DNA from: Denitrovibrio acetiphilus DSM 12809 | GTDB taxonomy: Bacteria; Chrysiogenota; Deferribacteres; Deferribacterales; Geovibrionaceae | Reading direction: 5' to 3' | Assembly (NCBI RefSeq): GCF_000025725.1 | Contig: NC_013943.1 | Span: 2,294,001 to 2,358,000, forward strand | DNA length: 64,000 bases | Part shown: positions 1 to 64,000 of the stretch, piece by piece | How positions within the stretch are numbered: the stretch's first letter is position 1 | How the letters are laid out: every line of letters begins with the position of its first letter | The notes under the pieces: model-generated | The model's input: only the letters and a program-made list of their open reading frames with translations | Told to the model about the DNA's origin: nothing | The model's database searches: none | Program-made: the position numbers and the translations under genes

Positions 1-2325
1 AGTGTTATAATATGTTGAGTGTGTTCTTTGTTTATGGTGGAAGCCAACAACCTGAAACGGATATGTGCTGATAGTAGGATCCTCATAGCCGTCCCAAGCA
101 GCATAGTATTCCGGCAGAGCTGTGATCTTATCCTTGCCGTCCTGATACTCAGCAGGGAAGCTCCACTGATGGCTGAGGTTGTAAAGTCTTTTTGAGAATA
201 TTTCAAATTTACCAGAAGGAGTAGATACTCTGTTAGATGAAGGATCTGAAACAAAGTCTTCAAAAGCTACAGACGGTACTGCTGTGGTGCTGTAATGTTT
301 GATGAGACCTTTTTCATGACATTTGGCAAATGTATCCTGTCCTTTTTCAGCTGTAAATACACCCTGATCACCATATGTCGCTATAGATTGATCAAACAGG
401 TACTCAAGCCATTCTTCCTGTGTTCTTCCTTCAGTAAATTCACCTTCGATACCAAGTTTAGCAGCGATGAGTGACATCATTTCGTAGATTGTTTTACACT
501 CAAACATTGGCTCAATTGCTTTGTTCTGAAATTTAATATCACAAGTGTTACCACCGCTGTTTGTTGATATATCATTCTGTTCAAAGTTAGTACAGTCAGG
601 CAGAATGTAATCAGAAATCATCGCAGAAGGGGTAAAATAGTTATCAATTGTCACTATGCACTCAACAAGACTTTCATCTTTGTACATCTCCATAGTGTTG
701 TTTATATCGCCGTGCTGGTTGAGCATACAGTTACCTGCATAGTTCCAGATGAATTTTATCGGTTGTGGAAGAGCGTCGTCAGGTGTAGGAAGGCCTCTTA
801 CGCCCCATGTCTTCCCTGTCATTACTGTATTGTCTTTTATAGCCTGTGGCCATGCGTAGTTTGATATAGTCTGAGGCACTGGATTTGCAGGAAAAGTGCT
901 TACCCATTTGTTCATGCGGATACTTACAGAGGCTGCGCCTTCTCTGGCTGCTGTACCGCCGCCTGTAATACCGATGTTTTTAGTAAGAATAGTTATAAGA
1001 CCGATAGCTCTGCAGTTATTACCGCCAAGTGAGTTTCTCTGTGGCCCCCACCCCTGAATAACCATTGCCGGAGACTGATTTAAAAGTTGTTTTGCAAAAT
1101 CCTGAATAGTTTTTTCAGGGATACCAGTAATGTTAGAAGCCCATGCGGTGTCTTTGACAACGCCGTCTGCGCCAAGCCCCAGTAAGTATGATTTATATGA
1201 ACTTTCAGGAGCAACAGGAGGTTCAGTAGTGTCTGTGTCACCCCATGCTTTATCATATGCAGGTGCATATCCTGATTCTTCGCCTTCAAATACTTCTTTA
1301 ACATTAGCAAAAGATGCTTCACTCCAGCCTACGCTGCGTTCATCAATCCAGTCTTCATCAAGAAGGTTCTCAGAAAGAAGATAGTGTGTCATACCTGCAA
1401 CAAGCGCAGCATCTGTCCCAGGGCGGATTGAAATCCAGTCTGCTTCAAGGGCAAGAGCTGTATCTGTGTAGAACGGGTCAACAACTATAAATTTAAGATT
1501 AGGGTTAGCTTCTTTCGCTTTCTGGAGGTGATATGTCCAGTGTCTTCCAGAACCCATACGAGTATTTGCAGGGTTATTACCCCACAGAACAACAAGATTA
1601 CTGTTCACTGCGTCTGTAATAGTATTGTTACTAAAGCTTGAGCCTTCAAGGAGGCAGAGACTTGCAGTAATCTGGGATGTAGAGTAATCTGAATAGTGGT
1701 TCAGCCACCCGCCCCAAAGGTTGTGCAGTCTTGCCATAGGTGTTGATGCCGGCGGCCATGAGCAGGCGATGGAAGCATCAATTGTCCCTGTAGCATATTG
1801 GATATAAAACGAATCGGGCCCGTAGTTAGATTTTACAGACTGCATTTTAGCAGAAATCTCATTAATAGCTTCTTCCCATGTAATGCGCTCATACTGACCG
1901 GCACCTCTTGGGCTTCCGGCAACTCTTCTCATAGGGTATTTCAGTCTGTCGGTATTGTAGATTCTCTGGCGCACAGAACGTCCTCTGACGCAGGAGCGCA
2001 TCTGATAGTTAGCGCCATAGCTGCCATAAACATCTTCGGTTTCGTTATCAGTGCTGACACGGACAACCACACCATCCTTAACATAAAGTTTCAGAGGGCA
2101 GTTACTACCGCAGTTAACGTTACATGCAGACCATACTGCTTTATCATAATCAAATTCTTTTGGTTCAATAACAGAGTCTGAGCCTCCGCTACCACTGCTG
2201 TCGGAGCCGTCAAGAGAGCCGCAACCGACTGTGGCAGCAGCACCCAGAAGGGCACTCCATTTCATAAATGTTCTTCTGGATACGTCCAGTGCTTTGCTTA
2301 AACGTTCGTTTCCTGATACTGACAT
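1..2325 (-). CDS. dmsA: DmsA-type DMSO reductase catalytic subunit, 3' end outside window
   Basis: Molybdopterin oxidoreductase of the DmsA branch of the DMSO reductase family, expected to reduce S- or N-oxides at a bis-MGD molybdenum site after Tat export. The frame stays open to the window edge (775 codons), so the C-terminal end is missing. Seen: twin-arginine motif SRRTFMKW at residues 16-23 plus a hydrophobic stretch; an N-terminal Fe-S site C68-x3-C72-x3-C76-x35-C112 in the DmsA pattern (CNVNCGSNCPLK); and DYSTSQI, where Ser215 is the likely Mo ligand. The ATG has AAGGAGG five bases upstream. Iron-sulfur and membrane subunits (DmsB, DmsC), if present, would lie beyond position 1. Substrate (DMSO, TMAO, other) cannot be told from the sequence. 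Confidence 0.85.
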   Translation of the reverse strand, partial: MSVSGNERLSKALDVSRRTFMKWSALLGAAATVGCGSLDGSDSSGSGGSDSVIEPKEFDYDKAVWSACNVNCGSNCPLKLYVKDGVVVRVSTDNETEDVYGSYGANYQMRSCVRGRSVRQRIYNTDRLKYPMRRVAGSPRGAGQYERITWEEAINEISAKMQSVKSNYGPDSFYIQYATGTIDASIACSWPPASTPMARLHNLWGGWLNHYSDYSTSQITASLCLLEGSSFSNNTITDAVNSNLVVLWGNNPANTRMGSGRHWTYHLQKAKEANPNLKFIVVDPFYTDTALALEADWISIRPGTDAALVAGMTHYLLSENLLDEDWIDERSVGWSEASFANVKEVFEGEESGYAPAYDKAWGDTDTTEPPVAPESSYKSYLLGLGADGVVKDTAWASNITGIPEKTIQDFAKQLLNQSPAMVIQGWGPQRNSLGGNNCRAIGLITILTKNIGITGGGTAAREGAASVSIRMNKWVSTFPANPVPQTISNYAWPQAIKDNTVMTGKTWGVRGLPTPDDALPQPIKFIWNYAGNCMLNQHGDINNTMEMYKDESLVECIVTIDNYFTPSAMISDYILPDCTNFEQNDISTNSGGNTCDIKFQNKAIEPMFECKTIYEMMSLIAAKLGIEGEFTEGRTQEEWLEYLFDQSIATYGDQGVFTAEKGQDTFAKCHEKGLIKHYSTTAVPSVAFEDFVSDPSSNRVSTPSGKFEIFSKRLYNLSHQWSFPAEYQDGKDKITALPEYYAAWDGYEDPTISTYPFQVVGFHHKQRTHSTYYNT

Positions 2326-2440
2326 CCTAGCCTCCTTGGTTTCCTAACAATTCTCTGTGACCGTATGAGAAAATAACGCTTATGCAGCATATATTTCCTA
2401 CATACGGTGCTGACAACTTCGTCTGAAATACAGATCCTTG

Positions 2441-2560
2441 TCACCGGCTGTTCAACCTTGTCAGTTTGTTCTTCGCAAATGCTGAATCAAGGCAACAGTC
2501 AGGGTTGTCTTTGCCGGAGAATTTTTGAATATGTCTTTCAAATATAAAAACATTTCCCAT
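2441..2560 (-). CDS. Possible 39-residue leader ORF upstream of dmsA
   Basis: A 39-codon frame starts at ATG 2560 and stops at 2441, with AAAGGA six bases before the ATG. The predicted peptide begins MGNVFIFERHIQKFSGKDNP and carries an adjacent Cys pair at residues 22-23. No family is recognised. It lies between the presumed regulator repeats and dmsA, so it could be a leader peptide gene, a small protein or chance. The good ribosome site is the only positive sign. Confidence 0.3.
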   Translation of the reverse strand: MGNVFIFERHIQKFSGKDNPDCCLDSAFAKNKLTRLNSR

Positions 2561-2691
2561 AGGTATTCCTTTGTTCACCGGACACCCCCCACTCCTCTGA
2601 AACATGCATTGCTGCGTTCAGTCTGTGGATGTCAGGCGGTAGTATTAATGAATACTCATATAGTATGCTTGCCTCAGGATACAAAACAAAA

Positions 2692-2710
2692 GGTCAAATG
2701 ATGGTCAAAT
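2692..2710 (-). promoter_or_regulatory. Tandem GGTCAAAT repeat, putative response regulator site (dmsA)
   Basis: Two copies of GGTCAAAT (ATTTGACC on the transcribed strand) at 2692-2699 and 2703-2710, start to start exactly 11 bp, i.e. one helical turn. This is the usual layout of OmpR-family sites. The same pair with the same spacing occurs at 3566-3584 before the response regulator gene. Confidence 0.55.
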
Positions 2711-2804
2711 TATAGATTTTTATTAAGATTATTTAAGAAATAACGTTATGTATGAAAATAATAGTGAAGTCCCTCCAGAAATGTTTAATTACGTATATTA
2801 CGTG

Positions 2805-3497
2805 TTATTCTGGGTAACTTTCCTTGTGATCCGGATCAATTTTGTAACCTCTTCCACGGACACTATGCAAAAGCTGTTTTTCATAAGGCTTGTCTATTAA
2901 CTGTCTCAAAATATAAAAATGTGATTTGAGAGAGTTACTCATAGGCGGCTGATCACCCCATATATCGTAAATAAGCTCTTCTTTAGTCACTATCCCCGGC
3001 GAACGCTCAATCAGCCTAAGCAATATACGGAAACAGACATGGGAAAGATTAATTTTCTCTCCGGCTCTTTCCACTATCCCTTTTTCCTGATCCAGTATCA
3101 GATCTTCTATCTGGAAAGAGTTTTCAAGACACTGATTATATCTTCTAGACAAAGCCTTCAGTCTGAAAAAAAGCTCTTCAAGATCAAACGGTTTAGTAAG
3201 GAAATCGTCAGCTCCACATTTAAAACCGTTAATCTTATCTTTAAGCATCACTCTGGCTGTAAGCATAAGTACAGGGATTTTAAGACGCATATTTTCTCTT
3301 ATATGCCTGCACACTTCAAACCCGTTCATCTTATGCATATTAATATCAAGAATGACTGCATCATAAAGATTATCACGAAGCAGCTCCAGAGCAAGTTCGC
3401 CGGACATGGCATAGTCCATTCCACACCCCTGCTCTTCAAGATAGTCCACAATATTTTCTGAAATATCCAGATCATCTTCGACTAATAAAAATCTCAT
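2805..3497 (-). CDS. OmpR/PhoB-family response regulator
   Basis: Two-component response regulator, 230 residues. The receiver domain (1-115) has the acidic pair E7-D8-D9, phospho-acceptor D51 (VILDINM) and K102 (LTKPFD). The C-terminal winged helix (about 130-228) ends with the typical RGRGYKI wing. I place the start at ATG 3497, where the receiver begins canonically. A TTG at 3527 with AGGTG upstream would add ten residues but would leave only a very short leader behind the predicted promoter. The likely partner is the histidine kinase at 6402-7766, on the other side of torA, since these are the only two-component genes here. Tandem repeats in its own promoter and upstream of dmsA suggest autoregulation and control of dmsA (inference). 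Confidence 0.85.
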   Translation of the reverse strand: MRFLLVEDDLDISENIVDYLEEQGCGMDYAMSGELALELLRDNLYDAVILDINMHKMNGFEVCRHIRENMRLKIPVLMLTARVMLKDKINGFKCGADDFLTKPFDLEELFFRLKALSRRYNQCLENSFQIEDLILDQEKGIVERAGEKINLSHVCFRILLRLIERSPGIVTKEELIYDIWGDQPPMSNSLKSHFYILRQLIDKPYEKQLLHSVRGRGYKIDPDHKESYPE

Positions 3498-3543
3498 TAC
3501 TTCTTGTTTTTTTACAGACTTACCCAAATTTGCACCTATATCA

Positions 3544-3584
3544 AATATAATTGTAAAGGGAAAATGGTCAAATAACGGTCAAAT
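3544..3584 (-). promoter_or_regulatory. Response regulator promoter with tandem GGTCAAAT operator
   Basis: Two GGTCAAAT copies at 3566-3573 and 3577-3584, 11 bp apart. Reading on the minus strand, the proximal copy supplies a -35-like TTGACC (3566-3571), followed after 16 bases by TATATT (3544-3549) as a -10. Transcription would begin about 40 bases before the ATG at 3497. The overlap of repeat and -35 fits autoregulation. Confidence 0.5.
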
Positions 3585-4028
3585 ATAGCTTTAAATATAG
3601 TCAATATGCCAAAAGCAACAAGGGCATTTAATCCAAGCCTATCATCCTCCGCTTATTACAGGATTATCGTATGCAGTATTCTCCGGAACTTTGTCTTGAA
3701 CTTTTCTTATGTGTAGGTAAAATAAAGTCTGCAAATTGTAATATAAGTTGGAAAGCTGATAAACAAGTCGGCAAGTAGTAAAATATATTGGAAACTACGC
3801 ATTGCGGAAACGCTGTTGTGTTCGTTTAAAATATGCCACCATTTACAATGCATAACCAACTATCATATAAGGTAATATTTTATACGTTGCATAACTGAGT
3901 TTTAAAGACTTACTTTTATGCCACTTATGAGTAAGATAATGGACACATTTATTTCCAACTAATTATACTGAATAATAATGAGCTTGCTCAGAATAGTTAC
4001 TTTCGGACTCTATACTAAGGTTTGTTGG
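3585..4028. other. Intergenic stretch between torA and the response regulator gene
   Basis: About 440 AT-rich bases downstream of torA. I see no open frame with a good start site, no tRNA and no strong hairpin-plus-T-run terminator. Its length suggests that torA and the response regulator gene are separate transcription units. Confidence 0.4.
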
Positions 4029-6401
4029 TTAATGTATTTGACAGTAATTTATCTGCGAAAAGCTTTCAGATTTTATTTTACCACAACATCTTATCGCAAC
4101 AAGGCAGCTGTTAGCAGAGATCGCCTGCGCAAGCCGGGACGTAGGTCTGTCTGAGGTCAGAACATTGACTTGCCCGGAAATACATCTGGAATTGCTGTCT
4201 GCCGGGTCTTCCGCTGCAAACCATGCTCCTTCTTCAATAGCAACCACTCCCTTGATTATACCGTCTGAAACATGAGTGCCGGCAATCACTTTGCCTCTGT
4301 TATTATAAACTTCAACAAGATCCCCCTCTTTTAGTCCCATCCGACTGGCATCCTCAGTATTTATGTGAATAGGTTCCCTTCCGCTGATCTTATACTTTTT
4401 AGAAAGATCAGAGTTATCAAGCTGAGAATGAAGCCTGTGTTCGGGGTGCGGAGATATAAGCTGAAAAGGATATTTCCTCGACAGGTAAGAGCCGATACCT
4501 TCGGAAGGCTCGATCCACGCGGGGTGCCCCGGGCAGTCACGATAACCGAAAGAGGCGATCTTCTCTGAAAACAGCTCTATTTTCCCCGACGGAGTACGCA
4601 GATGTTTCTTCACCGGGTCATTTCTGAAATCAGCATGTCTTACAAAGTCTCTGCTCCCCTTTAATGGTGGGAAATGAACGTAGCCTTTATCCCAAAAATC
4701 AGCAAAACTGACTTCAGCACGAACTTTACTGTAGCTCCACTCAATCCATTCGTCGATGCTTCTGCCTTTGGTAAATTCTTTTTCAAAGCCAAACTTAGCT
4801 GACAGGTCTCTGAATATATCGTAGTCATTTCTCGCCTCAAACAAAGGGCTGATGATCTGTTTCATAGCAAAAACATACTCGACTCCATACGAGGAACCGA
4901 ATGTAAGATCATTTCTTTCGAAACTTGTTGTCGCCGGCAGAACTATATCTGAATATTTTGCAGTTGGAGTCCACCAAGGTTCGTGGGTTATAACAGTGTC
5001 CGCTTTCCGGACACCTTTTATCAGCTTATTAACATCCGGCTGATGCCCGATAGGAGTCACTCCGGCAGAGTATATTAGTTTGATATTCGGGTAAGTGAGT
5101 CTTTTCCCGTTATATTCAATGGTCTTCCCGGGATTAAGCAGCAATTCCGCCATTCTGGATGCGGGGATAAGTGTTTGAACAGGGTTCCCCCCTTGTGAAA
5201 CCATAATAGGTATACCAGCTCCGCTATATGGGGCTCCCGCAGTACAGTATGCCATATTCAGGTACAAACCGCCGCCGGGAAGCCCTATCTGACCGATCAT
5301 ACTGCCAAGGGCAACAAGGCTCCAGTGAAACTGCTCTCCGTTCTGAATCCTCTGACATGCCCAGCTTCCTGTGACCAGAGTCCTATGTTTTACTGACATT
5401 CTGGCAAGTTCTTTTATCTTATCCGCAGGAACTCCGCAGATCTTTTCTGCCCATGCAGCATCTTTTACCACTCCGTCCTTTTCACCTGTCAGGTATTTCA
5501 GAAAGGTGTAGAAACCAACTGTATATTTTTCTATAAATTCTTTATTATAAAGACCTTCAATGTAAAGCGTATAACACATGGCAAGTATCATAGGGACATC
5601 GCTTGCCGCTCTGATAGGCACCCATTCACTCCCAAGCTCACGGCAGGTTTTGCTTTTAAGCGGGTCGATAGTTACAAACTTAACCCCTTTGTCCCGCATC
5701 GCTCTGAACCATTCAAAATCGCTGTGTATAGGCACATGATAATCAACCTTTTCTGTTTTAAAAGGGTCTGTCCCCCACATAAGGATCAGCTCTGTGTTCT
5801 CCAGCACAACATCCCTTGCTGTCTGTCTGCTGTATACCTCCATATCCCCCACAACATAAGGAAGGATACGCGTTGCTGCACCGGCAGAATAATCACCAAC
5901 AATATCTGTAAAGCCTCCGAAAAGCCCCAGCATCCTCGCCTGAAGAGACGAAGCCTGATGAATCCGCCCGGGGTGTGACCACCTTGCGTATGTAGTTTTA
6001 AAAATCGACTCGTTGCCATATTCCTCTCTTGTTTTTATAAGAGATTCAGCAACCAGATCAAGAGCTTCATCCCAGCTAACTCTGACAAACTCTTCAGCTC
6101 CACGCAGATGTCTTTTGTCAGAACCGTCGAGATAGCTCTTCCGTACGCAGGGGTGTTTAATCCTGTTTGGTGAATATGTAACATCCTTCAGGGCATATAA
6201 AAGATCAACGGGATCCATATCCATTCCCATCGCTTCTATCTTAACTATCTTACCGTTCCTGACATACGCTTTCAGCGGCCCCATGTGCGTGGCATGGGTT
6301 ATTACCCTGTCGCCCTCACTTGCCAGCACTTCCGGACTATAGGCAATTGCAGCAAAAGTTGCTGCAGCCATACGTATAAATTGTCTGCGGTTCAACAGCA
6401 T
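4029..6401 (-). CDS. torA: TorA/DorA-type periplasmic TMAO/DMSO reductase
   Basis: Single-subunit type molybdoenzyme of the TorA/DorA/BisC group, 790 residues, reducing TMAO, DMSO or related oxides. Seen: Tat signal NRRQFIRM at residues 4-11 with a probable cleavage near VLA-SEG; no N-terminal Fe-S cysteines, unlike the DmsA-type gene to its left (the matching region reads HATHMGPLKAYV); DYSAGAATRILP with Ser172 as likely Mo ligand; and a C-terminal cofactor-binding domain from about 650. The start ATG follows the kinase stop codon directly (TAA-ATG), with GGAGG inside the end of the kinase gene, so translation is coupled. No TorC-type cytochrome or TorD chaperone gene is in the window. TorA versus BisC/TorZ cannot be settled by eye; the Tat signal favours a periplasmic enzyme. 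Confidence 0.85.
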   Translation of the reverse strand: MLLNRRQFIRMAAATFAAIAYSPEVLASEGDRVITHATHMGPLKAYVRNGKIVKIEAMGMDMDPVDLLYALKDVTYSPNRIKHPCVRKSYLDGSDKRHLRGAEEFVRVSWDEALDLVAESLIKTREEYGNESIFKTTYARWSHPGRIHQASSLQARMLGLFGGFTDIVGDYSAGAATRILPYVVGDMEVYSRQTARDVVLENTELILMWGTDPFKTEKVDYHVPIHSDFEWFRAMRDKGVKFVTIDPLKSKTCRELGSEWVPIRAASDVPMILAMCYTLYIEGLYNKEFIEKYTVGFYTFLKYLTGEKDGVVKDAAWAEKICGVPADKIKELARMSVKHRTLVTGSWACQRIQNGEQFHWSLVALGSMIGQIGLPGGGLYLNMAYCTAGAPYSGAGIPIMVSQGGNPVQTLIPASRMAELLLNPGKTIEYNGKRLTYPNIKLIYSAGVTPIGHQPDVNKLIKGVRKADTVITHEPWWTPTAKYSDIVLPATTSFERNDLTFGSSYGVEYVFAMKQIISPLFEARNDYDIFRDLSAKFGFEKEFTKGRSIDEWIEWSYSKVRAEVSFADFWDKGYVHFPPLKGSRDFVRHADFRNDPVKKHLRTPSGKIELFSEKIASFGYRDCPGHPAWIEPSEGIGSYLSRKYPFQLISPHPEHRLHSQLDNSDLSKKYKISGREPIHINTEDASRMGLKEGDLVEVYNNRGKVIAGTHVSDGIIKGVVAIEEGAWFAAEDPADSNSRCISGQVNVLTSDRPTSRLAQAISANSCLVAIRCCGKIKSESFSQINYCQIH

Positions 6402-7766
6402 TTATCCCTCCGTCACAGTATTATGTAATTGCCTGCAGAGGTCGGGACAGACAAAATCATGGTCTTTATTGTTAAAACAAACAATAACATTCGCCCCTTT
6501 CCCCTCTTCAGATATTATATTCAGTTTCCATCCTACCTGAGTGCACATTCTATGGGCTATAGACAAGCCAAACCCAAACCCGTCAGCTTTCGAAACTCCT
6601 TCAACGACATTAATAGCATCCAGCACGTGTTTAGGTATCCCCGGTCCTTCATCTCTAACTGAAATGCATGTTTCATATATAGAAACAACAACTTTGCCTC
6701 TCGGCGTGTATGTTACGGCATTACGAACAAGATTACCCACGACAACCGAGAGTATTTCCGGTGTAACAGAAAGGGTTGCGTTTGAATGCACATCTATAAT
6801 AACTTTCAAAGGCTTATTTCTGATCAGATAACTGTTGTTGTCCACGCACTCGCGCACTACAACAGCAGCGCTTACCGACCCCCACTCTTCCTGACGCTCT
6901 TGTCTGGACAGCCACAGGAAAGAGTTAATAAGATGCTCCATATTATTAGTGGCACGCTTTATGCGAGAGATCGCTCTCTCTCTTTTCTCTTCATTGTCAT
7001 TAATTCCGCAGGATAGGATTTTGATTGCACCCTGTAAAACTGTTACCGGAGTACGGAGTTCATGGCTTGCGTCTCTGGCAAAAGCCTTTTCACGGTTTAT
7101 AGAAGACTGCATCTCGCTGATAGCACTCTCAAGAGTCTTTGCTAGGTACCCTACTTCATCATTTTCAAACATTTGCGACATATTTTCCGGCAGAACACCC
7201 GTTGCCTCCTTAGCCTTGATCATTCTCGTCAGCCTTACAACAGGAGATACCGCTTTATAAGATGTAATGATACCCAGGAGCAAACCAAAGATGAATATAG
7301 GCAGCATCATAGCTATCAGCAAGCCCCGGGAAAGATTCAGAATTACGTGATCATTGATAAGTGTTGTAACGTTGAATAACAGATAAAATCTTCTTCCGTC
7401 CTGAAGGTCTCTGATCGACACATAATAGTGCTGCTTATCGTGCTCTTCCTCGTAGTCCCCTGCGGGTCTGTCGCTAAGAGTAGTTGCAGCCCATTCAGGC
7501 ATAATATCTTCCCCGATATATGTGGTCATATAAGGAGATTCTGGTACTGTTATATCTCTGCTGAATGCCACGGGAGCAACTGGCGAAGTATCCACAGACT
7601 CAAGATACCTACTGGTCTCAAGCTCAAGCCTCTTTTTGAGGGCATACTCTTCTGTATATTTAGTTGAAATAAAAATACCAACAAAGAGAGCCATACCCAG
7701 TAAAATGCTGAAGCCGGAAAAAACTAAAACTATTTTCAAGCGGAGAGAGCTACCAATGAAATCCAT
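6402..7766 (-). CDS. Sensor histidine kinase co-transcribed with torA
   Basis: Membrane histidine kinase, 454 residues. Seen: TM1 about 11-33, a periplasmic segment of roughly 115 residues without a recognised domain, TM2 about 149-169, HAMP about 170-222, the H-box RDASHELRTPV with phospho-acceptor His235, an N-box (GNLVRNAVTYTP), and the ATP lid DEGPGIP followed by GFGFGLSIAHRM. I choose ATG 7766 because GAGGA lies eight bases upstream; a TTG further up lacks such a site. It is directly followed by torA with no gap. It probably signals to the response regulator encoded at 2805-3497. The unusual point is that kinase and regulator genes are separated by the respiratory gene they may control. 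Confidence 0.85.
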   Translation of the reverse strand: MDFIGSSLRLKIVLVFSGFSILLGMALFVGIFISTKYTEEYALKKRLELETSRYLESVDTSPVAPVAFSRDITVPESPYMTTYIGEDIMPEWAATTLSDRPAGDYEEEHDKQHYYVSIRDLQDGRRFYLLFNVTTLINDHVILNLSRGLLIAMMLPIFIFGLLLGIITSYKAVSPVVRLTRMIKAKEATGVLPENMSQMFENDEVGYLAKTLESAISEMQSSINREKAFARDASHELRTPVTVLQGAIKILSCGINDNEEKRERAISRIKRATNNMEHLINSFLWLSRQERQEEWGSVSAAVVVRECVDNNSYLIRNKPLKVIIDVHSNATLSVTPEILSVVVGNLVRNAVTYTPRGKVVVSIYETCISVRDEGPGIPKHVLDAINVVEGVSKADGFGFGLSIAHRMCTQVGWKLNIISEEGKGANVIVCFNNKDHDFVCPDLCRQLHNTVTEG

Positions 7767-8110
7767 TAATAGGTTCCTCAATTGTGTATTAAATATGCTT
7801 ATGTAAATTATCAATCAACGGCAAATAATGCTGCTGATGAATCATTTTCGACCCACATGTTTTTTGTCTAATACCTGCAATGTAGCCGTAATCAGGCAGT
7901 CTGTCCACCTTACTCTTGCAACTTTTTTAGTAAAACAGCAAAAGTAAACCTAAACTTAACATCACAAATCTTTGAGAATATATAGGAAATTCACAATTAC
8001 AATATCCAATAATAATCTCCTTATTATTAAAATATAGAATCGATTTCGAGATGCCGCCATAAAAATCTGCTTGTCATTTATGTGATGTATTCAAACTGGC
8101 ATATAAAATT
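7767..8110. other. Intergenic region upstream of the kinase-torA operon
   Basis: About 340 AT-rich bases between the PEP/pyruvate-binding protein gene and the kinase. It must hold the kinase-torA promoter, but I cannot single one out. The GGTCAAAT pair found before dmsA and the response regulator gene is not present here. Confidence 0.4.
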
Positions 8111-10726
8111 TCAGTACAAGCTGACATCAGAAGAATCCTGTCGGCGAAGTAATAAAAGATCCTGAGATTTAATGTCAGATTTTATTACCAAAGGTGATGA
8201 ATCAAAACGATAAACCTTTACTGCCTTGGCTGCGAGGTTCAACCCTGAGACTGCTTCAGAAAAGCAGTCCGTGAAACTGTCAAATGTATTATCTGTAAAT
8301 GTACACTCAAAAGAATTAGGAAAAAGAGCCATGAAGAAGATATTGCTCTCTACAAGATCCTGAAAAAAATGAGAACCGAATGAGAGTTCAGGCATGAGTC
8401 CCCCCTCTTCAAACTCTATCTCCCCTATTGCGTTCATATGATTTATGTCTGAAAAGTTTACAGGAACTCCCAGAGAAGGGGTTGACGTACCCCACCTGCC
8501 TGGCCCCAGAAGCAGTGTATTGCGCCCTGTCTCTTCAATATCCTGATTAATCTCCCTTATAGCCCTTGCGAGCTGGTACTTTTCGTCTTCTTTCAGCATA
8601 GAATATTCATATGGGTCAACCAGAACAACCTGCTGGATTTTCATAACGACATTACCGCCCATGAAGTTGCTTTTTGACTTAAATATAGTTGAATATTTTT
8701 CCAGCTCTTCTGCACTTATATCTTTCGTATCGGAAATGATATTTGTCTGATGTGGTCTGCACTGAACAAGATTAATTTTGTAACTGTCGTCTTCAGTAAA
8801 ATTCACAGTAAATTCAATGTCCACAGGATATTCGTATTCGGCTTCTATAGTATTCATCAAGTCTTTCATCTCATGAGTAAAATCTGTCTGTTTGAGCAGT
8901 CTGCCGAATGTAAGTATCCATATATTTTTTCTCTTGCGCCCACGCTCAACAAGCATACGCTCCGCTTCCCTGTCGTGATTTGCTACCTTGTTAAGGTCAA
9001 AAGGGAAATGTTCATCATAAAGTTCATATAACGAGATAGCATTCTTTCCGCTCACTCTGGTGTCAAGCACATCAAGCTGCTTTTGTGAAAATCTTTTGAG
9101 GTCATGCATATCATTCACAGGTATCATATCAGGAGCATTGAGAGCAACTATTCTGGGATAATCATCTTTGACCCTGTTAACAGCCCTTGTCCCAAGCCCC
9201 GCAACAAGACGCAACATACCCGCATCAGGGTCAATATCGTCATGCCAGACATATGTATTATAAGAAAGCCCCACACCGGCGACATGCGGATAGTAGTAAT
9301 GATTGTGAAAACAACCTGAAACTCTCTGAATGAGTATCCCCATCTGCTCATCTATTTCAGCAAGCCCTTTGCTGCTACGGTACTCCAAAGCATCTTTACA
9401 CATTGCGCTGGCATAAACTCTTTTCAGATTGCGAAGAAATTCATCAAGTCTTATCTCCGGCGCTCCTTGAACAGAGCAAAAGAAACTTTCATATTTACCG
9501 GCAAATGCATTTCCGAAACCGTCTTCGAGAATACTGCTGGATCGGACGACAATGGGGTACTGCCCGAAATAGTCGAGCATCTCACGAAACTGGTCGATTA
9601 TCTCAGAAGGAAATTTTCCCTTAAGCATGAGTTCTTCCAGCTTTCCCCCTGCTTCCAGATAGCCTTTCTCTGTTTTGTGTTCGATATATAAATCCCACCA
9701 GCCGTTGTGTATTATATAAGTATGGAAAACATCGGAACCGACGTAATAAGAGTCATGAGCCTCAAGTAGTTTACCCCAGCGAGAATCATCAGAGTTTTCC
9801 AGAATCTTTCTTGCGAGAAGCATCCCTGCGGCTTTACCGCCGATAAACCCCGTACCTATCATTCTGGCTTTTATAGAGATCAGATCCCGAAGGGTAAAAT
9901 GCTTCTTTGCCAGTTGCAGTATCCTCTCATCCCTTCCTATAATAAAGCCGGCAATTGTGTTAAACACTTCTGCCTGCTTCTCTAAGTCGGAAGATGCAAG
10001 CACCTCTTTTGCCTGTAGTATCATCCTGTCCCATGCATCAAGTTTCTTTTGTTCTGATGCGCTGAGCGAACAGAGAGTATAAAAAAGACCTGTCGCCTCT
10101 ATACTGTTTGCCACAGGGTGAAAGCAGCCGTTACTGTCCAGCTTATGAGGCAGAAACATAGTCGGTGAGCTTCTCTCATAAACCTTCTGAGGGTGGACAT
10201 AGCAACCATCTTCACTTTTATAGAGTTCAAGAAAGAGCTGCGTAGTATTTTTTATTTTATTTATTGTGCTGTATGAGTGATGATTTTTTAAAATAGCAAA
10301 ATATGCCATAGCCTTCAGTTTATAAAGGTATGGACATGTCACCATAAAGAGATTTGCAATCATGGAGTCTGTAGCCCAATGGGAGAGGAGCGAGGAGAGG
10401 CAGTCAAAAACAAAATAACTTCTTTCGCCTGCCTGCTGAATATGCTCGTGGACAAGCTTTGAAAAACTCTCAAAACCGGCGCTTGCATTCAGCTCATGCA
10501 GAACAACTCCCTCTATTCCTGGTTCCAGAAGCGGGTCATGCTCTGCAAAACGGATATAATGAACTTCATTGCCTCTTATTAAGGCTTCATCAACATATGA
10601 TCTGACAAATTTACGGTATTCTTCAACAGACGGTGTGTGCCATACGACATTATCGCCTCTCCGGAGAAAACTTAAAAGACTATCCAGGCTTTCATTGCCA
10701 GTGCTGATCAGTTCATCATTTTTCAT
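8111..10726 (-). CDS. PEP/pyruvate-binding (PPDK N-terminal) domain protein with RecA-like N-terminus
   Basis: 871-residue protein of unknown substrate. The N-terminal ~230 residues read like a KaiC/RecA-type fold (STGNESLDSLLSFL, then FVFDCLSSLL in the Walker B position) but without a Walker A lysine motif. The middle and C-terminal parts carry the PEP synthase/PPDK nucleotide-grasp domain: GFIGGKAAGM near 300 and VVRSSSILEDGFGNAFAGKYES near 400. The swivelling phospho-His domain and the PEP-binding barrel of true PEP synthase are absent, so it should not carry out the complete reaction. A conserved LGPGRWGTSTPSLG stretch lies near 750. The start is ATG 10726 with AAGG upstream. An ATG 39 bases earlier lies inside the gdhA terminator and is rejected. 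It sits downstream of gdhA, so read-through could link the two. Confidence 0.7.
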   Translation of the reverse strand: MKNDELISTGNESLDSLLSFLRRGDNVVWHTPSVEEYRKFVRSYVDEALIRGNEVHYIRFAEHDPLLEPGIEGVVLHELNASAGFESFSKLVHEHIQQAGERSYFVFDCLSSLLSHWATDSMIANLFMVTCPYLYKLKAMAYFAILKNHHSYSTINKIKNTTQLFLELYKSEDGCYVHPQKVYERSSPTMFLPHKLDSNGCFHPVANSIEATGLFYTLCSLSASEQKKLDAWDRMILQAKEVLASSDLEKQAEVFNTIAGFIIGRDERILQLAKKHFTLRDLISIKARMIGTGFIGGKAAGMLLARKILENSDDSRWGKLLEAHDSYYVGSDVFHTYIIHNGWWDLYIEHKTEKGYLEAGGKLEELMLKGKFPSEIIDQFREMLDYFGQYPIVVRSSSILEDGFGNAFAGKYESFFCSVQGAPEIRLDEFLRNLKRVYASAMCKDALEYRSSKGLAEIDEQMGILIQRVSGCFHNHYYYPHVAGVGLSYNTYVWHDDIDPDAGMLRLVAGLGTRAVNRVKDDYPRIVALNAPDMIPVNDMHDLKRFSQKQLDVLDTRVSGKNAISLYELYDEHFPFDLNKVANHDREAERMLVERGRKRKNIWILTFGRLLKQTDFTHEMKDLMNTIEAEYEYPVDIEFTVNFTEDDSYKINLVQCRPHQTNIISDTKDISAEELEKYSTIFKSKSNFMGGNVVMKIQQVVLVDPYEYSMLKEDEKYQLARAIREINQDIEETGRNTLLLGPGRWGTSTPSLGVPVNFSDINHMNAIGEIEFEEGGLMPELSFGSHFFQDLVESNIFFMALFPNSFECTFTDNTFDSFTDCFSEAVSGLNLAAKAVKVYRFDSSPLVIKSDIKSQDLLLLRRQDSSDVSLY

Positions 10727-10738
10727 CCGCGATACCTT

Positions 10739-10763
10739 AAAAAAAGCGGAGCCGAAGCCCCGC
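10739..10763 (-). terminator. gdhA terminator
   Basis: On the minus strand, GCGGGGC-TTCG-GCTCCGC forms a 7-bp stem (one G-U) with a UUCG tetraloop, followed at once by seven T. It lies nine bases after the gdhA stop codon. Confidence 0.9.
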
Positions 10764-10771
10764 ATTAAATT

Positions 10772-12133
<1,362 letters not shown>

Positions 12134-12145
12134 TTAAAGTAATGT

Positions 12146-12174
12146 ATTATAACATAGATAGATGTCATTGTAAG
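12146..12174 (-). promoter_or_regulatory. Sigma70-type promoter for gdhA
   Basis: Minus strand CTTACA (12169-12174), 17-base spacer, perfect TATAAT (12146-12151). The start codon is 28 bases downstream, leaving room for a short leader with AAAGGAG. Confidence 0.65.
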
Positions 12175-12433
12175 CTTTATAACAAGTTTAACATTAAAAA
12201 CTATTACTTTATCGAACGCAATCTTTTTTTACGCTTGGTAAAATTTTGTTTGAATATAAACGGCTGGAAAACTAGGATATAATTTTAGCTAAACAATTAA
12301 TAGTAATATATATTTTGAATTCAGATAATAGCATTCAGAGATACTGCAACAGTCATCAAAAAGCTTTTGATAAGCAGTGATATTATCGGCGAGAGAGACA
12401 AAAAACGGAACTGTCCCTGTTCGGGGCAAAGGA
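12175..12433. other. Region between gdhA promoter and DUF438 gene
   Basis: AT-rich spacer. The only structure seen is the weak terminator at 12400-12424. No ORF or RNA gene is supported. Confidence 0.4.
12400..12424 (-). terminator. Probable terminator of the leftward ABC/DUF438 operon
   Basis: Minus strand: a short stem GAAC/GTTC around AGGGACA with one mismatch further out, then six T (12400-12405), ten bases past the stop of the DUF438 gene. The stem is weak. Confidence 0.4.
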
Positions 12434-13648
12434 TTAATTATAATCAAGCAGTCGTTTTTCACCGGAGAGAGACCTTGCCTCTGTTATGTCCTGACTGACT
12501 TCTATTGTTCCGATATACTGCCCGGCGGCGTCTCTGAGTGCGAAATATTGAATAAGTATGAATTTCCCCATCATCTGGATCCAGAAGCTCTCAACATCTT
12601 TCTTGCCTGATTTCAGGTTTTCCACAACATCATTTACAATATGTACACTCTCAGGCGGATGGCAGTTTTGTACACTCCTGCCTATAATTGCCTTAGACCG
12701 AGGGAAAATCCTCTCCTGCGGTGAAGAGAAGTATCTCACTTTGTCTTCTGCGTCAACATATGTAATATCCACAGGCAGAGTGTTCAGCATCGTGACAAGC
12801 TCCTGTGCGGAGAGTAATCCAGTGTCAAGATTTACCATTCCATCGGGGATACTGCTTTCGCTGCTCTTCCGGATTTCCACTTCCGGTGCTTCGATAAATG
12901 AGTAGCCGATCTCAGGGCACTGAGAAATCATTTCAGCAAAAACATCCTCCGGAATCTTTAATGCTGACACAGGCAGAAGTATATAATCCTCTCTGAATAT
13001 AAGACCGTATATGTCAAAAAAGAGCTTGCCCACCGTTCTGTTAAACCTGATACCGTCAACATCAGTTTCTGACAGCAGAGAAAGCAGAAGCTTCATCCCC
13101 TGACGTACATCATCGTGGATAGACCACATAACATTTACACATCTGTACTCCGGAATGTACTTCTCAACATATGGGAAAAGGATATTTTCCTTTTTAATAT
13201 AGTGATTATCTATGACGGCGAGGTCTTCTATCAATTTTTTGAGAGACAACCTGTATCTATTAAATTCAGGAGTGCCTTCTTCAGCTTTACTAAAAAGCTG
13301 CAACTGTTCTTTGATAGACTCCATATGAGCGGTAATCGCTGTATTCTCTTCTGCTAATATGGAGATGAAACGGGGCACATTCCTGCACAGGTCAAAGACA
13401 TCCCTGTCAAGCTGGCTGGAAAAAATATTAATAATCCTGTTCAGAGCCCCTTTAATATTCTCCATGTCATATTTTTCACAGGAGACCATCCAGTCCACCA
13501 GCATCATTATTTCATCATAACGAACCGACTTTATGTCATCTTCGTACTCACGATAAAGGGCGCCAAGGTCTTCATCTTCGAGGATCCCCTCACAGTAGAG
13601 CCTCAGATTTTCCATATGAGGATCGTTTTTAGCAAGCCACTCAGACAT
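12434..13648 (-). CDS. DUF438 protein: hemerythrin-like plus PAS domain
   Basis: 404 residues. The N-terminal ~85 residues match the DUF438 type helical region. Next comes a hemerythrin-like (HHE) bundle with DNHYIKKENILFPYVE and WSIHDDVRQG, then a PAS-like domain with VDAEDKVRYF and NCHPPESV. It is clearly paralogous to the C-terminal half of the ATPase fusion at 17455-19620 (compare ERIFPRS, IGR, CHPP-ESV/KSV in both). One difference: the first His of the diiron set (H417 of the fusion) is replaced by Val here, and the late Glu pair is Glu-Asp. Metal binding may therefore differ. It is the last gene of the leftward operon, 70 bases after the permease. DUF438 proteins are generally associated with diiron/redox or NO responses; the exact role is unknown. 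Confidence 0.8.
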   Translation of the reverse strand: MSEWLAKNDPHMENLRLYCEGILEDEDLGALYREYEDDIKSVRYDEIMMLVDWMVSCEKYDMENIKGALNRIINIFSSQLDRDVFDLCRNVPRFISILAEENTAITAHMESIKEQLQLFSKAEEGTPEFNRYRLSLKKLIEDLAVIDNHYIKKENILFPYVEKYIPEYRCVNVMWSIHDDVRQGMKLLLSLLSETDVDGIRFNRTVGKLFFDIYGLIFREDYILLPVSALKIPEDVFAEMISQCPEIGYSFIEAPEVEIRKSSESSIPDGMVNLDTGLLSAQELVTMLNTLPVDITYVDAEDKVRYFSSPQERIFPRSKAIIGRSVQNCHPPESVHIVNDVVENLKSGKKDVESFWIQMMGKFILIQYFALRDAAGQYIGTIEVSQDITEARSLSGEKRLLDYN

Positions 13649-13718
13649 TTAATTTCTCCGGTAAACTTATTTCGTAAAGTATACATGACGAAAACAAACA
13701 TTTCAACGGCACGGAGAA

Positions 13719-14489
13719 TTAAATTGTCTTCCACCTCAGTATCCGCTTTTGTATCGGGTTCAGTACGACGTATTCCAGACAAGCAGCTATTAAAAGAGTG
13801 ACAACAGCCCATGCAAAAATAGACTCAACCTCAATACTTGACCTTGCAGTAACAACTTCAAAGCCTATTCCGTCTGATGCTCCTAAAAGTTCAGCCAAAA
13901 CCACCACTCTTATTCCGCTCCCCATAACTATCGTCATACCAGCCAAAACATGGGAAGATATAGCCGGCAGATATATGTGCCTGAGCAGCATAAAAAAATT
14001 GTACTTATACAATTTTGCCATACTTAAAAGATTATCATCCACCATCTCCATACCTTTCAGGGCATTAAAATACACAAAAGGAACAAGAAGGAGAGAAGCG
14101 ATAAAAATAACCATGAATGACCCCATACCAAACCACAGCATAGCCAGCATAGTCACTATCACAGGGGGAATACTCATAAGAACCCATCCGAAAGGCTCAA
14201 GTATATTCTTAAGAGTGTTGTTGAGCCCCGCTGCAATCCCCAGTATTAAACCTGCCATACTCCCCGCAAGAATCCCCGCAAAAAGCCTGTATACAGTGAG
14301 AAACAAAGAATGATAGAACTCATCATCAGAAAGTAGCCGGATCAGACTGATAAGGGTATCTGACGGTGAAGCCACAACTATTTCATGCAGAAAAAGAGAA
14401 AGCACCTGCCAGCACACAATCAGAGCCAGCACTCCCACTGACGTACTAACCCATTTTTCCGATACAATACGGTAAATTCTATCTGTCAT
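13719..14489 (-). CDS. ABC transporter permease, NitT/TauT/SsuC type
   Basis: 256 residues, five to six predicted membrane spans, with the BPD_transp_1 coupling region around GMTIVMGSGIRVVVLAELLGAS. Membrane subunit of an importer of the nitrate/sulfonate/taurine superfamily. It overlaps the substrate-binding gene by 11 bases, so the two are translationally coupled. The only candidate ATPase nearby is the fused one at 17455, encoded divergently. The ligand is unknown; this family carries organic and inorganic anions, pyrimidine precursors and more. Confidence 0.88.
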   Translation of the reverse strand: MTDRIYRIVSEKWVSTSVGVLALIVCWQVLSLFLHEIVVASPSDTLISLIRLLSDDEFYHSLFLTVYRLFAGILAGSMAGLILGIAAGLNNTLKNILEPFGWVLMSIPPVIVTMLAMLWFGMGSFMVIFIASLLLVPFVYFNALKGMEMVDDNLLSMAKLYKYNFFMLLRHIYLPAISSHVLAGMTIVMGSGIRVVVLAELLGASDGIGFEVVTARSSIEVESIFAWAVVTLLIAACLEYVVLNPIQKRILRWKTI

Positions 14490-15462
14490 GATAATAGAGG
14501 TCTCCGTCGGGCATCTGTCCGCCTATTTTACTAGGATCTGACTCATGCAAAATAGAGAAAAATAGTTTTATCTCCTCCAAAGCGTCATATGCGGGGACAG
14601 GATTCATGTCAGAATTCCTGATACCGATCACAATAGCTTCCCGGCTCATATTAGGCAGATAATTAACTATAATGTCAGCAGCCTTTTCTGGATTATTTTT
14701 AAGCCATTCTGCCGCCTTTTCAAACTCTGCTTCAAAAACTGACAGAAGCTGCCTGTCTTCGATTACTGAAGCAAGAGCCAGTGTGCCTGCCTGTGCAATT
14801 CTAGGTGATGTATCATAGACTCTCCCCCATTCCTGCTGAAGGTCTATCACCTTTACCAAAGGGTTACCCTTCCCCTTTGCTGCCAGCTCTTTTGATTTAG
14901 CAATCGTCATTGATACCGCAGGTTCGGCAGACATCGCTGTATCTGCTCTGCCAGACAAGAGAATCTGAGCAATATCCATAGGGTGAGCAACATATATCAG
15001 ATCATAATCCTTTTCAGGTTCTATACCGTTCTTCTCTGCCAGATGCCTGAATATGAGGTCGGGCATCTCACCACGGAAAGGAACTGCGACTTTCTTGCCT
15101 TTCATATCCTGAAAAGTTTTCACCGCAGGGTCAGAAGACATAACGTGCAAAATACCCCACACAGAGATATTCATTAACTTGACACTGATACCTTTATTAT
15201 AAAACATAGCGCCGACATAGGATGGTGCTGCAGCAAAATCTGCCTGCTCACCAGCTATCATAGCCCTTAGCTGATCAGGGTTTTGCCAATAACGGAACTC
15301 GGTTTTATGTGCAAAGTCCCCCATACTGTTCTGATCAGCCATGTAGATGAGCGGGTAGGAAACAGCAGTAAACGGACCTGTAAAAACCAGCTTGTCCCGT
15401 TTTTCTGCATGGGCTGACGCAAAGATAACCAGTATAAAAAATACCATAAACAGATTTTTCAT
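14479..15462 (-). CDS. NMT1/THI5-like ABC substrate-binding protein
   Basis: 327 residues with a Sec signal peptide (MKNLFMVFFILVIFASAHA, cleavage before EKRD). The periplasmic binding fold of the nitrate/taurine group shows in AMIAGEQADFAAAPSYVGAMF, MKGKKVAVPFRGEMPDLIFRH and the helical KAADIIVNYLP region near the end. GAGGT lies five bases before ATG 15462; upstream in-frame ATGs would spoil the signal peptide. It delivers an unknown ligand to the permease encoded next. It is placed between an Fnr-like regulator and the permease. Confidence 0.85.
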   Translation of the reverse strand: MKNLFMVFFILVIFASAHAEKRDKLVFTGPFTAVSYPLIYMADQNSMGDFAHKTEFRYWQNPDQLRAMIAGEQADFAAAPSYVGAMFYNKGISVKLMNISVWGILHVMSSDPAVKTFQDMKGKKVAVPFRGEMPDLIFRHLAEKNGIEPEKDYDLIYVAHPMDIAQILLSGRADTAMSAEPAVSMTIAKSKELAAKGKGNPLVKVIDLQQEWGRVYDTSPRIAQAGTLALASVIEDRQLLSVFEAEFEKAAEWLKNNPEKAADIIVNYLPNMSREAIVIGIRNSDMNPVPAYDALEEIKLFFSILHESDPSKIGGQMPDGDLYYHDR

Positions 15463-15525
15463 TTCTACCTCACAAACAATTTTCATAAGCTTATATTCGT
15501 GAGATATAATCCACCTTAACAACAA

Positions 15526-16203
15526 TCAAGGTTTTTGATTTTGATAATCATCACCAATAAGCACCACTCGTCTGCCTGTCACCTCGATCTCTTTATTATC
15601 TATAAGTTGACGCATAATTCTTGACAGATTTTCCGGAGTTGTTGCAAGAAACATTGCTAGTTCGCACTTTGGCATAGGCAGCATTACACTTGTGCTTTTC
15701 TGCTCTTTTGACAAATTATTCAGATAACTTATAAATCTTGCCTTACAGTCAAGCAGCGACAGATTCCCTATAAAATTGGTAAGATTATTGATCTCTTTAT
15801 TAATGATACTTAAAACTTCATCCATCAAAACATGGTCTCTCTTCATCTCTTCCCTAAGCTTCTCTCTGTCTATAGCAAGAAGTTCAGAGTTAGACAATGC
15901 CATGGCACAGAGAGGGTAAACTCCCCCAAGGATCCCATGCCCGAAAGATTCACCGGCTCTTATGAACTTGACAATAACCTCACGCCCGCTGTCATTGACT
16001 CTATAGAGTTTTACAAGTCCTGATACAAGATAGTAGATATGCTCCCCGCACTCTCCCTGCAGAAAAAGAGTCTCCCATTTCTTTTTACATTTTATACAGC
16101 ACGACTTACAGAGATTATCTACAAAGCAATCATTTACGCTACTGTATCTCTGAGTAACGTAGTCTTTTACCAATCTTTTTTTAAATCCCTTAACAATTAT
16201 CAA
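15526..16203 (-). CDS. Crp/Fnr-family regulator with N-terminal Cys cluster
   Basis: 225 residues. Cyclic-nucleotide-type beta-roll at 40-125, dimerisation helix about 125-155, and a C-terminal winged helix with TTPENLSRIMRQL as recognition helix. The N-terminus has five cysteines, C26, C32, C35, C36 and C39, plus C99 in the roll. This could ligate an Fe-S cluster or react with NO or oxidants, but the spacing is not that of E. coli FNR. It starts at TTG 16203 with GGAG six bases upstream. It is the first gene of the leftward operon and lies divergent from the DUF1858 gene, so it likely controls both via the 78-base intergenic region. The effector is inferred, not shown. Confidence 0.85.
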   Translation of the reverse strand: MIIVKGFKKRLVKDYVTQRYSSVNDCFVDNLCKSCCIKCKKKWETLFLQGECGEHIYYLVSGLVKLYRVNDSGREVIVKFIRAGESFGHGILGGVYPLCAMALSNSELLAIDREKLREEMKRDHVLMDEVLSIINKEINNLTNFIGNLSLLDCKARFISYLNNLSKEQKSTSVMLPMPKCELAMFLATTPENLSRIMRQLIDNKEIEVTGRRVVLIGDDYQNQKP

Positions 16204-16219
16204 GGTCTTCTCCAGTAAA

Positions 16220-16240
16220 TGATATTAATACTCAATATCA
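16220..16240. promoter_or_regulatory. Perfect 7-bp inverted repeat in divergent promoter region
   Basis: TGATATT (16220-16226) and AATATCA (16234-16240) are perfect inverted copies around a 7-base spacer. They lie midway between the divergent Crp/Fnr regulator gene and DUF1858 gene. The half-sites contain TGAT/ATCA as in FNR sites, but the centre is wider than the FNR consensus. Candidate operator for the adjacent regulator. Confidence 0.45.
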
Positions 16241-16281
16241 CTTATCGAATATACTGCCAAGCACAATAATGAGGATGAAAA

Positions 16282-16494
16282 ATGATTACAGAAAAAACTA
16301 AAGTTTATGAAGCTGTTTCAGGAAACGAACATATCAAGGATATTTTTATCGCATTTGGATTCGAGAACATTACTAATCCGGTAAAGCTAAACACAGTGGC
16401 TAAAATCATGACGATCGAAGCAGCCTGTCACATGAAGGGTGTAAACCTTGAAAATTTTCTTAATGCTTTAAATTCTGCAATAGAAAACAAATAG
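16282..16494 (+). CDS. DUF1858 small protein (ScdA N-terminal-like)
   Basis: 70 residues, the full span of a DUF1858 domain: a threonine-rich start (ITEKTKVYEAV), helices around IKDIFIAFGFENI and an ending helix GVNLENFLNALNSAIE. This domain is found at the N-terminus of ScdA/YtfE-type diiron proteins and beside DUF438/DUF2249 domains in anaerobes. GAGG lies seven bases before the ATG. It is the first gene of the rightward operon. A single Cys (CHMKG) is present. Molecular function is unknown; a helper or sensor in the same NO/diiron module is inferred from context. Confidence 0.8.
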   Translation: MITEKTKVYEAVSGNEHIKDIFIAFGFENITNPVKLNTVAKIMTIEAACHMKGVNLENFLNALNSAIENK

Positions 16495-16506
16495 GAGGAT
16501 ATGAGA

Positions 16507-17451
16507 ATGAAAAAAGGATTAACGTGTATTTTCTTAGCAGTATTTGCTCTCTCTGCAAATGCAAAAGAAATTGACAAATCTATGATACCTGTCGGTGCAG
16601 TAAATATGTCTAACGGAGTGGTGTTTGCTAAAGGCGAATTCGGAATCATTACCAAAAACCACTACACTGTAAAAGATGAAATATATAGCGGCACTGATGA
16701 AGCGGATTTTAATCCGGCTATGGGTTCGTCTCAGGTAAAAAAACTAACGGTAAATATGACTCAGGTGGCGCTGAGGTATGGTATTGGGAATGGATTTGAT
16801 ATCCGTCTGATAGTCCCCTACATTTCAAAAGAACTTGAAGCAGGCGCCGGAACCCCTGGGGGAATTATGAAGAAAAAGTTTGACACAAGCGGCTTAGGCG
16901 ATCTGAAACTTCTTTCAAGATATCAGATAATGAACCAGATGAAGGGAGCGCCATTTTTTCTGCAGGCAGGGCTTGGCTTAAAATTACCTACAGGCGAATC
17001 TGAAGAGAAGAAGGACGGTACATATATGCCAATGGGTGTACAAAGCGGTTCAGGCTCAACAGATTATCTTGCAGAAGCAGGGCTTACAAAGCTGCTCGGA
17101 AGGCACAGACTAGACATGTACCTGTTATATATGTACACAACAGAAGGTTCACAGGACTTTGAATTCGGCAATGTATTCCAGTATAATCTCGGCTACAACT
17201 TCTCTTTAACAAAATTCTTCGACCTTGAACTTGAATTTAACGGTAAAACCCAAGCCAAAAACAAACAGAACGGAAAAAGCATTGATGCCAGCGGTGGTAC
17301 ATTCTATGCGCTGACCCCAGGATTTCATATCAGAAAAGGTCAGCAGATACATTTTTCACTTGGGGTGCCCTACACAATTTACAGAGATGTAAACGGAACC
17401 CAACCAACAGAAGACCTCAGTCTGGTAGCGCGCTTCACCGTAAGATTCTAG
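16507..17451 (+). CDS. Outer-membrane beta-barrel protein (MetA-like transporter family)
   Basis: 314 residues. Signal peptide MKKGLTCIFLAVFALSANA, then alternating aromatic/hydrophobic strands with short turns and a terminal phenylalanine (ARFTVRF), all typical of outer-membrane barrels. Phrases such as GLGDLKLLSRY and LGLKLPTG match the family annotated as MetA-pathway phenol transporter-like. The second ATG (16507) is used because GGAGG is eight bases upstream; the first ATG is too close. It lies 12 bases after the DUF1858 gene and three before the ABC ATPase fusion. It could be the outer-membrane pore for the ligand of the neighbouring ABC importer (inference). Confidence 0.75.
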   Translation: MKKGLTCIFLAVFALSANAKEIDKSMIPVGAVNMSNGVVFAKGEFGIITKNHYTVKDEIYSGTDEADFNPAMGSSQVKKLTVNMTQVALRYGIGNGFDIRLIVPYISKELEAGAGTPGGIMKKKFDTSGLGDLKLLSRYQIMNQMKGAPFFLQAGLGLKLPTGESEEKKDGTYMPMGVQSGSGSTDYLAEAGLTKLLGRHRLDMYLLYMYTTEGSQDFEFGNVFQYNLGYNFSLTKFFDLELEFNGKTQAKNKQNGKSIDASGGTFYALTPGFHIRKGQQIHFSLGVPYTIYRDVNGTQPTEDLSLVARFTVRF

Positions 17452-17454
17452 TTA

Positions 17455-19620
17455 ATGAATAACATTTTAACATTTGAATCAGTCTCCAAAACTTACGGAG
17501 AAAATAATGTACTGAAAAATCTCAGCTTTTCCGTCAGACAAGGTGAGGTAATCGGGATACTCGGCCCTAGCGGCGTCGGAAAATCAACTATGCTGAATAT
17601 CACTGCCGGACTTGAGAAAAATGACAGCGGAAATGTAGTAAACCATGGACAAAGAATTGCATATGTTTTCCAGAAACCAAGGCTGCTTCCATGGAAAAAT
17701 ATTACTGACAACGTAATGCTTCCTCTGCTGGCAATGGGGTTCTCATCAGAAAAAGCTAAGCAAACAGCGATGGCAGAATTAAATAAAATGGGATTAGGCA
17801 GCTCGACCGACCTCTTCCCTTCCCAGCTCTCAGGCGGCATGGCACAGCGGGTTTCCCTTGCCAGAGCGTTCGCACTGCAGCCTGACCTGCTTCTGCTTGA
17901 TGAACCATTCAACGCTCTGGATATAAAGATGAAAGAGATGCTTATGTTTATGATGCAGGAGAATCTCAGGCACAGCCCTGCAACAGTTCTTTATGTAACA
18001 CACGCTCCTGATGAAATTCTGCACATTGCAGACCGTATATTCATTTTCGGAGAAGGGGGGACGTTTGAAAGTATGGACTGTCAGGAAAAGTGTCTCAGCA
18101 AATACTATGCACAAGGTGCCATAAAGGGATTCCTTGGGCAAAAAACAAAACAGAAAGGAGAAAATATTATGTATGAATGGATGAACAATAAAGACAATTT
18201 CGAAACTATGGATATGCGGAGAAAGACACCGGAGTTTATGCCGGAACTGCTCAGGATGGCAGAAGATGTGCAGGAAGGAAAAGGGCTTCATATTATACAG
18301 AGTTTCGAGCCTATCCCGCTTTATTATCATATGGAAAAGCTGGGATTTATCAAGTATATGGAAAAACCTGAAGATAACGAATACCATGTATATTTTTACA
18401 GACCGCCTTCAGACTCAATGGCAAAATCAGCCAAGATGTCCGGCTTCCTGAATATAAATGAAAAAAGAGCCGAAACTATCGCTTCGATAGTCATGGATTT
18501 TTTTAACGGTAAAAAATTAGAGGAGCTCAAGCCTGCATATGATGCCATTACCCCCGTTACAGCAGCAGAATTCGCATACGCCGAACAGATGATTTCTGAC
18601 AAGGGAATACCTGACAGCAATTTTGAAAATAATATAGATGAACTCATTACTCTTTTTCGTTCATCACTCGACAAAAGCACCGCCGGCGAATTTCCGGAAG
18701 GACATCCGATAAATACATTTATGGCTGAAAATAGAGCAATAGAAAAGCTGATCATCAGCATAAGAGATGAGGTCAGCACAACTAAGGATTACAATAAACT
18801 CACAGAAATGTTTAAAAATCTGAAGGAAATTAATCATCATTATGTCAGAAAAGAGACTCAGCTATTCCCATATCTTGAAAGGAAAGGCTTCGACAAACCA
18901 TCCACAGTCATGTGGTCATTGCATGACAAAATCAGGCAGGGGATTAAAACATGCATAAAGATGCTGGAAGATAACCAATTCGACAGCTTTAATGAAATAT
19001 GCGGTTCAGTTCTGGATGAAACAGAAGGCATGATATATAAAGAGGAAAAAGTGCTCTTCCCCACAGCCAAGCTGATGCTTACAGAAAACGAATGGAAGCT
19101 TATAAGAAAAGGAGAGAGAGAACTCAGCTACTGCTTTATCGACACTCCTCCGACATGGGGCAGCCATACTGCCACAGAACATATTCATCCTGCAACACCA
19201 TCAGGCAATGGGCTTTTCCTGAAAATGAATGAAGGCATGCTATCCTACGAACAGCTTGATGCAATAATGTGCCATATGCCGGTAGACGTATCTTTTGTGG
19301 ACGCAGATGATAAGGTCAGGTATTACAACCAATCAAGCGAAAGGATATTCCCAAGAAGCCCTGATGTTATCGGCAGAGAAGTCAGATACTGTCACCCTCC
19401 TAAAAGTGTAGACACTGTTGTGTCCATCCTTGAAGCCTTTAAAAAAGGTGAACAGGATGTAGCAGAATTCTGGCTGACTCTGGATGAAAAGTTTATCTAT
19501 ATCCGCTATTTTGCTGTAAGGGACACATCGGGAACATATATGGGAACTCTGGAAGTCATGCAGAATGTCACACACATTAGAGAACTGGAGGGGAGCAGAA
19601 CTCTCATCTCTTGGGATTAG
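17455..19620 (+). CDS. ABC ATPase fused to DUF2249, hemerythrin and PAS domains
   Basis: 721 residues in one uninterrupted frame. Residues 1-215 are a complete SsuB/TauB-type ATPase: Walker A GPSGVGKST 37-45, Q-loop VFQKPRLLPW, signature LSGGMAQ 125-131, Walker B LLLLDE 145-150, switch H183. Residues 277-316 look like DUF2249 (PIPLYYHMEKLGF). Residues 380-560 are DUF438-type helices with a hemerythrin-like bundle; putative iron ligands are H417, H461, E467, H490 and E530/E531. Residues 590-712 are a PAS-like domain with YCHPPKSV. The C-terminal half is paralogous to the protein at 12434-13648. It is the only ATPase near the divergent permease and binding protein genes and is probably their motor, with transport gated by a diiron/PAS sensor (inference). 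A strong internal ribosome site before M239 may give a second, ATPase-free product. Confidence 0.88.
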   Translation: MNNILTFESVSKTYGENNVLKNLSFSVRQGEVIGILGPSGVGKSTMLNITAGLEKNDSGNVVNHGQRIAYVFQKPRLLPWKNITDNVMLPLLAMGFSSEKAKQTAMAELNKMGLGSSTDLFPSQLSGGMAQRVSLARAFALQPDLLLLDEPFNALDIKMKEMLMFMMQENLRHSPATVLYVTHAPDEILHIADRIFIFGEGGTFESMDCQEKCLSKYYAQGAIKGFLGQKTKQKGENIMYEWMNNKDNFETMDMRRKTPEFMPELLRMAEDVQEGKGLHIIQSFEPIPLYYHMEKLGFIKYMEKPEDNEYHVYFYRPPSDSMAKSAKMSGFLNINEKRAETIASIVMDFFNGKKLEELKPAYDAITPVTAAEFAYAEQMISDKGIPDSNFENNIDELITLFRSSLDKSTAGEFPEGHPINTFMAENRAIEKLIISIRDEVSTTKDYNKLTEMFKNLKEINHHYVRKETQLFPYLERKGFDKPSTVMWSLHDKIRQGIKTCIKMLEDNQFDSFNEICGSVLDETEGMIYKEEKVLFPTAKLMLTENEWKLIRKGERELSYCFIDTPPTWGSHTATEHIHPATPSGNGLFLKMNEGMLSYEQLDAIMCHMPVDVSFVDADDKVRYYNQSSERIFPRSPDVIGREVRYCHPPKSVDTVVSILEAFKKGEQDVAEFWLTLDEKFIYIRYFAVRDTSGTYMGTLEVMQNVTHIRELEGSRTLISWD
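18154..18171 (+). promoter_or_regulatory. Internal ribosome binding site within the ATPase fusion
   Basis: AAAGGAG at 18154-18160 stands eight bases before an in-frame ATG at 18169 (Met239), exactly at the linker between the ATPase and DUF2249. Initiation there would make a 483-residue DUF2249-hemerythrin-PAS protein. Confidence 0.5.
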
Positions 19621-19727
19621 ATGTTGCACATGGTGACTAAAAACGGTCTTTTCCAGTGAAATATTTTTTTAATGCAAGACAACAAATAAACGCCCGGGAA
19701 TCCGCAACAAGCAATAACCCTCGCACT

Positions 19728-19760
19728 AAAAAAGGGCTTCATGGATTTATCCTGAAGCCC
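19728..19760 (-). terminator. Terminator of the lipoprotein gene
   Basis: GGGCTTCA (19734-19741) and TGAAGCCC (19753-19760) form a perfect 8-bp stem. On the minus strand six T follow (19728-19733). It lies about 100 bases past the stop at 19861. The rest of 19621-19860 shows no gene. Confidence 0.85.
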
Positions 19761-19860
19761 GCTGTTAAAAACTGTCACATCAAAGATATAAGCTATTAAT
19801 AATTAAGTAATCACACATAAAACTGTCATAGTTTAAAATTTAACAAATGGATTTTGAGGC

Positions 19861-20540
19861 TTATTCATCTTCAATGTTGTTAACATTTTCTAATAAGTCT
19901 CTCACTATGATATTACCTGACAATGAATAGGGTATCGAAACAAGTTCCCCTGTCTTCCCATTCCGTATAACAACCGTTAGGGACCAATTATTAATTGAAG
20001 CTATTCTTGGGGTCACATCTAAGAATATAGTTCCCTCTGTTGCACTACCCGGAACGAGATTGCCACCTTTAAACATCCTGTTTGCGATGTCTGCTTTAAT
20101 TTGTTCATTGATTTTTAATACATTATGGATGCTAAAACCAGCAAAACCCCCTGTAGCAACAGCCCAACCTCCTGACCGCCAGTAAGATTTCTTTAGTTTA
20201 TTATAAGTTTGATCCAAAGAAAGTGCAGGTACTCTTCCCCCTGTCTCATTAAATAGGTTTATCCCCTCAGGGCTTAGTAAATATGTATCGTCAGATTTAT
20301 TCTGAACATATACTTGAACAGGCATTACCCCATATCGTATCGTATCGTATCTTCATCATAATATGCTTTTAAATCATTTACATCATGAGTAGCCTTAACC
20401 AATAAAACAATGTCATTCTTTATCATTTTGTTTTGCTGAGCATTTAAATCTAGCCCCAGAGAAGGTTGTTGCATTGCATTTCTTGAAGCACAGCCAAAAA
20501 TTGTCATAACTACCAATGAAAACATAATAATTCTTCTCAT
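19861..20540 (-). pseudogene. Lipoprotein gene, frameshifted at a pentanucleotide repeat
   Basis: Two abutting frames make one protein. The upstream frame (to 20325) has a lipoprotein signal MRRIIMFSLVVMTIFGC, with Cys as the likely acylation site, and ends DEDTIRYDMG. The downstream frame (19861-20325) continues MPVQVYVQNKSDDTYLLSP and runs 154 codons. The junction is three GATAC units plus GATAT (minus strand). Removing one 5-bp unit puts both in frame as DEDTIRYGVMPVQVYVQN, which reads as a smooth continuation. The whole would be about 225 residues of an unrecognised outer-membrane lipoprotein, perhaps with a central small-residue or membrane-like segment (GGWAVATGGFAGF). ATG 20540 is preferred (TGAGG six bases before). 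It may be a broken gene or a phase-variable one currently off. Confidence 0.7.
20332..20351. repeat. Pentanucleotide tandem repeat at the frameshift
   Basis: Plus strand: ATATC followed by three GTATC units. Unit length is not a multiple of three, so a gain or loss of one unit switches the reading frame of the lipoprotein gene. Confidence 0.9.
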
Positions 20541-20751
20541 AATCATCCTCAGTGTATTTTGTAGTCCACATTATTATACAATGCATGTCCTTAAGTAAAG
20601 TAAAATCAAAAAAATACTTACATTTTGAAAACATAGTAAGAGTTTCATAGGATTATACATATACACATACTTATTAAAAATCGTAATATTTCAGTAAAGT
20701 GACAGAAATTGTCAGCTGAATGATCTATATTATAACTATCAAAGGTGAGCT

Positions 20752-20985
20752 ATGAGAAATGCTGTAATAATATCTATGATGCTCTTTATGTCTGGGTGTA
20801 CGTGGCTGACTGCTAAACAACCTGTAGAGCAATCTAGTAAACAAGAGTACCGCCCGGCTTATTGGTATGAACTGAAAGAAGGTAAGCAATATCACTACCC
20901 CACAACACAACAGCCACAATCAGAACAACGCTCCGCATACTGGTACGAAATCAAAGAAGGCAAACAGTATTGGTATCCTAAATAA
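20752..20985 (+). CDS. Small lipoprotein with duplicated AYWYE-KEGKQY motif
   Basis: 77 residues. Signal peptide ends at the lipobox FMSGC (Cys16). The mature part holds two copies of a 16-residue unit, AYWYELKEGKQYHYP and AYWYEIKEGKQYWYP, separated by a Gln/Ser-rich linker. AGGTGA lies three bases before the ATG. No family is recognised. The aromatic, charged repeats might bind a polysaccharide or another envelope component, but that is a guess. It is divergent from the frameshifted lipoprotein gene. Confidence 0.65.
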   Translation: MRNAVIISMMLFMSGCTWLTAKQPVEQSSKQEYRPAYWYELKEGKQYHYPTTQQPQSEQRSAYWYEIKEGKQYWYPK

Positions 20986-21069
20986 GTGTGTCTATGCATA
21001 AACCAATAAAACTATTTTTATTATTTCCCCCTTGCGGTAATACATACAATACAAACATGGGGTGGAAAC

Positions 21070-21132
21070 ATGCTTACAGTTCGATTACCTGAAGATGCAG
21101 AAGACCTCAACACCACTGAAAATCCGAATTAA
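21070..21132 (+). pseudogene. Remnant of a ribbon-helix-helix antitoxin gene
   Basis: A 20-codon frame, MLTVRLPEDAEDLNTTENPN, with GGTGG four bases upstream. The first 11-12 residues match the N-terminal beta-strand start of RHH antitoxins (MLTVRLPEDAE...). The helices that should follow are gone, and no toxin gene follows. Best read as the 5' scrap of a type II toxin-antitoxin operon. Confidence 0.45.
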
Positions 21133-21164
21133 AAAGGGCTTCGCTGATTTCTCAGGAAGCCCTT
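21131..21164 (-). terminator. Terminator of the tRNA-Ala gene
   Basis: Nine-base arms AAGGGCTTC (21134-21142) and GAAGCCCTT (21156-21164) with an inner CTGA/TCAG extension. On the minus strand a run of five T follows the stem. It begins 15 bases past the tRNA 3' end. Confidence 0.8.
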
Positions 21165-21178
21165 AGATGCTTATAAAA

Positions 21179-21251
21179 TGGAGGTAAGCGGGATCGAACC
21201 GCTGACCTCAACACTGCCAGTGTTGCGCTCTCCCAGCTGAGCTATACCCCC
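21179..21251 (-). tRNA. tRNA-Ala (anticodon GGC)
   Basis: 73-nt cloverleaf on the minus strand. The acceptor stem GGGGGTA/TACCTCC has one G-U pair; D-arm GCTC-AGCTGGGAGAGC; anticodon stem CAACA/TGTTG with loop CTGGCAG giving anticodon GGC; T-arm with GGTTCGATCC. The CCA end is not encoded (discriminator A, then TTT). Confidence 0.95.
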
Positions 21252-21585
21252 AAAAAGCAAATACACAGAAATACTTCCCCACACAAGGGGGACACTGCGA
21301 CATTTTGCTTTAGGAGATTTATATGAATATGTCAATAATGTCAAGATATTTCAGCTATACATTAGAGTTTGAAAACAGAAAAACACTTTTAAGGTCTCTT
21401 TTCGTTGATTAAAATTAATTTTTAGAATACTATTTAACAATAACCGTGAATTATCACACATATCATGGTACAACATACACATAGCGAAATATCTTTGCTA
21501 TTTATAAAAAAATAACAAAGATACCGACAAAGACCACATTTATTAAATTAAGTTATTTGATGATTATTAAATTAGAGGAGGAATC
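21252..21585. other. Divergent promoter region, tRNA-Ala and surface protein gene
   Basis: About 330 AT-rich bases. A TTGACA reads on the minus strand at 21330-21335, about 80 bases before the tRNA, and is a candidate -35. No good -10 could be chosen for either direction. No gene is supported. Confidence 0.4.
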
Positions 21586-24207
21586 ATGAAACGAACGAAT
21601 TTTCTGACAGTACTGCTGTATATCATCTTTATATGCAGCTCGGCAACAGCAGCAACTCTGGATAACAAAGGTACAGAGTTCTGGCTGGCTTTCCCGAAAA
21701 ACATAAGCAACCCCAGCTACCTGCAACTCTACATAACCGGCGATACAACCACATCAGGAACTGTATCTGTAGCTTCCGAAAGTTTCAGCGAAAATTTCAC
21801 TGTAACTCCGGGAGAGGTAACCACTGTTGAGGTTCCTGTCTCAACAATGATCACATCCAACCAAACTGTCGAAGACAAAGGTATCCATGTCACATCACAA
21901 GAGGAAGTTATAATATACGGAATAAACAGAGCAGGCGCTACAACAGATGCATATATGGGGCTTCCTGTCGATGTTCTGGGAAACGAGTATTTGGCACTCT
22001 CTTATGCAAATAATATATCAGACAGTAACTTCACTATACTCGGCACAGAAGATGGTACATCTGTAACGATATCACCATCCGCAGCATCAGGATTAAGTTC
22101 AGACATCTCATTTACTCTCAATCAGGGAGAGATATATAACCTTTCCAGAACGGGAGCTGATGAAGATGTCACAGGTTCTGTCATAACTTCAGACAAGCCG
22201 ATAGCGGTTTACGGCGGATCACAATGTATAACTATCCCGCAAGACATCGGGGCGTGTGACCATATTGTTGAACAACTACCTCCTACAAGCACATGGGGCA
22301 AGAACTTTGTAACAGTTCCACTTGCCGTAAGAATAAATGGAGACACATTCCGTATCCTTGCGTCTGCAGATAACACAACACTACAAATCGATGGAACCTC
22401 TGTCGCTACACTTGCAAGAGGCGAATATTACGAAACCATCCTTGACGCATCCTCATACATAGAAGCTGATAAACCCGTTCTAACTGCGCAGTACTCACAT
22501 GGAGTGTCTTACGACAATACAACTGGTGATCCATTTATGATGCTCATACCACCATATGAACAATTTCTAAACAGGTATACTGTAACGACTCCCGCCGAAG
22601 GATTTGATGTAAACTACGCAAACCTTGTTGTACCATCATCCATCAAAAGCAACGTGACATTTGACGATGGCACAGTACCGGAAAGCAGTTTCACTCAGAT
22701 AGGTGACACTGACTTTTACGGAGCTCAGGTATCCGTATAGCTTGGCTCACACACCTTTTCGGCAACGAAAGCATTCGGAATTTTCTCATATGGATTTACC
22801 AATGCAGACTCCTACGGCTATCCTGGCGGAAGCTCGTACGCCCCAGTGGCAAGTTTTGACCACGTAACATACACTGCTCCATCGTTAACCACATATGCAG
22901 CAGGTGCAGAAGTATGTTCATCCGCAACAGCTTACAACTCAGAGAATAGCACTTTGGAAGGTATAGCAGTAAGCTTCAGCGTAAGCGGAGCAAACACAGC
23001 ATCGGAGTCCATATCCACTGACGCAAACGGAGTTGCGGAGTTCTGCTACATTGCAACAAACGAAGGCACAGACACTATCACATGGCTGGACATTAACAGT
23101 AATACCGGCTCAGCGGAAGTAACTATAGGTGGTGAGCCGAGCACTGACCTCACCGTGCCGGAACTGCTTACTCCGGATACAGGCGACACACTGACTAACT
23201 CTAATGTAACTTTTACATGGGACAAAGTTGAAGGAGCTGAGAAATATATCATCGTTGTTAACGGCCATGTTTCCATAAAAGCCAGAACGCTGACATCAAA
23301 AAACTTTACAGTTTCAGAGTCCGGTGTTGTATCCTGGATATGCCCTGTAGCACTCTCTGACGGGGACTACACATGGACTGTTGCAGCAGCGAATACCGAA
23401 CAGACAACTGGTTATGCACCTGTTTCAGCTTTCTCCATAGAAAGACCATCGTCTGTCACAGACCTTGGCGATGGTGATGACATAGACTTTGCCAGCACCA
23501 ACACAGTAGCGCAGACTACACTGAATTCTATAGCCAGCCTTAATGCCGCTTACCCTATTCACACCGAGACAAACTTAAGCGTCAACAAACCACAAGGCAC
23601 AGGCACAGCAACTGTGAACACTATCAGCCAGATAAATATCGGCGCAATGATTGCAAGTACAGACGTAAGTGAAATAGTTGTCAACAGTGAAGTCGGAACA
23701 ATAACATTTGCCGATGCAGACTCGTTCCCTAACGCACAAACCGACGAAGGTGAAACAGTAGAAGCCGGTAATCTTGGACTGATCATTCAGGCATACGAAA
23801 CAGATACCGTCTCTGCTGCCTTTGATGTCACAATGCTCATCACATCGGGAGCAACTGCCGGAACGATTGTCCATACACTTGCCAGCCCCGTTACATTTAT
23901 CCTCACAGATATTAATCTGATATATGCATCCGGTAAAACACAGGTCAGGTTAAACGATACAATTCTTGAGGAAATTGCTCAGGGTGAAACTTCATCAAAT
24001 GCTGACGGATACTGGTACTATGACTCCACAGAGGAAAGTTACCACATAACTGTTAACCATTTTTCAGATGTTTCAGTTCAAAACAAACCTTCCTTTGGAG
24101 GAGGTGGCGGATGTTCTGCTGCTGGTTCAGCCGGAGCAGACCTCGGGATGATGTTCATAGCAGTCTTTGCTGCCTATGCTTTCTACAGGAATCGCAGAGA
24201 AGCTTAG
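21586..24207 (+). pseudogene. Large exported surface protein (IgGFc-binding-like) interrupted by an in-frame amber codon
   Basis: One 873-codon frame split only by TAG at 22738-22740. Before it: signal peptide (cleavage near ATA-ATLD), then an IgGFc-binding-protein N-terminal-like domain (GTEFWLAFPKN, DKGIHVTS, DKPIAVYGGSQC, DHIVEQLPPTSTWGKNFVTVPLA, GDPFMMLIPP). The homology continues unbroken past the stop (GAQVSV-stop-LGSHTFSATKAFGIFSYGF), then NADSYGYPGG. The second part has an Ig-like domain (about 22900-23130), a fibronectin-like segment, a Ser/Thr-rich choice-of-anchor region and a C-terminal sorting signal: FGGGGGCSAAGSAG, a membrane span, then YRNRREA. AGGAGG stands four bases before the ATG. 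Two-gene annotation with GTG 22846 is possible but unlikely. Base composition resembles the neighbours. Confidence 0.75.
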
Positions 24208-24283
24208 AAAACAAACATACGCCCAGTATAAACTCAGTGTCCGCAATTTTACGGACAAAAGCCATATACGGGTAATTTATAAT

Positions 24284-24321
24284 AAGGCGGCGTCAGCATA
24301 GAGCCGATGTCGCCTTTTTTT
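24284..24321 (+). terminator. Terminator of the surface protein gene
   Basis: Eleven-base arms AAGGCGGCGTC (24284-24294) and GATGTCGCCTT (24306-24316) pair with two G-U wobbles and are followed by a T run to 24321. Confidence 0.85.
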
Positions 24322-24396
24322 ATGCTCCCTCCGACATACTCACGTAAAAACTGAACAAATTCATCCTGTGCTCTGTTATCAATCAATAGCATAATC

Positions 24397-24432
24397 AAAA
24401 AAAGACCCATCAGCATTTTAACTAATGGGTCT
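24397..24432 (-). terminator. Terminator of the tetR-hydrolase operon
   Basis: Perfect 8-bp arms AGACCCAT (24403-24410) and ATGGGTCT (24425-24432), followed on the minus strand by seven T. Confidence 0.85.
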
Positions 24433-24490
24433 GAAGTTTACACTGTTCCGAGCTCACAGTTTAGAATCATACAAACTATTCATGCATAAA

Positions 24491-25348
24491 CTAAAGCGCA
24501 ACACCATCCCACTCAGTAATAAAATCATCTATATAATGAGCAACATCATCCGGTCTGTCTTCCTGAGCGTAGTGCCCCGCCTTTTCTATTATCTGTGTTC
24601 TTGTAGGTCCGGCAATCTTTGCTTTCAGTTTAAAAGCAGTCTCTTTAGGCATGAAGCAATCAGCAGCTCCCCACATCACCATTGTCGGACATTTGATTTT
24701 TGTATAGTCCACATCAGTATCCGACTGCTTAGCATCAGTAGACACTCTGATAAGGGATTTGAATCCTGTCAGCCCGTCTCTGCCCCAATATTGCAGGTAA
24801 TTCTCCTTCACACTTTTATCTGTAAAAGGCGTGCCGTCATAGCTCCCCATCCTCATCAGACCGGGAAATCCTGCCGCTGTCTGTGCCTGAGCCTGCATCA
24901 GTATTTCATCTGGAGCACCATCCAGAGCAGCGAGTATTTCGACCTCGCACACAGGCCAAAGGTCAAAACATATAGGATCAAGCAGCACCAGCCTTTTGAT
25001 ATAATCACAATATCTGGAAGCAAATACCTGAGAAACACCGCCGCCGTGATCGTGCCCAATCAGTATCACATTTCCTTTCAGCCCGAGCTCTTCTATAACT
25101 AATTTTAGAACTTCTGCCTGATTCATAAGTGAATGCTCGAAGTCATTAAGGGGCATGTCAGACCTTCCGTACCCCACAAGGTCTATAGCATAAGTCTGAT
25201 ATTTACCCTGCAGTCTATCCTGAACATGACGCCAGAGTCTGCCGTTAGTAGGGATACCGTGGACAAAAAGGAGGTTTTGTCCCTTATCGCCTTTTTTATC
25301 AACATGAACATTAATATCTAACCCTTCAAAATTTACTTTTACTTTCAT
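24491..25348 (-). CDS. Alpha/beta hydrolase with Asp nucleophile (dehalogenase/epoxide hydrolase type)
   Basis: 285 residues. The oxyanion motif HGIPTNGRLWR is at 30-40, the nucleophile elbow GHDHGGG has Asp100, and a late catalytic His lies in AGHYAQEDRPDD. An Asp rather than Ser nucleophile places it with haloalkane/fluoroacetate dehalogenases and epoxide hydrolases. The substrate is unknown. It is 13 bases downstream of the TetR gene and shares its terminator, so the TetR protein probably controls it. No signal peptide; cytoplasmic. Confidence 0.85.
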   Translation of the reverse strand: MKVKVNFEGLDINVHVDKKGDKGQNLLFVHGIPTNGRLWRHVQDRLQGKYQTYAIDLVGYGRSDMPLNDFEHSLMNQAEVLKLVIEELGLKGNVILIGHDHGGGVSQVFASRYCDYIKRLVLLDPICFDLWPVCEVEILAALDGAPDEILMQAQAQTAAGFPGLMRMGSYDGTPFTDKSVKENYLQYWGRDGLTGFKSLIRVSTDAKQSDTDVDYTKIKCPTMVMWGAADCFMPKETAFKLKAKIAGPTRTQIIEKAGHYAQEDRPDDVAHYIDDFITEWDGVAL

Positions 25349-25361
25349 TATTTTACTCCGC

Positions 25362-25940
25362 CTAATCCAGCACTTTCAAAAAGCTGGATACTATTATACT
25401 AAGTTTTTCTACAGAAACACCTGAACGGCTCACTACAAACAGCCCCTGAGCATTGTTCAGCAACACCATAGCAATATGTCCGGCATCAAGATCACTGTTG
25501 ATCTCGCCCATCTCCTGCCCTCTTTTAACAGTCCGGTGAAAAACACTTTCAATATATTCTAACGATTTTCTGGTCTGCTGCTGTACATCTGCGTGATGCT
25601 CTCCTAACTCTGTAAGCGAGTTTGTCACAAGGCACCCGTTGATAATGCAGGGATCGTCCACATCTCTTATCCGCTGGTTAAAATACTCTTCTATTGCTTT
25701 CCTTGGTGAAGGTGCGGTCAGAAGAGGTTCCAGATTATTCTCCAGTACATTTTTGTGATAATACTTCAGCGCTGCCATAAAAAGCTCATGTTTGCTCTCA
25801 AAAGTATCATACAAGCTTTGCTTCCTGATCCCCATCTCAGCAAGCAGGGTGTTTAAAGAAGTCGCCTTATAGCCCTGTGACCAAAAGGTAAGCACTGCCT
25901 TAAAAAGCACTTCCTTCTCGTCAAACTGTTTCTGTCTCAT
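25362..25940 (-). CDS. TetR-family regulator
   Basis: 192 residues. N-terminal helix-turn-helix with TSLNTLLAEMGIRKQSLYDTFESKHELF (AcrR/TetR pattern); the C-terminal part is an all-helical ligand domain of the TetR_C group, with a conserved CIINGCLVTNSLTELG region containing two Cys. It is the first gene of an operon with the hydrolase. Paired inverted repeats lie in the divergent region to the YitT gene, suggesting autorepression and perhaps control of that gene too. Confidence 0.88.
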   Translation of the reverse strand: MRQKQFDEKEVLFKAVLTFWSQGYKATSLNTLLAEMGIRKQSLYDTFESKHELFMAALKYYHKNVLENNLEPLLTAPSPRKAIEEYFNQRIRDVDDPCIINGCLVTNSLTELGEHHADVQQQTRKSLEYIESVFHRTVKRGQEMGEINSDLDAGHIAMVLLNNAQGLFVVSRSGVSVEKLSIIVSSFLKVLD

Positions 25941-25970
25941 GTGTTCCTCGTATATTGCAATATAGTTCTG

Positions 25971-26012
25971 GACTGTTTAGTCAAGTATTGCTATTTTTGA
26001 CCAGTCAGTCAA
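25971..26012. promoter_or_regulatory. tetR promoter with two palindromic operators
   Basis: Minus strand: TTGACT (26007-26012), 17 bases, AATACT (25984-25989) as -35/-10. The -35 lies in an inverted repeat TTGAC-CAGTCA-GTCAA (25997-26012). A second, GACT-GTTT-AGTC (25971-25982), covers the presumed start site. Related half-sites suggest one repressor, most simply the TetR protein itself. Confidence 0.55.
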
Positions 26013-26100
26013 GAAGAAATACGTCATTTTTAAATAATTCCTCATCAGATTGATAATGAATAAAATTTTAGAATATGTAATTTGATAACTCTCAGGTTTT

Positions 26101-27090
26101 ATGCTACACAATAATATGCTTCATAAAATACTCAAAGATAAAAACTCACCAAAAGAACACAGGCACAGAGTCTCAACAAAGACTAAACGCCTCATAATAC
26201 CTAAAAAATTTACTATCTCCAGATGGATCACACAGAATTTCTTTATCATCCTCGGGAGCGCAATATCAGCCTTAGGATATGTATTATTTCAAATCCCATT
26301 TGACCTTGCGGCAGGCGGCATCACAGGACTTGCTATTATCCTGCACCAGTACCTCCCTATAACAACAGGCATGGCGTATCTGCTTTTAAACATCCCCCTT
26401 GTCATATTGGGGTATTTCAAACTGGGCAAGATGAAGTTCCTCGGCTCAACGCTAATTGCTGTAATAACATTTTATATATTTACAGATTTCTTTGTAATAT
26501 ACCTGCCAGGAGCCTTTAAGCAGTACCCTATCTCTCAGGATTTGCTGCTGAATGCGATATATTCCGGCATCCTGTTCGGAATAGGGATGGGTATAATCTA
26601 CAGAGCGGGCGGAACTCTCGGAGGTACAAGCATTCCCGCAAGAATCCTACAGCAGAAAATGGGCTATCCACTCTCGCAGTCATACATGTTCACAGACCTT
26701 TCAATCATATTCATAGCCGGCTTTATTTTCAGTTGGGAAATAGCAATGCTTGGCGTGCTTGCTCTTGTACTTTCAGGCATAGTAACCGACTTTGTCATGG
26801 AGGGGAGCAGCCAGGTTCGTACCGCATTTATTATCACCAAGCACCCTAAAGTGCTCAGCAACACACTTATGGCTGAACTCGGCAGAGGTGTCAGCACATG
26901 GATGATCAAAGGCGGATACACCGAAGCTGACCAGACAATGGTTTACTGCACAGTACGCCGTTCGCAGGTGAGCGACCTGAAATACCTTGTAGCCGCTGTT
27001 GATGAAAAAGCATTTCTCGTAATAGGAACTGCCCAGCAGGCATGGGGTGGAGTTGGCTTTAACCAGCTTAAACACCGCAAAGCTGACTAA
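26101..27090 (+). CDS. YitT-family membrane protein (DUF161 + DUF2179)
   Basis: 329 residues. After a basic N-terminal tail of about 40 residues come five to six membrane spans with the repeated DUF161 pattern (FDLAAGGITGLAIIL and RAGGTLGGTSIPARIL). The cytoplasmic DUF2179 domain spans about 230-325 (AFIITKHPKVLSNTLMAEL, TEADQTMVYCTVRRSQV). This family is widespread in bacteria with no firmly known transport substrate. The start ATG 26101 has a weak AGG upstream; ATG 26116 is an alternative. Divergent from tetR. Confidence 0.85.
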   Translation: MLHNNMLHKILKDKNSPKEHRHRVSTKTKRLIIPKKFTISRWITQNFFIILGSAISALGYVLFQIPFDLAAGGITGLAIILHQYLPITTGMAYLLLNIPLVILGYFKLGKMKFLGSTLIAVITFYIFTDFFVIYLPGAFKQYPISQDLLLNAIYSGILFGIGMGIIYRAGGTLGGTSIPARILQQKMGYPLSQSYMFTDLSIIFIAGFIFSWEIAMLGVLALVLSGIVTDFVMEGSSQVRTAFIITKHPKVLSNTLMAELGRGVSTWMIKGGYTEADQTMVYCTVRRSQVSDLKYLVAAVDEKAFLVIGTAQQAWGGVGFNQLKHRKAD

Positions 27091-27438
27091 CATCTCAACA
27101 CCTCTGACCTTTTCTTAAACCCTTCACAAAATTAATTAATAATATTCTTACGTCTAAATACAGTTTGCTAATGCTTTTAACCTGCATTCTTCATAACTTC
27201 TTCGAATTTACATTCATACTAACATAAAAAATTACATTTCATCTTAAAGATCACAACAACTAATCCTCCTCCATCTTTTAAACTATTGATAAACAACACT
27301 ATAACCATATCTCTTTTTTACATTTTTCATTACATTTTATATGTAAAATTACTTTACATTTGAAATAGATAATGGTATATAACTACCTATAGTTCATAGA
27401 TTTTAGTATTACATTTTCTGTATAACGAGGTATTACAT
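27091..27438. promoter_or_regulatory. Fic gene upstream region with repeated TTACATTT motif
   Basis: Very AT-rich stretch. TTACAT, mostly as TTACATTT, recurs in direct orientation near 27232, 27319, 27330, 27354, 27411 and 27432 (the last just before the start codon). One copy forms a perfect palindrome TTACAT-TTTAT-ATGTAA (27330-27346). A good promoter follows at once: TTTACA (27353-27358), 17 bases, TATATA (27376-27381). No gene is seen. The repeats look like sites for a DNA-binding protein, possibly the HTH of the Fic protein encoded next. Confidence 0.55.
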
Positions 27439-28566
27439 ATGGTTACGAAAAGAGTTACAGCAACATCAAAGGTTTTCCTATTCAGCGATTCTTTCGATAA
27501 AAAAATACTCAACGAATTTCTAACCAGAGCAGCAATCCTAAACACCACCATCAGCGACATTCCAATGCTCCCTCAGCAAGCATCAGACATAGATACAGAG
27601 ATCATAGCCTCATCTATTTCAGGCACAGCGGCAATAGATGGTAATCCCTACACAGAAAGCGATATCCGCTCGGTCATGGAAAAGACAGATACAGAAAACT
27701 ACTCACTCAACCACAAAATAGAGATAGAAAATCTGATAGCAGCCTATGAATCACTTGATTTATTTTCTGCTGAAGGTAAAAATTTTATAATAACTGAGGA
27801 ATTCATTAAAAATCTGCATCATTCTTTAACACAAGACCTCACTTACAAAGGCAATACTCCCGGATGCTACAGAGACAAGCTCGTCAAGGTCGGCTCTGAA
27901 CAACACGGCGGCATTTATCGCCCTCCGTCAACCAGAAACGACATTGAACAGCTCATGAAATCTTTCATCGAATGGATAAACAGTGACGAGCTCCTGAACG
28001 CCTCTCCATTCGTCCGCGCAGCCCTTGCACACTACCACCTTTCACTGATACACCCTTTCTTCTCCGGCAACGGGCGCACAGCAAGGCTTCTGGAGGCATA
28101 CATCCTGCACTCTGCCAATATCCGGCACGTATCAAAAATGCTTGCAGGTTATTATTACCGCAACATGGACAGGTACTTCCTCTCCTTTAGCCAGACTAAA
28201 CGCAAGAGCAAAGACACCACACCGTTTCTTCTCTTTGTACTCGAGGCAGTTAATGCATGCCTTGATGAGTTGAAGGAACGTGTCTACGGTTATCTTTATG
28301 ACCTGACTATGCGGGAATACCTGAGCATCATGAAAAATGACGGTGACCTGAACACAAGACAGTACGAGCTTGTGCTTCTTATGATGGAAAAAGATATAGA
28401 GATTACACTCACAGGACTGCAGACCAACAAACCTTTTGTTTACCTTTACAGCGATGTTACTGAACAAACCGCAAGAAGAGATTTAAAAAAACTGACGGAA
28501 CTGAACTTACTGAGTAGTGAGGATGGAAAATCTTACTCTCTATGCTTTGACATGCTTTCTTTCTGA
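27439..28566 (+). CDS. Fic-family AMPylase-like protein with intact active site
   Basis: 375 residues. A Fic N-terminal helix region contains TAAIDGNP (63-70), which fits the inhibitory helix pattern (S/T)xxxE(G/N) with Asp for Glu. The Fic core has a complete HPFFSGNGRTAR starting at catalytic His205. A C-terminal winged helix (EQTARRDLKKLTEL) is present. This class transfers AMP or another nucleotide monophosphate to protein hydroxyls, often its own. GAGG lies eight bases before the ATG. It is the only one of the three Fic paralogues in this window with the catalytic His. No Doc-type partner antitoxin is adjacent; inhibition may be intramolecular. Confidence 0.9.
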   Translation: MVTKRVTATSKVFLFSDSFDKKILNEFLTRAAILNTTISDIPMLPQQASDIDTEIIASSISGTAAIDGNPYTESDIRSVMEKTDTENYSLNHKIEIENLIAAYESLDLFSAEGKNFIITEEFIKNLHHSLTQDLTYKGNTPGCYRDKLVKVGSEQHGGIYRPPSTRNDIEQLMKSFIEWINSDELLNASPFVRAALAHYHLSLIHPFFSGNGRTARLLEAYILHSANIRHVSKMLAGYYYRNMDRYFLSFSQTKRKSKDTTPFLLFVLEAVNACLDELKERVYGYLYDLTMREYLSIMKNDGDLNTRQYELVLLMMEKDIEITLTGLQTNKPFVYLYSDVTEQTARRDLKKLTELNLLSSEDGKSYSLCFDMLSF

Positions 28567-28853
28567 TATTATTGAGTTTTATTAAAGCCTCACTATCGAC
28601 ATCTGCTTTTTTAAGCATTTGCCGTGCCCTATGGCACTCCTTAGCTGCTTTCAGCTATTGTGCATGCATTTAAGTAAGAGTTGATTTTTCTGAACATAAT
28701 CCCATATTAGTTGTATCATAGAAATGTACATCAAATGTACAAAGTGAAATCCGGAGCATACGGAGTCGGAACAATTATTTAAGTGTCACAACATATAAAC
28801 CGCACTCCTTGGCTGCCGCTTATCTTGAACGATAATCGGCTTTAAATATTAAA
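28567..28853. other. Intergenic stretch after Fic gene
   Basis: About 290 bases without a supported gene. It contains several short inverted pieces (for example CCGGAGCAT near 28752, complementary to ATGCTCCGG at 28873-28881) that may be remnants of a duplicated terminator hairpin. Confidence 0.35.
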
Positions 28854-28883
28854 AGTCGGAGTGTCTTATGAGATGCTCCGGCT
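28854..28883 (-). terminator. Terminator at the end of the dcw cluster
   Basis: Thirteen-base arms 28854-28866 and 28871-28883 pair with three G-U wobbles around a TATG loop. On the minus strand TTTT and an AT-rich tail follow. It begins two bases after the glycosyltransferase stop. Confidence 0.65.
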
Positions 28884-28885
28884 CT

Positions 28886-29929
28886 TTATTTCAGGAATTT
28901 ACTGAATTTGTCTCCAAAATCATCAAGACTGTAAACGGTCGTAGACCTGTCAAAATCATTAAGCAGCTCTGCAAGAGCCTCCCAGTCGTCTTTAGGGTAT
29001 ACATTTTTAGATATCTCAGGCAGGACACCTGTATCAGATGTTATGAGAGGTACTCCGCACGCCATGGCTTCCATACCGACACGGCAGATCGCCTCTGAAC
29101 CGAGAGAGGAAACAACGCACACATCAAGGCAGTTGTATATGTCCGCAATATCATCCCTCTTTCCTGTTATAACAGAGATATGTCTTATCCCATGTTCATC
29201 CAGAGCCCTTTCAACATCTGATGTGCTGCTGACAGCATCAAATCCGGCTATTACAAGACGTATGTCCTGACGACCGCCGTGATAAAGCTTTGCAACTGCT
29301 TTTATGAGGTTACTATGCCCTTTGATCGGGTCAAACCGTCCAACTATACCCACAACAAAATTATCTTCGCCAAAGCCAAACTCGTCCCGAAGCTTTATTC
29401 TGGCAAATCCGCTGGGTTTAAAGACTTCAGTATCCACACCGCCATAAATAACATTCAGCCCTATTTCAGGCGTGTTAAGTATATCCATGTACTGCTGTTT
29501 AATAAACTGTCCGGATGTGACAATGGCATCAGTGCATTTATTATGAAAGACTCTGTTCAGCCTTCCGTTTTTCGGCGGACGGATGTCGCCTCTGACACGG
29601 ATTAGCTTATATTTCTGTTTAGTAATACGCCTATAGGCAAAATACCAATAGAATTCACCCCTGTTGCATATGATAATTTCCGGCTGAAAACTCATCATAA
29701 GCTTGTCCATGGCGCCCATAGCCGACAGCACCCGAAACGGGTCTGATTTGTTGATATCGACCTCGAAAGTTTCGAGGCCGACACCATGAGCTTTAAGGAC
29801 AGGAGGTGTACCAGGTAGACCGCACACAACGACATCGTGTCCTCTGCGCTTGAGGACAGACGAAAGGTTCACGGCATACCAGGCAGTTGCGTTAAACCAC
29901 CTGACGTTTATCACGTTCAGGATACGCAC
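28886..29929 (-). CDS. GT4-type glycosyltransferase at the end of the dcw cluster
   Basis: 347 residues, GT-B fold. Seen: an N-terminal Rossmann start MRILNVINVRWFNATAWYAVNL, the linker VIYGGVDTEVFKPSG, the nucleotide-sugar domain beginning VVGIVGRFDPIKGH, and the E-x7-E motif SEAICRVGMEAMACGVP. Family members build lipopolysaccharide or exopolysaccharide. It starts with GTG 29929, 11 bases after the ftsZ stop, so it is co-transcribed with division genes, an uncommon place for such an enzyme. Sugar donor and acceptor are unknown. Confidence 0.85.
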   Translation of the reverse strand: MRILNVINVRWFNATAWYAVNLSSVLKRRGHDVVVCGLPGTPPVLKAHGVGLETFEVDINKSDPFRVLSAMGAMDKLMMSFQPEIIICNRGEFYWYFAYRRITKQKYKLIRVRGDIRPPKNGRLNRVFHNKCTDAIVTSGQFIKQQYMDILNTPEIGLNVIYGGVDTEVFKPSGFARIKLRDEFGFGEDNFVVGIVGRFDPIKGHSNLIKAVAKLYHGGRQDIRLVIAGFDAVSSTSDVERALDEHGIRHISVITGKRDDIADIYNCLDVCVVSSLGSEAICRVGMEAMACGVPLITSDTGVLPEISKNVYPKDDWEALAELLNDFDRSTTVYSLDDFGDKFSKFLK

Positions 29930-29940
29930 CTCGTACTCTT

Positions 29941-31068
29941 CTAATCCGCCTGATTTCTGAGGTAAGCCGGAAGCTCGGATTCCTCTTCATTGAAATCAGA
30001 CAGAGTTTTTAACCTGTGATCGTTCTTTCTTATACTGCCGAGTGTTCTCTTTATATCTTTCCCCGATGTTGCTTTCTCGGCAAAGCTTTCAAGGTCTACT
30101 GCCTTTTTTTCACGGGCTTTACCAAGACCTGTTGCAACAACAGTAACCCTGATTTCGCCGTTCATGTTCGGGTCAAGCACAACACCTTTAAAGATGTTCG
30201 CCTCTTCTCCGGCAGCCTCATAAATCTTAAGTGCGATGTTCTCCATCTCGTGCATACGGAAATCCATACCACATGTAATGTTAAGCAGCAGTGCTTCTGC
30301 GCCGGCGATGGATGCATCTGTAATAAGCGGAGAGTTAAGAGCGCGCTCAGCAGCAACGAGGTCTCTGTTCTCCCCTTCACCGACACCGATACCCATGAGA
30401 GCCATCCCTTTGGAGCCCATGATCGTACGGATATCAGCAAAGTCGACGTTCACAACGCCACTGGAGTTAATAGCATCAGAGATCCCCTGAACGCCCTGAC
30501 GCAGAACATCATCCGCCATCTTGAACGCTTCATCAAAGAGTGTATTCTCTCTGCACTGATCCAGTATTTTATCGTTATGGACAGTAATATATGTGTCAAC
30601 ATGCTCTTTCAGGAACTTAAGCCCCTGATCGGCAAATGTATTTCTCTTTTTACCCTCGAAAGCGAAAGGTTTTGAAACCACGGCGACAGTAAGTGCGCCC
30701 AGGTCTTTAGCAATGCTTGCGATAACCGGTGCTGCGCCTGTACCTGTTCCGCCCCCCATGCCTGCTGTTACAAAAACAAGGTCAGCCCCTCGGAGCTGCT
30801 CTTCAATCGCTTCCATATCCTCTATTGCGGACTTCTTCCCCACTTCCGGGTTTCCGCCTGCGCCAAGACCTCTTGTTATAGTTGTCCCCAGCTGAATTTT
30901 AACCGGAGCAAGGTTCGCCTTGAGCGCCTGAGCATCAGTATTTGCCGCGATAAAATCGACATCCTCTATGCCCGCCCTTATCATGTTGTTTACAGCATTG
31001 CCGCCTGCGCCGCCAACACCCACAACTTTGATGACCGCATTACTGGCGATCTCTGTGAATTCAAACAT
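29941..31068 (-). CDS. ftsZ: Cell division tubulin homologue FtsZ
   Basis: 375 residues. GTP-binding signature GGGTGTG near 107-113, T7 loop with [11 protein letters not shown], and a C-terminal tail [11 protein letters not shown] that matches the conserved peptide binding FtsA/ZipA. Polymerises at mid-cell to form the Z-ring. AGGAGG stands six bases before the ATG. A 101-base gap to ftsA, the largest but one in the 3' half of the cluster, could hold an extra ftsZ promoter, but none is obvious. Confidence 0.98.
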
Positions 31069-31169
31069 TTTGTTCCTCCTGCAAAAGCTCGTTTTGCTGA
31101 TTGTCCCGTTTAAGCTCGATACAAATTTCCTGTCATTGCAGCATAAACCGCAGCGACTTCACTTCCTGA

Positions 31170-32405
31170 TTAAAAAAACTCTCCGAACCAGCTCTTCATT
31201 CTTCCGAGTACATTTACAAATGCCTTCTCGTCCGAGCCGGAGAGTTTGTTACCCTGCTGATGTCCTTTCCTGGCTGCTACCATAGCAAGTCCAACAACAG
31301 TTGCGTATTTAGGGTCTGTCACATAGTCCGCCAGTCCGCCAACCTTGTCCGGTTTCCCCAGCCTGACAGGCACCCCAAGAATCTCTGCGGCAAGATGCTC
31401 TATCCCGTCATGATTAGCCAGACCGCCTGTTATAACGACTCCGGCACCGAGATGATCCATCAGACCTTTATATTGCAGTTCCCCTTTGAAAATCTGAAAA
31501 ACCTCTTCGGCTCTCGCCTGAAGTATCTGTGTCACCACAGGTTTTCCAACTTCTCTCGGCGGACGCCCGCCAACAGTAGGAACCTCTATCACATCATCTT
31601 CCTCAACCATAGGCATCCAGACACACCCATGCTTAATCTTCAGCTTTTCAGCTTCAGACTCCGGAGTGTTCAGCCCTATTGCGAGGTCTTTAGTAAAGTT
31701 TCTGCCTCCGATAAGAAGGGCTGCCGTATGAAACACAGCACCTTGTTTATAAACAGCCAGATCAGATGTCCCGCCTCCGCCGTCTATAATGCACACTCCT
31801 ATCTCTTTCTCATCGTCACTAAGCACAGACTCTGAAGAGGCAAGTTGCTCTAAAACTATGTCATCAACGATAATTCCGGCTTTTTCACAGCTTTTCACTA
31901 TATTCTGAGCACTGGATACCGCACCTGTGATAATGTGAACATCAGCTTCGAGTCTGACTCCGGTCATTCCCACCGGGTCTTTGATCTCGCTCTGCCCATC
32001 CAGAATAAACTGCTGAGGAAGTATGGCAAGTATCTCGTTGCCAACAGTAATATTAGTTGCAGCGGCTGTTTCTATAACTCTTTCAACATCTTTATGAGTA
32101 ATTTCACGTCCGCCCTTAACTGCTATTGTTCCTCTCTGGTTAAAGCTTTTTATATGTCCGCCGGCAATACCAGCGGTAGCTCTTTTAATCTGAACGCCAG
32201 ACATGCGCTCTGCTTCTGCCACAGCATCTTTAATGCTTGCGACAGTTGCATCAATATTCACGACCACACCCCTGCGGATACCCTCACTGGGAGCTTTGCC
32301 CAGTCCGATAATATCCAGACTTCCGTCTTCGTTCTTGCTCGCAACAACAACACATATTTTTGTTGTGCCGAAATCAAGACCGACAAAGATGTTGTCTCCT
32401 GCCAT
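31170..32405 (-). CDS. ftsA: Cell division actin-like protein FtsA
   Basis: 411 residues. Actin-type ATP-binding motifs: VGLDFGTTKICVVV at the start, CIIDGGGGTSDLAVY in the middle and VVITGGLANHDGIEHLA late. The 1C (SHS2) region lies between about 85 and 165. The C-terminus MKSWFGEFF is an amphipathic membrane anchor. It tethers FtsZ to the membrane. The start overlaps the ftsQ stop as TAATG. Confidence 0.97.
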   Translation of the reverse strand: MAGDNIFVGLDFGTTKICVVVASKNEDGSLDIIGLGKAPSEGIRRGVVVNIDATVASIKDAVAEAERMSGVQIKRATAGIAGGHIKSFNQRGTIAVKGGREITHKDVERVIETAAATNITVGNEILAILPQQFILDGQSEIKDPVGMTGVRLEADVHIITGAVSSAQNIVKSCEKAGIIVDDIVLEQLASSESVLSDDEKEIGVCIIDGGGGTSDLAVYKQGAVFHTAALLIGGRNFTKDLAIGLNTPESEAEKLKIKHGCVWMPMVEEDDVIEVPTVGGRPPREVGKPVVTQILQARAEEVFQIFKGELQYKGLMDHLGAGVVITGGLANHDGIEHLAAEILGVPVRLGKPDKVGGLADYVTDPKYATVVGLAMVAARKGHQQGNKLSGSDEKAFVNVLGRMKSWFGEFF

Positions 32406-33088
32406 TACATCACCCCTTTGACATATATTTTATCGGGTATGCGCATATCCACATACTCAATGGATTTATATCTTTTCTTTACAGTGCTCTGATAGACTTT
32501 AAAGAGCTTTGCAAACTCTTCTCTGTCGTAGTTGCCGAGGATTCTTATTCCACCGTCAGAAACTGTGAAATAAAATTTCTTAAGCTCCACCTCAGCATCT
32601 TCCAGATTTGCAGTATTTTCGTAAATGCGGATAAACTCTCTGAAATCCTGCTCATTCACACTGCTGTCCATGCGGACTTTAGCTTCTTTGCAATCCTCTT
32701 TGATGAGAAGACCGCTGGCTGTCGCTGTAAAGCACCCTTTGGTTGTTGTCAGGCTAAAGACCGGAGTCTTCTCAAAAACAACAACTTCGAGTCTGTCAGG
32801 AAATACCTTCCTGACTTCCATACGCTCTACCCAAGTGTCGTCGACATTTTCTATATTTGTATTCTTAATATCAAAGATGCTTTTACCTACTAATGATTTG
32901 ACCATATTATCAACTTTTTTCTGGTCAGCCTTTATAACACCTTTAACATGCACACTCTTCACTTTGAAATAACCGCTGTCTGAAAGTGCAACAGCGCCGG
33001 ATGTGACGCCAATTACAAACAGACTAACGGTTAACAGCGCAAAGACTGTTACTGCCGCAAATCTTAAAATCCCTTTTTTCTTAGCCAT
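32405..33088 (-). CDS. ftsQ: Cell division protein FtsQ
   Basis: 227 residues. Short basic tail MAKKKGILR, one membrane span about 9-33, a POTRA domain (YFKVKSVHVKGVIKADQKKVDNMV) and a beta domain to the end (RIPDKIYVKG). Part of the FtsQLB scaffold in the periplasm. Coupled to ftsA by a one-base overlap. Separated from ddl by 177 bases with a hairpin, unlike the overlaps upstream. Confidence 0.93.
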   Translation of the reverse strand: MAKKKGILRFAAVTVFALLTVSLFVIGVTSGAVALSDSGYFKVKSVHVKGVIKADQKKVDNMVKSLVGKSIFDIKNTNIENVDDTWVERMEVRKVFPDRLEVVVFEKTPVFSLTTTKGCFTATASGLLIKEDCKEAKVRMDSSVNEQDFREFIRIYENTANLEDAEVELKKFYFTVSDGGIRILGNYDREEFAKLFKVYQSTVKKRYKSIEYVDMRIPDKIYVKGVM

Positions 33089-33223
33089 TACTCAACTCCG
33101 TTTAAGTAACGTCCGCTCTTTCCTGTCGGACTGCATTGCTCTCGCCTTTCGATGCGTCCTGCATCTCCACGGCTTGCAGGCATAAGTTCCTTATTACCTT
33201 TATTCTGGTCTGTCACTGCTGAA

Positions 33224-33246
33224 AACTTAAGCCTTTCACTTAAGTT
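33224..33246. repeat. Perfect inverted repeat between ddl and ftsQ
   Basis: AACTTAAG (33224-33231) and CTTAAGTT (33239-33246), 7-base loop. A further CACTG/CAGTG pair lies outside, so a longer imperfect stem is possible. No T run, so not a normal terminator; maybe an mRNA processing or pausing structure. Confidence 0.55.
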
Positions 33247-33265
33247 CTGTTCACAGTGGCTTCAA

Positions 33266-34162
33266 CTACCTTTTATCTTTAAATGCTCCGAGGAGCATCT
33301 TTTCCACCATGTTATCAAAGCTCATTCCTGCTTTGTTTGCAGCTTTGGGAAGAAGGCTTGTTTCCGTCATGCCGGGGAGAGTGTTCACCTCCAGCACATA
33401 CGGCGTCCTGCCGTCATACATAATATCCGCCCTTCCATATCCGCTGCATCCCAATACATCAAAAGCTTTCATGGCAGCATTTTCAACGCACTCTGTTTCA
33501 CTTGCGGAAAGCCCTGTGTCAAAAACATACTCCGTCATCCCTTTGGTATACTTGGACTCGTAGTCGTAAACACCTTTCTTAGGTCTGATACAGATCACAG
33601 GGAGGGTTTCCCCGTCCAGAATGCTCACAGTCAGTTCAACTCCCTTAATACACTCTTCCACGATAACTTTTGAGTCATATTTAAACGCGTCTTCCAGTTT
33701 GCTGAAATACTCTTCTTCGTTCTGAACAATGTGTATCCCAACGCTTGAGCCCTGCCTTGCAGGTTTGATAACGCAGCATTCAAAGGGCATCCCCTTCTTT
33801 GGCGCATTAAGCTCTATATAATCAGGTGTAGTTACGCCACCTTTAATAAACCGCTCTTTTGAAAGTAGTTTATCAAAAGCAACCATATTTGCCTGATATG
33901 AAGAGCCGGTATATGGCATCCCTATGATATCAAGCATTCCCTGCACCCGTCCGTCTTCTCCGTATGTCCCATGCAGAGCGATAAAACAAACATCTGCACC
34001 GGCTTCACTTATCTTCTGCGCAACATCTCTGTCCATATCTATCAGAACTGTTTTATAGCCGAGGCGCACAAGGGAATCGTATGCAGCCTGTCCGCTACGC
34101 AGTGAAACTTCTCTCTCTGCTGACATCCCGCCGTAAAGGACGGCAACTTTTTTATCTTTCAT
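33266..34162 (-). CDS. ddl: D-alanine--D-alanine ligase
   Basis: 298 residues, ATP-grasp. Start motif VAVLYGGMSAEREVSLRSG, ATP site KPARQGSSVGI, substrate region YDYESKY typical of D-Ala:D-Ala rather than D-Ala:D-Lac enzymes, and Mg site RADIMYDG...EVNTLPGMT. Makes the D-Ala-D-Ala used by MurF. Overlaps murC by 11 bases; murB, often found between these two genes, is missing. Confidence 0.97.
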   Translation of the reverse strand: MKDKKVAVLYGGMSAEREVSLRSGQAAYDSLVRLGYKTVLIDMDRDVAQKISEAGADVCFIALHGTYGEDGRVQGMLDIIGMPYTGSSYQANMVAFDKLLSKERFIKGGVTTPDYIELNAPKKGMPFECCVIKPARQGSSVGIHIVQNEEEYFSKLEDAFKYDSKVIVEECIKGVELTVSILDGETLPVICIRPKKGVYDYESKYTKGMTEYVFDTGLSASETECVENAAMKAFDVLGCSGYGRADIMYDGRTPYVLEVNTLPGMTETSLLPKAANKAGMSFDNMVEKMLLGAFKDKR

Positions 34163-35549
34163 TTCTTTTCATCCTCACAGCTTCAGAAAGCTCAAAAGAG
34201 AACTTTGTGATGCTCCCTGCTCCGAGTGTCAGCATGACAGTGCCGTCACATCCGTATTCATGCAGATATTCAAAAATCCCGTCAAAGCCAGGAATATATT
34301 TTACATTCTTAAAGCCTCTGGTCTTTATCTCTTTAACCATCGCCTCAGAGTCCACTCCATCAATCTTTTCTTCACTGGCGGCATAAATGTCTGTGATAAA
34401 AAGCATATCAGCGTCAAAAAACGCAGTGGCAAATTCCTTCATAAGTGCCGCCGTACGGGAATACCTATGCGGCTGAAATATAGCCAGTATCTTCTTATCC
34501 GGATATGCTCCGCGTACAGCCTTCAGCGTAGTTTTGATTTCTGTAGGGTGATGTCCGTAGTCGTCCATAACGATGCATTCGCCATCGTCATATCTTGATG
34601 TCAGTCTCCGCTGCACCCCTTTGAAGCCCTCAAGTGCACGTTTTATAGTGCGGAAAGGGATGTCAAACTGTGTTGCAACTGCTATTGCGCCAAGCGCATT
34701 CAGAACATTGTGCTCCCCCGGAAATCCAAGTTTGATTCGTCCGGCTTTCTCACCGCTGATAATGACATCGAATTGCATCGAAAAGCCTTTCTGCTCGACA
34801 TTAACCCCATGAACATCCGCCTGTGCACGAAAACCGTATGTCACAAAACGTCTATCTATCAGCGGGATGAGGTCTGCTGTATTGTCATCTTCAAGACACA
34901 GCACGGCAGAACCGTAAAACGGCACCCTGGAGATAAAATCTGCAAATGTTCTTTTAACATCCTCAAGGTCTCTGTATGTGTCCGGGTGCTCAAAATCTAT
35001 ATTTGTAACAAGAGCCACCGAGGGGGACATTAACAGAAAGCTTCTGTCTGATTCGTCCGCTTCCGCAACGATCACATTACCGCTGCCAAGGGTGGCGTTT
35101 GTATCTTTTGTATTAAGTATCCCCCCGACAACGACAGTCGGATCGAGCTTTGCAGCGTTAAGAATCTCTGCCACCATTGATGTTGTAGTGGTCTTCCCGT
35201 GTGACCCAGAGATGGCAATAGAGTATTTAAGACGCATAAGCTCCGCCAGCATCTCCCCACGCTTGATAACAGGAATGAAGTTATCCTTTGCACACACAAG
35301 CTCAGGGTTAGTCTCTCTGACGGCAGAAGAATACACAACGACATCAGCTCCTTCAGCATTTTCGTATCTGTGTCCTGTCTGTATGCTGATCCCCATGTTC
35401 TGAAGACGTTTGACATTGGCTCCTTCTAAAAGGTCGGATCCGCTAACATCAAATCCCATAGTGTGCAGAACCTCGGCAATACCGCTCATGCCTATTCCGC
35501 CGATCCCCACAAAATGGATGTTTTTAACTTTTCCAAACACCTTATCCAA
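34152..35549 (-). CDS. murC: UDP-N-acetylmuramate--L-alanine ligase
   Basis: 465 residues. N-terminal Rossmann motif VGIGGIGMSGIAEVL, ATP loop SGSHGKTTTTSMV, MurC-specific VVGGILNTK and DDYGHHPTEI. Adds L-Ala to UDP-MurNAc in the cytoplasm. The start is TTG 35549, which overlaps the end of murG (the stop is within TTGGATAA); GGGGG lies eight bases before it. Confidence 0.97.
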   Translation of the reverse strand: MDKVFGKVKNIHFVGIGGIGMSGIAEVLHTMGFDVSGSDLLEGANVKRLQNMGISIQTGHRYENAEGADVVVYSSAVRETNPELVCAKDNFIPVIKRGEMLAELMRLKYSIAISGSHGKTTTTSMVAEILNAAKLDPTVVVGGILNTKDTNATLGSGNVIVAEADESDRSFLLMSPSVALVTNIDFEHPDTYRDLEDVKRTFADFISRVPFYGSAVLCLEDDNTADLIPLIDRRFVTYGFRAQADVHGVNVEQKGFSMQFDVIISGEKAGRIKLGFPGEHNVLNALGAIAVATQFDIPFRTIKRALEGFKGVQRRLTSRYDDGECIVMDDYGHHPTEIKTTLKAVRGAYPDKKILAIFQPHRYSRTAALMKEFATAFFDADMLFITDIYAASEEKIDGVDSEAMVKEIKTRGFKNVKYIPGFDGIFEYLHEYGCDGTVMLTLGAGSITKFSFELSEAVRMKRNER

Positions 35550-36585
35550 TGTTCATTCCCCCTGCTATCAGCTCCACGCTTTTGTATGTTTCTATCTTTT
35601 CCAGTGCATCTTTATAATTGTCATAATTCAGAGCAAAGCTTTTCATCATGCCTGTGAGCAGCTCCGGCTTTGCTTCTTTCTCGGTCATAACTTTAGCTAT
35701 CCCCTTATCCTCTGCAAACTTCGCGTTATAAAGCTGATGATCGTCAGCAGATAGAGCGAAAGGGATATAAAGAGCAAGTCTTCTGGCGCTCATAACCTCA
35801 AACACAGTGCCGGAACCGGAACGGGCTATAACAATATCCGCCCATTTCAGAGCTTCAGCAACATCATCTATATAACCTGTCACTTCCAGTTTCTCTGAAA
35901 GCTCCACACCGAGTTCTTCATATTTTGCAAGTGTCTCATCTAGAAGCTTCCCGCCGGTCTGATGCCGTATAGTAAAACCAGCCTCAAGGAGCGATTCAGC
36001 AGCTTCAGTAACCTGCATATTTACAAACCTGCTCCCCTGTGAGCCGCCAAGAATAAGTATTTTTTTATTCATCTGCTCTTTTACAGGTATGTCTTTGAAC
36101 ATTTCCCTTACCGGATTCCCTGTTACAAGGGTTTTCCCCACTGCTTTTTTTGTATCCGGAAAAGATAGAAATACTTTCTCGCACCCTCCGGCGAACTTTC
36201 TATTGGTGAGCCCCATCACGCTGTTCTGCTCATGGAGATACATTTCTGCACCTTTCATTGACCCGACAAGAGCAGCAGCAGCAGAAACAAACCCGCCTGT
36301 GAGGAGGATTTTGTCATTCTTTTTTATAAGACGGTAACACTTGCCTATCTCTTTCATAAGCATAAACACAGACCTGACCTTACGCAGAGTGCTGACTCCG
36401 TTAATTGGTGTTTCTGACTGTTCATAAAAGGGATACTCAAGCTCTGACAGCACCTTGCGCTCAAGCCCACGCTTTGAAACGATAAAGAAACTGTCAACGC
36501 CAAACTGCTTCACATATTCCGCCACAGCAACACCCGGGTAAAGATGCCCGCCTGTTCCGCCGCCTGCAATCACTAGTCTAGTCAT
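35542..36585 (-). CDS. murG: MurG N-acetylglucosaminyltransferase
   Basis: 347 residues, GT28. GGGTGGHLYPGVAVAE at 7-22, EQNSVMGLTNR, ILGGSQGSRF and the UDP-GlcNAc site ARSGSGTVFE. Converts lipid I to lipid II at the inner membrane face. The ATG at 36585 (GGGAG just upstream) gives the canonical N-terminus; a start 45 bases earlier lies deep in ftsW. Overlaps ftsW by 8 bases. Confidence 0.97.
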   Translation of the reverse strand: MTRLVIAGGGTGGHLYPGVAVAEYVKQFGVDSFFIVSKRGLERKVLSELEYPFYEQSETPINGVSTLRKVRSVFMLMKEIGKCYRLIKKNDKILLTGGFVSAAAALVGSMKGAEMYLHEQNSVMGLTNRKFAGGCEKVFLSFPDTKKAVGKTLVTGNPVREMFKDIPVKEQMNKKILILGGSQGSRFVNMQVTEAAESLLEAGFTIRHQTGGKLLDETLAKYEELGVELSEKLEVTGYIDDVAEALKWADIVIARSGSGTVFEVMSARRLALYIPFALSADDHQLYNAKFAEDKGIAKVMTEKEAKPELLTGMMKSFALNYDNYKDALEKIETYKSVELIAGGMNIG

Positions 36586-37675
36586 CCGCTCCCCCCTGTG
36601 CTTCTTCGGCACTGCGTATAAGTATACCAACCATAAAGAGCGACATGATCATGCTTGATCCGCCATAACTGACGAAAGGCAGCCCTATCCCTTTTGTGGG
36701 GAGCGCACCGGTGACAACACCGATATGAAGCCCTGCCTGCACCACAAGACAATATGCAATTCCGAATGTAAATATTCGTTTAAATTTATTCGAGTGCATC
36801 TTTGCAACCTGTACACAAGTATAAAAAAGTGCTGCAAAAAGTAATATAAAAAACACTGAACCAATCAGCCCTGTCTCTTCCGAAATAATGGCATATATAA
36901 AGTCTGTATGCGCTTCCGGCAGAAAGTGAAGCTTCTGGGAGGAGTTACCTATTCCCTTACCAAAAATCTTACCGCTGCCCACTGCCGCCAAAGACTGAAT
37001 AAGCTGATAGCCTGTTCTGTACTGGTCAGCCCACGGATCAAGAAAGCTCAGAAGTCTCGCTTTCCTGTACCCCATCATCATCCCCGCAATAAGGATCGGA
37101 GAGATGAATCCGAGCATTCCGCCTATATGTTTAATACTCGCCCCTCCGATCAGAAACATGGCGAGCAGTATTGCTATCAACAAAAATGTAGTGCCGAAAT
37201 CCGGTTCTGACAAAATCAGAGCACCCACAAGCCCAAGCAGTATTGATGCCGGCAAGAAACCCTTTGAGAAATCTTTCAGCCTGTCCTCTTTCTTGTCCAG
37301 ATAATGTGCAAGGTATAAAACCAGCGTAAACTTCGCCAGCTCGGACGGCTGAAAACTGAACCCAGGCAGCAGCAGCCACCTGTGAGCACCGTTTATCGGT
37401 CTGTAGAAAAACACTGCAACCAACAATACGAGTGTGAGGAAATAAAGCAGAGGAACATTCTTCCGCCATGTTACCAGGGGTACTTTATAGGCAGTGTACA
37501 TAGCAAAAAATCCGACTATGACACTTACCATCTGCTTCTGAAAAAAGTAAAGCTCCTGCCTGCCAAGGGATATTGCCTGCATACTCCCCGCGGAAAGTAT
37601 GAAAATAAGCCCACCCATCACAAGCACGAAGGTGATAACAAGTATTTTAAACCTGTTATCCTTTAATTCATTCAT
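36578..37675 (-). CDS. ftsW: SEDS glycosyltransferase FtsW
   Basis: 365 residues, about ten membrane spans. SEDS signatures: GAHRWLLLPGFSFQPSELAK, the large loop with LPEAHTDFIYAIISEE and GKGIGNSSQKLHFLPEAHTD, and the late TKGIGLPFVSYGGSSM. Septal peptidoglycan polymerase working with FtsI. Overlaps murD and murG by 8 bases each. FtsW rather than RodA is inferred from location in the dcw cluster. Confidence 0.95.
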   Translation of the reverse strand: MNELKDNRFKILVITFVLVMGGLIFILSAGSMQAISLGRQELYFFQKQMVSVIVGFFAMYTAYKVPLVTWRKNVPLLYFLTLVLLVAVFFYRPINGAHRWLLLPGFSFQPSELAKFTLVLYLAHYLDKKEDRLKDFSKGFLPASILLGLVGALILSEPDFGTTFLLIAILLAMFLIGGASIKHIGGMLGFISPILIAGMMMGYRKARLLSFLDPWADQYRTGYQLIQSLAAVGSGKIFGKGIGNSSQKLHFLPEAHTDFIYAIISEETGLIGSVFFILLFAALFYTCVQVAKMHSNKFKRIFTFGIAYCLVVQAGLHIGVVTGALPTKGIGLPFVSYGGSSMIMSLFMVGILIRSAEEAQGGADD

Positions 37676-38918
37676 CTTCTTCTATCCTTATGCTCTGCAC
37701 GAGTTCTTTGAAATGTGCTCCTCTGTGCTCAAAACCTCTGTGTTCGTCAAAGCTGGCACACGCCGGCGAAAGTACAACTTTCTGTCCTGCTTCTGCCACC
37801 TCTGCACCTTTCCGCACTGCACTTTCAAGACCCTCAGCTTTGTACAAAGGCACACTGATTATATCTTTCAGCGTGCTGTATATCTTTTCTCCGGCCTGAC
37901 CATATGTGATCACTCCGGCACATTTTTCGTTTATAACATCCTTCAGTGCGGCAAAATTTCCGTTCTTGTCTTTTCCGCCCAGAATGATAACTATCCCTTC
38001 AGGCAAACCCTTCAGCGCTGTCAGAGTGCTGTGAATGTTTGTTCCTTTAGAGTCGTTTATATATTCCACACCATTTATTTCAGCAGCAAACTCACACCTG
38101 TGTTCCAGCCCAATAAGGTTTTCAGTGAGGTATGTTACATCACCTTCTAACCCTGCAATACTGTCAGCAGCAAGCAAAGCAAATGAGAGATTCAGCAGAT
38201 TGTGCTCCCCTTTAAGGGGGAACTTATCTGTCGTACAGTAAAAATGTCCGAAGTCAAGCCTGCCATTGTTCACTTCCGGCAGAACCCTAACCGTATCTCC
38301 TTTATAAACTGATGATTTCTGCACCAAGTATTCATCATTTTCTATTATGAGTCTGCCTTCCGGCTTTAAAAACCTGAGCAGATTCATCTTATCGTCAGCG
38401 TAGTCATCCATGTCTCTGTATCTGTCCATGTGGTCTTCCGCAAGGTTTGTAACGACCACACAATCAGCAGAAAAATGCTGTAACATTCCTGTCTGAAAGC
38501 TGGAAAGCTCCACAACATAAGCACCATAGGCTCCACCTGTAACAGCTTCCGCATATGGCAACCCTATGTTTCCGCAAGCAACTGCCTCTAACCCGCATTT
38601 TTTAAGTATCTGCGCTATCAGTGTGGTAACTGTAGACTTCCCGTTTGTTCCTGTAACTGCCACGACAACAGTGTCAGTAGGTCTTTTTGCATCAGCAAGC
38701 TCTATCTCACTGGTATATATCTCAGGTGCATTTGCCATCTTCCGCAGATTTATCCCAGGGCTGACAACCACACAATCGTATTCATCTTTAAATTCAGCAA
38801 CAGGGTGCATCTCAGCATTGCCGTCATCAAAGATATCAATTACGGTATAGCCTTCACCTCTCAGCAACTGTTCCGCGGCTCTGCCGCTTTTGCCGTAGCC
38901 TATTACTGCTGCCTTCAT
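37668..38918 (-). CDS. murD: UDP-N-acetylmuramoyl-L-alanine--D-glutamate ligase
   Basis: 416 residues. N-terminal VIGYGKSGRAAEQLL, ATP loop TGTNGKSTVTTLI, NDSKGTNIHSTLTAL and LILGGKDK-like GIVIILGGKDKNGN, all MurD-typical; the C-terminal domain has SPACASFDEHRGFEHRG. Adds D-Glu to UDP-MurNAc-L-Ala. Starts three bases after mraY, with GAGG six bases upstream. Confidence 0.96.
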   Translation of the reverse strand: MKAAVIGYGKSGRAAEQLLRGEGYTVIDIFDDGNAEMHPVAEFKDEYDCVVVSPGINLRKMANAPEIYTSEIELADAKRPTDTVVVAVTGTNGKSTVTTLIAQILKKCGLEAVACGNIGLPYAEAVTGGAYGAYVVELSSFQTGMLQHFSADCVVVTNLAEDHMDRYRDMDDYADDKMNLLRFLKPEGRLIIENDEYLVQKSSVYKGDTVRVLPEVNNGRLDFGHFYCTTDKFPLKGEHNLLNLSFALLAADSIAGLEGDVTYLTENLIGLEHRCEFAAEINGVEYINDSKGTNIHSTLTALKGLPEGIVIILGGKDKNGNFAALKDVINEKCAGVITYGQAGEKIYSTLKDIISVPLYKAEGLESAVRKGAEVAEAGQKVVLSPACASFDEHRGFEHRGAHFKELVQSIRIEEDE

Positions 38919-38921
38919 CCC

Positions 38922-40007
38922 TTACCTCATCTTCAGTGTAGATAAAGCCACAAGAGCCAGTATTATCGATATTATCCAGAACCGAATCGTTATCTTTGTC
39001 TCACTCCAACCGGCAAGCTCAAAGTGGTGGTGAATCGGCGCCATACGGAAAAGCCTTCTCCCCCCAGTCATCTTAAAAAAACCGACCTGAAGTATTACTG
39101 AAAGGGTTTCGATAACAAATATCCCGCCAACTATAGCGAGCACTATCTCATGTTTGGCTATGACAGCCACAGTTGCCAGTGCACCGCCGATGGAAAGACT
39201 GCCGACATCCCCCATGAAAACACTTGCAGGATGGGCATTAAACCATAAAAAGCCAAGACCGGCTCCAACCATCGCCCCGCAGAATATCGAAAGCTCTCCG
39301 GCATTGCGTATGTACATAATCTGCAAATAATCTGCAAACTTCACGTGCCCTGTCATATATGCTAGGATACCTATCGTGGCAAAAGCTATTACGCTTGGTG
39401 TGATTGCCAGTCCGTCCAGCCCGTCGGTAAGGTTCACTGCGTTCGAAGAACCGATTATCACAAAAACTGCAAATGCAAAGTAAAAATACGACAATTCAAA
39501 AACAACATTTTTAAAAAACGGTAGTGCAAGCTTGGTGGAATTTCCGCTTGTGTCAACCTGCATGATCATCGCTGTTGCTGCGACAGCGACTACTAGCTGT
39601 CCAAAAAATTTGGCTTTTGCAGATATCCCGTCAGGATTTTTCAGTATTGTCTTCTTGTAGTCGTCCACAAACCCCAGAAAACCGTATGCTGTGAACACAA
39701 AAAGCGTTATCCATATGTATGCATTGTGCAGGTCTGCCCACAGCAGACATGAAAACACAGCAGAACCGACTATGATAATCCCGCCCATTGTCGGTGTTCC
39801 CTCTTTCTCTTTGTGTCTGTCAGGTTCGTAACCTTTGGACTTCATATTAAAAGACATCTCCTGAAGCCTTCTTATGGCATAAGGCCCTATCAGAAGAGTA
39901 ATAAGCAAAGCAGTAATTGCCGCATACGCTGTGCGGAATGTAATATAACGAAATACATTAAGAATACTAAGGTGGTCCGCAAGGGGAACCAGCAAATTAT
40001 ACAGCAC
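38922..40007 (-). CDS. mraY: Phospho-N-acetylmuramoyl-pentapeptide transferase
   Basis: 361 residues, ten membrane spans. Family motifs: KEGTPTMGGIIIV, GFVDDYKK (catalytic Asp pair), NAVNLTDGLDGLA, FNAHPASVFMGDVGSL and MAPIHHHFE. Makes lipid I from UDP-MurNAc-pentapeptide and undecaprenyl phosphate. Overlaps the murF end by 11 bases. Confidence 0.98.
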   Translation of the reverse strand: MLYNLLVPLADHLSILNVFRYITFRTAYAAITALLITLLIGPYAIRRLQEMSFNMKSKGYEPDRHKEKEGTPTMGGIIIVGSAVFSCLLWADLHNAYIWITLFVFTAYGFLGFVDDYKKTILKNPDGISAKAKFFGQLVVAVAATAMIMQVDTSGNSTKLALPFFKNVVFELSYFYFAFAVFVIIGSSNAVNLTDGLDGLAITPSVIAFATIGILAYMTGHVKFADYLQIMYIRNAGELSIFCGAMVGAGLGFLWFNAHPASVFMGDVGSLSIGGALATVAVIAKHEIVLAIVGGIFVIETLSVILQVGFFKMTGGRRLFRMAPIHHHFELAGWSETKITIRFWIISIILALVALSTLKMR

Positions 40008-41355
40008 TCTTCATCTTCTCCTCTTCCAGATGCCTGATGAGTTCTTCAAACTTCTGCCCGCGTGAAGCTTTGAAAAGAACAGTACCACAGCTCACTTTAC
40101 TGATAAGCTGCATCGCCTCTTCACGGGTCTGGACTACTTTTATATTCCCTGTTCTCTCGAATCTCGCAAAGTTCTTGCCTACAAAAACGAATTCAACATT
40201 AGTGAGCTCTGACGCCTTCTTCATAAGCTTAAAGTAGAGCATCTCCTCATAGCCTTCTATCTCTCCCATCTCGCCGATGAAAGCTGTCTTCTTTTCTACA
40301 GGTATCCCTGCCAGATTTGTCATGGCAGATATCACCGATTCGAATCCGGCATTGTAAGTGTCGTCAATGACTTTTATACCGTCCACTTCTTTTATGCGTC
40401 CTCTGCCGTCTTTCGGCTGAAATTTTCTGATGCCTTTCATTACGTCTGTGTATGAAAGTCCGGCTGCCATACCTATTGCAATAGCCGGCAGACTGTTATT
40501 TACAAAATGACTGTAGAAGTGATTCAGCTTAAAACAGTAAGGAGTATTCCTTGTCACCGCTGTAAAGTAGAAATCACCATCAACAGTTCTGTTCACGTCG
40601 CCGAGTATAATATGAGATGCCATATCTGTTCCGAAGTACCTCACATCGGTCTTTTCCAGAACCTCTGATGTGACAAACCTCCGGCAAGAGTCTGCAATGT
40701 ACAACACTCCTCTCTTCTGCATTCCGCTCACGATAGAGAGCTTCTCTTTCGCAAGCCCTTCGATGCCTTCAAATCTGCCTATGTGAGCATGACCTATCCC
40801 TGTCACAACACAGATGTCCGGTTTAATATATTTTGAAAGTGCCTCTATCTCTCCGGCACTGTTTGTCCCCATTTCAAAAACAGAGTAGCTTGTCCCCATC
40901 TTCATGTTTGCAGCGCATATAGCAACACCAAGCTCATTGTTAAAGTTGCCGTATGCAGTATAAACACGCTTTCTTGTGCGGAGCACTTCGCTTATCAGCT
41001 CTTTAGTTGTTGTCTTGCCGACACTCCCTGTAAGAGCTATTTTACGCCCTTTGTACCTGCCGAGGTTATACGCTCCCAGATCTTTCAGGGCGTAAAGCGC
41101 ATCCGCAACCAGCACTTTATTACCTTCAATCTGCTCGTAAACATCCTCGTCTGTAACTATAACCATACATGCACCGGACTGAAGCACTGCCTCAGCATAA
41201 CGGTTGCCGTCGGTTTTTTCCCCTTTAAACGCAACAAAACAGCTCCCTTTACGGGATTGTCTGCTGTCTATAACAAAGTTCCTGATCTGCTGATCATCCT
41301 GCACATGGGACCTGAGAACACCGCCCATGGCATTTATTGCCTGTGTGACTAGCAT
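39997..41355 (-). CDS. murF: UDP-MurNAc-tripeptide--D-Ala-D-Ala ligase
   Basis: 452 residues. ATP loop TGSVGKTTTKELI, GNFNNELGVA (MurF-type substrate loop) and DDTYNAGFESV. Adds the D-Ala-D-Ala made by Ddl. Overlaps murE by 7 bases and mraY by 11, so translation is coupled on both sides. Confidence 0.97.
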   Translation of the reverse strand: MLVTQAINAMGGVLRSHVQDDQQIRNFVIDSRQSRKGSCFVAFKGEKTDGNRYAEAVLQSGACMVIVTDEDVYEQIEGNKVLVADALYALKDLGAYNLGRYKGRKIALTGSVGKTTTKELISEVLRTRKRVYTAYGNFNNELGVAICAANMKMGTSYSVFEMGTNSAGEIEALSKYIKPDICVVTGIGHAHIGRFEGIEGLAKEKLSIVSGMQKRGVLYIADSCRRFVTSEVLEKTDVRYFGTDMASHIILGDVNRTVDGDFYFTAVTRNTPYCFKLNHFYSHFVNNSLPAIAIGMAAGLSYTDVMKGIRKFQPKDGRGRIKEVDGIKVIDDTYNAGFESVISAMTNLAGIPVEKKTAFIGEMGEIEGYEEMLYFKLMKKASELTNVEFVFVGKNFARFERTGNIKVVQTREEAMQLISKVSCGTVLFKASRGQKFEELIRHLEEEKMKSAV

Positions 41356-42803
41356 TCACTTACCTCCAGATGTTTCTTCACTTCTTCTCTGTCGTCGAAG
41401 TGAATCTTTTCTGTTCCGAGGATCATATAATCCTCATGACCTTTTCCCGCTATCAGGACTATGTCCTTTGGTTCAGCCATCTCAACAGCCTTCTGTATGG
41501 CTTTGCTCCGATCCGGACAGATGATAACACTGTCTGCATTTTCAAACCCTACAAGTATGTCTTCGATGACCTGTTGCGGGTCTTCTGTCCTTGGATTGTC
41601 GCTGGTAACTATTACCACGTCTGAATCAAGTTCAGCGGTTTTTGCCATCCTTGGTCTTTTGCTTCTGTCCCTGTCTCCGCCGCAGCCGAACACAGTTATC
41701 ACCCTGTTTTCCTTAAAGCTCCCTAGAGCTTCCAGAACGTTCTTAAGGGCATCGTCTGTATGGGCAAAATCAACAAATATATACGCACCGTTTGACTTTT
41801 CAAACTTTTCAAGTCTCCCGGGAACATTTTTGAGGCGTTCAATACCACTTTTTATATGCTTTGCGTCAATACCAAGCATTATGCATCCGGAACCGGCAGC
41901 CATAAGGTTTTCAAGGTTATGTAGCCCGACAAGTGATGATTCCATTTCAATACTGCCCGCAGGATAAACGAATTTTGCCCGCAGACCTGAAAGCCCGAAC
42001 CATATCTCCTCTGCTGTTATCTCAGATTTATTTGTAATCCCGTAAGATACTCTATCCACCTCAGCTTCTTTCAGCAGTCTTTCACCAAACTCACTATCTT
42101 TACCTATAACGCCAACACGGGAATACTCAGGAGTAAAAAGAATTTTCTTCGCCTCAAAGTATTCATCCATAGTCTTGTGGTAATCAAGATGGTCGCCGGA
42201 AAGGTTTGTAAATATAGCTACATCAAAAACCACACCGTTTATTCTGTGCTGGTGCAGAGCGTGGGACGAAACTTCCATCACCAGAGTGTCGCACCCTGCA
42301 TCTTTTGCATCTCTTAATACTTTAAAAAACTCATATGTGGGAGGAGTTGTGGAATCCATATAAATAAATTTATCATCGTACTTAACCCCAGTTGTCCCCA
42401 CCAAAACGGACTTGCGTCCTGCTGTCTTTAGTATTTCATTTATAATATAAGTCGTTGTTGTTTTTCCGTTTGTACCAGTTACAGCGATGGAGTCCATCTC
42501 TTCGTCCGGCTTGCCGAAAAAATTGCGGCAGGCACGGGCAAGTGCTTTTCTCCCGTCTTCGACTACGACTGTAGGCACTCCTTCAATCTTATGCTCGGCG
42601 ACAACAAACGGTACTTTACCGCTCGCATAAACTTCAGCAGCGAATTTGTGCGAATCCACAGCAGCACCCTGAAAGGCAAAAAACGGCGCCTTTCTCTTAA
42701 TGTTTCTACTGTCAATGTTGATATCTTTCACATCAGTTTCAAAATCCACGTCCAGATCGAAACCCTTGATGGAAAGTCCGTCAAGAAGCTGGGAGACTTT
42801 CAT
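41349..42803 (-). CDS. murE: UDP-MurNAc-L-Ala-D-Glu--meso-DAP ligase
   Basis: 484 residues. ATP loop VTGTNGKTTTTYI, STTPPTYEF, EVSSHALHQHR and, decisive for substrate, SDNPRTEDP: the DNPR motif binds meso-diaminopimelate, so the wall is DAP-type. ATG 42803 has AGGAG eight bases upstream; longer N-terminal readings lie in ftsI. Overlaps the ftsI end by 23 bases. Confidence 0.97.
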   Translation of the reverse strand: MKVSQLLDGLSIKGFDLDVDFETDVKDINIDSRNIKRKAPFFAFQGAAVDSHKFAAEVYASGKVPFVVAEHKIEGVPTVVVEDGRKALARACRNFFGKPDEEMDSIAVTGTNGKTTTTYIINEILKTAGRKSVLVGTTGVKYDDKFIYMDSTTPPTYEFFKVLRDAKDAGCDTLVMEVSSHALHQHRINGVVFDVAIFTNLSGDHLDYHKTMDEYFEAKKILFTPEYSRVGVIGKDSEFGERLLKEAEVDRVSYGITNKSEITAEEIWFGLSGLRAKFVYPAGSIEMESSLVGLHNLENLMAAGSGCIMLGIDAKHIKSGIERLKNVPGRLEKFEKSNGAYIFVDFAHTDDALKNVLEALGSFKENRVITVFGCGGDRDRSKRPRMAKTAELDSDVVIVTSDNPRTEDPQQVIEDILVGFENADSVIICPDRSKAIQKAVEMAEPKDIVLIAGKGHEDYMILGTEKIHFDDREEVKKHLEVSEC

Positions 42804-44469
42804 AAACATAGCTCCTTTTAATTCCGAGATGCATTGATACCTGTTCTGCCAGCTTACTGAATGTATATGCCGCTGTTGAGCCGCCATATATCGACTTCTT
42901 CGGTGAGCTGTAGAGAACAACCATCGCTATCCTCGGATTATCCGCCGGAAACATTCCAGCGAAACTTGCCACATAGTTACTCTTACTATATGTACCTGTG
43001 TCACTGTCTATCCTCTGCCCCGTACCGGTTTTCCCCGATATTTCGACATAAGAGGATCGTGCGTTCACTCCTGTTCCGTCTGTGACTGCGTCACGCAGCA
43101 GAGACTGAAGTGCTTTCGCTGTATTCTCAGAGAAAATTCGTTTCGCTTCAAATTTTGGTCTGTATGTATCGCCGCCATTTTCAACTTTACTTACAATTTT
43201 AGGATTTATGAGTCTTCCGCCATTTGCTATGGCACTATAAAAACGCACCATCTGAAGCGGGGTAACCATCACTTCCTGTCCGATAGATATAGAAGGTTTA
43301 CTAAGCCCTGACCAATGCTTTGCTTCACGCAGTATGCCTTCTTCTTCTCCTAAACCGGAAACACCGGTCTTCTGTCCGAAGCCGGCATCTTTCATAAATT
43401 TATAAAACTCATTCTTACTAACCTTGTCTGAAAGCTTCACAGTCCCGATATTGCTCGACTTCATCAAAACCTGCCGTGCTGTTAATATCTTATAAGGGTG
43501 TACATCTCTTATAACATGCCCATACAGGCTAAACCGTCCGTTCTCACAATTTACCATCTCTCTTATGTTCAGATTTTTCTTATCCATAAGGAGTGAAAAG
43601 AGCACTGGCTTAAATATTGACCCGGGCTCAAAAAGAAACCCTGCGGAGTAATTCTTCCATTCAGACTTACTGTACTTTCCAAACTCGTTAGGATCGAAGC
43701 CCCCGGAGGACGCCGCAAACAATATATCCCCAGTGTATGCATCCATGGCAACTGCAATTCCCCTCTTCGCCATGAATCCGGCAGTGTCCTCTCGGAGTAT
43801 CTCTTCGGTTAGTCCCTGCAGGTACTTATCTATTGTAAGATAAAGATATGTATCAATAGCTTTCTCTTTTCTTGTATCTTCAAAAACAATCCTCTTGCCT
43901 CTGTTATCCTTAAGACTGAGAAGGCGAAGCTTGTGCCCCTGAAGAATTTTCTCATATCTGTATTCCAACCCTCCCAACCCCTTGTTATCAACTCCTGTGA
44001 AGCCGATAACAGAAGCCGCAAGTTTCCTTTCCGGATAAAGTCTTTGTTCTTCAAGCAGATACTCAACATTTGGCACCTGCTTTTGTATTTTTTCAGCCCG
44101 GTCGATGTCAATATTTCTTTCGAGCCAGACAAAACTATCGTTTTTAAGTATGCGTGTCACAACATCTTTTGAAAGATGCAACCCTGCTTTTTTAAGTTTC
44201 AAGACAAATCCTTTCCTGTCATTAATCTCGCCTGCAAAAACATAGAGGGATGCTGATTTCTTATTCAGCGCAAGAGGTTCACCTTTTACATCAAGTATAT
44301 ACCCACGCCCTCTGGTGCTTTCCATAACACCTTTCGCCTGCTTCCCCGCATAGTCAGTATAAAACTCGCCTTCCCATAACTGCAAATAGGCAACCCTTGC
44401 AACAAGAGTGCCTAATGCTAGAAAAGCCAGAAAACTGAAAAAATTAATGCGGTTTCTGTCATTTGACAT
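42781..44469 (-). CDS. ftsI: Septal transpeptidase FtsI (PBP3-like)
   Basis: 562 residues. One N-terminal membrane span (about 8-30), a PBP dimerisation region with RGRGYILDVKGEPLA, and a transpeptidase domain with EPGSIFKP (catalytic Ser), SSN and SGKTGTG. No C-terminal PASTA domains. Cross-links septal peptidoglycan as FtsW's partner. ATG 44469 is chosen for AAGGA six to seven bases upstream. Overlaps ftsL by 11 bases. Confidence 0.95.
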   Translation of the reverse strand: MSNDRNRINFFSFLAFLALGTLVARVAYLQLWEGEFYTDYAGKQAKGVMESTRGRGYILDVKGEPLALNKKSASLYVFAGEINDRKGFVLKLKKAGLHLSKDVVTRILKNDSFVWLERNIDIDRAEKIQKQVPNVEYLLEEQRLYPERKLAASVIGFTGVDNKGLGGLEYRYEKILQGHKLRLLSLKDNRGKRIVFEDTRKEKAIDTYLYLTIDKYLQGLTEEILREDTAGFMAKRGIAVAMDAYTGDILFAASSGGFDPNEFGKYSKSEWKNYSAGFLFEPGSIFKPVLFSLLMDKKNLNIREMVNCENGRFSLYGHVIRDVHPYKILTARQVLMKSSNIGTVKLSDKVSKNEFYKFMKDAGFGQKTGVSGLGEEEGILREAKHWSGLSKPSISIGQEVMVTPLQMVRFYSAIANGGRLINPKIVSKVENGGDTYRPKFEAKRIFSENTAKALQSLLRDAVTDGTGVNARSSYVEISGKTGTGQRIDSDTGTYSKSNYVASFAGMFPADNPRIAMVVLYSSPKKSIYGGSTAAYTFSKLAEQVSMHLGIKRSYVYESLPAS

Positions 44470-44758
44470 AAAACGTCCTTCGCACATCCGGAAGACTCAG
44501 TCCAAGTTCCCGGGCTTTCTTGTAAAGGTTCTCTGTGTCATATTCCTGTGACTTTTTATCCAGCAAAGACAGATATGATATCTCTGACCTCTCCATATTG
44601 TCTGAAAGACTGCTTATCTCATATCCTGTCTTAATGCACAGGTGTCTGACGTAAACCACGCTGAAAAGGAGCAAAAGAGACATGGAAGCAAAGAACAATG
44701 TCCGCATTCTAAGTCTGCCTGTTTGTGCTGGTGAACCTGAGAGTACATGCGCTTTCAT
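44459..44758 (-). CDS. ftsL: FtsL-like small division protein
   Basis: 99 residues: a short cytoplasmic tail, one membrane span about 18-38 (MRTLFFASMSLLLLFSVVYV), then a coiled-coil-like periplasmic part (SSLSDNMERSEISYLSLLDKK) and RARELGLSLPDV-type ending (KKARELGLSLPDVRR). Sequence is poorly conserved in this family; identification rests on topology and its place between rsmH and ftsI. GGAGG five bases before the ATG. Confidence 0.8.
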   Translation of the reverse strand: MKAHVLSGSPAQTGRLRMRTLFFASMSLLLLFSVVYVRHLCIKTGYEISSLSDNMERSEISYLSLLDKKSQEYDTENLYKKARELGLSLPDVRRTFYVK

Positions 44759-45076
44759 ATCTGCCTCCTTTTATTCCCTATCCTAGTTCATTATCGTCAT
44801 TATAAACTTTTCACTGAAACAGCCTGATACAGAAACCATAACCAGCTCCCCTTACAGACTGCCGTGTCGGCAATAATGCCTTTTCGCAGTGACTTAATTA
44901 TACTTAAACCCTTTCTGCAACCCGCATCTTCGCACTTCTGGAAAGCGGGTTCATACTGTTTAAGCAAATCAAAAAATACTTCGTGTATTTTTTGATCTAC
45001 ACTCGCCTGTATAAATATCAGGCTCGCTTCCTCTCCGCCTTACGGCTCCGAGAGGCACATCATGTGCCTTATAGAG
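44759..45076. other. Repeat-rich insertion between rsmH and ftsL
   Basis: A 318-base gap in an otherwise overlapping operon. It contains a second copy of the rsmH 3' end (44905-44954), a perfect 12-bp inverted repeat ATCAAAAAATAC/GTATTTTTTGAT (44968-44996, 5-base loop), a GCCTG/CAGGC hairpin near 45008 and AGGCACA/TGTGCCT near 45054-45070. No ORF of its own is supported. Confidence 0.7.
44905..44954 (-). repeat. Duplicate of the rsmH 3' end, copy 2
   Basis: Fifty bases matching 45078-45127 with one mismatch. Read on the minus strand it encodes the same MNPLSRSAKMRVAERV as the rsmH C-terminus, followed by TAA. Copies are 173 bp apart start to start, with 123 bases between them. Confidence 0.9.
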
Positions 45077-46003
45077 CTAAACCCTTTCCGCAACCCGCAT
45101 CTTCGCACTTCTGGAAAGCGGGTTCATCTCTAACTCATCTTCTCTGGGTTCCAGAGGTTTGCGGGTTATCTGCCTGAATGTACGTACCTTACTGCAATTG
45201 CATACAGGAAGCTCCGGCGGACATACACATTCCTTTTCAAATTCCCTGAAAGCATCCTTAACAATCCTGTCTTCAAGAGAATGAAAAGAGATAAAAGCTA
45301 CACGTCCCCCCTCATCCACATAGTTTTCAAGCTTGCCAAGCATCTCTTCGATACTGTCCAGTTCGCTGTTCACAAATATACGAAGAGCCTGAAATGTCTT
45401 CGTTGCCGGATTTATGCCAGGCTTCTGAGCCTTTCTGGGTACTGCGGATGCGACTATCTCTGCAAGGCGTGTGGTGGTTTCAATCTTCTCCACCTCTCTT
45501 GCTCTTTCGATAGCCCCCGCTATATTCCATGCGAAGTTTTCTTCGCCGTATTTTTTGATTATGCTGCTCAGATTTTCTCTGGAGTAGCTGTTTACAACAT
45601 CAGCCGCAGAGAGTGTATCGTCCTGATTCATTCTCATATCAAGGGGACCTTCACTTCTGAAAGAAAACCCTCTCTCCGCAACTTTAAGGTGGTACAGTGA
45701 AACTCCGAAATCTGCCAGAACAGATGTTACAGATGAGATACCGAGCTCACCAAGAACACGGTCAAAATCGGAAAAGTTTGAATGAGCAATGGTAACGTTC
45801 GGAGTGCCTTTAAAGCGTTCCTTCAGTCTTGCAACTGCATCGAGGTCTCTGTCCAGAATAACGAGTCTTCCTTTTAAAGAGATCTTCTCCAGCATTGCAG
45901 CAGAATGTCCGCCTCCTCCGCCTGTCATATCCAGAGTTATGCCATCCGGATCAACTGGCAGATACTTCAGCACCTCCCTTATCATTACCGGTATGTGCTT
46001 CAT
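45077..46003 (-). CDS. rsmH: 16S rRNA m4C1402 methyltransferase RsmH (MraW)
   Basis: 308 residues, normal length. MKHIPVMIREVLKYL start, SAM site DMTGGGGGHSAAML, ADFGVSLYHLKVAERGFSF, LDMRMNQ, and GEENFAWNIAGAI. Family C-terminus NPLSRSAKMRVAERV is intact. Methylates 16S rRNA C1402 on N4. Starts inside the small ORF to its right (53-base overlap). Confidence 0.97.
   Translation of the reverse strand: MKHIPVMIREVLKYLPVDPDGITLDMTGGGGGHSAAMLEKISLKGRLVILDRDLDAVARLKERFKGTPNVTIAHSNFSDFDRVLGELGISSVTSVLADFGVSLYHLKVAERGFSFRSEGPLDMRMNQDDTLSAADVVNSYSRENLSSIIKKYGEENFAWNIAGAIERAREVEKIETTTRLAEIVASAVPRKAQKPGINPATKTFQALRIFVNSELDSIEEMLGKLENYVDEGGRVAFISFHSLEDRIVKDAFREFEKECVCPPELPVCNCSKVRTFRQITRKPLEPREDELEMNPLSRSAKMRVAERV
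45078..45127 (-). repeat. Duplicate of the rsmH 3' end, copy 1 (in rsmH)
   Basis: The functional copy, containing the last codons of rsmH and most of its stop codon. See the duplicate at 44905-44954. Confidence 0.9.
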
Positions 46004-46178
46004 TCGTAATTACCACCCCGGCTGCTATGCCATCCGCACTGAGTCTGACAAAGCTACCTTTTTCCATAAACCTGTGGCACTCTTTCGCAAGTGTCTCACG
46101 ACTCAGGTCTTTCATGTCGAAAACTGACAGGTCACAACCTGAATTTATCTTTCCGGCCAGCCAAGAAAACACTGACAT
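45951..46178 (-). CDS. Small unknown protein between mraZ and rsmH
   Basis: 75 residues beginning MSVFSWLAGKINSGCDLSVF. AAGGAG six bases before the ATG is one of the better ribosome sites of the cluster. It starts 39 bases after mraZ and overlaps the rsmH start by 53 bases. Residues 1-55 are moderately hydrophobic with a GSFVRLSADGIAAGVVI strand-like end; no domain is recognised. The overlapped 3' third is constrained by rsmH. Either a true small gene or a frame that drives coupled translation of rsmH. Confidence 0.5.
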   Translation of the reverse strand: MSVFSWLAGKINSGCDLSVFDMKDLSRETLAKECHRFMEKGSFVRLSADGIAAGVVITNEAHTGNDKGGAEVSAS

Positions 46179-46217
46179 AGTATGCTCCTTAATGTGTTAA
46201 CCTGCGGCCTGCTCCAC

Positions 46218-46664
46218 TTATCTGATCTTTCCTGCGAACTTCTTATAAAGTTCCGCTTTTTTGTCGTCTGAAGATTTACTCTCCCAGACAGCGGCAGGCC
46301 AGATTTCAAAATGATTACGCAGACCATTGATGATACATTCGCCCTTTATGCCGCACCTTTCTCTTATGTCAGAAGTAATCATCACACGTCCGTTTTTATC
46401 TATGGACAAATCGTCCATATCAGCATACAGCAGCCTGAGAAACTCCTGAAACTCTCCATCGTCACTGGCTTCTTCTTCCAGCCTGGCTTCCTCTCTGTCC
46501 CATTCGGCAGTTGGATAAAGTCTGAGGTGATCCTCCATTGCCAGCAGTGTAAGCTCATCACTGCCGTACTTAACCTTCAGTATGTCTCTGAACTTTGAAG
46601 GAACAGAGATTCTTCCGGTGTCACTGATTTTGTGCTGGTGGTGTCCTCTAAAACTTCCTGCCAT
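46218..46664 (-). CDS. mraZ: MraZ transcriptional regulator
   Basis: 148 residues with two AbrB-like swapped-hairpin halves: HKISDTGRISVPSKFRDIL and LSIDKNGRVMITSDIRERCG, each with the D-x-x-GR core. First gene of the dcw operon, and in other bacteria a DNA-binding repressor of this operon. The familiar TGGG-type repeats are not evident upstream. Spacing to the promoter at 46717-46745 is about 50 bases. Confidence 0.95.
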   Translation of the reverse strand: MAGSFRGHHQHKISDTGRISVPSKFRDILKVKYGSDELTLLAMEDHLRLYPTAEWDREEARLEEEASDDGEFQEFLRLLYADMDDLSIDKNGRVMITSDIRERCGIKGECIINGLRNHFEIWPAAVWESKSSDDKKAELYKKFAGKIR

Positions 46665-46695
46665 TTTTTATACCATTCCATGCCTTATAATGACA

Positions 46696-46769
46696 ATATC
46701 GTACAATTCATGCCAAAGTTAACAAATATTATGTGATTGTGTCAAGGGATATTGAATCTGCTACGATAT
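46696..46769. repeat. Split inverted repeat ATATCGTA/TACGATAT flanking the dcw promoter
   Basis: ATATCGTA at 46696-46703 and TACGATAT at 46762-46769, perfect complements 58 bases apart, with the -35 and -10 boxes between them. Possible paired operator; MraZ or another regulator is a candidate. Confidence 0.4.
46717..46745 (-). promoter_or_regulatory. Main promoter of the dcw operon
   Basis: Minus strand: perfect TTGACA (46740-46745), 17-base spacer, TTAACT (46717-46722), which is a weak -10. mraZ starts about 50 bases downstream. Confidence 0.6.
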
Positions 46770-46927
46770 GCCAGAATTAAGGCTCAGAAAGGATTTGCGC
46801 ACTATTACGAGTGTTTTATTGGTAATAGTGCCTAAAAAGTGATGAAAAAAACCTCAAAAAAAAATTGTGAAATATTTTTAAAATACAAAATAGGGGGTGT
46901 TTTAATGATTAATTTTTGTGCAGCGAC

Positions 46928-46958
46928 AAAAAAGCCCTGCCTTTCGTGACAGGGCTTT
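46928..46958 (-). terminator. Terminator of the chemoreceptor gene
   Basis: Nine-base perfect arms AAAGCCCTG (46931-46939) and CAGGGCTTT (46950-46958); with the T run on the minus strand side it is a strong intrinsic terminator, about 20 bases past the stop. Confidence 0.9.
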
Positions 46959-46979
46959 CAATCTGTTATATTTTGTTAA

Positions 46980-49271
46980 TCAGATGCATTTAGCCTTCAC
47001 AAACATCTTCTCCAGATAACCTATAAGCTGGGAAACATTTTCATGCATCTCCATCAGATCATCGTACGCTTTGTTCATATCTCCCTTGGATATCATTTCT
47101 GAAACGTGATGGGAGAGAGCGTGCACCCTCTGATGAGGTTTTTCGATGGCCTTAAAATCAGGATCGTTCTTATAAAGCCCCTGAAGCTCCTTCGAGAAAT
47201 AAAGCTTGCCAAAATCGCACTCATGATCAGAGCGAAGCCCGACAGGCTGAGTTCCGCTCATAAATGCTGTAAAAACATTTTTAAGATATTTGATGTGAGC
47301 CATCTTAGCCTTAACAAAGACGATCCCCTTGCAGGACAGTTCATACTGGATAAGATCCTTTTCAAGTGTGGACAGATCATCCATAAGACCGTCTATCTGC
47401 TCCATCAGCCCCATAACATTCTGTCTGGACTGGTTGGAAGCCTCTGCGACTCTTTCAATATTGCTGGCAACCTCAGCGGTGGCACTCGCCTGCTGTTCAG
47501 CAGCGGTGGATGTATTCAGCAGGAGAGAGTTAAGCTCTTCTACCGAACTGAGAATCTCCTGAAATCTGGCGTTTGCATTTTCGCTGGTGCGAACCTGCTC
47601 CGCAATACTATCCGAAACTTCGACTGCGTTTTTATCTGCCCTTGCGACATTCTCCTGAATGACCTTCACCATCTTCTCAATCTCGTTGGTGGATGCAAGA
47701 GTTTTCTCTGCAAGCTTACGCACTTCATCAGCCACCACAGCAAAGCCTCTGCCCGCCTCACCTGCCCTTGCAGCTTCAATAGCGGCATTCAGAGCAAGAA
47801 GGTTAGTCTGCTCTGAAATATCATTGATAACTTCAACAACTGAGCCGATATTTCTGGCATTTTCTGTAAGAGAGTTGATGTCACCGGACAACGACAGAAC
47901 GACCTCTTTAACGTTTTCTGACTTAATGGTTGCCTCACGTACTATATCAGAACCTTCCTGAGCCAGAGCGAGAGTCTTCTCACCTTTGGAAGCCACATCC
48001 GCCGTATTTCTGGAAATCTCTTCAACAGTAATGCTCATCTCTTCCCCTGCGGCAGCAACTGTCGCCGCAAGATCCACATTCTCATTAGACGACTTCCGTA
48101 CTTCCACAAGAGCGTAATATATAGGCATAATCTTCGTAAGCAGATTACCAAGAGAATAAGTTGTGCGGGCGATATTCTGGTCCATAGTATCAAGAAAACC
48201 GTTCATCTTGAAAGAAACACTTTCAAGTTCGTTACCGTCTTTCTTGACAGGGAGACGCTTTGACAGGTCACCGTGCCCTTTTGTAACAGCTTCAATAATG
48301 CGGCTCATGGTTGCGAGCAGCTTCAGGTAATACTGCATAAAGTAATAGAGGAAAACAGCAAAAGCACTCGCCATTACAAAACCGGCGATAAACTTTTTAA
48401 CAGCATACTCAAGAGAAGATGTCAGCCTTGCGGAAACATCACGAAAGAAGATTACATTACCTATATCGTTCCCCTGAAAGTCTTTAAGTTCAGTTTTTGC
48501 AGTCATTATCTTATGCCCGTCAACTTTAAGAGTTTTCCCGGGTTCAAACATATCCAGAAGTTCTTTAGTATTATCATGTGTGTATTTATAATATACGATG
48601 TCACCTTTAACGATGTCGGTTGATTCGGTTTCAAACCTTCTGGCTTTTTCAAAAACAGACTTCTTTATACCTATGGCATAATCCATTTTGAATGTTTTCT
48701 GTATATTTTCGACAGTATGAATAATTGAACCGCCATACTCTACAGAGCCGTAGTGTTTCCCTTCATAAGAGATAGGAAATACCGCACGCAGCCCGGGACC
48801 GCCTCGTCCAACTTCGAGTCCGACTATAGGTTTTTGCTGTTTATTCGACTCAACAACTGTCTGCCTGAAACCTGACAAATCATCATCGTATTTTTCAGGT
48901 TTATGCAGCCGGAGAAAACTCTTGGCGGGCGGGGTATGAAACTGAAACTGCGCAATTCCATACTCATCCTTGATACTGTTGAAAAGCTCAAGATATTTAT
49001 CTTCAAGTGCTCCCCTGTCGCCCTCAGCAAGAATTCTTGCTGTGTCTTTGTCGCTGGCGATCGTTCGCACCGACAAAGCAAGATTGTTCAGTTTTTCATT
49101 AAGGTCATCTGACAGCGAGTTTGCAACGTCACTCATGACTTTTCTTGTGTCGTCATACAGATTTGCTCTATATGACACATAATCGTATCCTGCTAACACT
49201 ATTGTTATCAGCAAAATACCGATATAAGCTGTGATGGATACAACTTGTTTGATACTTAACCTCAGTCTCAT
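46980..49271 (-). CDS. Methyl-accepting chemotaxis protein with dCache and CZB domains
   Basis: 763 residues. TM1 about 10-30; a large periplasmic ligand domain about 31-285 of the double-Cache type ([44 protein letters not shown]); TM2 about 290-315; HAMP; a signalling domain with the highly conserved hairpin tip [19 protein letters not shown]; and a C-terminal CZB zinc-binding domain with His in [10 protein letters not shown], Cys in HECDFGKLY and the pair in [15 protein letters not shown] domains sense zinc or HOCl-type oxidants. Single gene with its own terminator. Confidence 0.93.
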
Positions 49272-49378
49272 AGCTTACCCCTAAGAAATTGTCTTTACTT
49301 TGTCTTCCATTACAACTAAATTAGCATTTAGCATACATTTTAGCACTAAGAAAATTACGTTTTTGAAAAGTTAAAACA

Positions 49379-50152
49379 ATGATTGAAAAGTTTACAAAAC
49401 TCATAGAAATAGTCAGAACACTTCGTTCCCCTGACGGTTGCCCATGGGACAGGGAACAAAATCTTTTGTCTATCAAAAACCATTTTATGGAAGAAGCTTT
49501 TGAGCTGGTTGATGCTCTTGATAATGAAGATATCGACAATATCAGAGAGGAACTCGGAGATGTCTTTTTCCATGTTATATTTCATGCCGTGATGGCCGAG
49601 GAAGAAGGTAAATTCAGCATGGAAGATGTCCTGAATGAAATTAACGAAAAATTAATACGCAGACATCCCCATGTTTTTGGCAATCTCGGGGAGATCAACA
49701 CTGATCAGGTCATAATAAACTGGGATAAAATCAAGTCTGAAGAGAAGAAAGCAAAAAGAAAATCCGCTCTGGATGACATTCCCGCAAGCTTCCCCTCAAT
49801 GCAGCGATCTATGAAAATGCAGGAACGTGTCAAAAAAGTCGGTTTCGACTGGCCGGACATGCACGGTTGCATGGACAAGTTCAACGAAGAAATCAACGAA
49901 TTTAAAGAAGCTGTCGCAACCGGCAGCAAAGACGAAATCGAACACGAAATGGGTGATGTATTCTTCTCTTTAATAAACCTCTCAAGATTTCTGAAAATTA
50001 ATCCTGATGAAGCACTCCGAAGAGCAAACAGCAGATTCCACAAACGTTTCACGTATATCGAACAAACCCTTCAGGAAAAAGGGCTCTGCTCTGAGGACGC
50101 CACACTTGAGCAGATGGAAGAGCTCTGGCAGGAAGCAAAAAATCAGGAATAA
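49379..50152 (+). CDS. mazG: Nucleoside triphosphate pyrophosphohydrolase MazG
   Basis: 257 residues with two MazG domains: LRSPDGCPWDREQ...EEAFELVDAL...REELGDVFFHV, then EEINEFKEAV...HEMGDVFFSLINL. The E-E-x2-E/E-x2-D metal sites are present in both. Hydrolyses (d)NTPs to monophosphates, cleaning aberrant nucleotides or lowering (p)ppGpp signals. Weak ribosome site. The Fic gene follows 105 bases later. Confidence 0.95.
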   Translation: MIEKFTKLIEIVRTLRSPDGCPWDREQNLLSIKNHFMEEAFELVDALDNEDIDNIREELGDVFFHVIFHAVMAEEEGKFSMEDVLNEINEKLIRRHPHVFGNLGEINTDQVIINWDKIKSEEKKAKRKSALDDIPASFPSMQRSMKMQERVKKVGFDWPDMHGCMDKFNEEINEFKEAVATGSKDEIEHEMGDVFFSLINLSRFLKINPDEALRRANSRFHKRFTYIEQTLQEKGLCSEDATLEQMEELWQEAKNQE

Positions 50153-50257
50153 TCCTTGCAAATCAACATTCAGAGTATTAATATCTTTTATCCAATACAA
50201 ATGCTTATTCTGGTTTATGCATTTTAAACTTTCTCCAATTTACAAATAGGTTACATA

Positions 50258-51343
50258 ATGAAAAAAGAACTGAATACATTTCATACCGGCAGATATTTAC
50301 TGAATGCGGAAACGTCAACTGACCTCTCGATAATAAATGAATTATTAAATGTATTCCATAGAATGCCGCTCTTCCCTGAAACAATCACTGAACTTCAGGA
50401 CAATGCACTTGCTAAGGCTATATTTGCAGAAGCAAAGATTGAGGAAAACCCTGTAACCTTTGAGCAGGTTTGCCGGATAATGATACATAGCAGAGATAAT
50501 TTTTCTCAGGATCAGTCATCTATAGAAGTCTGCAACATATTAGCAGCACACAAGCTTCTGGATGAAAAATTGTCAGAGAAACTGACGCCTGAAATAATCT
50601 CTTCGGTTCACAATGAGCTTATAGCGTCCATGGCTAACATCAAAGAGCCTGATGGGAGCTATCGCAAAGGCGGCATAAAAGCTGACGAAAAATGGATATC
50701 CGTACCTTATACCCCGCCAGCTTCAACGCTGGATATCAATTTCCTGATAAAACAATTGCTGGACTGGATAGAAAACGATCTCCCCAGCCTGAATCCGATA
50801 ATAAAGGCAACGCTGCTCCACCTGCATATCAAAAAAATACAACCGTATTCAAATGCCAACGGGCACACAGCAAGACTCCTCGAGATCTGGTACCTGAAGA
50901 AGAACCGCATCAAAATTCTTCCATACATACTTCCTCAGATATACAACAGCCGCAAGGAAGACTACTACAAATGTATATCAGAATTTTACGCATCTTCTGA
51001 CATCCAGCCTTTTCTGCATTTTATAATGGACAGCCTGAAAGACACCGTATCTTCTGTGCGGGATGCAAACTTTGCGGCGATGGCTTCAGTAATTTCCGAT
51101 TCCAGACTTGCAAAGATGTACGAGAATAAAACTCTCATTAAGCGTCAGTATGATTTCCTGTGCATGATAAAAGAGAGTGGAGCTTCTTTCCAACAGGAGG
51201 ATCTACAGCTTCGCAAACCCTACACAAAAATGTATGGTAACGTCAGCAGAACAACCGTCGCAAGAGATATTAAGAAATATGAAGATATGGGATTAATCGT
51301 TTTAACAAAAGACGGTTACGTTTTCAAAACCGACATTATCTGA
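50258..51343 (+). CDS. Fic-fold protein with degenerate active site
   Basis: 361 residues with Fic N-terminal, Fic core and C-terminal winged helix (RTTVARDIKKYEDMGL). The active-site loop reads QPYSNANGHTAR instead of HPFxxGNGRxxR: catalytic His is Gln195 (CAA) and the phosphate-binding Arg is His203 (CAC). The inhibitory-helix Glu (E63, AKIEEN) is kept, though the preceding Ser/Thr is Ala59. AMP transfer is not expected. The ORF is otherwise intact, so it may work as a regulator or binder. AGG lies seven bases before the ATG. Convergent with the DUF342 gene, 8-base overlap. Confidence 0.88.
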   Translation: MKKELNTFHTGRYLLNAETSTDLSIINELLNVFHRMPLFPETITELQDNALAKAIFAEAKIEENPVTFEQVCRIMIHSRDNFSQDQSSIEVCNILAAHKLLDEKLSEKLTPEIISSVHNELIASMANIKEPDGSYRKGGIKADEKWISVPYTPPASTLDINFLIKQLLDWIENDLPSLNPIIKATLLHLHIKKIQPYSNANGHTARLLEIWYLKKNRIKILPYILPQIYNSRKEDYYKCISEFYASSDIQPFLHFIMDSLKDTVSSVRDANFAAMASVISDSRLAKMYENKTLIKRQYDFLCMIKESGASFQQEDLQLRKPYTKMYGNVSRTTVARDIKKYEDMGLIVLTKDGYVFKTDII

Positions 51344-52766
51344 AGTCTATACGTTCTTCACCCTTATCAAAATAAAAATAGCCTTTCCCACGCTCATTTT
51401 TCAAAAGAATGAATTTACCGGAAATCGAGACTCGAACCTCAGGCCATATCGCCTTCTCTACGGTTATGTGTCCATCCATAGGCGTAGTAAGCATTTTCTG
51501 GACATATTTAAGCTCTGTATTTTTTTCCAGAAGCTGCTTCCTCAGTTCATCCCGTTTTTTCATAAGCTTATTCACTAATTCCTGCTTATCACCTGGGTAC
51601 TTGCGAAGGTACTCATGCCTATCGGCACCTAGATATGTTTCTATTCTGGTAAGGTCTTTCGATATTTCGAACCTTCTAGCCACAATATCACGAAGGAGAA
51701 TCACATCATTTGCCGACTGGTAAAGAGCAAGTTCTGTTTTAACGTAGCTTTCAGACCCGAACACTTTAGCTGAGATACCGTTGACAGCATATATGCTCCC
51801 GCCGATAATCGACCCGGGGCTCCCCTCCACAGAGACAACATCTTCTGAGTAAACCTCAGACATGACTATTGATTTTTTTATGCTGACAGCACCACCGGAA
51901 ACAACTTTTGCATACTGCATGAACTTCGCATAAACAGGACCATTACATTCGATATAAGCCTTTTCCGTACCGCCGATGATCCCTTGTTTCGAAACAACAG
52001 AACCGCCTGCATAGACGTTACCGCTGATGGTTTCAGCCACCACATCGTTTTTCGCCCGCACTTCAAAACCTGCTTTTACAACTCCCTTAACAATAACCGA
52101 ACCGGGAAAATCGACATTTCCAGTATTATAGTCAACATCACCTTTTATAAGATATACTTCTGAAACATCGATGCTTATTTCATTCCCCTTGTTTTTATTA
52201 TATTCAACAAGCCCGTCAATCTTACTGATGATCTTTCTACCGCTTTGGTAAACATTCTCACCAAGAATAAGATCAACTTCCTCACCGTCATTTCCTGTAA
52301 TAGTCTGACCAAATACATCAATCCCGTCATAGCCTTTTGTGGGCTGTATTATCATAGCAACAGGTTTCTCTTTTTCCCCCAGCGCCAGCATTTTTCTTTT
52401 ATATGTTTTATAATCAACTTTAGTAAGGTCTTCAGAGGAGAGGATGACATCTTCAGGCTGGTTTGTCCGAAGAATAAGCTCACCTGGCTGTCCGTGCACA
52501 GGACTTCGACCAGCTGCAATCTGATATTTCGGTTCCAGTTTTAGTTTATCATAAAGCCCTTTGTTAACCGTAGTCACCAGCTCATGATCTATGCCGAACG
52601 TAATATTCAGTTCAGAAAGAAGAATTCTGACATCAACAGGCAAAGCTTTAGGGGGGATAATCAGGTACGCAATCATCCCATCTTCAGAAATTTCAATAAA
52701 AGGTGTTTCACCGGACGGCTCATCCTCTTCAAAAAGCGAGCCTATTACATCATTTATATCACTCAT
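51336..52766 (-). CDS. FapA/DUF342-family protein
   Basis: 476 residues. An N-terminal acidic tail, a middle beta-helix with hexapeptide-like repeats (about 150-340: KGDVDYNTGNVDFPGSVIVKG, GNVYAGGSVVSKQGIIGG), and a C-terminal coiled coil (LTRIETYLGADRHEYL to LLEKNTELKYV). DUF342/FapA proteins occur in flagellar, chemotaxis and polymer-export settings; the molecular role is not settled. Shares a 4-base overlap with the PAS gene upstream, so both are one operon. Confidence 0.85.
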   Translation of the reverse strand: MSDINDVIGSLFEEDEPSGETPFIEISEDGMIAYLIIPPKALPVDVRILLSELNITFGIDHELVTTVNKGLYDKLKLEPKYQIAAGRSPVHGQPGELILRTNQPEDVILSSEDLTKVDYKTYKRKMLALGEKEKPVAMIIQPTKGYDGIDVFGQTITGNDGEEVDLILGENVYQSGRKIISKIDGLVEYNKNKGNEISIDVSEVYLIKGDVDYNTGNVDFPGSVIVKGVVKAGFEVRAKNDVVAETISGNVYAGGSVVSKQGIIGGTEKAYIECNGPVYAKFMQYAKVVSGGAVSIKKSIVMSEVYSEDVVSVEGSPGSIIGGSIYAVNGISAKVFGSESYVKTELALYQSANDVILLRDIVARRFEISKDLTRIETYLGADRHEYLRKYPGDKQELVNKLMKKRDELRKQLLEKNTELKYVQKMLTTPMDGHITVEKAIWPEVRVSISGKFILLKNERGKGYFYFDKGEERIDFR

Positions 52767-53617
52767 AACATTGTATCCATACGTATAAAAGAGACGGCGT
52801 ATTTCGGCAGCTCAGAAACACTTATAACTGTCAGGCTGGCAAGAACCTCGATAGCTTCATTTTCCACTCCCATTAAAAAAACTTTTACCGACTTACCGCC
52901 GGAGTCCATCGCTTTCGAAAAGTCACTATAACTATCAAAAAGTTCTGTAATGTCTCTTCCGATATATTCAGATCCGTTTCTGAAAAAATTCACCGCAGCA
53001 TAGTTCATATCTTCAATCATATTGAGACTGTCAAAAATAATCCTTGGTATAGGCGAGTGTTCAAAAAGCGATTTGTAATAGGCCTCCCCCTGCCAAGCAC
53101 ACTCTTCAGTTTCTTTCTGCTCGGTTACATCAAGGATAATACCTAAAATCCCTGAGATATTCCCAACAGGAGTCATAATTACTTTTTTATGAACAATATG
53201 ATAGTTGCCTCCCAAAATCGAAAATTTACCACGGTGCTCTATCATTTCATTCCGTTTTTCATTTAAAAGAACAGTATCACTTGAGGTAAGCATCTCTGCC
53301 TCCTCAGCAGTAAATATATCAAAAACAGTCTTACCTATGATATCCTTCTTATTTTTATGATAGAGCTTTGCAAGTGCTTCATTACAGCCGACATAGACCC
53401 CCATAGGATCTTTGTAATAAACAGGAACAGGAAGCATATCCAGAATAGTCTGCAGAAAAACTGTATTCACCGTTATACAGTGAAGATCGCAAACGCCTTC
53501 GCCCATTGTGTGGAGAAGAATATTACTAAACTCTGTCCTGCTCCCCCCCTTTTCAAGCAGAGAAATAGCACTCTTGAGATTAGCTATCGCATCTTCTTTA
53601 TTAAACTTACCACGCAT
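52763..53617 (-). CDS. Cytoplasmic protein with two PAS domains
   Basis: 284 residues, no membrane span. First PAS about 52-170 (LDMLPVPVYYKDPMGVYVGCNEAL... GILGIILDVTEQK), second about 178-280 (YKSLFEHSPIPRIIFDS). No kinase, GGDEF or other output domain follows, so it must act by protein contact, perhaps with the DUF342 partner whose gene it overlaps. An N-terminal helix with Cys residues (GEGVCDLHC) precedes the PAS pair. Confidence 0.85.
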   Translation of the reverse strand: MRGKFNKEDAIANLKSAISLLEKGGSRTEFSNILLHTMGEGVCDLHCITVNTVFLQTILDMLPVPVYYKDPMGVYVGCNEALAKLYHKNKKDIIGKTVFDIFTAEEAEMLTSSDTVLLNEKRNEMIEHRGKFSILGGNYHIVHKKVIMTPVGNISGILGIILDVTEQKETEECAWQGEAYYKSLFEHSPIPRIIFDSLNMIEDMNYAAVNFFRNGSEYIGRDITELFDSYSDFSKAMDSGGKSVKVFLMGVENEAIEVLASLTVISVSELPKYAVSFIRMDTML

Positions 53618-53747
53618 GAAAAAACCCCTTAATCGTTTACAGCAATATCCTTTAATTATTAATATACACCGAGTTTTAGAATTTCACATCCCAAATCACA
53701 CATCAATTTCACTTGTGTTTTTACTCTTTTTGAAATAACAATAAATA

Positions 53748-56700
53748 ATGAAATTCAAATCCTTAGTTGTTCAGGGCTTCAAATCATTCGTGGATAAGAC
53801 CGTGATAGAGTTTCCCGGGGGGATAACCTGTGTCATTGGTCCGAACGGGTCAGGAAAGAGCAACATACTTGACGCTATCCGGTGGATATTCGGCGAGCAG
53901 AGCGCCAAAGAACTGCGTGGGGCGGATATGGACGATGTAATATTCGCAGGATCACAGCACAGAAAGCCCACAGGGTTTGCAGAAGTCTCACTCACTCTGT
54001 CTGAATTGCCCGAAAGCCTTACAGCGAAATGGGGTTCATTCAGCGAAATCACAGTCAGCAGAAAGCACTACCGCACAGGCGACAGAGAATACCGCATAAA
54101 CGGCAAAAAGTGCCGCCTTAAAGACATACGCGAAATATTCTATGATTCCGGTATAGGTGCAAGAAGCATCTCTATCATCGAACAGGGAAAAGTCGAAAAG
54201 ATCATCCAGTCTACCCCCGAAGACCTCCGTGCCTTCTTTGAAGAAACCGCCGGCGTCATGCGCTTTAAAGAGCGTAAGAAAGAGGCGGAGAGACGGCTGT
54301 ATCAGACAAAAGATAACCTCAGCCGTGTCACCGACATCATAGCAGAAATACGGGCACAGATGGAGACACTGTCTGTCCAGACCGACCGGGTTAAACGCTA
54401 CAGAGAACTTTCAGCGAAACAGTCAGCACTTTCAAAGTCGGTTATTTTCCATAGATACAGCAAATCATTCAGCGACCTGAAAGAGATAACCGAAACGGTC
54501 AACCAGCTTAAAATCGATCTGTCGGGCTACACAGAGAAATTCACAAAACTCACTAACATAGAAACAGAAATTTCTTCAAAGCTCTCCACCTCCCGAAAGG
54601 AGTACAACAGTAAAAACGAGCTGATTCTTCAGGCTGAAAGTGAATCCGGCAAAACAGAAGCAGATATCCGCCTCCTTGAAAACGAAATAGAAGCAGCAGA
54701 AAAGAGCAAAGACAGCCTCCACGGCGACATTGAGTTTTTACAGAAGAAACTTAACGAACTTACTGAAAGACGTGTGAATGTTCTGGAAAGCAAATCTGAA
54801 CAAACAGAAAAACTGAAGGAAACTGAAGAAAAAATCGATGAATTCAACGAACGCATAGCAGACTATGAAACTATGCGCGAAGACATAAAAGAAGAGATGT
54901 TTGCTCTGGACGACCAATACCTTGAGCTCGCCCAGCGTGCATCAGACACCAGAAACGCCATATTCGAAAACGAAACACTCCTGACACGCTCCGAAAAAGA
55001 TAAAGAAAGACTCCGTAACGAAAAAGAAGAGAGTGAAAAAGACAGTCAGTTCGCCAGAAAAAACATTGAAGACCAGTCATCAGATGTTGACAGACTAACA
55101 CTTGAACTGGAAACAATCGCAGAAACTCTTGAACACTACTCAGACGAGCACTCAGAGCTGCGGGATGAAATATCCGTGATCGAAACAGAACTCAGCGATA
55201 AGCAGATCGAAGTTAAGAGCATAAACAGCCGCATTAAAATGCTGACGCAATCACTGGATGCAGAATCTGCCAGCGACGACATAAAACAGATACTTGAAGC
55301 AACAGGCGGGACATTGCTTCTGCCTAAACTGACAGAAGAACTCACCCGTGAGCTCGGAGACCTTATAATAATTCCTGAAAATGTCAAAACAGACATTGCA
55401 GAGATTCTGCGTGACGTTAAGCAAAGTGTAAGGTTTGTTTATGAAAACGATGTCGATGCACTTATCGACTATGCAGAAAACAACATTGATGCCGGAGAAA
55501 ACATTGTCCGCAACGGCTTTATCCACCGAAAACCGGGAGCAGACGACAAACGGGAAAACGTCATCAGGCTGAAAAAACAGATTGAAGGCTATGAAACAGA
55601 GCTCACAAAAGCACAAAAGGATTGCGAGGAGCTTGAGCAGTCACTGCCGGAACTAACCGAAAAACTTGAGCTTCTGGCGGATAAAAAAGACGAACTCCTT
55701 GAACAGAAACAGACAACAACTCTGGATCTGAAGGACAGAGAAAGAAGCCTGAACGACCTTAAAAGCAGACACGAAAGGCTATCAAAAAGATCATCAATAA
55801 TTGACAGTGAAATACAAAATATAGACAGCGAAATAGAACAAGCAAAAGAAAAGATTGAATACCTGAAAGAACAAAACAAAGAGCTTTCAGTAAGTATTGC
55901 AGCAAAAGAAGAAGAAAAAGATGCAATGCAGAGCAAGCTGGAAGACATCGATAATATGTATGAGGATGTCCGGGATGAACTTTCGGCATATCGTGTTGAA
56001 ATGCGGGGAATTCAGGAGAAGATGAATGCCGTCACAAACGAACTTCACTTCATCGACCGTGACCTTGACGAATCCTCCACTAAACTTACCGCAGCTAAAA
56101 ACAGACTTTCCAAACTCGTCACATCAGACATTGTAACGTTAAAGGATAATCTTGAGAAAAAGCGCATCGATTACCAGAATGTAATTAAAAAGAGACAATC
56201 CCTGAATGATGAAAAACTCCGGCTCGACCACCAGATAGCAGAAATGGAAAAACAGCTTGAAGACTTCGGACGGGATATTGACAAAATGAACCTCCATATT
56301 AAAAGCATCGAAGACGACATCTTTGACGCTGAAAAAAAGATGGAACGCTATCAGACCGAAGTTTCTGCGCAAACAGAAGCTTTTCTTGAGAAATTCAACG
56401 ACGACATAACTTCTTTTGAAATGGATCTGACAGATTTTCAGCCAAATAAAGCGAAAAATGAGCTTTCCACCATCGAGCGTGACATCGAAAGCCTAGGTCC
56501 GCTGAACATGGCAGCAGAGAATGAATATCAGGAAGTTGTCGAAAGAAATGAGTTCCTGTCAGCTCAGAAGGAAGACCTCGAAGGTGCAGTGACATCGATA
56601 TATGAACTTATCCGGGAAATGGATGAAAATACATCAGCACTTTTTCTCGAAACATTCGAAGGGGTTAAAAAGAACTTTTCACGTGTATTTTCAATACTTT

Positions 56701-57083
56701 TCGGAAACGGTAACTGCGACCTTAAACTCAGCGATCCGGATGATATACTCCACAGCGGAGTGGAAATTTTCGTTCAGCCGCCCGGCAAAAAACTTCAAAA
56801 TATGAATCTGCTTTCCGGTGGAGAAAAAGCTATGAGCGCCTGCACCCTGCTGTTTGCTCTCTTTTTATACCGTCCGACACCGTTCTGTTTTCTTGACGAG
56901 ATTGACGCACCACTTGACGATAACAATGTCGAGCGCTTCACCAAAATTGTCAAAACCCTGTCAGCAGACACTCAGTTTGTTATTATCAGTCATAATCAGA
57001 AAACTATGGCTGAGGCAGACTCCATATATGGTGTTACTATGCAGGAACCCGGCGTCTCACGCATCCTCTCCGTCACAATATAG
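53748..57083 (+). CDS. smc: Chromosome segregation ATPase SMC
   Basis: 1111 residues. N-terminal ATPase head with Walker A GPNGSGKSN (near 32-40), long coiled coils about 165-480 and 620-950, a hinge around 490-610 (ILEATGGTLLLPKLTEEL to HRKPG), and a C-terminal head with signature LLSGGEKAMSACTL and Walker B FLDEIDAPLDDNN. Core subunit of the SMC-ScpAB condensin. Slightly shorter than the usual ~1180. No strong ribosome site; divergent from the PAS gene over 130 bases. Confidence 0.97.
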   Translation: MKFKSLVVQGFKSFVDKTVIEFPGGITCVIGPNGSGKSNILDAIRWIFGEQSAKELRGADMDDVIFAGSQHRKPTGFAEVSLTLSELPESLTAKWGSFSEITVSRKHYRTGDREYRINGKKCRLKDIREIFYDSGIGARSISIIEQGKVEKIIQSTPEDLRAFFEETAGVMRFKERKKEAERRLYQTKDNLSRVTDIIAEIRAQMETLSVQTDRVKRYRELSAKQSALSKSVIFHRYSKSFSDLKEITETVNQLKIDLSGYTEKFTKLTNIETEISSKLSTSRKEYNSKNELILQAESESGKTEADIRLLENEIEAAEKSKDSLHGDIEFLQKKLNELTERRVNVLESKSEQTEKLKETEEKIDEFNERIADYETMREDIKEEMFALDDQYLELAQRASDTRNAIFENETLLTRSEKDKERLRNEKEESEKDSQFARKNIEDQSSDVDRLTLELETIAETLEHYSDEHSELRDEISVIETELSDKQIEVKSINSRIKMLTQSLDAESASDDIKQILEATGGTLLLPKLTEELTRELGDLIIIPENVKTDIAEILRDVKQSVRFVYENDVDALIDYAENNIDAGENIVRNGFIHRKPGADDKRENVIRLKKQIEGYETELTKAQKDCEELEQSLPELTEKLELLADKKDELLEQKQTTTLDLKDRERSLNDLKSRHERLSKRSSIIDSEIQNIDSEIEQAKEKIEYLKEQNKELSVSIAAKEEEKDAMQSKLEDIDNMYEDVRDELSAYRVEMRGIQEKMNAVTNELHFIDRDLDESSTKLTAAKNRLSKLVTSDIVTLKDNLEKKRIDYQNVIKKRQSLNDEKLRLDHQIAEMEKQLEDFGRDIDKMNLHIKSIEDDIFDAEKKMERYQTEVSAQTEAFLEKFNDDITSFEMDLTDFQPNKAKNELSTIERDIESLGPLNMAAENEYQEVVERNEFLSAQKEDLEGAVTSIYELIREMDENTSALFLETFEGVKKNFSRVFSILFGNGNCDLKLSDPDDILHSGVEIFVQPPGKKLQNMNLLSGGEKAMSACTLLFALFLYRPTPFCFLDEIDAPLDDNNVERFTKIVKTLSADTQFVIISHNQKTMAEADSIYGVTMQEPGVSRILSVTI

Positions 57084-57418
57084 CCACCGCAAGGTCAGCA
57101 CCTTGAGGCTTATCACTACACTGCAACAATAATCTGCACTGTCTCGTCTTACGGCTCAAGATGTTCGCCTGCCATGCCATAGTAAGTATAGGAAAACAGT
57201 CATTGCAAACACCTTTCCGTCATTGCGAACACAGTGAAGCAATCTTACACCCTCAGCCACACCTCAAAAGTCAAGATTACTTAGCGATACCATTCATCTC
57301 AATAACAACAAAATTAACTGTCGTCACCCCACTTCAAATACCAACGTAATGAAAAGTATTTGACATATGCTGATCTTCAACTAATATCAATTCATTATTA
57401 ATCTTTGAGGGGAAAAAA
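57084..57418. other. Repeat-bearing spacer after smc
   Basis: About 335 bases. Contains an AGGTCAGCACCTT-type hairpin right after the smc stop and a copy of a dispersed repeat (57219-57245) with a direct half-copy GTCATTGCAAACAC at 57199-57212. No gene is supported. Confidence 0.5.
57219..57245 (+). repeat. Dispersed GTCATTGCGA...GAAGCAATCT element, copy A
   Basis: Begins GTCATTGCGA, ends GAAGCAATCT, with a 7-base centre. The same 10-base ends occur inverted at 58043-58075. Elements with these ends are known as dispersed intergenic repeats in many bacterial genomes. Confidence 0.65.
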
Positions 57419-57892
57419 ATGAAAAAAGTTTTTCTTGTATTCATCCTTGTAGTTATTCTCGGAGCCAGTGGTTACTACTACATGTCTAACCAGCCTACGA
57501 AAGTCGCAAGTCCACTGCCTATGCCTGCATTTGGGGAAATAACAGTGGAGCATGCCGCACCTCTTTTTGCCGATGGTCTCCCTTCGGACTACGCTATTGT
57601 AGACGTCAGAACTGCCGAAGAATTTGAAAAAATCCACACAGACAAAACAATCAACATACCTGTTGCCATATTTGAAGATGCAGACGAACCTTGCAAAGAT
57701 ATCATGGCAAAACTCCCGAAAGACAAAAAAATAATATTTGTATGCCCCTTCGGTCCCAGGTCTAAAGACATGTACCAATTCCTCACTGACCCTGTTGAAG
57801 ACCTTGGCTGTGGTATGGCAAAAGAAGGTCTTTATCACCTCTGGGCAAACATTAAGTATAAAAAAAATCACATAGTCATTAAAGGAAAATAG
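57419..57892 (+). CDS. Membrane-anchored or exported rhodanese-domain protein
   Basis: 157 residues. N-terminal hydrophobic segment 4-21, with no clear cleavage site, so anchored or exported. Rhodanese domain about 42-150 with DVRTAEEFEKIH and active loop CPFGPRSK, Cys109 in the persulfide position. Handles sulfane sulfur in the periplasm, partner unknown. GAGGGG six bases before the ATG. Flanked by oppositely oriented copies of a dispersed repeat. Confidence 0.85.
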   Translation: MKKVFLVFILVVILGASGYYYMSNQPTKVASPLPMPAFGEITVEHAAPLFADGLPSDYAIVDVRTAEEFEKIHTDKTINIPVAIFEDADEPCKDIMAKLPKDKKIIFVCPFGPRSKDMYQFLTDPVEDLGCGMAKEGLYHLWANIKYKKNHIVIKGK

Positions 57893-58285
57893 ATTCCCAC
57901 TGGTAAACCCGTGGTTCTATTGCTTTGCGCATGATCAACACACGGAGTTACAACTTCGTTGTCACAGCCAGGGCATATGCAAAATACGTCACTGAGAAGC
58001 CCGCAGGGCTGTGGCAGTCTCTCGACTCGTTAGTTAATTCTGAGATTGCTTCGTCATTACATTCCTCGCAATGACTTATAAGCTCGAAAGCTGTGATTAG
58101 CTCATTCATACACGCATAAATGCGTGGTGTTCTGTCTTCGACCGCATAAATTTATCGACATATCCCATACTGAGGAAGAGCAAAGCTCTGACGTAAGATA
58201 CTTTAACAGTAGCTTAACATTCTCACGCCGCACTCAGGTGCTCCTCAGAGTATTTTTCAGTCCGCTCCCCCTTTTTATATCAACT
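57893..58285. other. Palindrome-rich spacer between rhodanese gene and phage remnant
   Basis: About 390 bases with several short perfect palindromes: CACGCAT-AA-ATGCGTG (58111-58126), AGAGC-AAA-GCTCT near 58177, GTTACAAC/GTTGTCAC near 57948, plus the dispersed repeat copy B. No gene is supported. Looks like decayed mobile or phage DNA. Confidence 0.5.
58043..58075 (-). repeat. Dispersed GTCATTGCGA...GAAGCAATCT element, copy B
   Basis: Minus strand begins GTCATTGCGA and ends GAAGCAATCT with a 13-base centre. Inverted relative to copy A at 57219-57245, about 0.8 kb away. Confidence 0.65.
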
Positions 58286-59392
58286 CTAAATTACCGGTAT
58301 CCCAAACCGCTTTGCAACTTCTTCTTTATTCACCTCAAAGCCAAGCTCAACAGCATCCTTAATAATATCCCAGTCAGCTTCCGCTCTTATGTCCAAAACA
58401 AACTCAGGCGCAGAAACATTACCAAAATTAAGGTCTACGATCCACCGGATAAGTGTTTTCGTAACACGCTCTGCAAGGGCTTTTGCTACCTTATCACTTT
58501 TAACCTGAAGGGTTTCAAGATGCTGCTGGGCTAGGGAATATGAACCGTTTGTAGAGGTATCACTTGTGAGTATCTCCCCTGTAATAGCTTTCGATATTTC
58601 GGTATTACAGATATTTACCAGCTCAGAAAAATCCGCAGAAGTCCCCTTTGTCTCCAACACCTGCACACTATCCACATTTGCAAGAGCCACAGCCGCATCT
58701 GACTGTATATTATAAAGATTCTCTGCCAACTCCTTTGCCCTTGTCCTGCTCTCTGCATCATCTATAGAGTCAAAAAGGGCAAGCACTGTAGGTACTCCAT
58801 ATTTCTCCGCCACGGTCAGCCAGTAGCGAAATCCGGCTTTTTTGAACATCCACGGCCAATAGCATTTAGACAAAACAGGTGTCCCATATGGATTCTCATT
58901 TTTCGGGCTGTTGCGGTGGACAATAAATTTCAATTCCTCCTCCAGTGGAATGCTCACTGCACCGTCCACAAGGGACAATGTACCATCAGATGCAAAAGCA
59001 AACCTGTTTGGTCTTCGTCCCAGTGCCTTCGAGGGGAGCCATTTTCCATCCTTTTCTGCCCAGACAATCTCAACAACACTGAAACCATACTCCACAGCCA
59101 TCATCATATCCTGCAAAAGCTGCTTCACTCCAAGCCCGGTGAGACACTCCTTCACAAAAACTGAAACCTCGCGGGATAATTCGTCAAACCCAGCCGGTCG
59201 CACATCCCACTGCATCCCGAAAACTCTGTCTTTCAACTGTTCCAGCTTTGCATAGATATGAGCATCCTGAAGCATCTCTTCAAATATGCTCATGTTCACC
59301 CCAGTTTTCCCGAAAAGGACATCCGGATTGCTCAGTGTGCCGAATGCTGTTAAGTCTGTATTCTTTGTCAAAACGCTTGTCAGTCTGCTCAT
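58286..59392 (-). CDS. Mu gp29-like portal protein (DUF935), apparently shortened
   Basis: 368 residues. Matches the DUF935 portal family through the N-terminal and middle parts: MLQDAHIYAKLEQLKDRVFGMQWDV, DMMMAVEYGFSVVEIVW, NPYGTPVLSKCYWPWMFKKAGFRYW and the late LAQQHLETLQVKSDK. Mu gp29-type proteins are usually about 450-520 residues, so roughly the last quarter seems missing; the frame ends AKRFGIPVI. Portal proteins form the DNA channel of the phage head. Follows the large terminase by 13 bases, as in Mu (gp28-gp29). Confidence 0.8.
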   Translation of the reverse strand: MSRLTSVLTKNTDLTAFGTLSNPDVLFGKTGVNMSIFEEMLQDAHIYAKLEQLKDRVFGMQWDVRPAGFDELSREVSVFVKECLTGLGVKQLLQDMMMAVEYGFSVVEIVWAEKDGKWLPSKALGRRPNRFAFASDGTLSLVDGAVSIPLEEELKFIVHRNSPKNENPYGTPVLSKCYWPWMFKKAGFRYWLTVAEKYGVPTVLALFDSIDDAESRTRAKELAENLYNIQSDAAVALANVDSVQVLETKGTSADFSELVNICNTEISKAITGEILTSDTSTNGSYSLAQQHLETLQVKSDKVAKALAERVTKTLIRWIVDLNFGNVSAPEFVLDIRAEADWDIIKDAVELGFEVNKEEVAKRFGIPVI

Positions 59393-59405
59393 TTATCTCT
59401 CCTTT

Positions 59406-60806
59406 TTAATATTTTTTAAATATCTGCCCTGTATGGCGCCCCACCCCAGCAAAAGATGCCTGCGGAGTATACCTCTTTTCTGTCTGGCTGAGCGCCTGTG
59501 TCATAGCGTCCACCATGTCATCATTTCTGCCCGACGGAAACAATGCCGCCTCGTCTATAAGTTCTGAGGAGAACTTTGCCCCTCTCTTCAAAAAGACATT
59601 CCCAGCCTCCAGCATGGGAGTCACAGCCACCGCCCGTGACACTTTGCTCCCTTGCGGATTAACAGGTATCAGGCCCTGAATCTCATTTTTCAGAGCAGAG
59701 ATCACAGCAGGTCCATTCGCCTTATCTTCGATATATTTAGCTTTTGCCTGCGGATACTTAGCGGTCATCTCCCGCAGTGCGTGCACAGCAGACATAAAGT
59801 CCATCCGCCCACGCACCTGATCCACAAGATACCTCTGCGCGCCCTTAATTCCCCACACCTGCCCGACCACAAAGTCGGAACCATCTCCACCGGAAAATGT
59901 CATATCCCACGACTGCACCATCTGCTCGAAGTCCGGTACGTCCTCATAAAACCTAAACCAAGACTTTTTGAAAACAGCCCCGTCGTCCGGTGCCGGTCGT
60001 TGCTGATACAGAGCATTCCATACCCTTGTCCCCACAGCGTTTTTAATATTCTGAAGATCATCCAGACTATATTTGCTCTCCCATAAAGGCTCACCCGCAG
60101 AACGAAACTGCTCGTCCACCTCTGCTAGCGCAGGGAAACTCACCACTTCCCACTTGTCTGAGCCATCCTCAAGGAGCCTTCCTGCAAGATCGTCCTCATG
60201 CCAGCGGGTAAGGATAACGACTATCCGCCCTCCTTTTTCGATGCGGGTATAGAGAGTTGACTGATACCAGTCCCACACCTTGTCACGGTAGTTATTAGAA
60301 TCTGCATCCTCCTGATTTTTAAACGGGTCATCCACAATGAGCAGATCCCCGCCCATCCCTGTGATAGAACCGCCGACACCTGCCGCAATGTACCCTCCAC
60401 CAGCCTTTGTTTCCCATCTGTCAGCTGCTTTTGACTTACTGCTGAGACCTGTTCTGAACGTCAGGCTAAATTTCGGGTTTGATACTATGTCCCGAACTTT
60501 CCTTCCGAAGTTCTCTGCGAGACGGGCGCTATAAGACGTTGCTATAACCCGCCTTTCGGGGTTTCTCCCCAAAAACCACGCAGGGAACCGCACAGACGCA
60601 AGCTCACTTTTACCGTGCCGTGGGGGCATAAGAACCATCAGTCTGCCGGACGTGCCGGATTCCAGCTCCATCAGCTTTTCAGCCAATACCCTGTGGTGCC
60701 AGTTGGGGTTGTAGCCCCTGTAGGTCAGTCTCGCAAAATGGAGAAGCCCTTCACGCGCAAGCTTCAGCACGTAAAGCCGTTGAAGCGTCTCTTTACTCAG
60801 ATTCAT
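59406..60806 (-). CDS. Phage terminase large subunit
   Basis: 466 residues, apparently complete. Packaging ATPase: Walker A MPPRHGKSE, Walker B LLIVDDP, motor motif ILTRWHEDDLAGRLL. RNase H-like nuclease: SWDMTFSGGDGSD, YIEDKANGPAV, RNDDMVDAMTQAL, i.e. the three acidic sites. Overlaps the small terminase gene by 14 bases. Intact motifs suggest recent decay of the prophage or retained use. Confidence 0.9.
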   Translation of the reverse strand: MNLSKETLQRLYVLKLAREGLLHFARLTYRGYNPNWHHRVLAEKLMELESGTSGRLMVLMPPRHGKSELASVRFPAWFLGRNPERRVIATSYSARLAENFGRKVRDIVSNPKFSLTFRTGLSSKSKAADRWETKAGGGYIAAGVGGSITGMGGDLLIVDDPFKNQEDADSNNYRDKVWDWYQSTLYTRIEKGGRIVVILTRWHEDDLAGRLLEDGSDKWEVVSFPALAEVDEQFRSAGEPLWESKYSLDDLQNIKNAVGTRVWNALYQQRPAPDDGAVFKKSWFRFYEDVPDFEQMVQSWDMTFSGGDGSDFVVGQVWGIKGAQRYLVDQVRGRMDFMSAVHALREMTAKYPQAKAKYIEDKANGPAVISALKNEIQGLIPVNPQGSKVSRAVAVTPMLEAGNVFLKRGAKFSSELIDEAALFPSGRNDDMVDAMTQALSQTEKRYTPQASFAGVGRHTGQIFKKY

Positions 60807-61242
60807 TTAAAACAGCTTTAATGTCCTCACTGCTTAGGTGTCCGAGTTCCGCAGTGAGCTCTTCTATACCTGAGCTCGCTTGAGTCTCCTCTTTCAGAAG
60901 TTCATCTGGGGACTTACCTATGCATATATCTTTATAGTTTTTCACTGTTTTGGAATGCAGCTCCACATCCCGCAGGCAGTCGCACTCTGAAAGAAGGTTA
61001 TCTGCTTTTCGCAGCCCTTCCATTGTACTGTTGCATATGGCATCCAGCATCTGCACTCTGTGATTTTTCAGTCTGCGCAGTGTCCTGTCAGACTCCGGTC
61101 TTTTCCACCCTTCGCTGTCTGCACGTTTCTTTATCGTCTGCAACATAACCCCGCAGGATTTTGCCAGCTCTGAAAGGTCATACAGCCCCTCTTCATAATC
61201 TCTGCGCATAATAACCCATGACTCTTTTGTAACTCTGCCCAT
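60793..61242 (-). CDS. Phage small terminase-like DNA-binding protein
   Basis: 149 residues. N-terminal helix-turn-helix (YDLSELAKSCGVMLQTIKKRADSEGW), then helices and an acidic tail (IEELTAELGHLSSEDIKAVLNE). This is the layout of Mu-type terminase small subunits (DUF1804/DUF3486 type). ATG 61242 has GGAG six bases upstream; an ATG 33 bases earlier lacks such a site. First gene of the remnant, divergent from the Fic gene at 61401. Confidence 0.7.
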   Translation of the reverse strand: MGRVTKESWVIMRRDYEEGLYDLSELAKSCGVMLQTIKKRADSEGWKRPESDRTLRRLKNHRVQMLDAICNSTMEGLRKADNLLSECDCLRDVELHSKTVKNYKDICIGKSPDELLKEETQASSGIEELTAELGHLSSEDIKAVLNESE

Positions 61243-61325
61243 CAGCATCTCCGTTTTTAAAAGGATTCTACTCATTTTTTTAAATTTATATGTTTAATTA
61301 CGATATGGTTAGAAACTACTCTTGC

Positions 61326-61372
61326 TGAAAACTAATACTTTGGTTTTCAACAGTTAAAAGGTAATATATAAT
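61326..61372 (+). promoter_or_regulatory. Promoter of third Fic gene with overlapping palindrome
   Basis: TTTTCA (61344-61349), 17 bases, perfect TATAAT (61367-61372). The -35 lies in a perfect inverted repeat TGAAAAC (61326-61332)/GTTTTCA (61343-61349). A repressor bound there would block the promoter; the C-terminal HTH of the Fic protein is a candidate. Confidence 0.6.
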
Positions 61373-61400
61373 GTGTTAAACAAGTCAAAATGGTGGTTTT

Positions 61401-62489
61401 ATGATCAGAAAAGTTATTACGGACGTATACGAAAGTATTCATTTCAGCGACAGGTATGACACAGAACAGATAAAACTTCTCACAAAAGAGCTGGATGTGC
61501 GCCACGCTCATTTCAGCGGTTTACCCATCGTTCCCGATGTGAGGGAATTTTTAAACGATGAGCTGCGTATATGTTCTGTATACTCAACCGCCGCCATCGG
61601 CAAACCTGATATGGAGGAAACGGACGTAAGAAACTTTCTGGCAGGCAAACCCCACAGTCTTGACGAAACAAAAGCAAGAATAGTTAATAATATACGCCGT
61701 ACATTTGAGTATGTAGACAAACACAGCAAAAACATTGAGGTAAACCCCGAGAATATACGCAAACTGCACATAATGCTGACCATAGATACCGGCGAGGGGC
61801 TTCCAGGTGTCTACCGCTCTAAAGACCGTACAGAAGTTAATACAGACTACACCCCTCCAAAGGGCTCTCTGGACGAACTCACGAAAGAACTCTGCGGCTG
61901 GTTCACCAGCAAAGATATGGAACAGCACCACCCTGCTGTGCGTGCGTTCCTTGCACATTATCACATAGGGATGCTTCAGCCCTTTATCAACGGTAACGGA
62001 CGTGTGGCAAGAGTTCTTGAAGCGGTACTACTCGAAAATGCAGGCATGTTATACATCCCTCACGTCTTGTCTCAGTATTACAAACGAAACAGAAAAGACT
62101 ACATCAGAGCATACATAAAGAATGAAAAGACGGGCGGTTTTGATATGACTCCGTTTCTTGTGTTCTGTCTGGAAGGTGCTGTGAGAGCATATAAGCTCAT
62201 TACAGATATGACAGTAACAGGGCTTCGTGCCATTAGCGTCCGGGAGCATATCCGCAGGCTGCGCCAAACCAAAAAGGTTACCGAAAGACAGAAAAACCTC
62301 CTTGAAATAATATATCAGTACGATAAACCGTTTGACCTGAATGAACTCCTTACAAACCCTATATTCGCCGGACTCTACAAAAGCGTCACAGAAAATACTG
62401 CCAGAAACGATATCAAAAGGCTGAAAGAGCTTAACCTTATTACACCGGCAGGGAGATATTATACTTTTAACCGCTTTGTGCTGGGCTGA
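61401..62489 (+). CDS. Fic-fold protein lacking catalytic His and inhibitory Glu
   Basis: 362 residues, same layout as the other two Fic proteins with a C-terminal winged helix (ENTARNDIKRLKELNL). The loop reads QPFINGNGRVAR: anion-binding GNGR and the final Arg are kept but the catalytic His is Gln193 (CAG). The inhibitory-helix position reads TAAIGKPD (63-70), with Gly67-Lys68 in place of Glu-Gly/Asn. So it may still bind nucleotide but should not AMPylate by the usual mechanism. GGTGG four bases before the ATG. Its stop is four bases before the ROK kinase start, so the two are co-expressed. Confidence 0.9.
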   Translation: MIRKVITDVYESIHFSDRYDTEQIKLLTKELDVRHAHFSGLPIVPDVREFLNDELRICSVYSTAAIGKPDMEETDVRNFLAGKPHSLDETKARIVNNIRRTFEYVDKHSKNIEVNPENIRKLHIMLTIDTGEGLPGVYRSKDRTEVNTDYTPPKGSLDELTKELCGWFTSKDMEQHHPAVRAFLAHYHIGMLQPFINGNGRVARVLEAVLLENAGMLYIPHVLSQYYKRNRKDYIRAYIKNEKTGGFDMTPFLVFCLEGAVRAYKLITDMTVTGLRAISVREHIRRLRQTKKVTERQKNLLEIIYQYDKPFDLNELLTNPIFAGLYKSVTENTARNDIKRLKELNLITPAGRYYTFNRFVLG

Positions 62490-62493
62490 CAGG

Positions 62494-63381
62494 ATGTTTC
62501 TCTGTTTTGACATAGGCGGAACAAATATAAAATCCTGCTTAACAAATGCTTCCGGCGTATGTGCAGACAAAGCTGTCACGCCCACACCAAATTCATATAC
62601 CGAGCTCATGAACGTTCTGACCGGCATTGCTGAAAATGCTGAATTCGAAGCCTGTGCTGTTGCTGTCCCCGGGACATGCGCACCCAAATCAGGCGAAACC
62701 ATCTTTGCCCCGAATCTGCCTTGTATAAACGGCAAGAATATCAAAAATGACCTGCAAAACACTACCAGAAAACCTGTTTTCATAGAAAACGATGCAAACC
62801 TCGCAGCACTGGGAGAATATTACTTTGTCGAAAAAAATAATATCAGCAGTATGGTATTCCTAACCATAGGAACAGGGCTTGGCGGCGGTGCAGTCTTGAA
62901 CGGAGAACTGCTTACGTCAGACATTTCGCTTTTTGAAGCGGGACATATAAACATCGAGCCGGACGGCAGGCCCTGCGGATGTGGTAAAAAGGGCTGCCTC
63001 GAAGCATATGTAAATACCAGCGGAATACTTGAAACTTATCACATGCTGTCAGCACACGGGCATGCAGACAATGTAAACATGGTTTATAGCGCAAGCAAAA
63101 CCGGAGACAAAGCCGCAGCACTTACTTTTGAGGTCTTCGGCGGATATCTCGGAATAGGTATGGCAAGTCTCGCCAATATACTTGTACCGGAAAAGATAAA
63201 AATAGGCGGAGGTATATCAGAAATGTCTGATGCCTTTCTCGGTCATACACTAAAGGTTTTCGCTAAAAACATCTACCCAGCCTATCGCAACAGGGTTTCC
63301 ATAGAGCTCTCAACTCTTAAAAACTCCGCAGGACTCAAGGGGTGTGCAGCTCTCTGCCTGACACAACTCAGCAAAAACTGA
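62494..63381 (+). CDS. ROK-family sugar kinase
   Basis: 295 residues. N-terminal phosphate loop FLCFDIGGTNIKSCL, ENDANLAALGEYY with catalytic Asp, TIGTGLGGGAVLNG, and the zinc motif CGCGKKGCLEAY preceded by EAGHINI (zinc His). Likely glucokinase or a related hexose/N-acetylhexosamine kinase; exact sugar unknown. No HTH domain, so a kinase rather than a ROK repressor. ATG 62494 gives the canonical N-terminus. Tight linkage to the inactive-type Fic protein is unusual. Confidence 0.92.
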   Translation: MFLCFDIGGTNIKSCLTNASGVCADKAVTPTPNSYTELMNVLTGIAENAEFEACAVAVPGTCAPKSGETIFAPNLPCINGKNIKNDLQNTTRKPVFIENDANLAALGEYYFVEKNNISSMVFLTIGTGLGGGAVLNGELLTSDISLFEAGHINIEPDGRPCGCGKKGCLEAYVNTSGILETYHMLSAHGHADNVNMVYSASKTGDKAAALTFEVFGGYLGIGMASLANILVPEKIKIGGGISEMSDAFLGHTLKVFAKNIYPAYRNRVSIELSTLKNSAGLKGCAALCLTQLSKN

Positions 63382-63462
63382 ACATTACCCACCTCGTTTT
63401 AATCAATATCTTCTTGTGTTTTCCGGCATATGTGGAATATTATCCATACGGAGTTGGAAACA

Positions 63463-64000
63463 TTGGATAATAAACTTATTACAGGCATCACACCTACTAA
63501 ATGCCTCAACTGGATATACAGAAAAAACCCTGAGAACTATGTCTACCCCCCAGCAGTTGCTGACATCAGCGATGAGTATTATCAGCTCAACGCATTCGAG
63601 ACCTATTCGCAGGAGTATTTTGTTATTAAAGCAGACAGCCTTGAACATGCCCTGAATATCTCTGTAGAGCTATACGGCAATGCAAGTCTGAACACAGTGG
63701 AGCTGGCATATCTCACGACAGTCTGCGAAAAGCTGGACATTGATAAATCAGAAATAAACGCATTTGCGCTCCACGGCATAAAGGGGAAGAAAAATTTTGA
63801 AACCCTGAAAGCAATAACGTCATTCTGTCCGGTGATTCAGAAATATCTGTCTGTTAAAGCTATCCCACTGAAAACTATCGCTGTTTTTGCCAAGCTTGAT
63901 AAAGAATTCAGACGTTTCATCAGGAACACTCTGGAAGATAAAGAACTTTCTGTGCAGGATTTCAGAAAAATGGTTAACATTCTTTTCGATATGCAGGCAC
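63463..64000 (+). CDS. Unrecognised protein, 3' end outside window
   Basis: Open frame to the window edge, 179 codons seen. Start taken as TTG 63463 with GGAG nine bases upstream; ATG 63430 in the same frame lacks a ribosome site. Begins (M)DNKLITGITPTKCLNWIY, mostly helical, later IKGKKNFETLKAITSFCPVIQKYL and RRFIRNTLEDKELSVQDF. No motif or family recognised; no signal peptide or membrane span in the visible part. Probably downstream of the ROK kinase in the same direction. Confidence 0.65.
   Translation, partial: MDNKLITGITPTKCLNWIYRKNPENYVYPPAVADISDEYYQLNAFETYSQEYFVIKADSLEHALNISVELYGNASLNTVELAYLTTVCEKLDIDKSEINAFALHGIKGKKNFETLKAITSFCPVIQKYLSVKAIPLKTIAVFAKLDKEFRRFIRNTLEDKELSVQDFRKMVNILFDMQA

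Follow-up and report, generated by a model that had tools for sequence, protein, structure and literature searches.

Two exact copies of a tandem motif, one before a response regulator gene and one before dmsA in the 64,000-nucleotide stretch of Denitrovibrio acetiphilus DSM 12809 DNA analysed here (the window), are very probably (about 0.84) operators of the adjacent PhoB/OmpR-family regulator, which would activate the dmsA-dmsB-chaperone operon as well as the gene that encodes it. Computation shows where the sites lie, how they are spaced, where the −10 falls, how rare the motif is and how well it is conserved; from this we infer binding, phosphorylation and activation. The features concerned are these:

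1–2325, minus strand: dmsA-type gene (ATG at 2325), of whose 898 aa the window covers the first 775; continues beyond the window edge
2676–2681, minus strand: TATCCT, predicted −10 for dmsA, at 10 bp from the second box (sequence and position profile)
2692–2710, minus strand: predicted tandem operator before dmsA, ATTTGACC-ATC-ATTTGACC, exact match, aligning with boxes that precede relatives' dms operons
2708–2703 and 2697–2692, minus strand: TTGACC boxes of the dmsA site (coding strand)
2805–3497, minus strand: response regulator of PhoB/OmpR type, 230 aa (ATG at 3497; Pfam Response_reg and Trans_reg_C), proposed reader of both operators
3550–3555, minus strand: TACAAT, predicted −10 for the regulator gene, at 10 bp from the second box (sequence and position profile)
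3566–3584, minus strand: predicted tandem operator upstream of the regulator gene, ATTTGACC-GTT-ATTTGACC, exact match, kept in six orthologous promoters
3582–3577 and 3571–3566, minus strand: TTGACC boxes of the regulator site (coding strand)
4029–6401, minus strand: TorA/BisC-like single-subunit molybdoenzyme, 790 aa, immediately downstream of the kinase gene (TIGR00509 bisC_fam)
6402–7766, minus strand: sensor histidine kinase, 454 aa (Pfam HisKA and HATPase_c), next to the regulator gene at each of the six orthologous loci

The tandem sites and the genes around them

A pattern search found GGTCAAAT-N3-GGTCAAAT exactly on the plus strand at 2692–2710 and 3566–3584, with a repeat period of 11 bp at both sites; because the regulator and dmsA both lie on the minus strand, the coding-strand reading is ATTTGACC-N3-ATTTGACC. 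The original prediction had placed the motif twice, before dmsA and in the regulator's own promoter, with 11-bp periodicity at each, and both the copies and their spacing proved exact. No further copy occurred in the window, even at three mismatches, and a genome-wide scan (one contig, 3,222,077 bases), proposed as a check on that prediction, returned only these two exact copies, where 0.0023 per genome is expected from composition; 300 dinucleotide shuffles of the window yielded none. The next-best genome matches to the literal motif carry two mismatches, and its tail to three mismatches showed no excess over the reversed pattern (12+7 versus 14+7, genome-wide), so that the weaker matches, being equally frequent with the reversed control, were rejected. 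Common occurrence in unrelated intergenic DNA, which would have refuted the prediction, was seen neither in this genome nor in the relatives scanned.

All genes concerned (kinase, TorA/BisC-like molybdoenzyme, regulator and dmsA-type gene) lie on the minus strand. Both regulator domains score above cut-off (PF00072, receiver, 94.2 bits; PF00486, OmpR-type winged helix, 51.5 bits), which places the protein in the OmpR/PhoB family, and its solved relatives include 1kgs and 4s04. The full 898-aa DmsA-type protein passes TIGR02166 dmsA_ynfE (896.6 versus 777.7 bits), and on this sequence match the name dmsA is justified at the family level, not as to substrate; beyond the window edge it is followed by a DmsB-like subunit gene and then a DmsD/TorD-like chaperone gene (operon in L050). 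The kinase gene and the second molybdoenzyme gene that adjoin the regulator had no part in the original prediction. The latter stays under the TIGR00509 cut-off (947.8 versus 1017.6 bits), making it a close relative and no formal TorA/BisC member. The kinase is presumed to be the partner of the regulator; its AlphaFold2 model, with a small mixed helix/strand region between two long helices, is too weak for naming a ligand (mean pLDDT 72.5, pTM 0.46).

Promoter layout and its conservation

At both sites a −10-like TANNNT hexamer, likewise missing from the original prediction, lies exactly 10 bp past the second TTGACC, the one before dmsA being weak (four of six letters). If these hexamers are −10 elements, the 5' leaders would be ~47 nt for the regulator and ~344 nt for dmsA. 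In PhoB-activated promoters the operator ends about 10 bp before the −10 and stands in for the −35 element, which is then not needed. Like both window promoters, 22 of 28 tandem boxes, gathered from the regulator/molybdoenzyme loci of seven genomes without demanding any −10, had TANNNT exactly 10 bp downstream, compared with at most 6/28 at every other offset; moreover, same-strand TTNACY pairs numbered 28 at 11-bp spacing and at most four at any other. The box/−10 layout is the arrangement of PhoB-type activated promoters, and its 10-bp distance favours activation. The kinase encoded at 7766–6402 would phosphorylate the regulator, which would then bind head-to-tail, one subunit per TTGACC box in keeping with the 11-bp period; occupying the −35 place 10 bp before the −10, the bound regulator would recruit RNA polymerase, switching on the dmsA-dmsB-chaperone operon and, by positive feedback, its own gene.

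The degenerate pattern TTNACY-N5-TTNACY-N10-TANNNT, scanned at no mismatch, matched this genome 10 times (expected 0.97; reversed control 0) and, among 51 genomes of the phylum (totals summed by hand), gave 39 matches versus 4 in the control in the nine with the regulator family and 39 versus 43, background only, in the 42 without it, counts that are no independent test because the pattern was refined on the same loci; that part falls to the literal motif and to the genomes without the regulator family. Enrichment of the degenerate pattern is confined to genomes that have the regulator family. Nine of the 10 matches in D. acetiphilus sit in three regulator/molybdoenzyme clusters, and the tenth (C1:3164937), being inside a 485-aa reading frame, is probably due to chance. 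Three genomes of genus g2 conserve TTTACCTCAGATTTACC-N10-TATCAT (L129 1501–1533, L134 811–843 and G004:C11:92745–92777); in the two loci read it precedes a 341-aa protein, and the next frame resembles a MoeA-type molybdenum-cofactor gene.

Six genomes of the same family encode orthologous regulators (69–78% identical), and in every one tandem boxes stand just before the regulator's start codon, with an 11-bp period and a −10 following at 10 bp, in the forms TTCACC-N5-TTGACC, TTTACC-N5-TTGACA or TTCACT-N5-TTCACT. A search of named-genome relatives for the regulator gave only a 33% identical, uninformative Cytobacillus protein. Boxes also precede the kinase/torA-like operon in 6/6 ortholog genomes, three with GATTAT or GATAAT replacing TANNNT. 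Three to four of the six have one at a dms operon too: the three genus g4 genomes (L094–L096) have one before the downstream dms operon, and that of L097 is weaker (9/10 letters plus a −10). The third box of L098 and of L099 is at the contig end, which hides the gene it would control.

The window's own kinase/torA-like operon, unlike all six orthologous operons, showed no clear box in the segment searched (7767–8110), a point that the original prediction did not touch. The best candidate, at 7959, scored 11/13, a value reached by seven places in the window, was out of register with the orthologous boxes and was rejected as a third box. Without a convincing box, this operon may be outside the regulatory loop in D. 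acetiphilus.

The segments between the box and dmsA differ among relatives. In L094 (10850–12755), L095 (10881–12786) and L096 (10838–12743) they encode a barrel-like protein and a cytochrome with five haems; the window (2326–2675) and L097 (10825–11087) are without them and have a 260–344 nt leader instead. The predicted dmsA leader (window 2323–2669, minus strand) has a more stable fold than its shuffles (z −3.3; 0/100 as low), and a known RNA element in it was rejected, there being no Rfam match. L097 also has a selenocysteine tRNA gene (19347–19438) about 4 kb from its dms region.

Sister modules and alternative readings

Paralogous regulators, 48–58% identical, neighbour other molybdoenzymes, and boxes reading TTAACC or TTTACY with unchanged spacing precede both their own genes and the neighbouring molybdoenzyme operons. 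In the paralogous cluster at C1:191–217 kb there is one before each of four tandem operons. These operons (G000:C1:193341–216252; L100 8341–19667, L101 34–11252) are very similar to one another, each with its own tandem box and encoding a 480-aa protein and a small cytochrome c with five haems, together with a DmsA-like enzyme and a DmsB-like subunit; the 480-aa protein has no Pfam match and the look of an outer-membrane barrel.

Box letters and regulator sequences change together. Where a module's regulator carries the helix SNSLKSHF, the third box letter is G or C in 37/40 half-sites; with the other helices (TDxLKVH, TNALKAH, TDALKAH, SDSLKVH) it is A or T in 46/48 (half-sites counted by hand). 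The Fisher p value of 7e-19 is inflated by relatedness; within this genome alone the counts are 4/0 versus 2/18 (p 0.0014). Homology to PhoB/OmpR suggests that this aligned helix is the one that reads the DNA. Within the 191-kb cluster, the promoter at C1:204933 carries TTGACT-N5-TTCACC, lettering of the kind linked to the window's regulator, which may cross-control it. That the genome holds four paralogous kinase/regulator modules beside molybdoenzymes, insulated by matched changes in the third letter (G/C versus A/T) and the recognition helix, and that one or more promoters of another module (C1:204933) are cross-wired and perhaps read by the window's regulator, is a tentative proposal to which we give somewhat less than an even chance.

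The same data bear on who reads the two sites and to what effect. A regulator that binds but represses, shutting RNA polymerase out of the dmsA promoter and its own, would be in keeping with a site that overlaps the −35 region and with a family whose members act either way according to site position, PhoB itself being a dual regulator (PMC10294691). We nevertheless consider repression unlikely, since the feature that varies least is the 10-bp distance to the −10, which a repressor site would not need to keep, and an independent −35 at 16–18 bp is not the rule in the promoter set, the dmsA promoter having none. Slightly less likely still is that another regulator, such as one of the three paralogs (C1:191081, 2777824, 1726701), reads the sites, alone or with the local one. 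The genome is rich in OmpR-type regulators (51 receiver-domain matches), so that the reader is assigned by linkage and covariation only, and paralogs 48–58% identical would, by the same reasoning, bind very similar boxes; but the third letter separates the two types (A/T in 46/48 paralog half-sites, G/C in 37/40 of the local type), and the orthologous regulators stay linked to the local box type in six genomes.

Very improbable, finally, is that TTGACC is a plain sigma-70 −35 element doubled by accident. It is one letter off TTGACA, and TTGACC-N16-TATATT before the regulator would serve as a promoter, but nothing −10-like stands at 16–18 bp for dmsA (at most 2/6 letters), and neither the exact 11-bp doubling with its 10-bp offset nor the conserved letter change to TTCACT, TTAACC or TTTACT in other modules fits such an element. 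Activation by the adjacent regulator, with the OmpR-family link, autoregulation and control of DmsA originally predicted, is instead what the sequences support, binding and the direction of regulation being deduced: the regulator is a full-length OmpR/PhoB-type protein, the rare motif is confined to these promoters, its position is conserved before orthologous regulators and relatives' dms operons, and altered forms occur at paralogous regulator/molybdoenzyme clusters. The same wiring in relatives and sister gene clusters makes this a well-supported new case of ordinary bacterial control, in which a PhoB-like autoregulated activator would govern a dms operon as one of several sister modules.

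Comparison with known systems

A literature search on Deferribacterota found no regulon described for molybdoenzyme respiration; the sites give a precise, testable one. Since a common site architecture is kept in nine genomes while the box letters change with the regulator, they also form a natural set for target separation of duplicated two-component systems.

PmrA/BasR is among the closest solved relatives of the regulator by sequence (4s04, 8jo2), and its box likewise consists of direct repeats with an 11-bp period; the box letters and regulon differ, and the regulator scores 137 against a PmrA cut-off of 330. TorR, which serves TMAO respiration in E. coli and Salmonella, is similar in being an OmpR-family regulator set over an enzyme of the TorA/DMSO-reductase family and in using direct repeats. 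The E. coli Tor sensor, however, is a hybrid kinase acting with TorT, whereas the kinase here is a simple one, and torR autoregulation is negative, opposite in sign to that proposed here. Autoregulation of torR is reported, as a title cited in PMC10662104 states, and tor boxes are decamers, CTGTTCATAT, of which four or more precede torCAD (PMC9239176); the sites here read ATTTGACC and do not match that box.

With PhoB the regulator shares a receiver and winged-helix build, and its proposed sites share 11-bp direct repeats, the pho box being two 11-nt direct repeats (PMC4415409), and strict spacing to the core promoter, as reported for PhoB sites (PMC10294691). Yet the box here is TTGACC and the pho box CTGTCAT, the targets here are molybdoenzymes and those of PhoB phosphate genes, and the regulator scores 141.4 against a TIGR02154 cut-off of 296.2 bits: it would work like PhoB while not being filed as PhoB.
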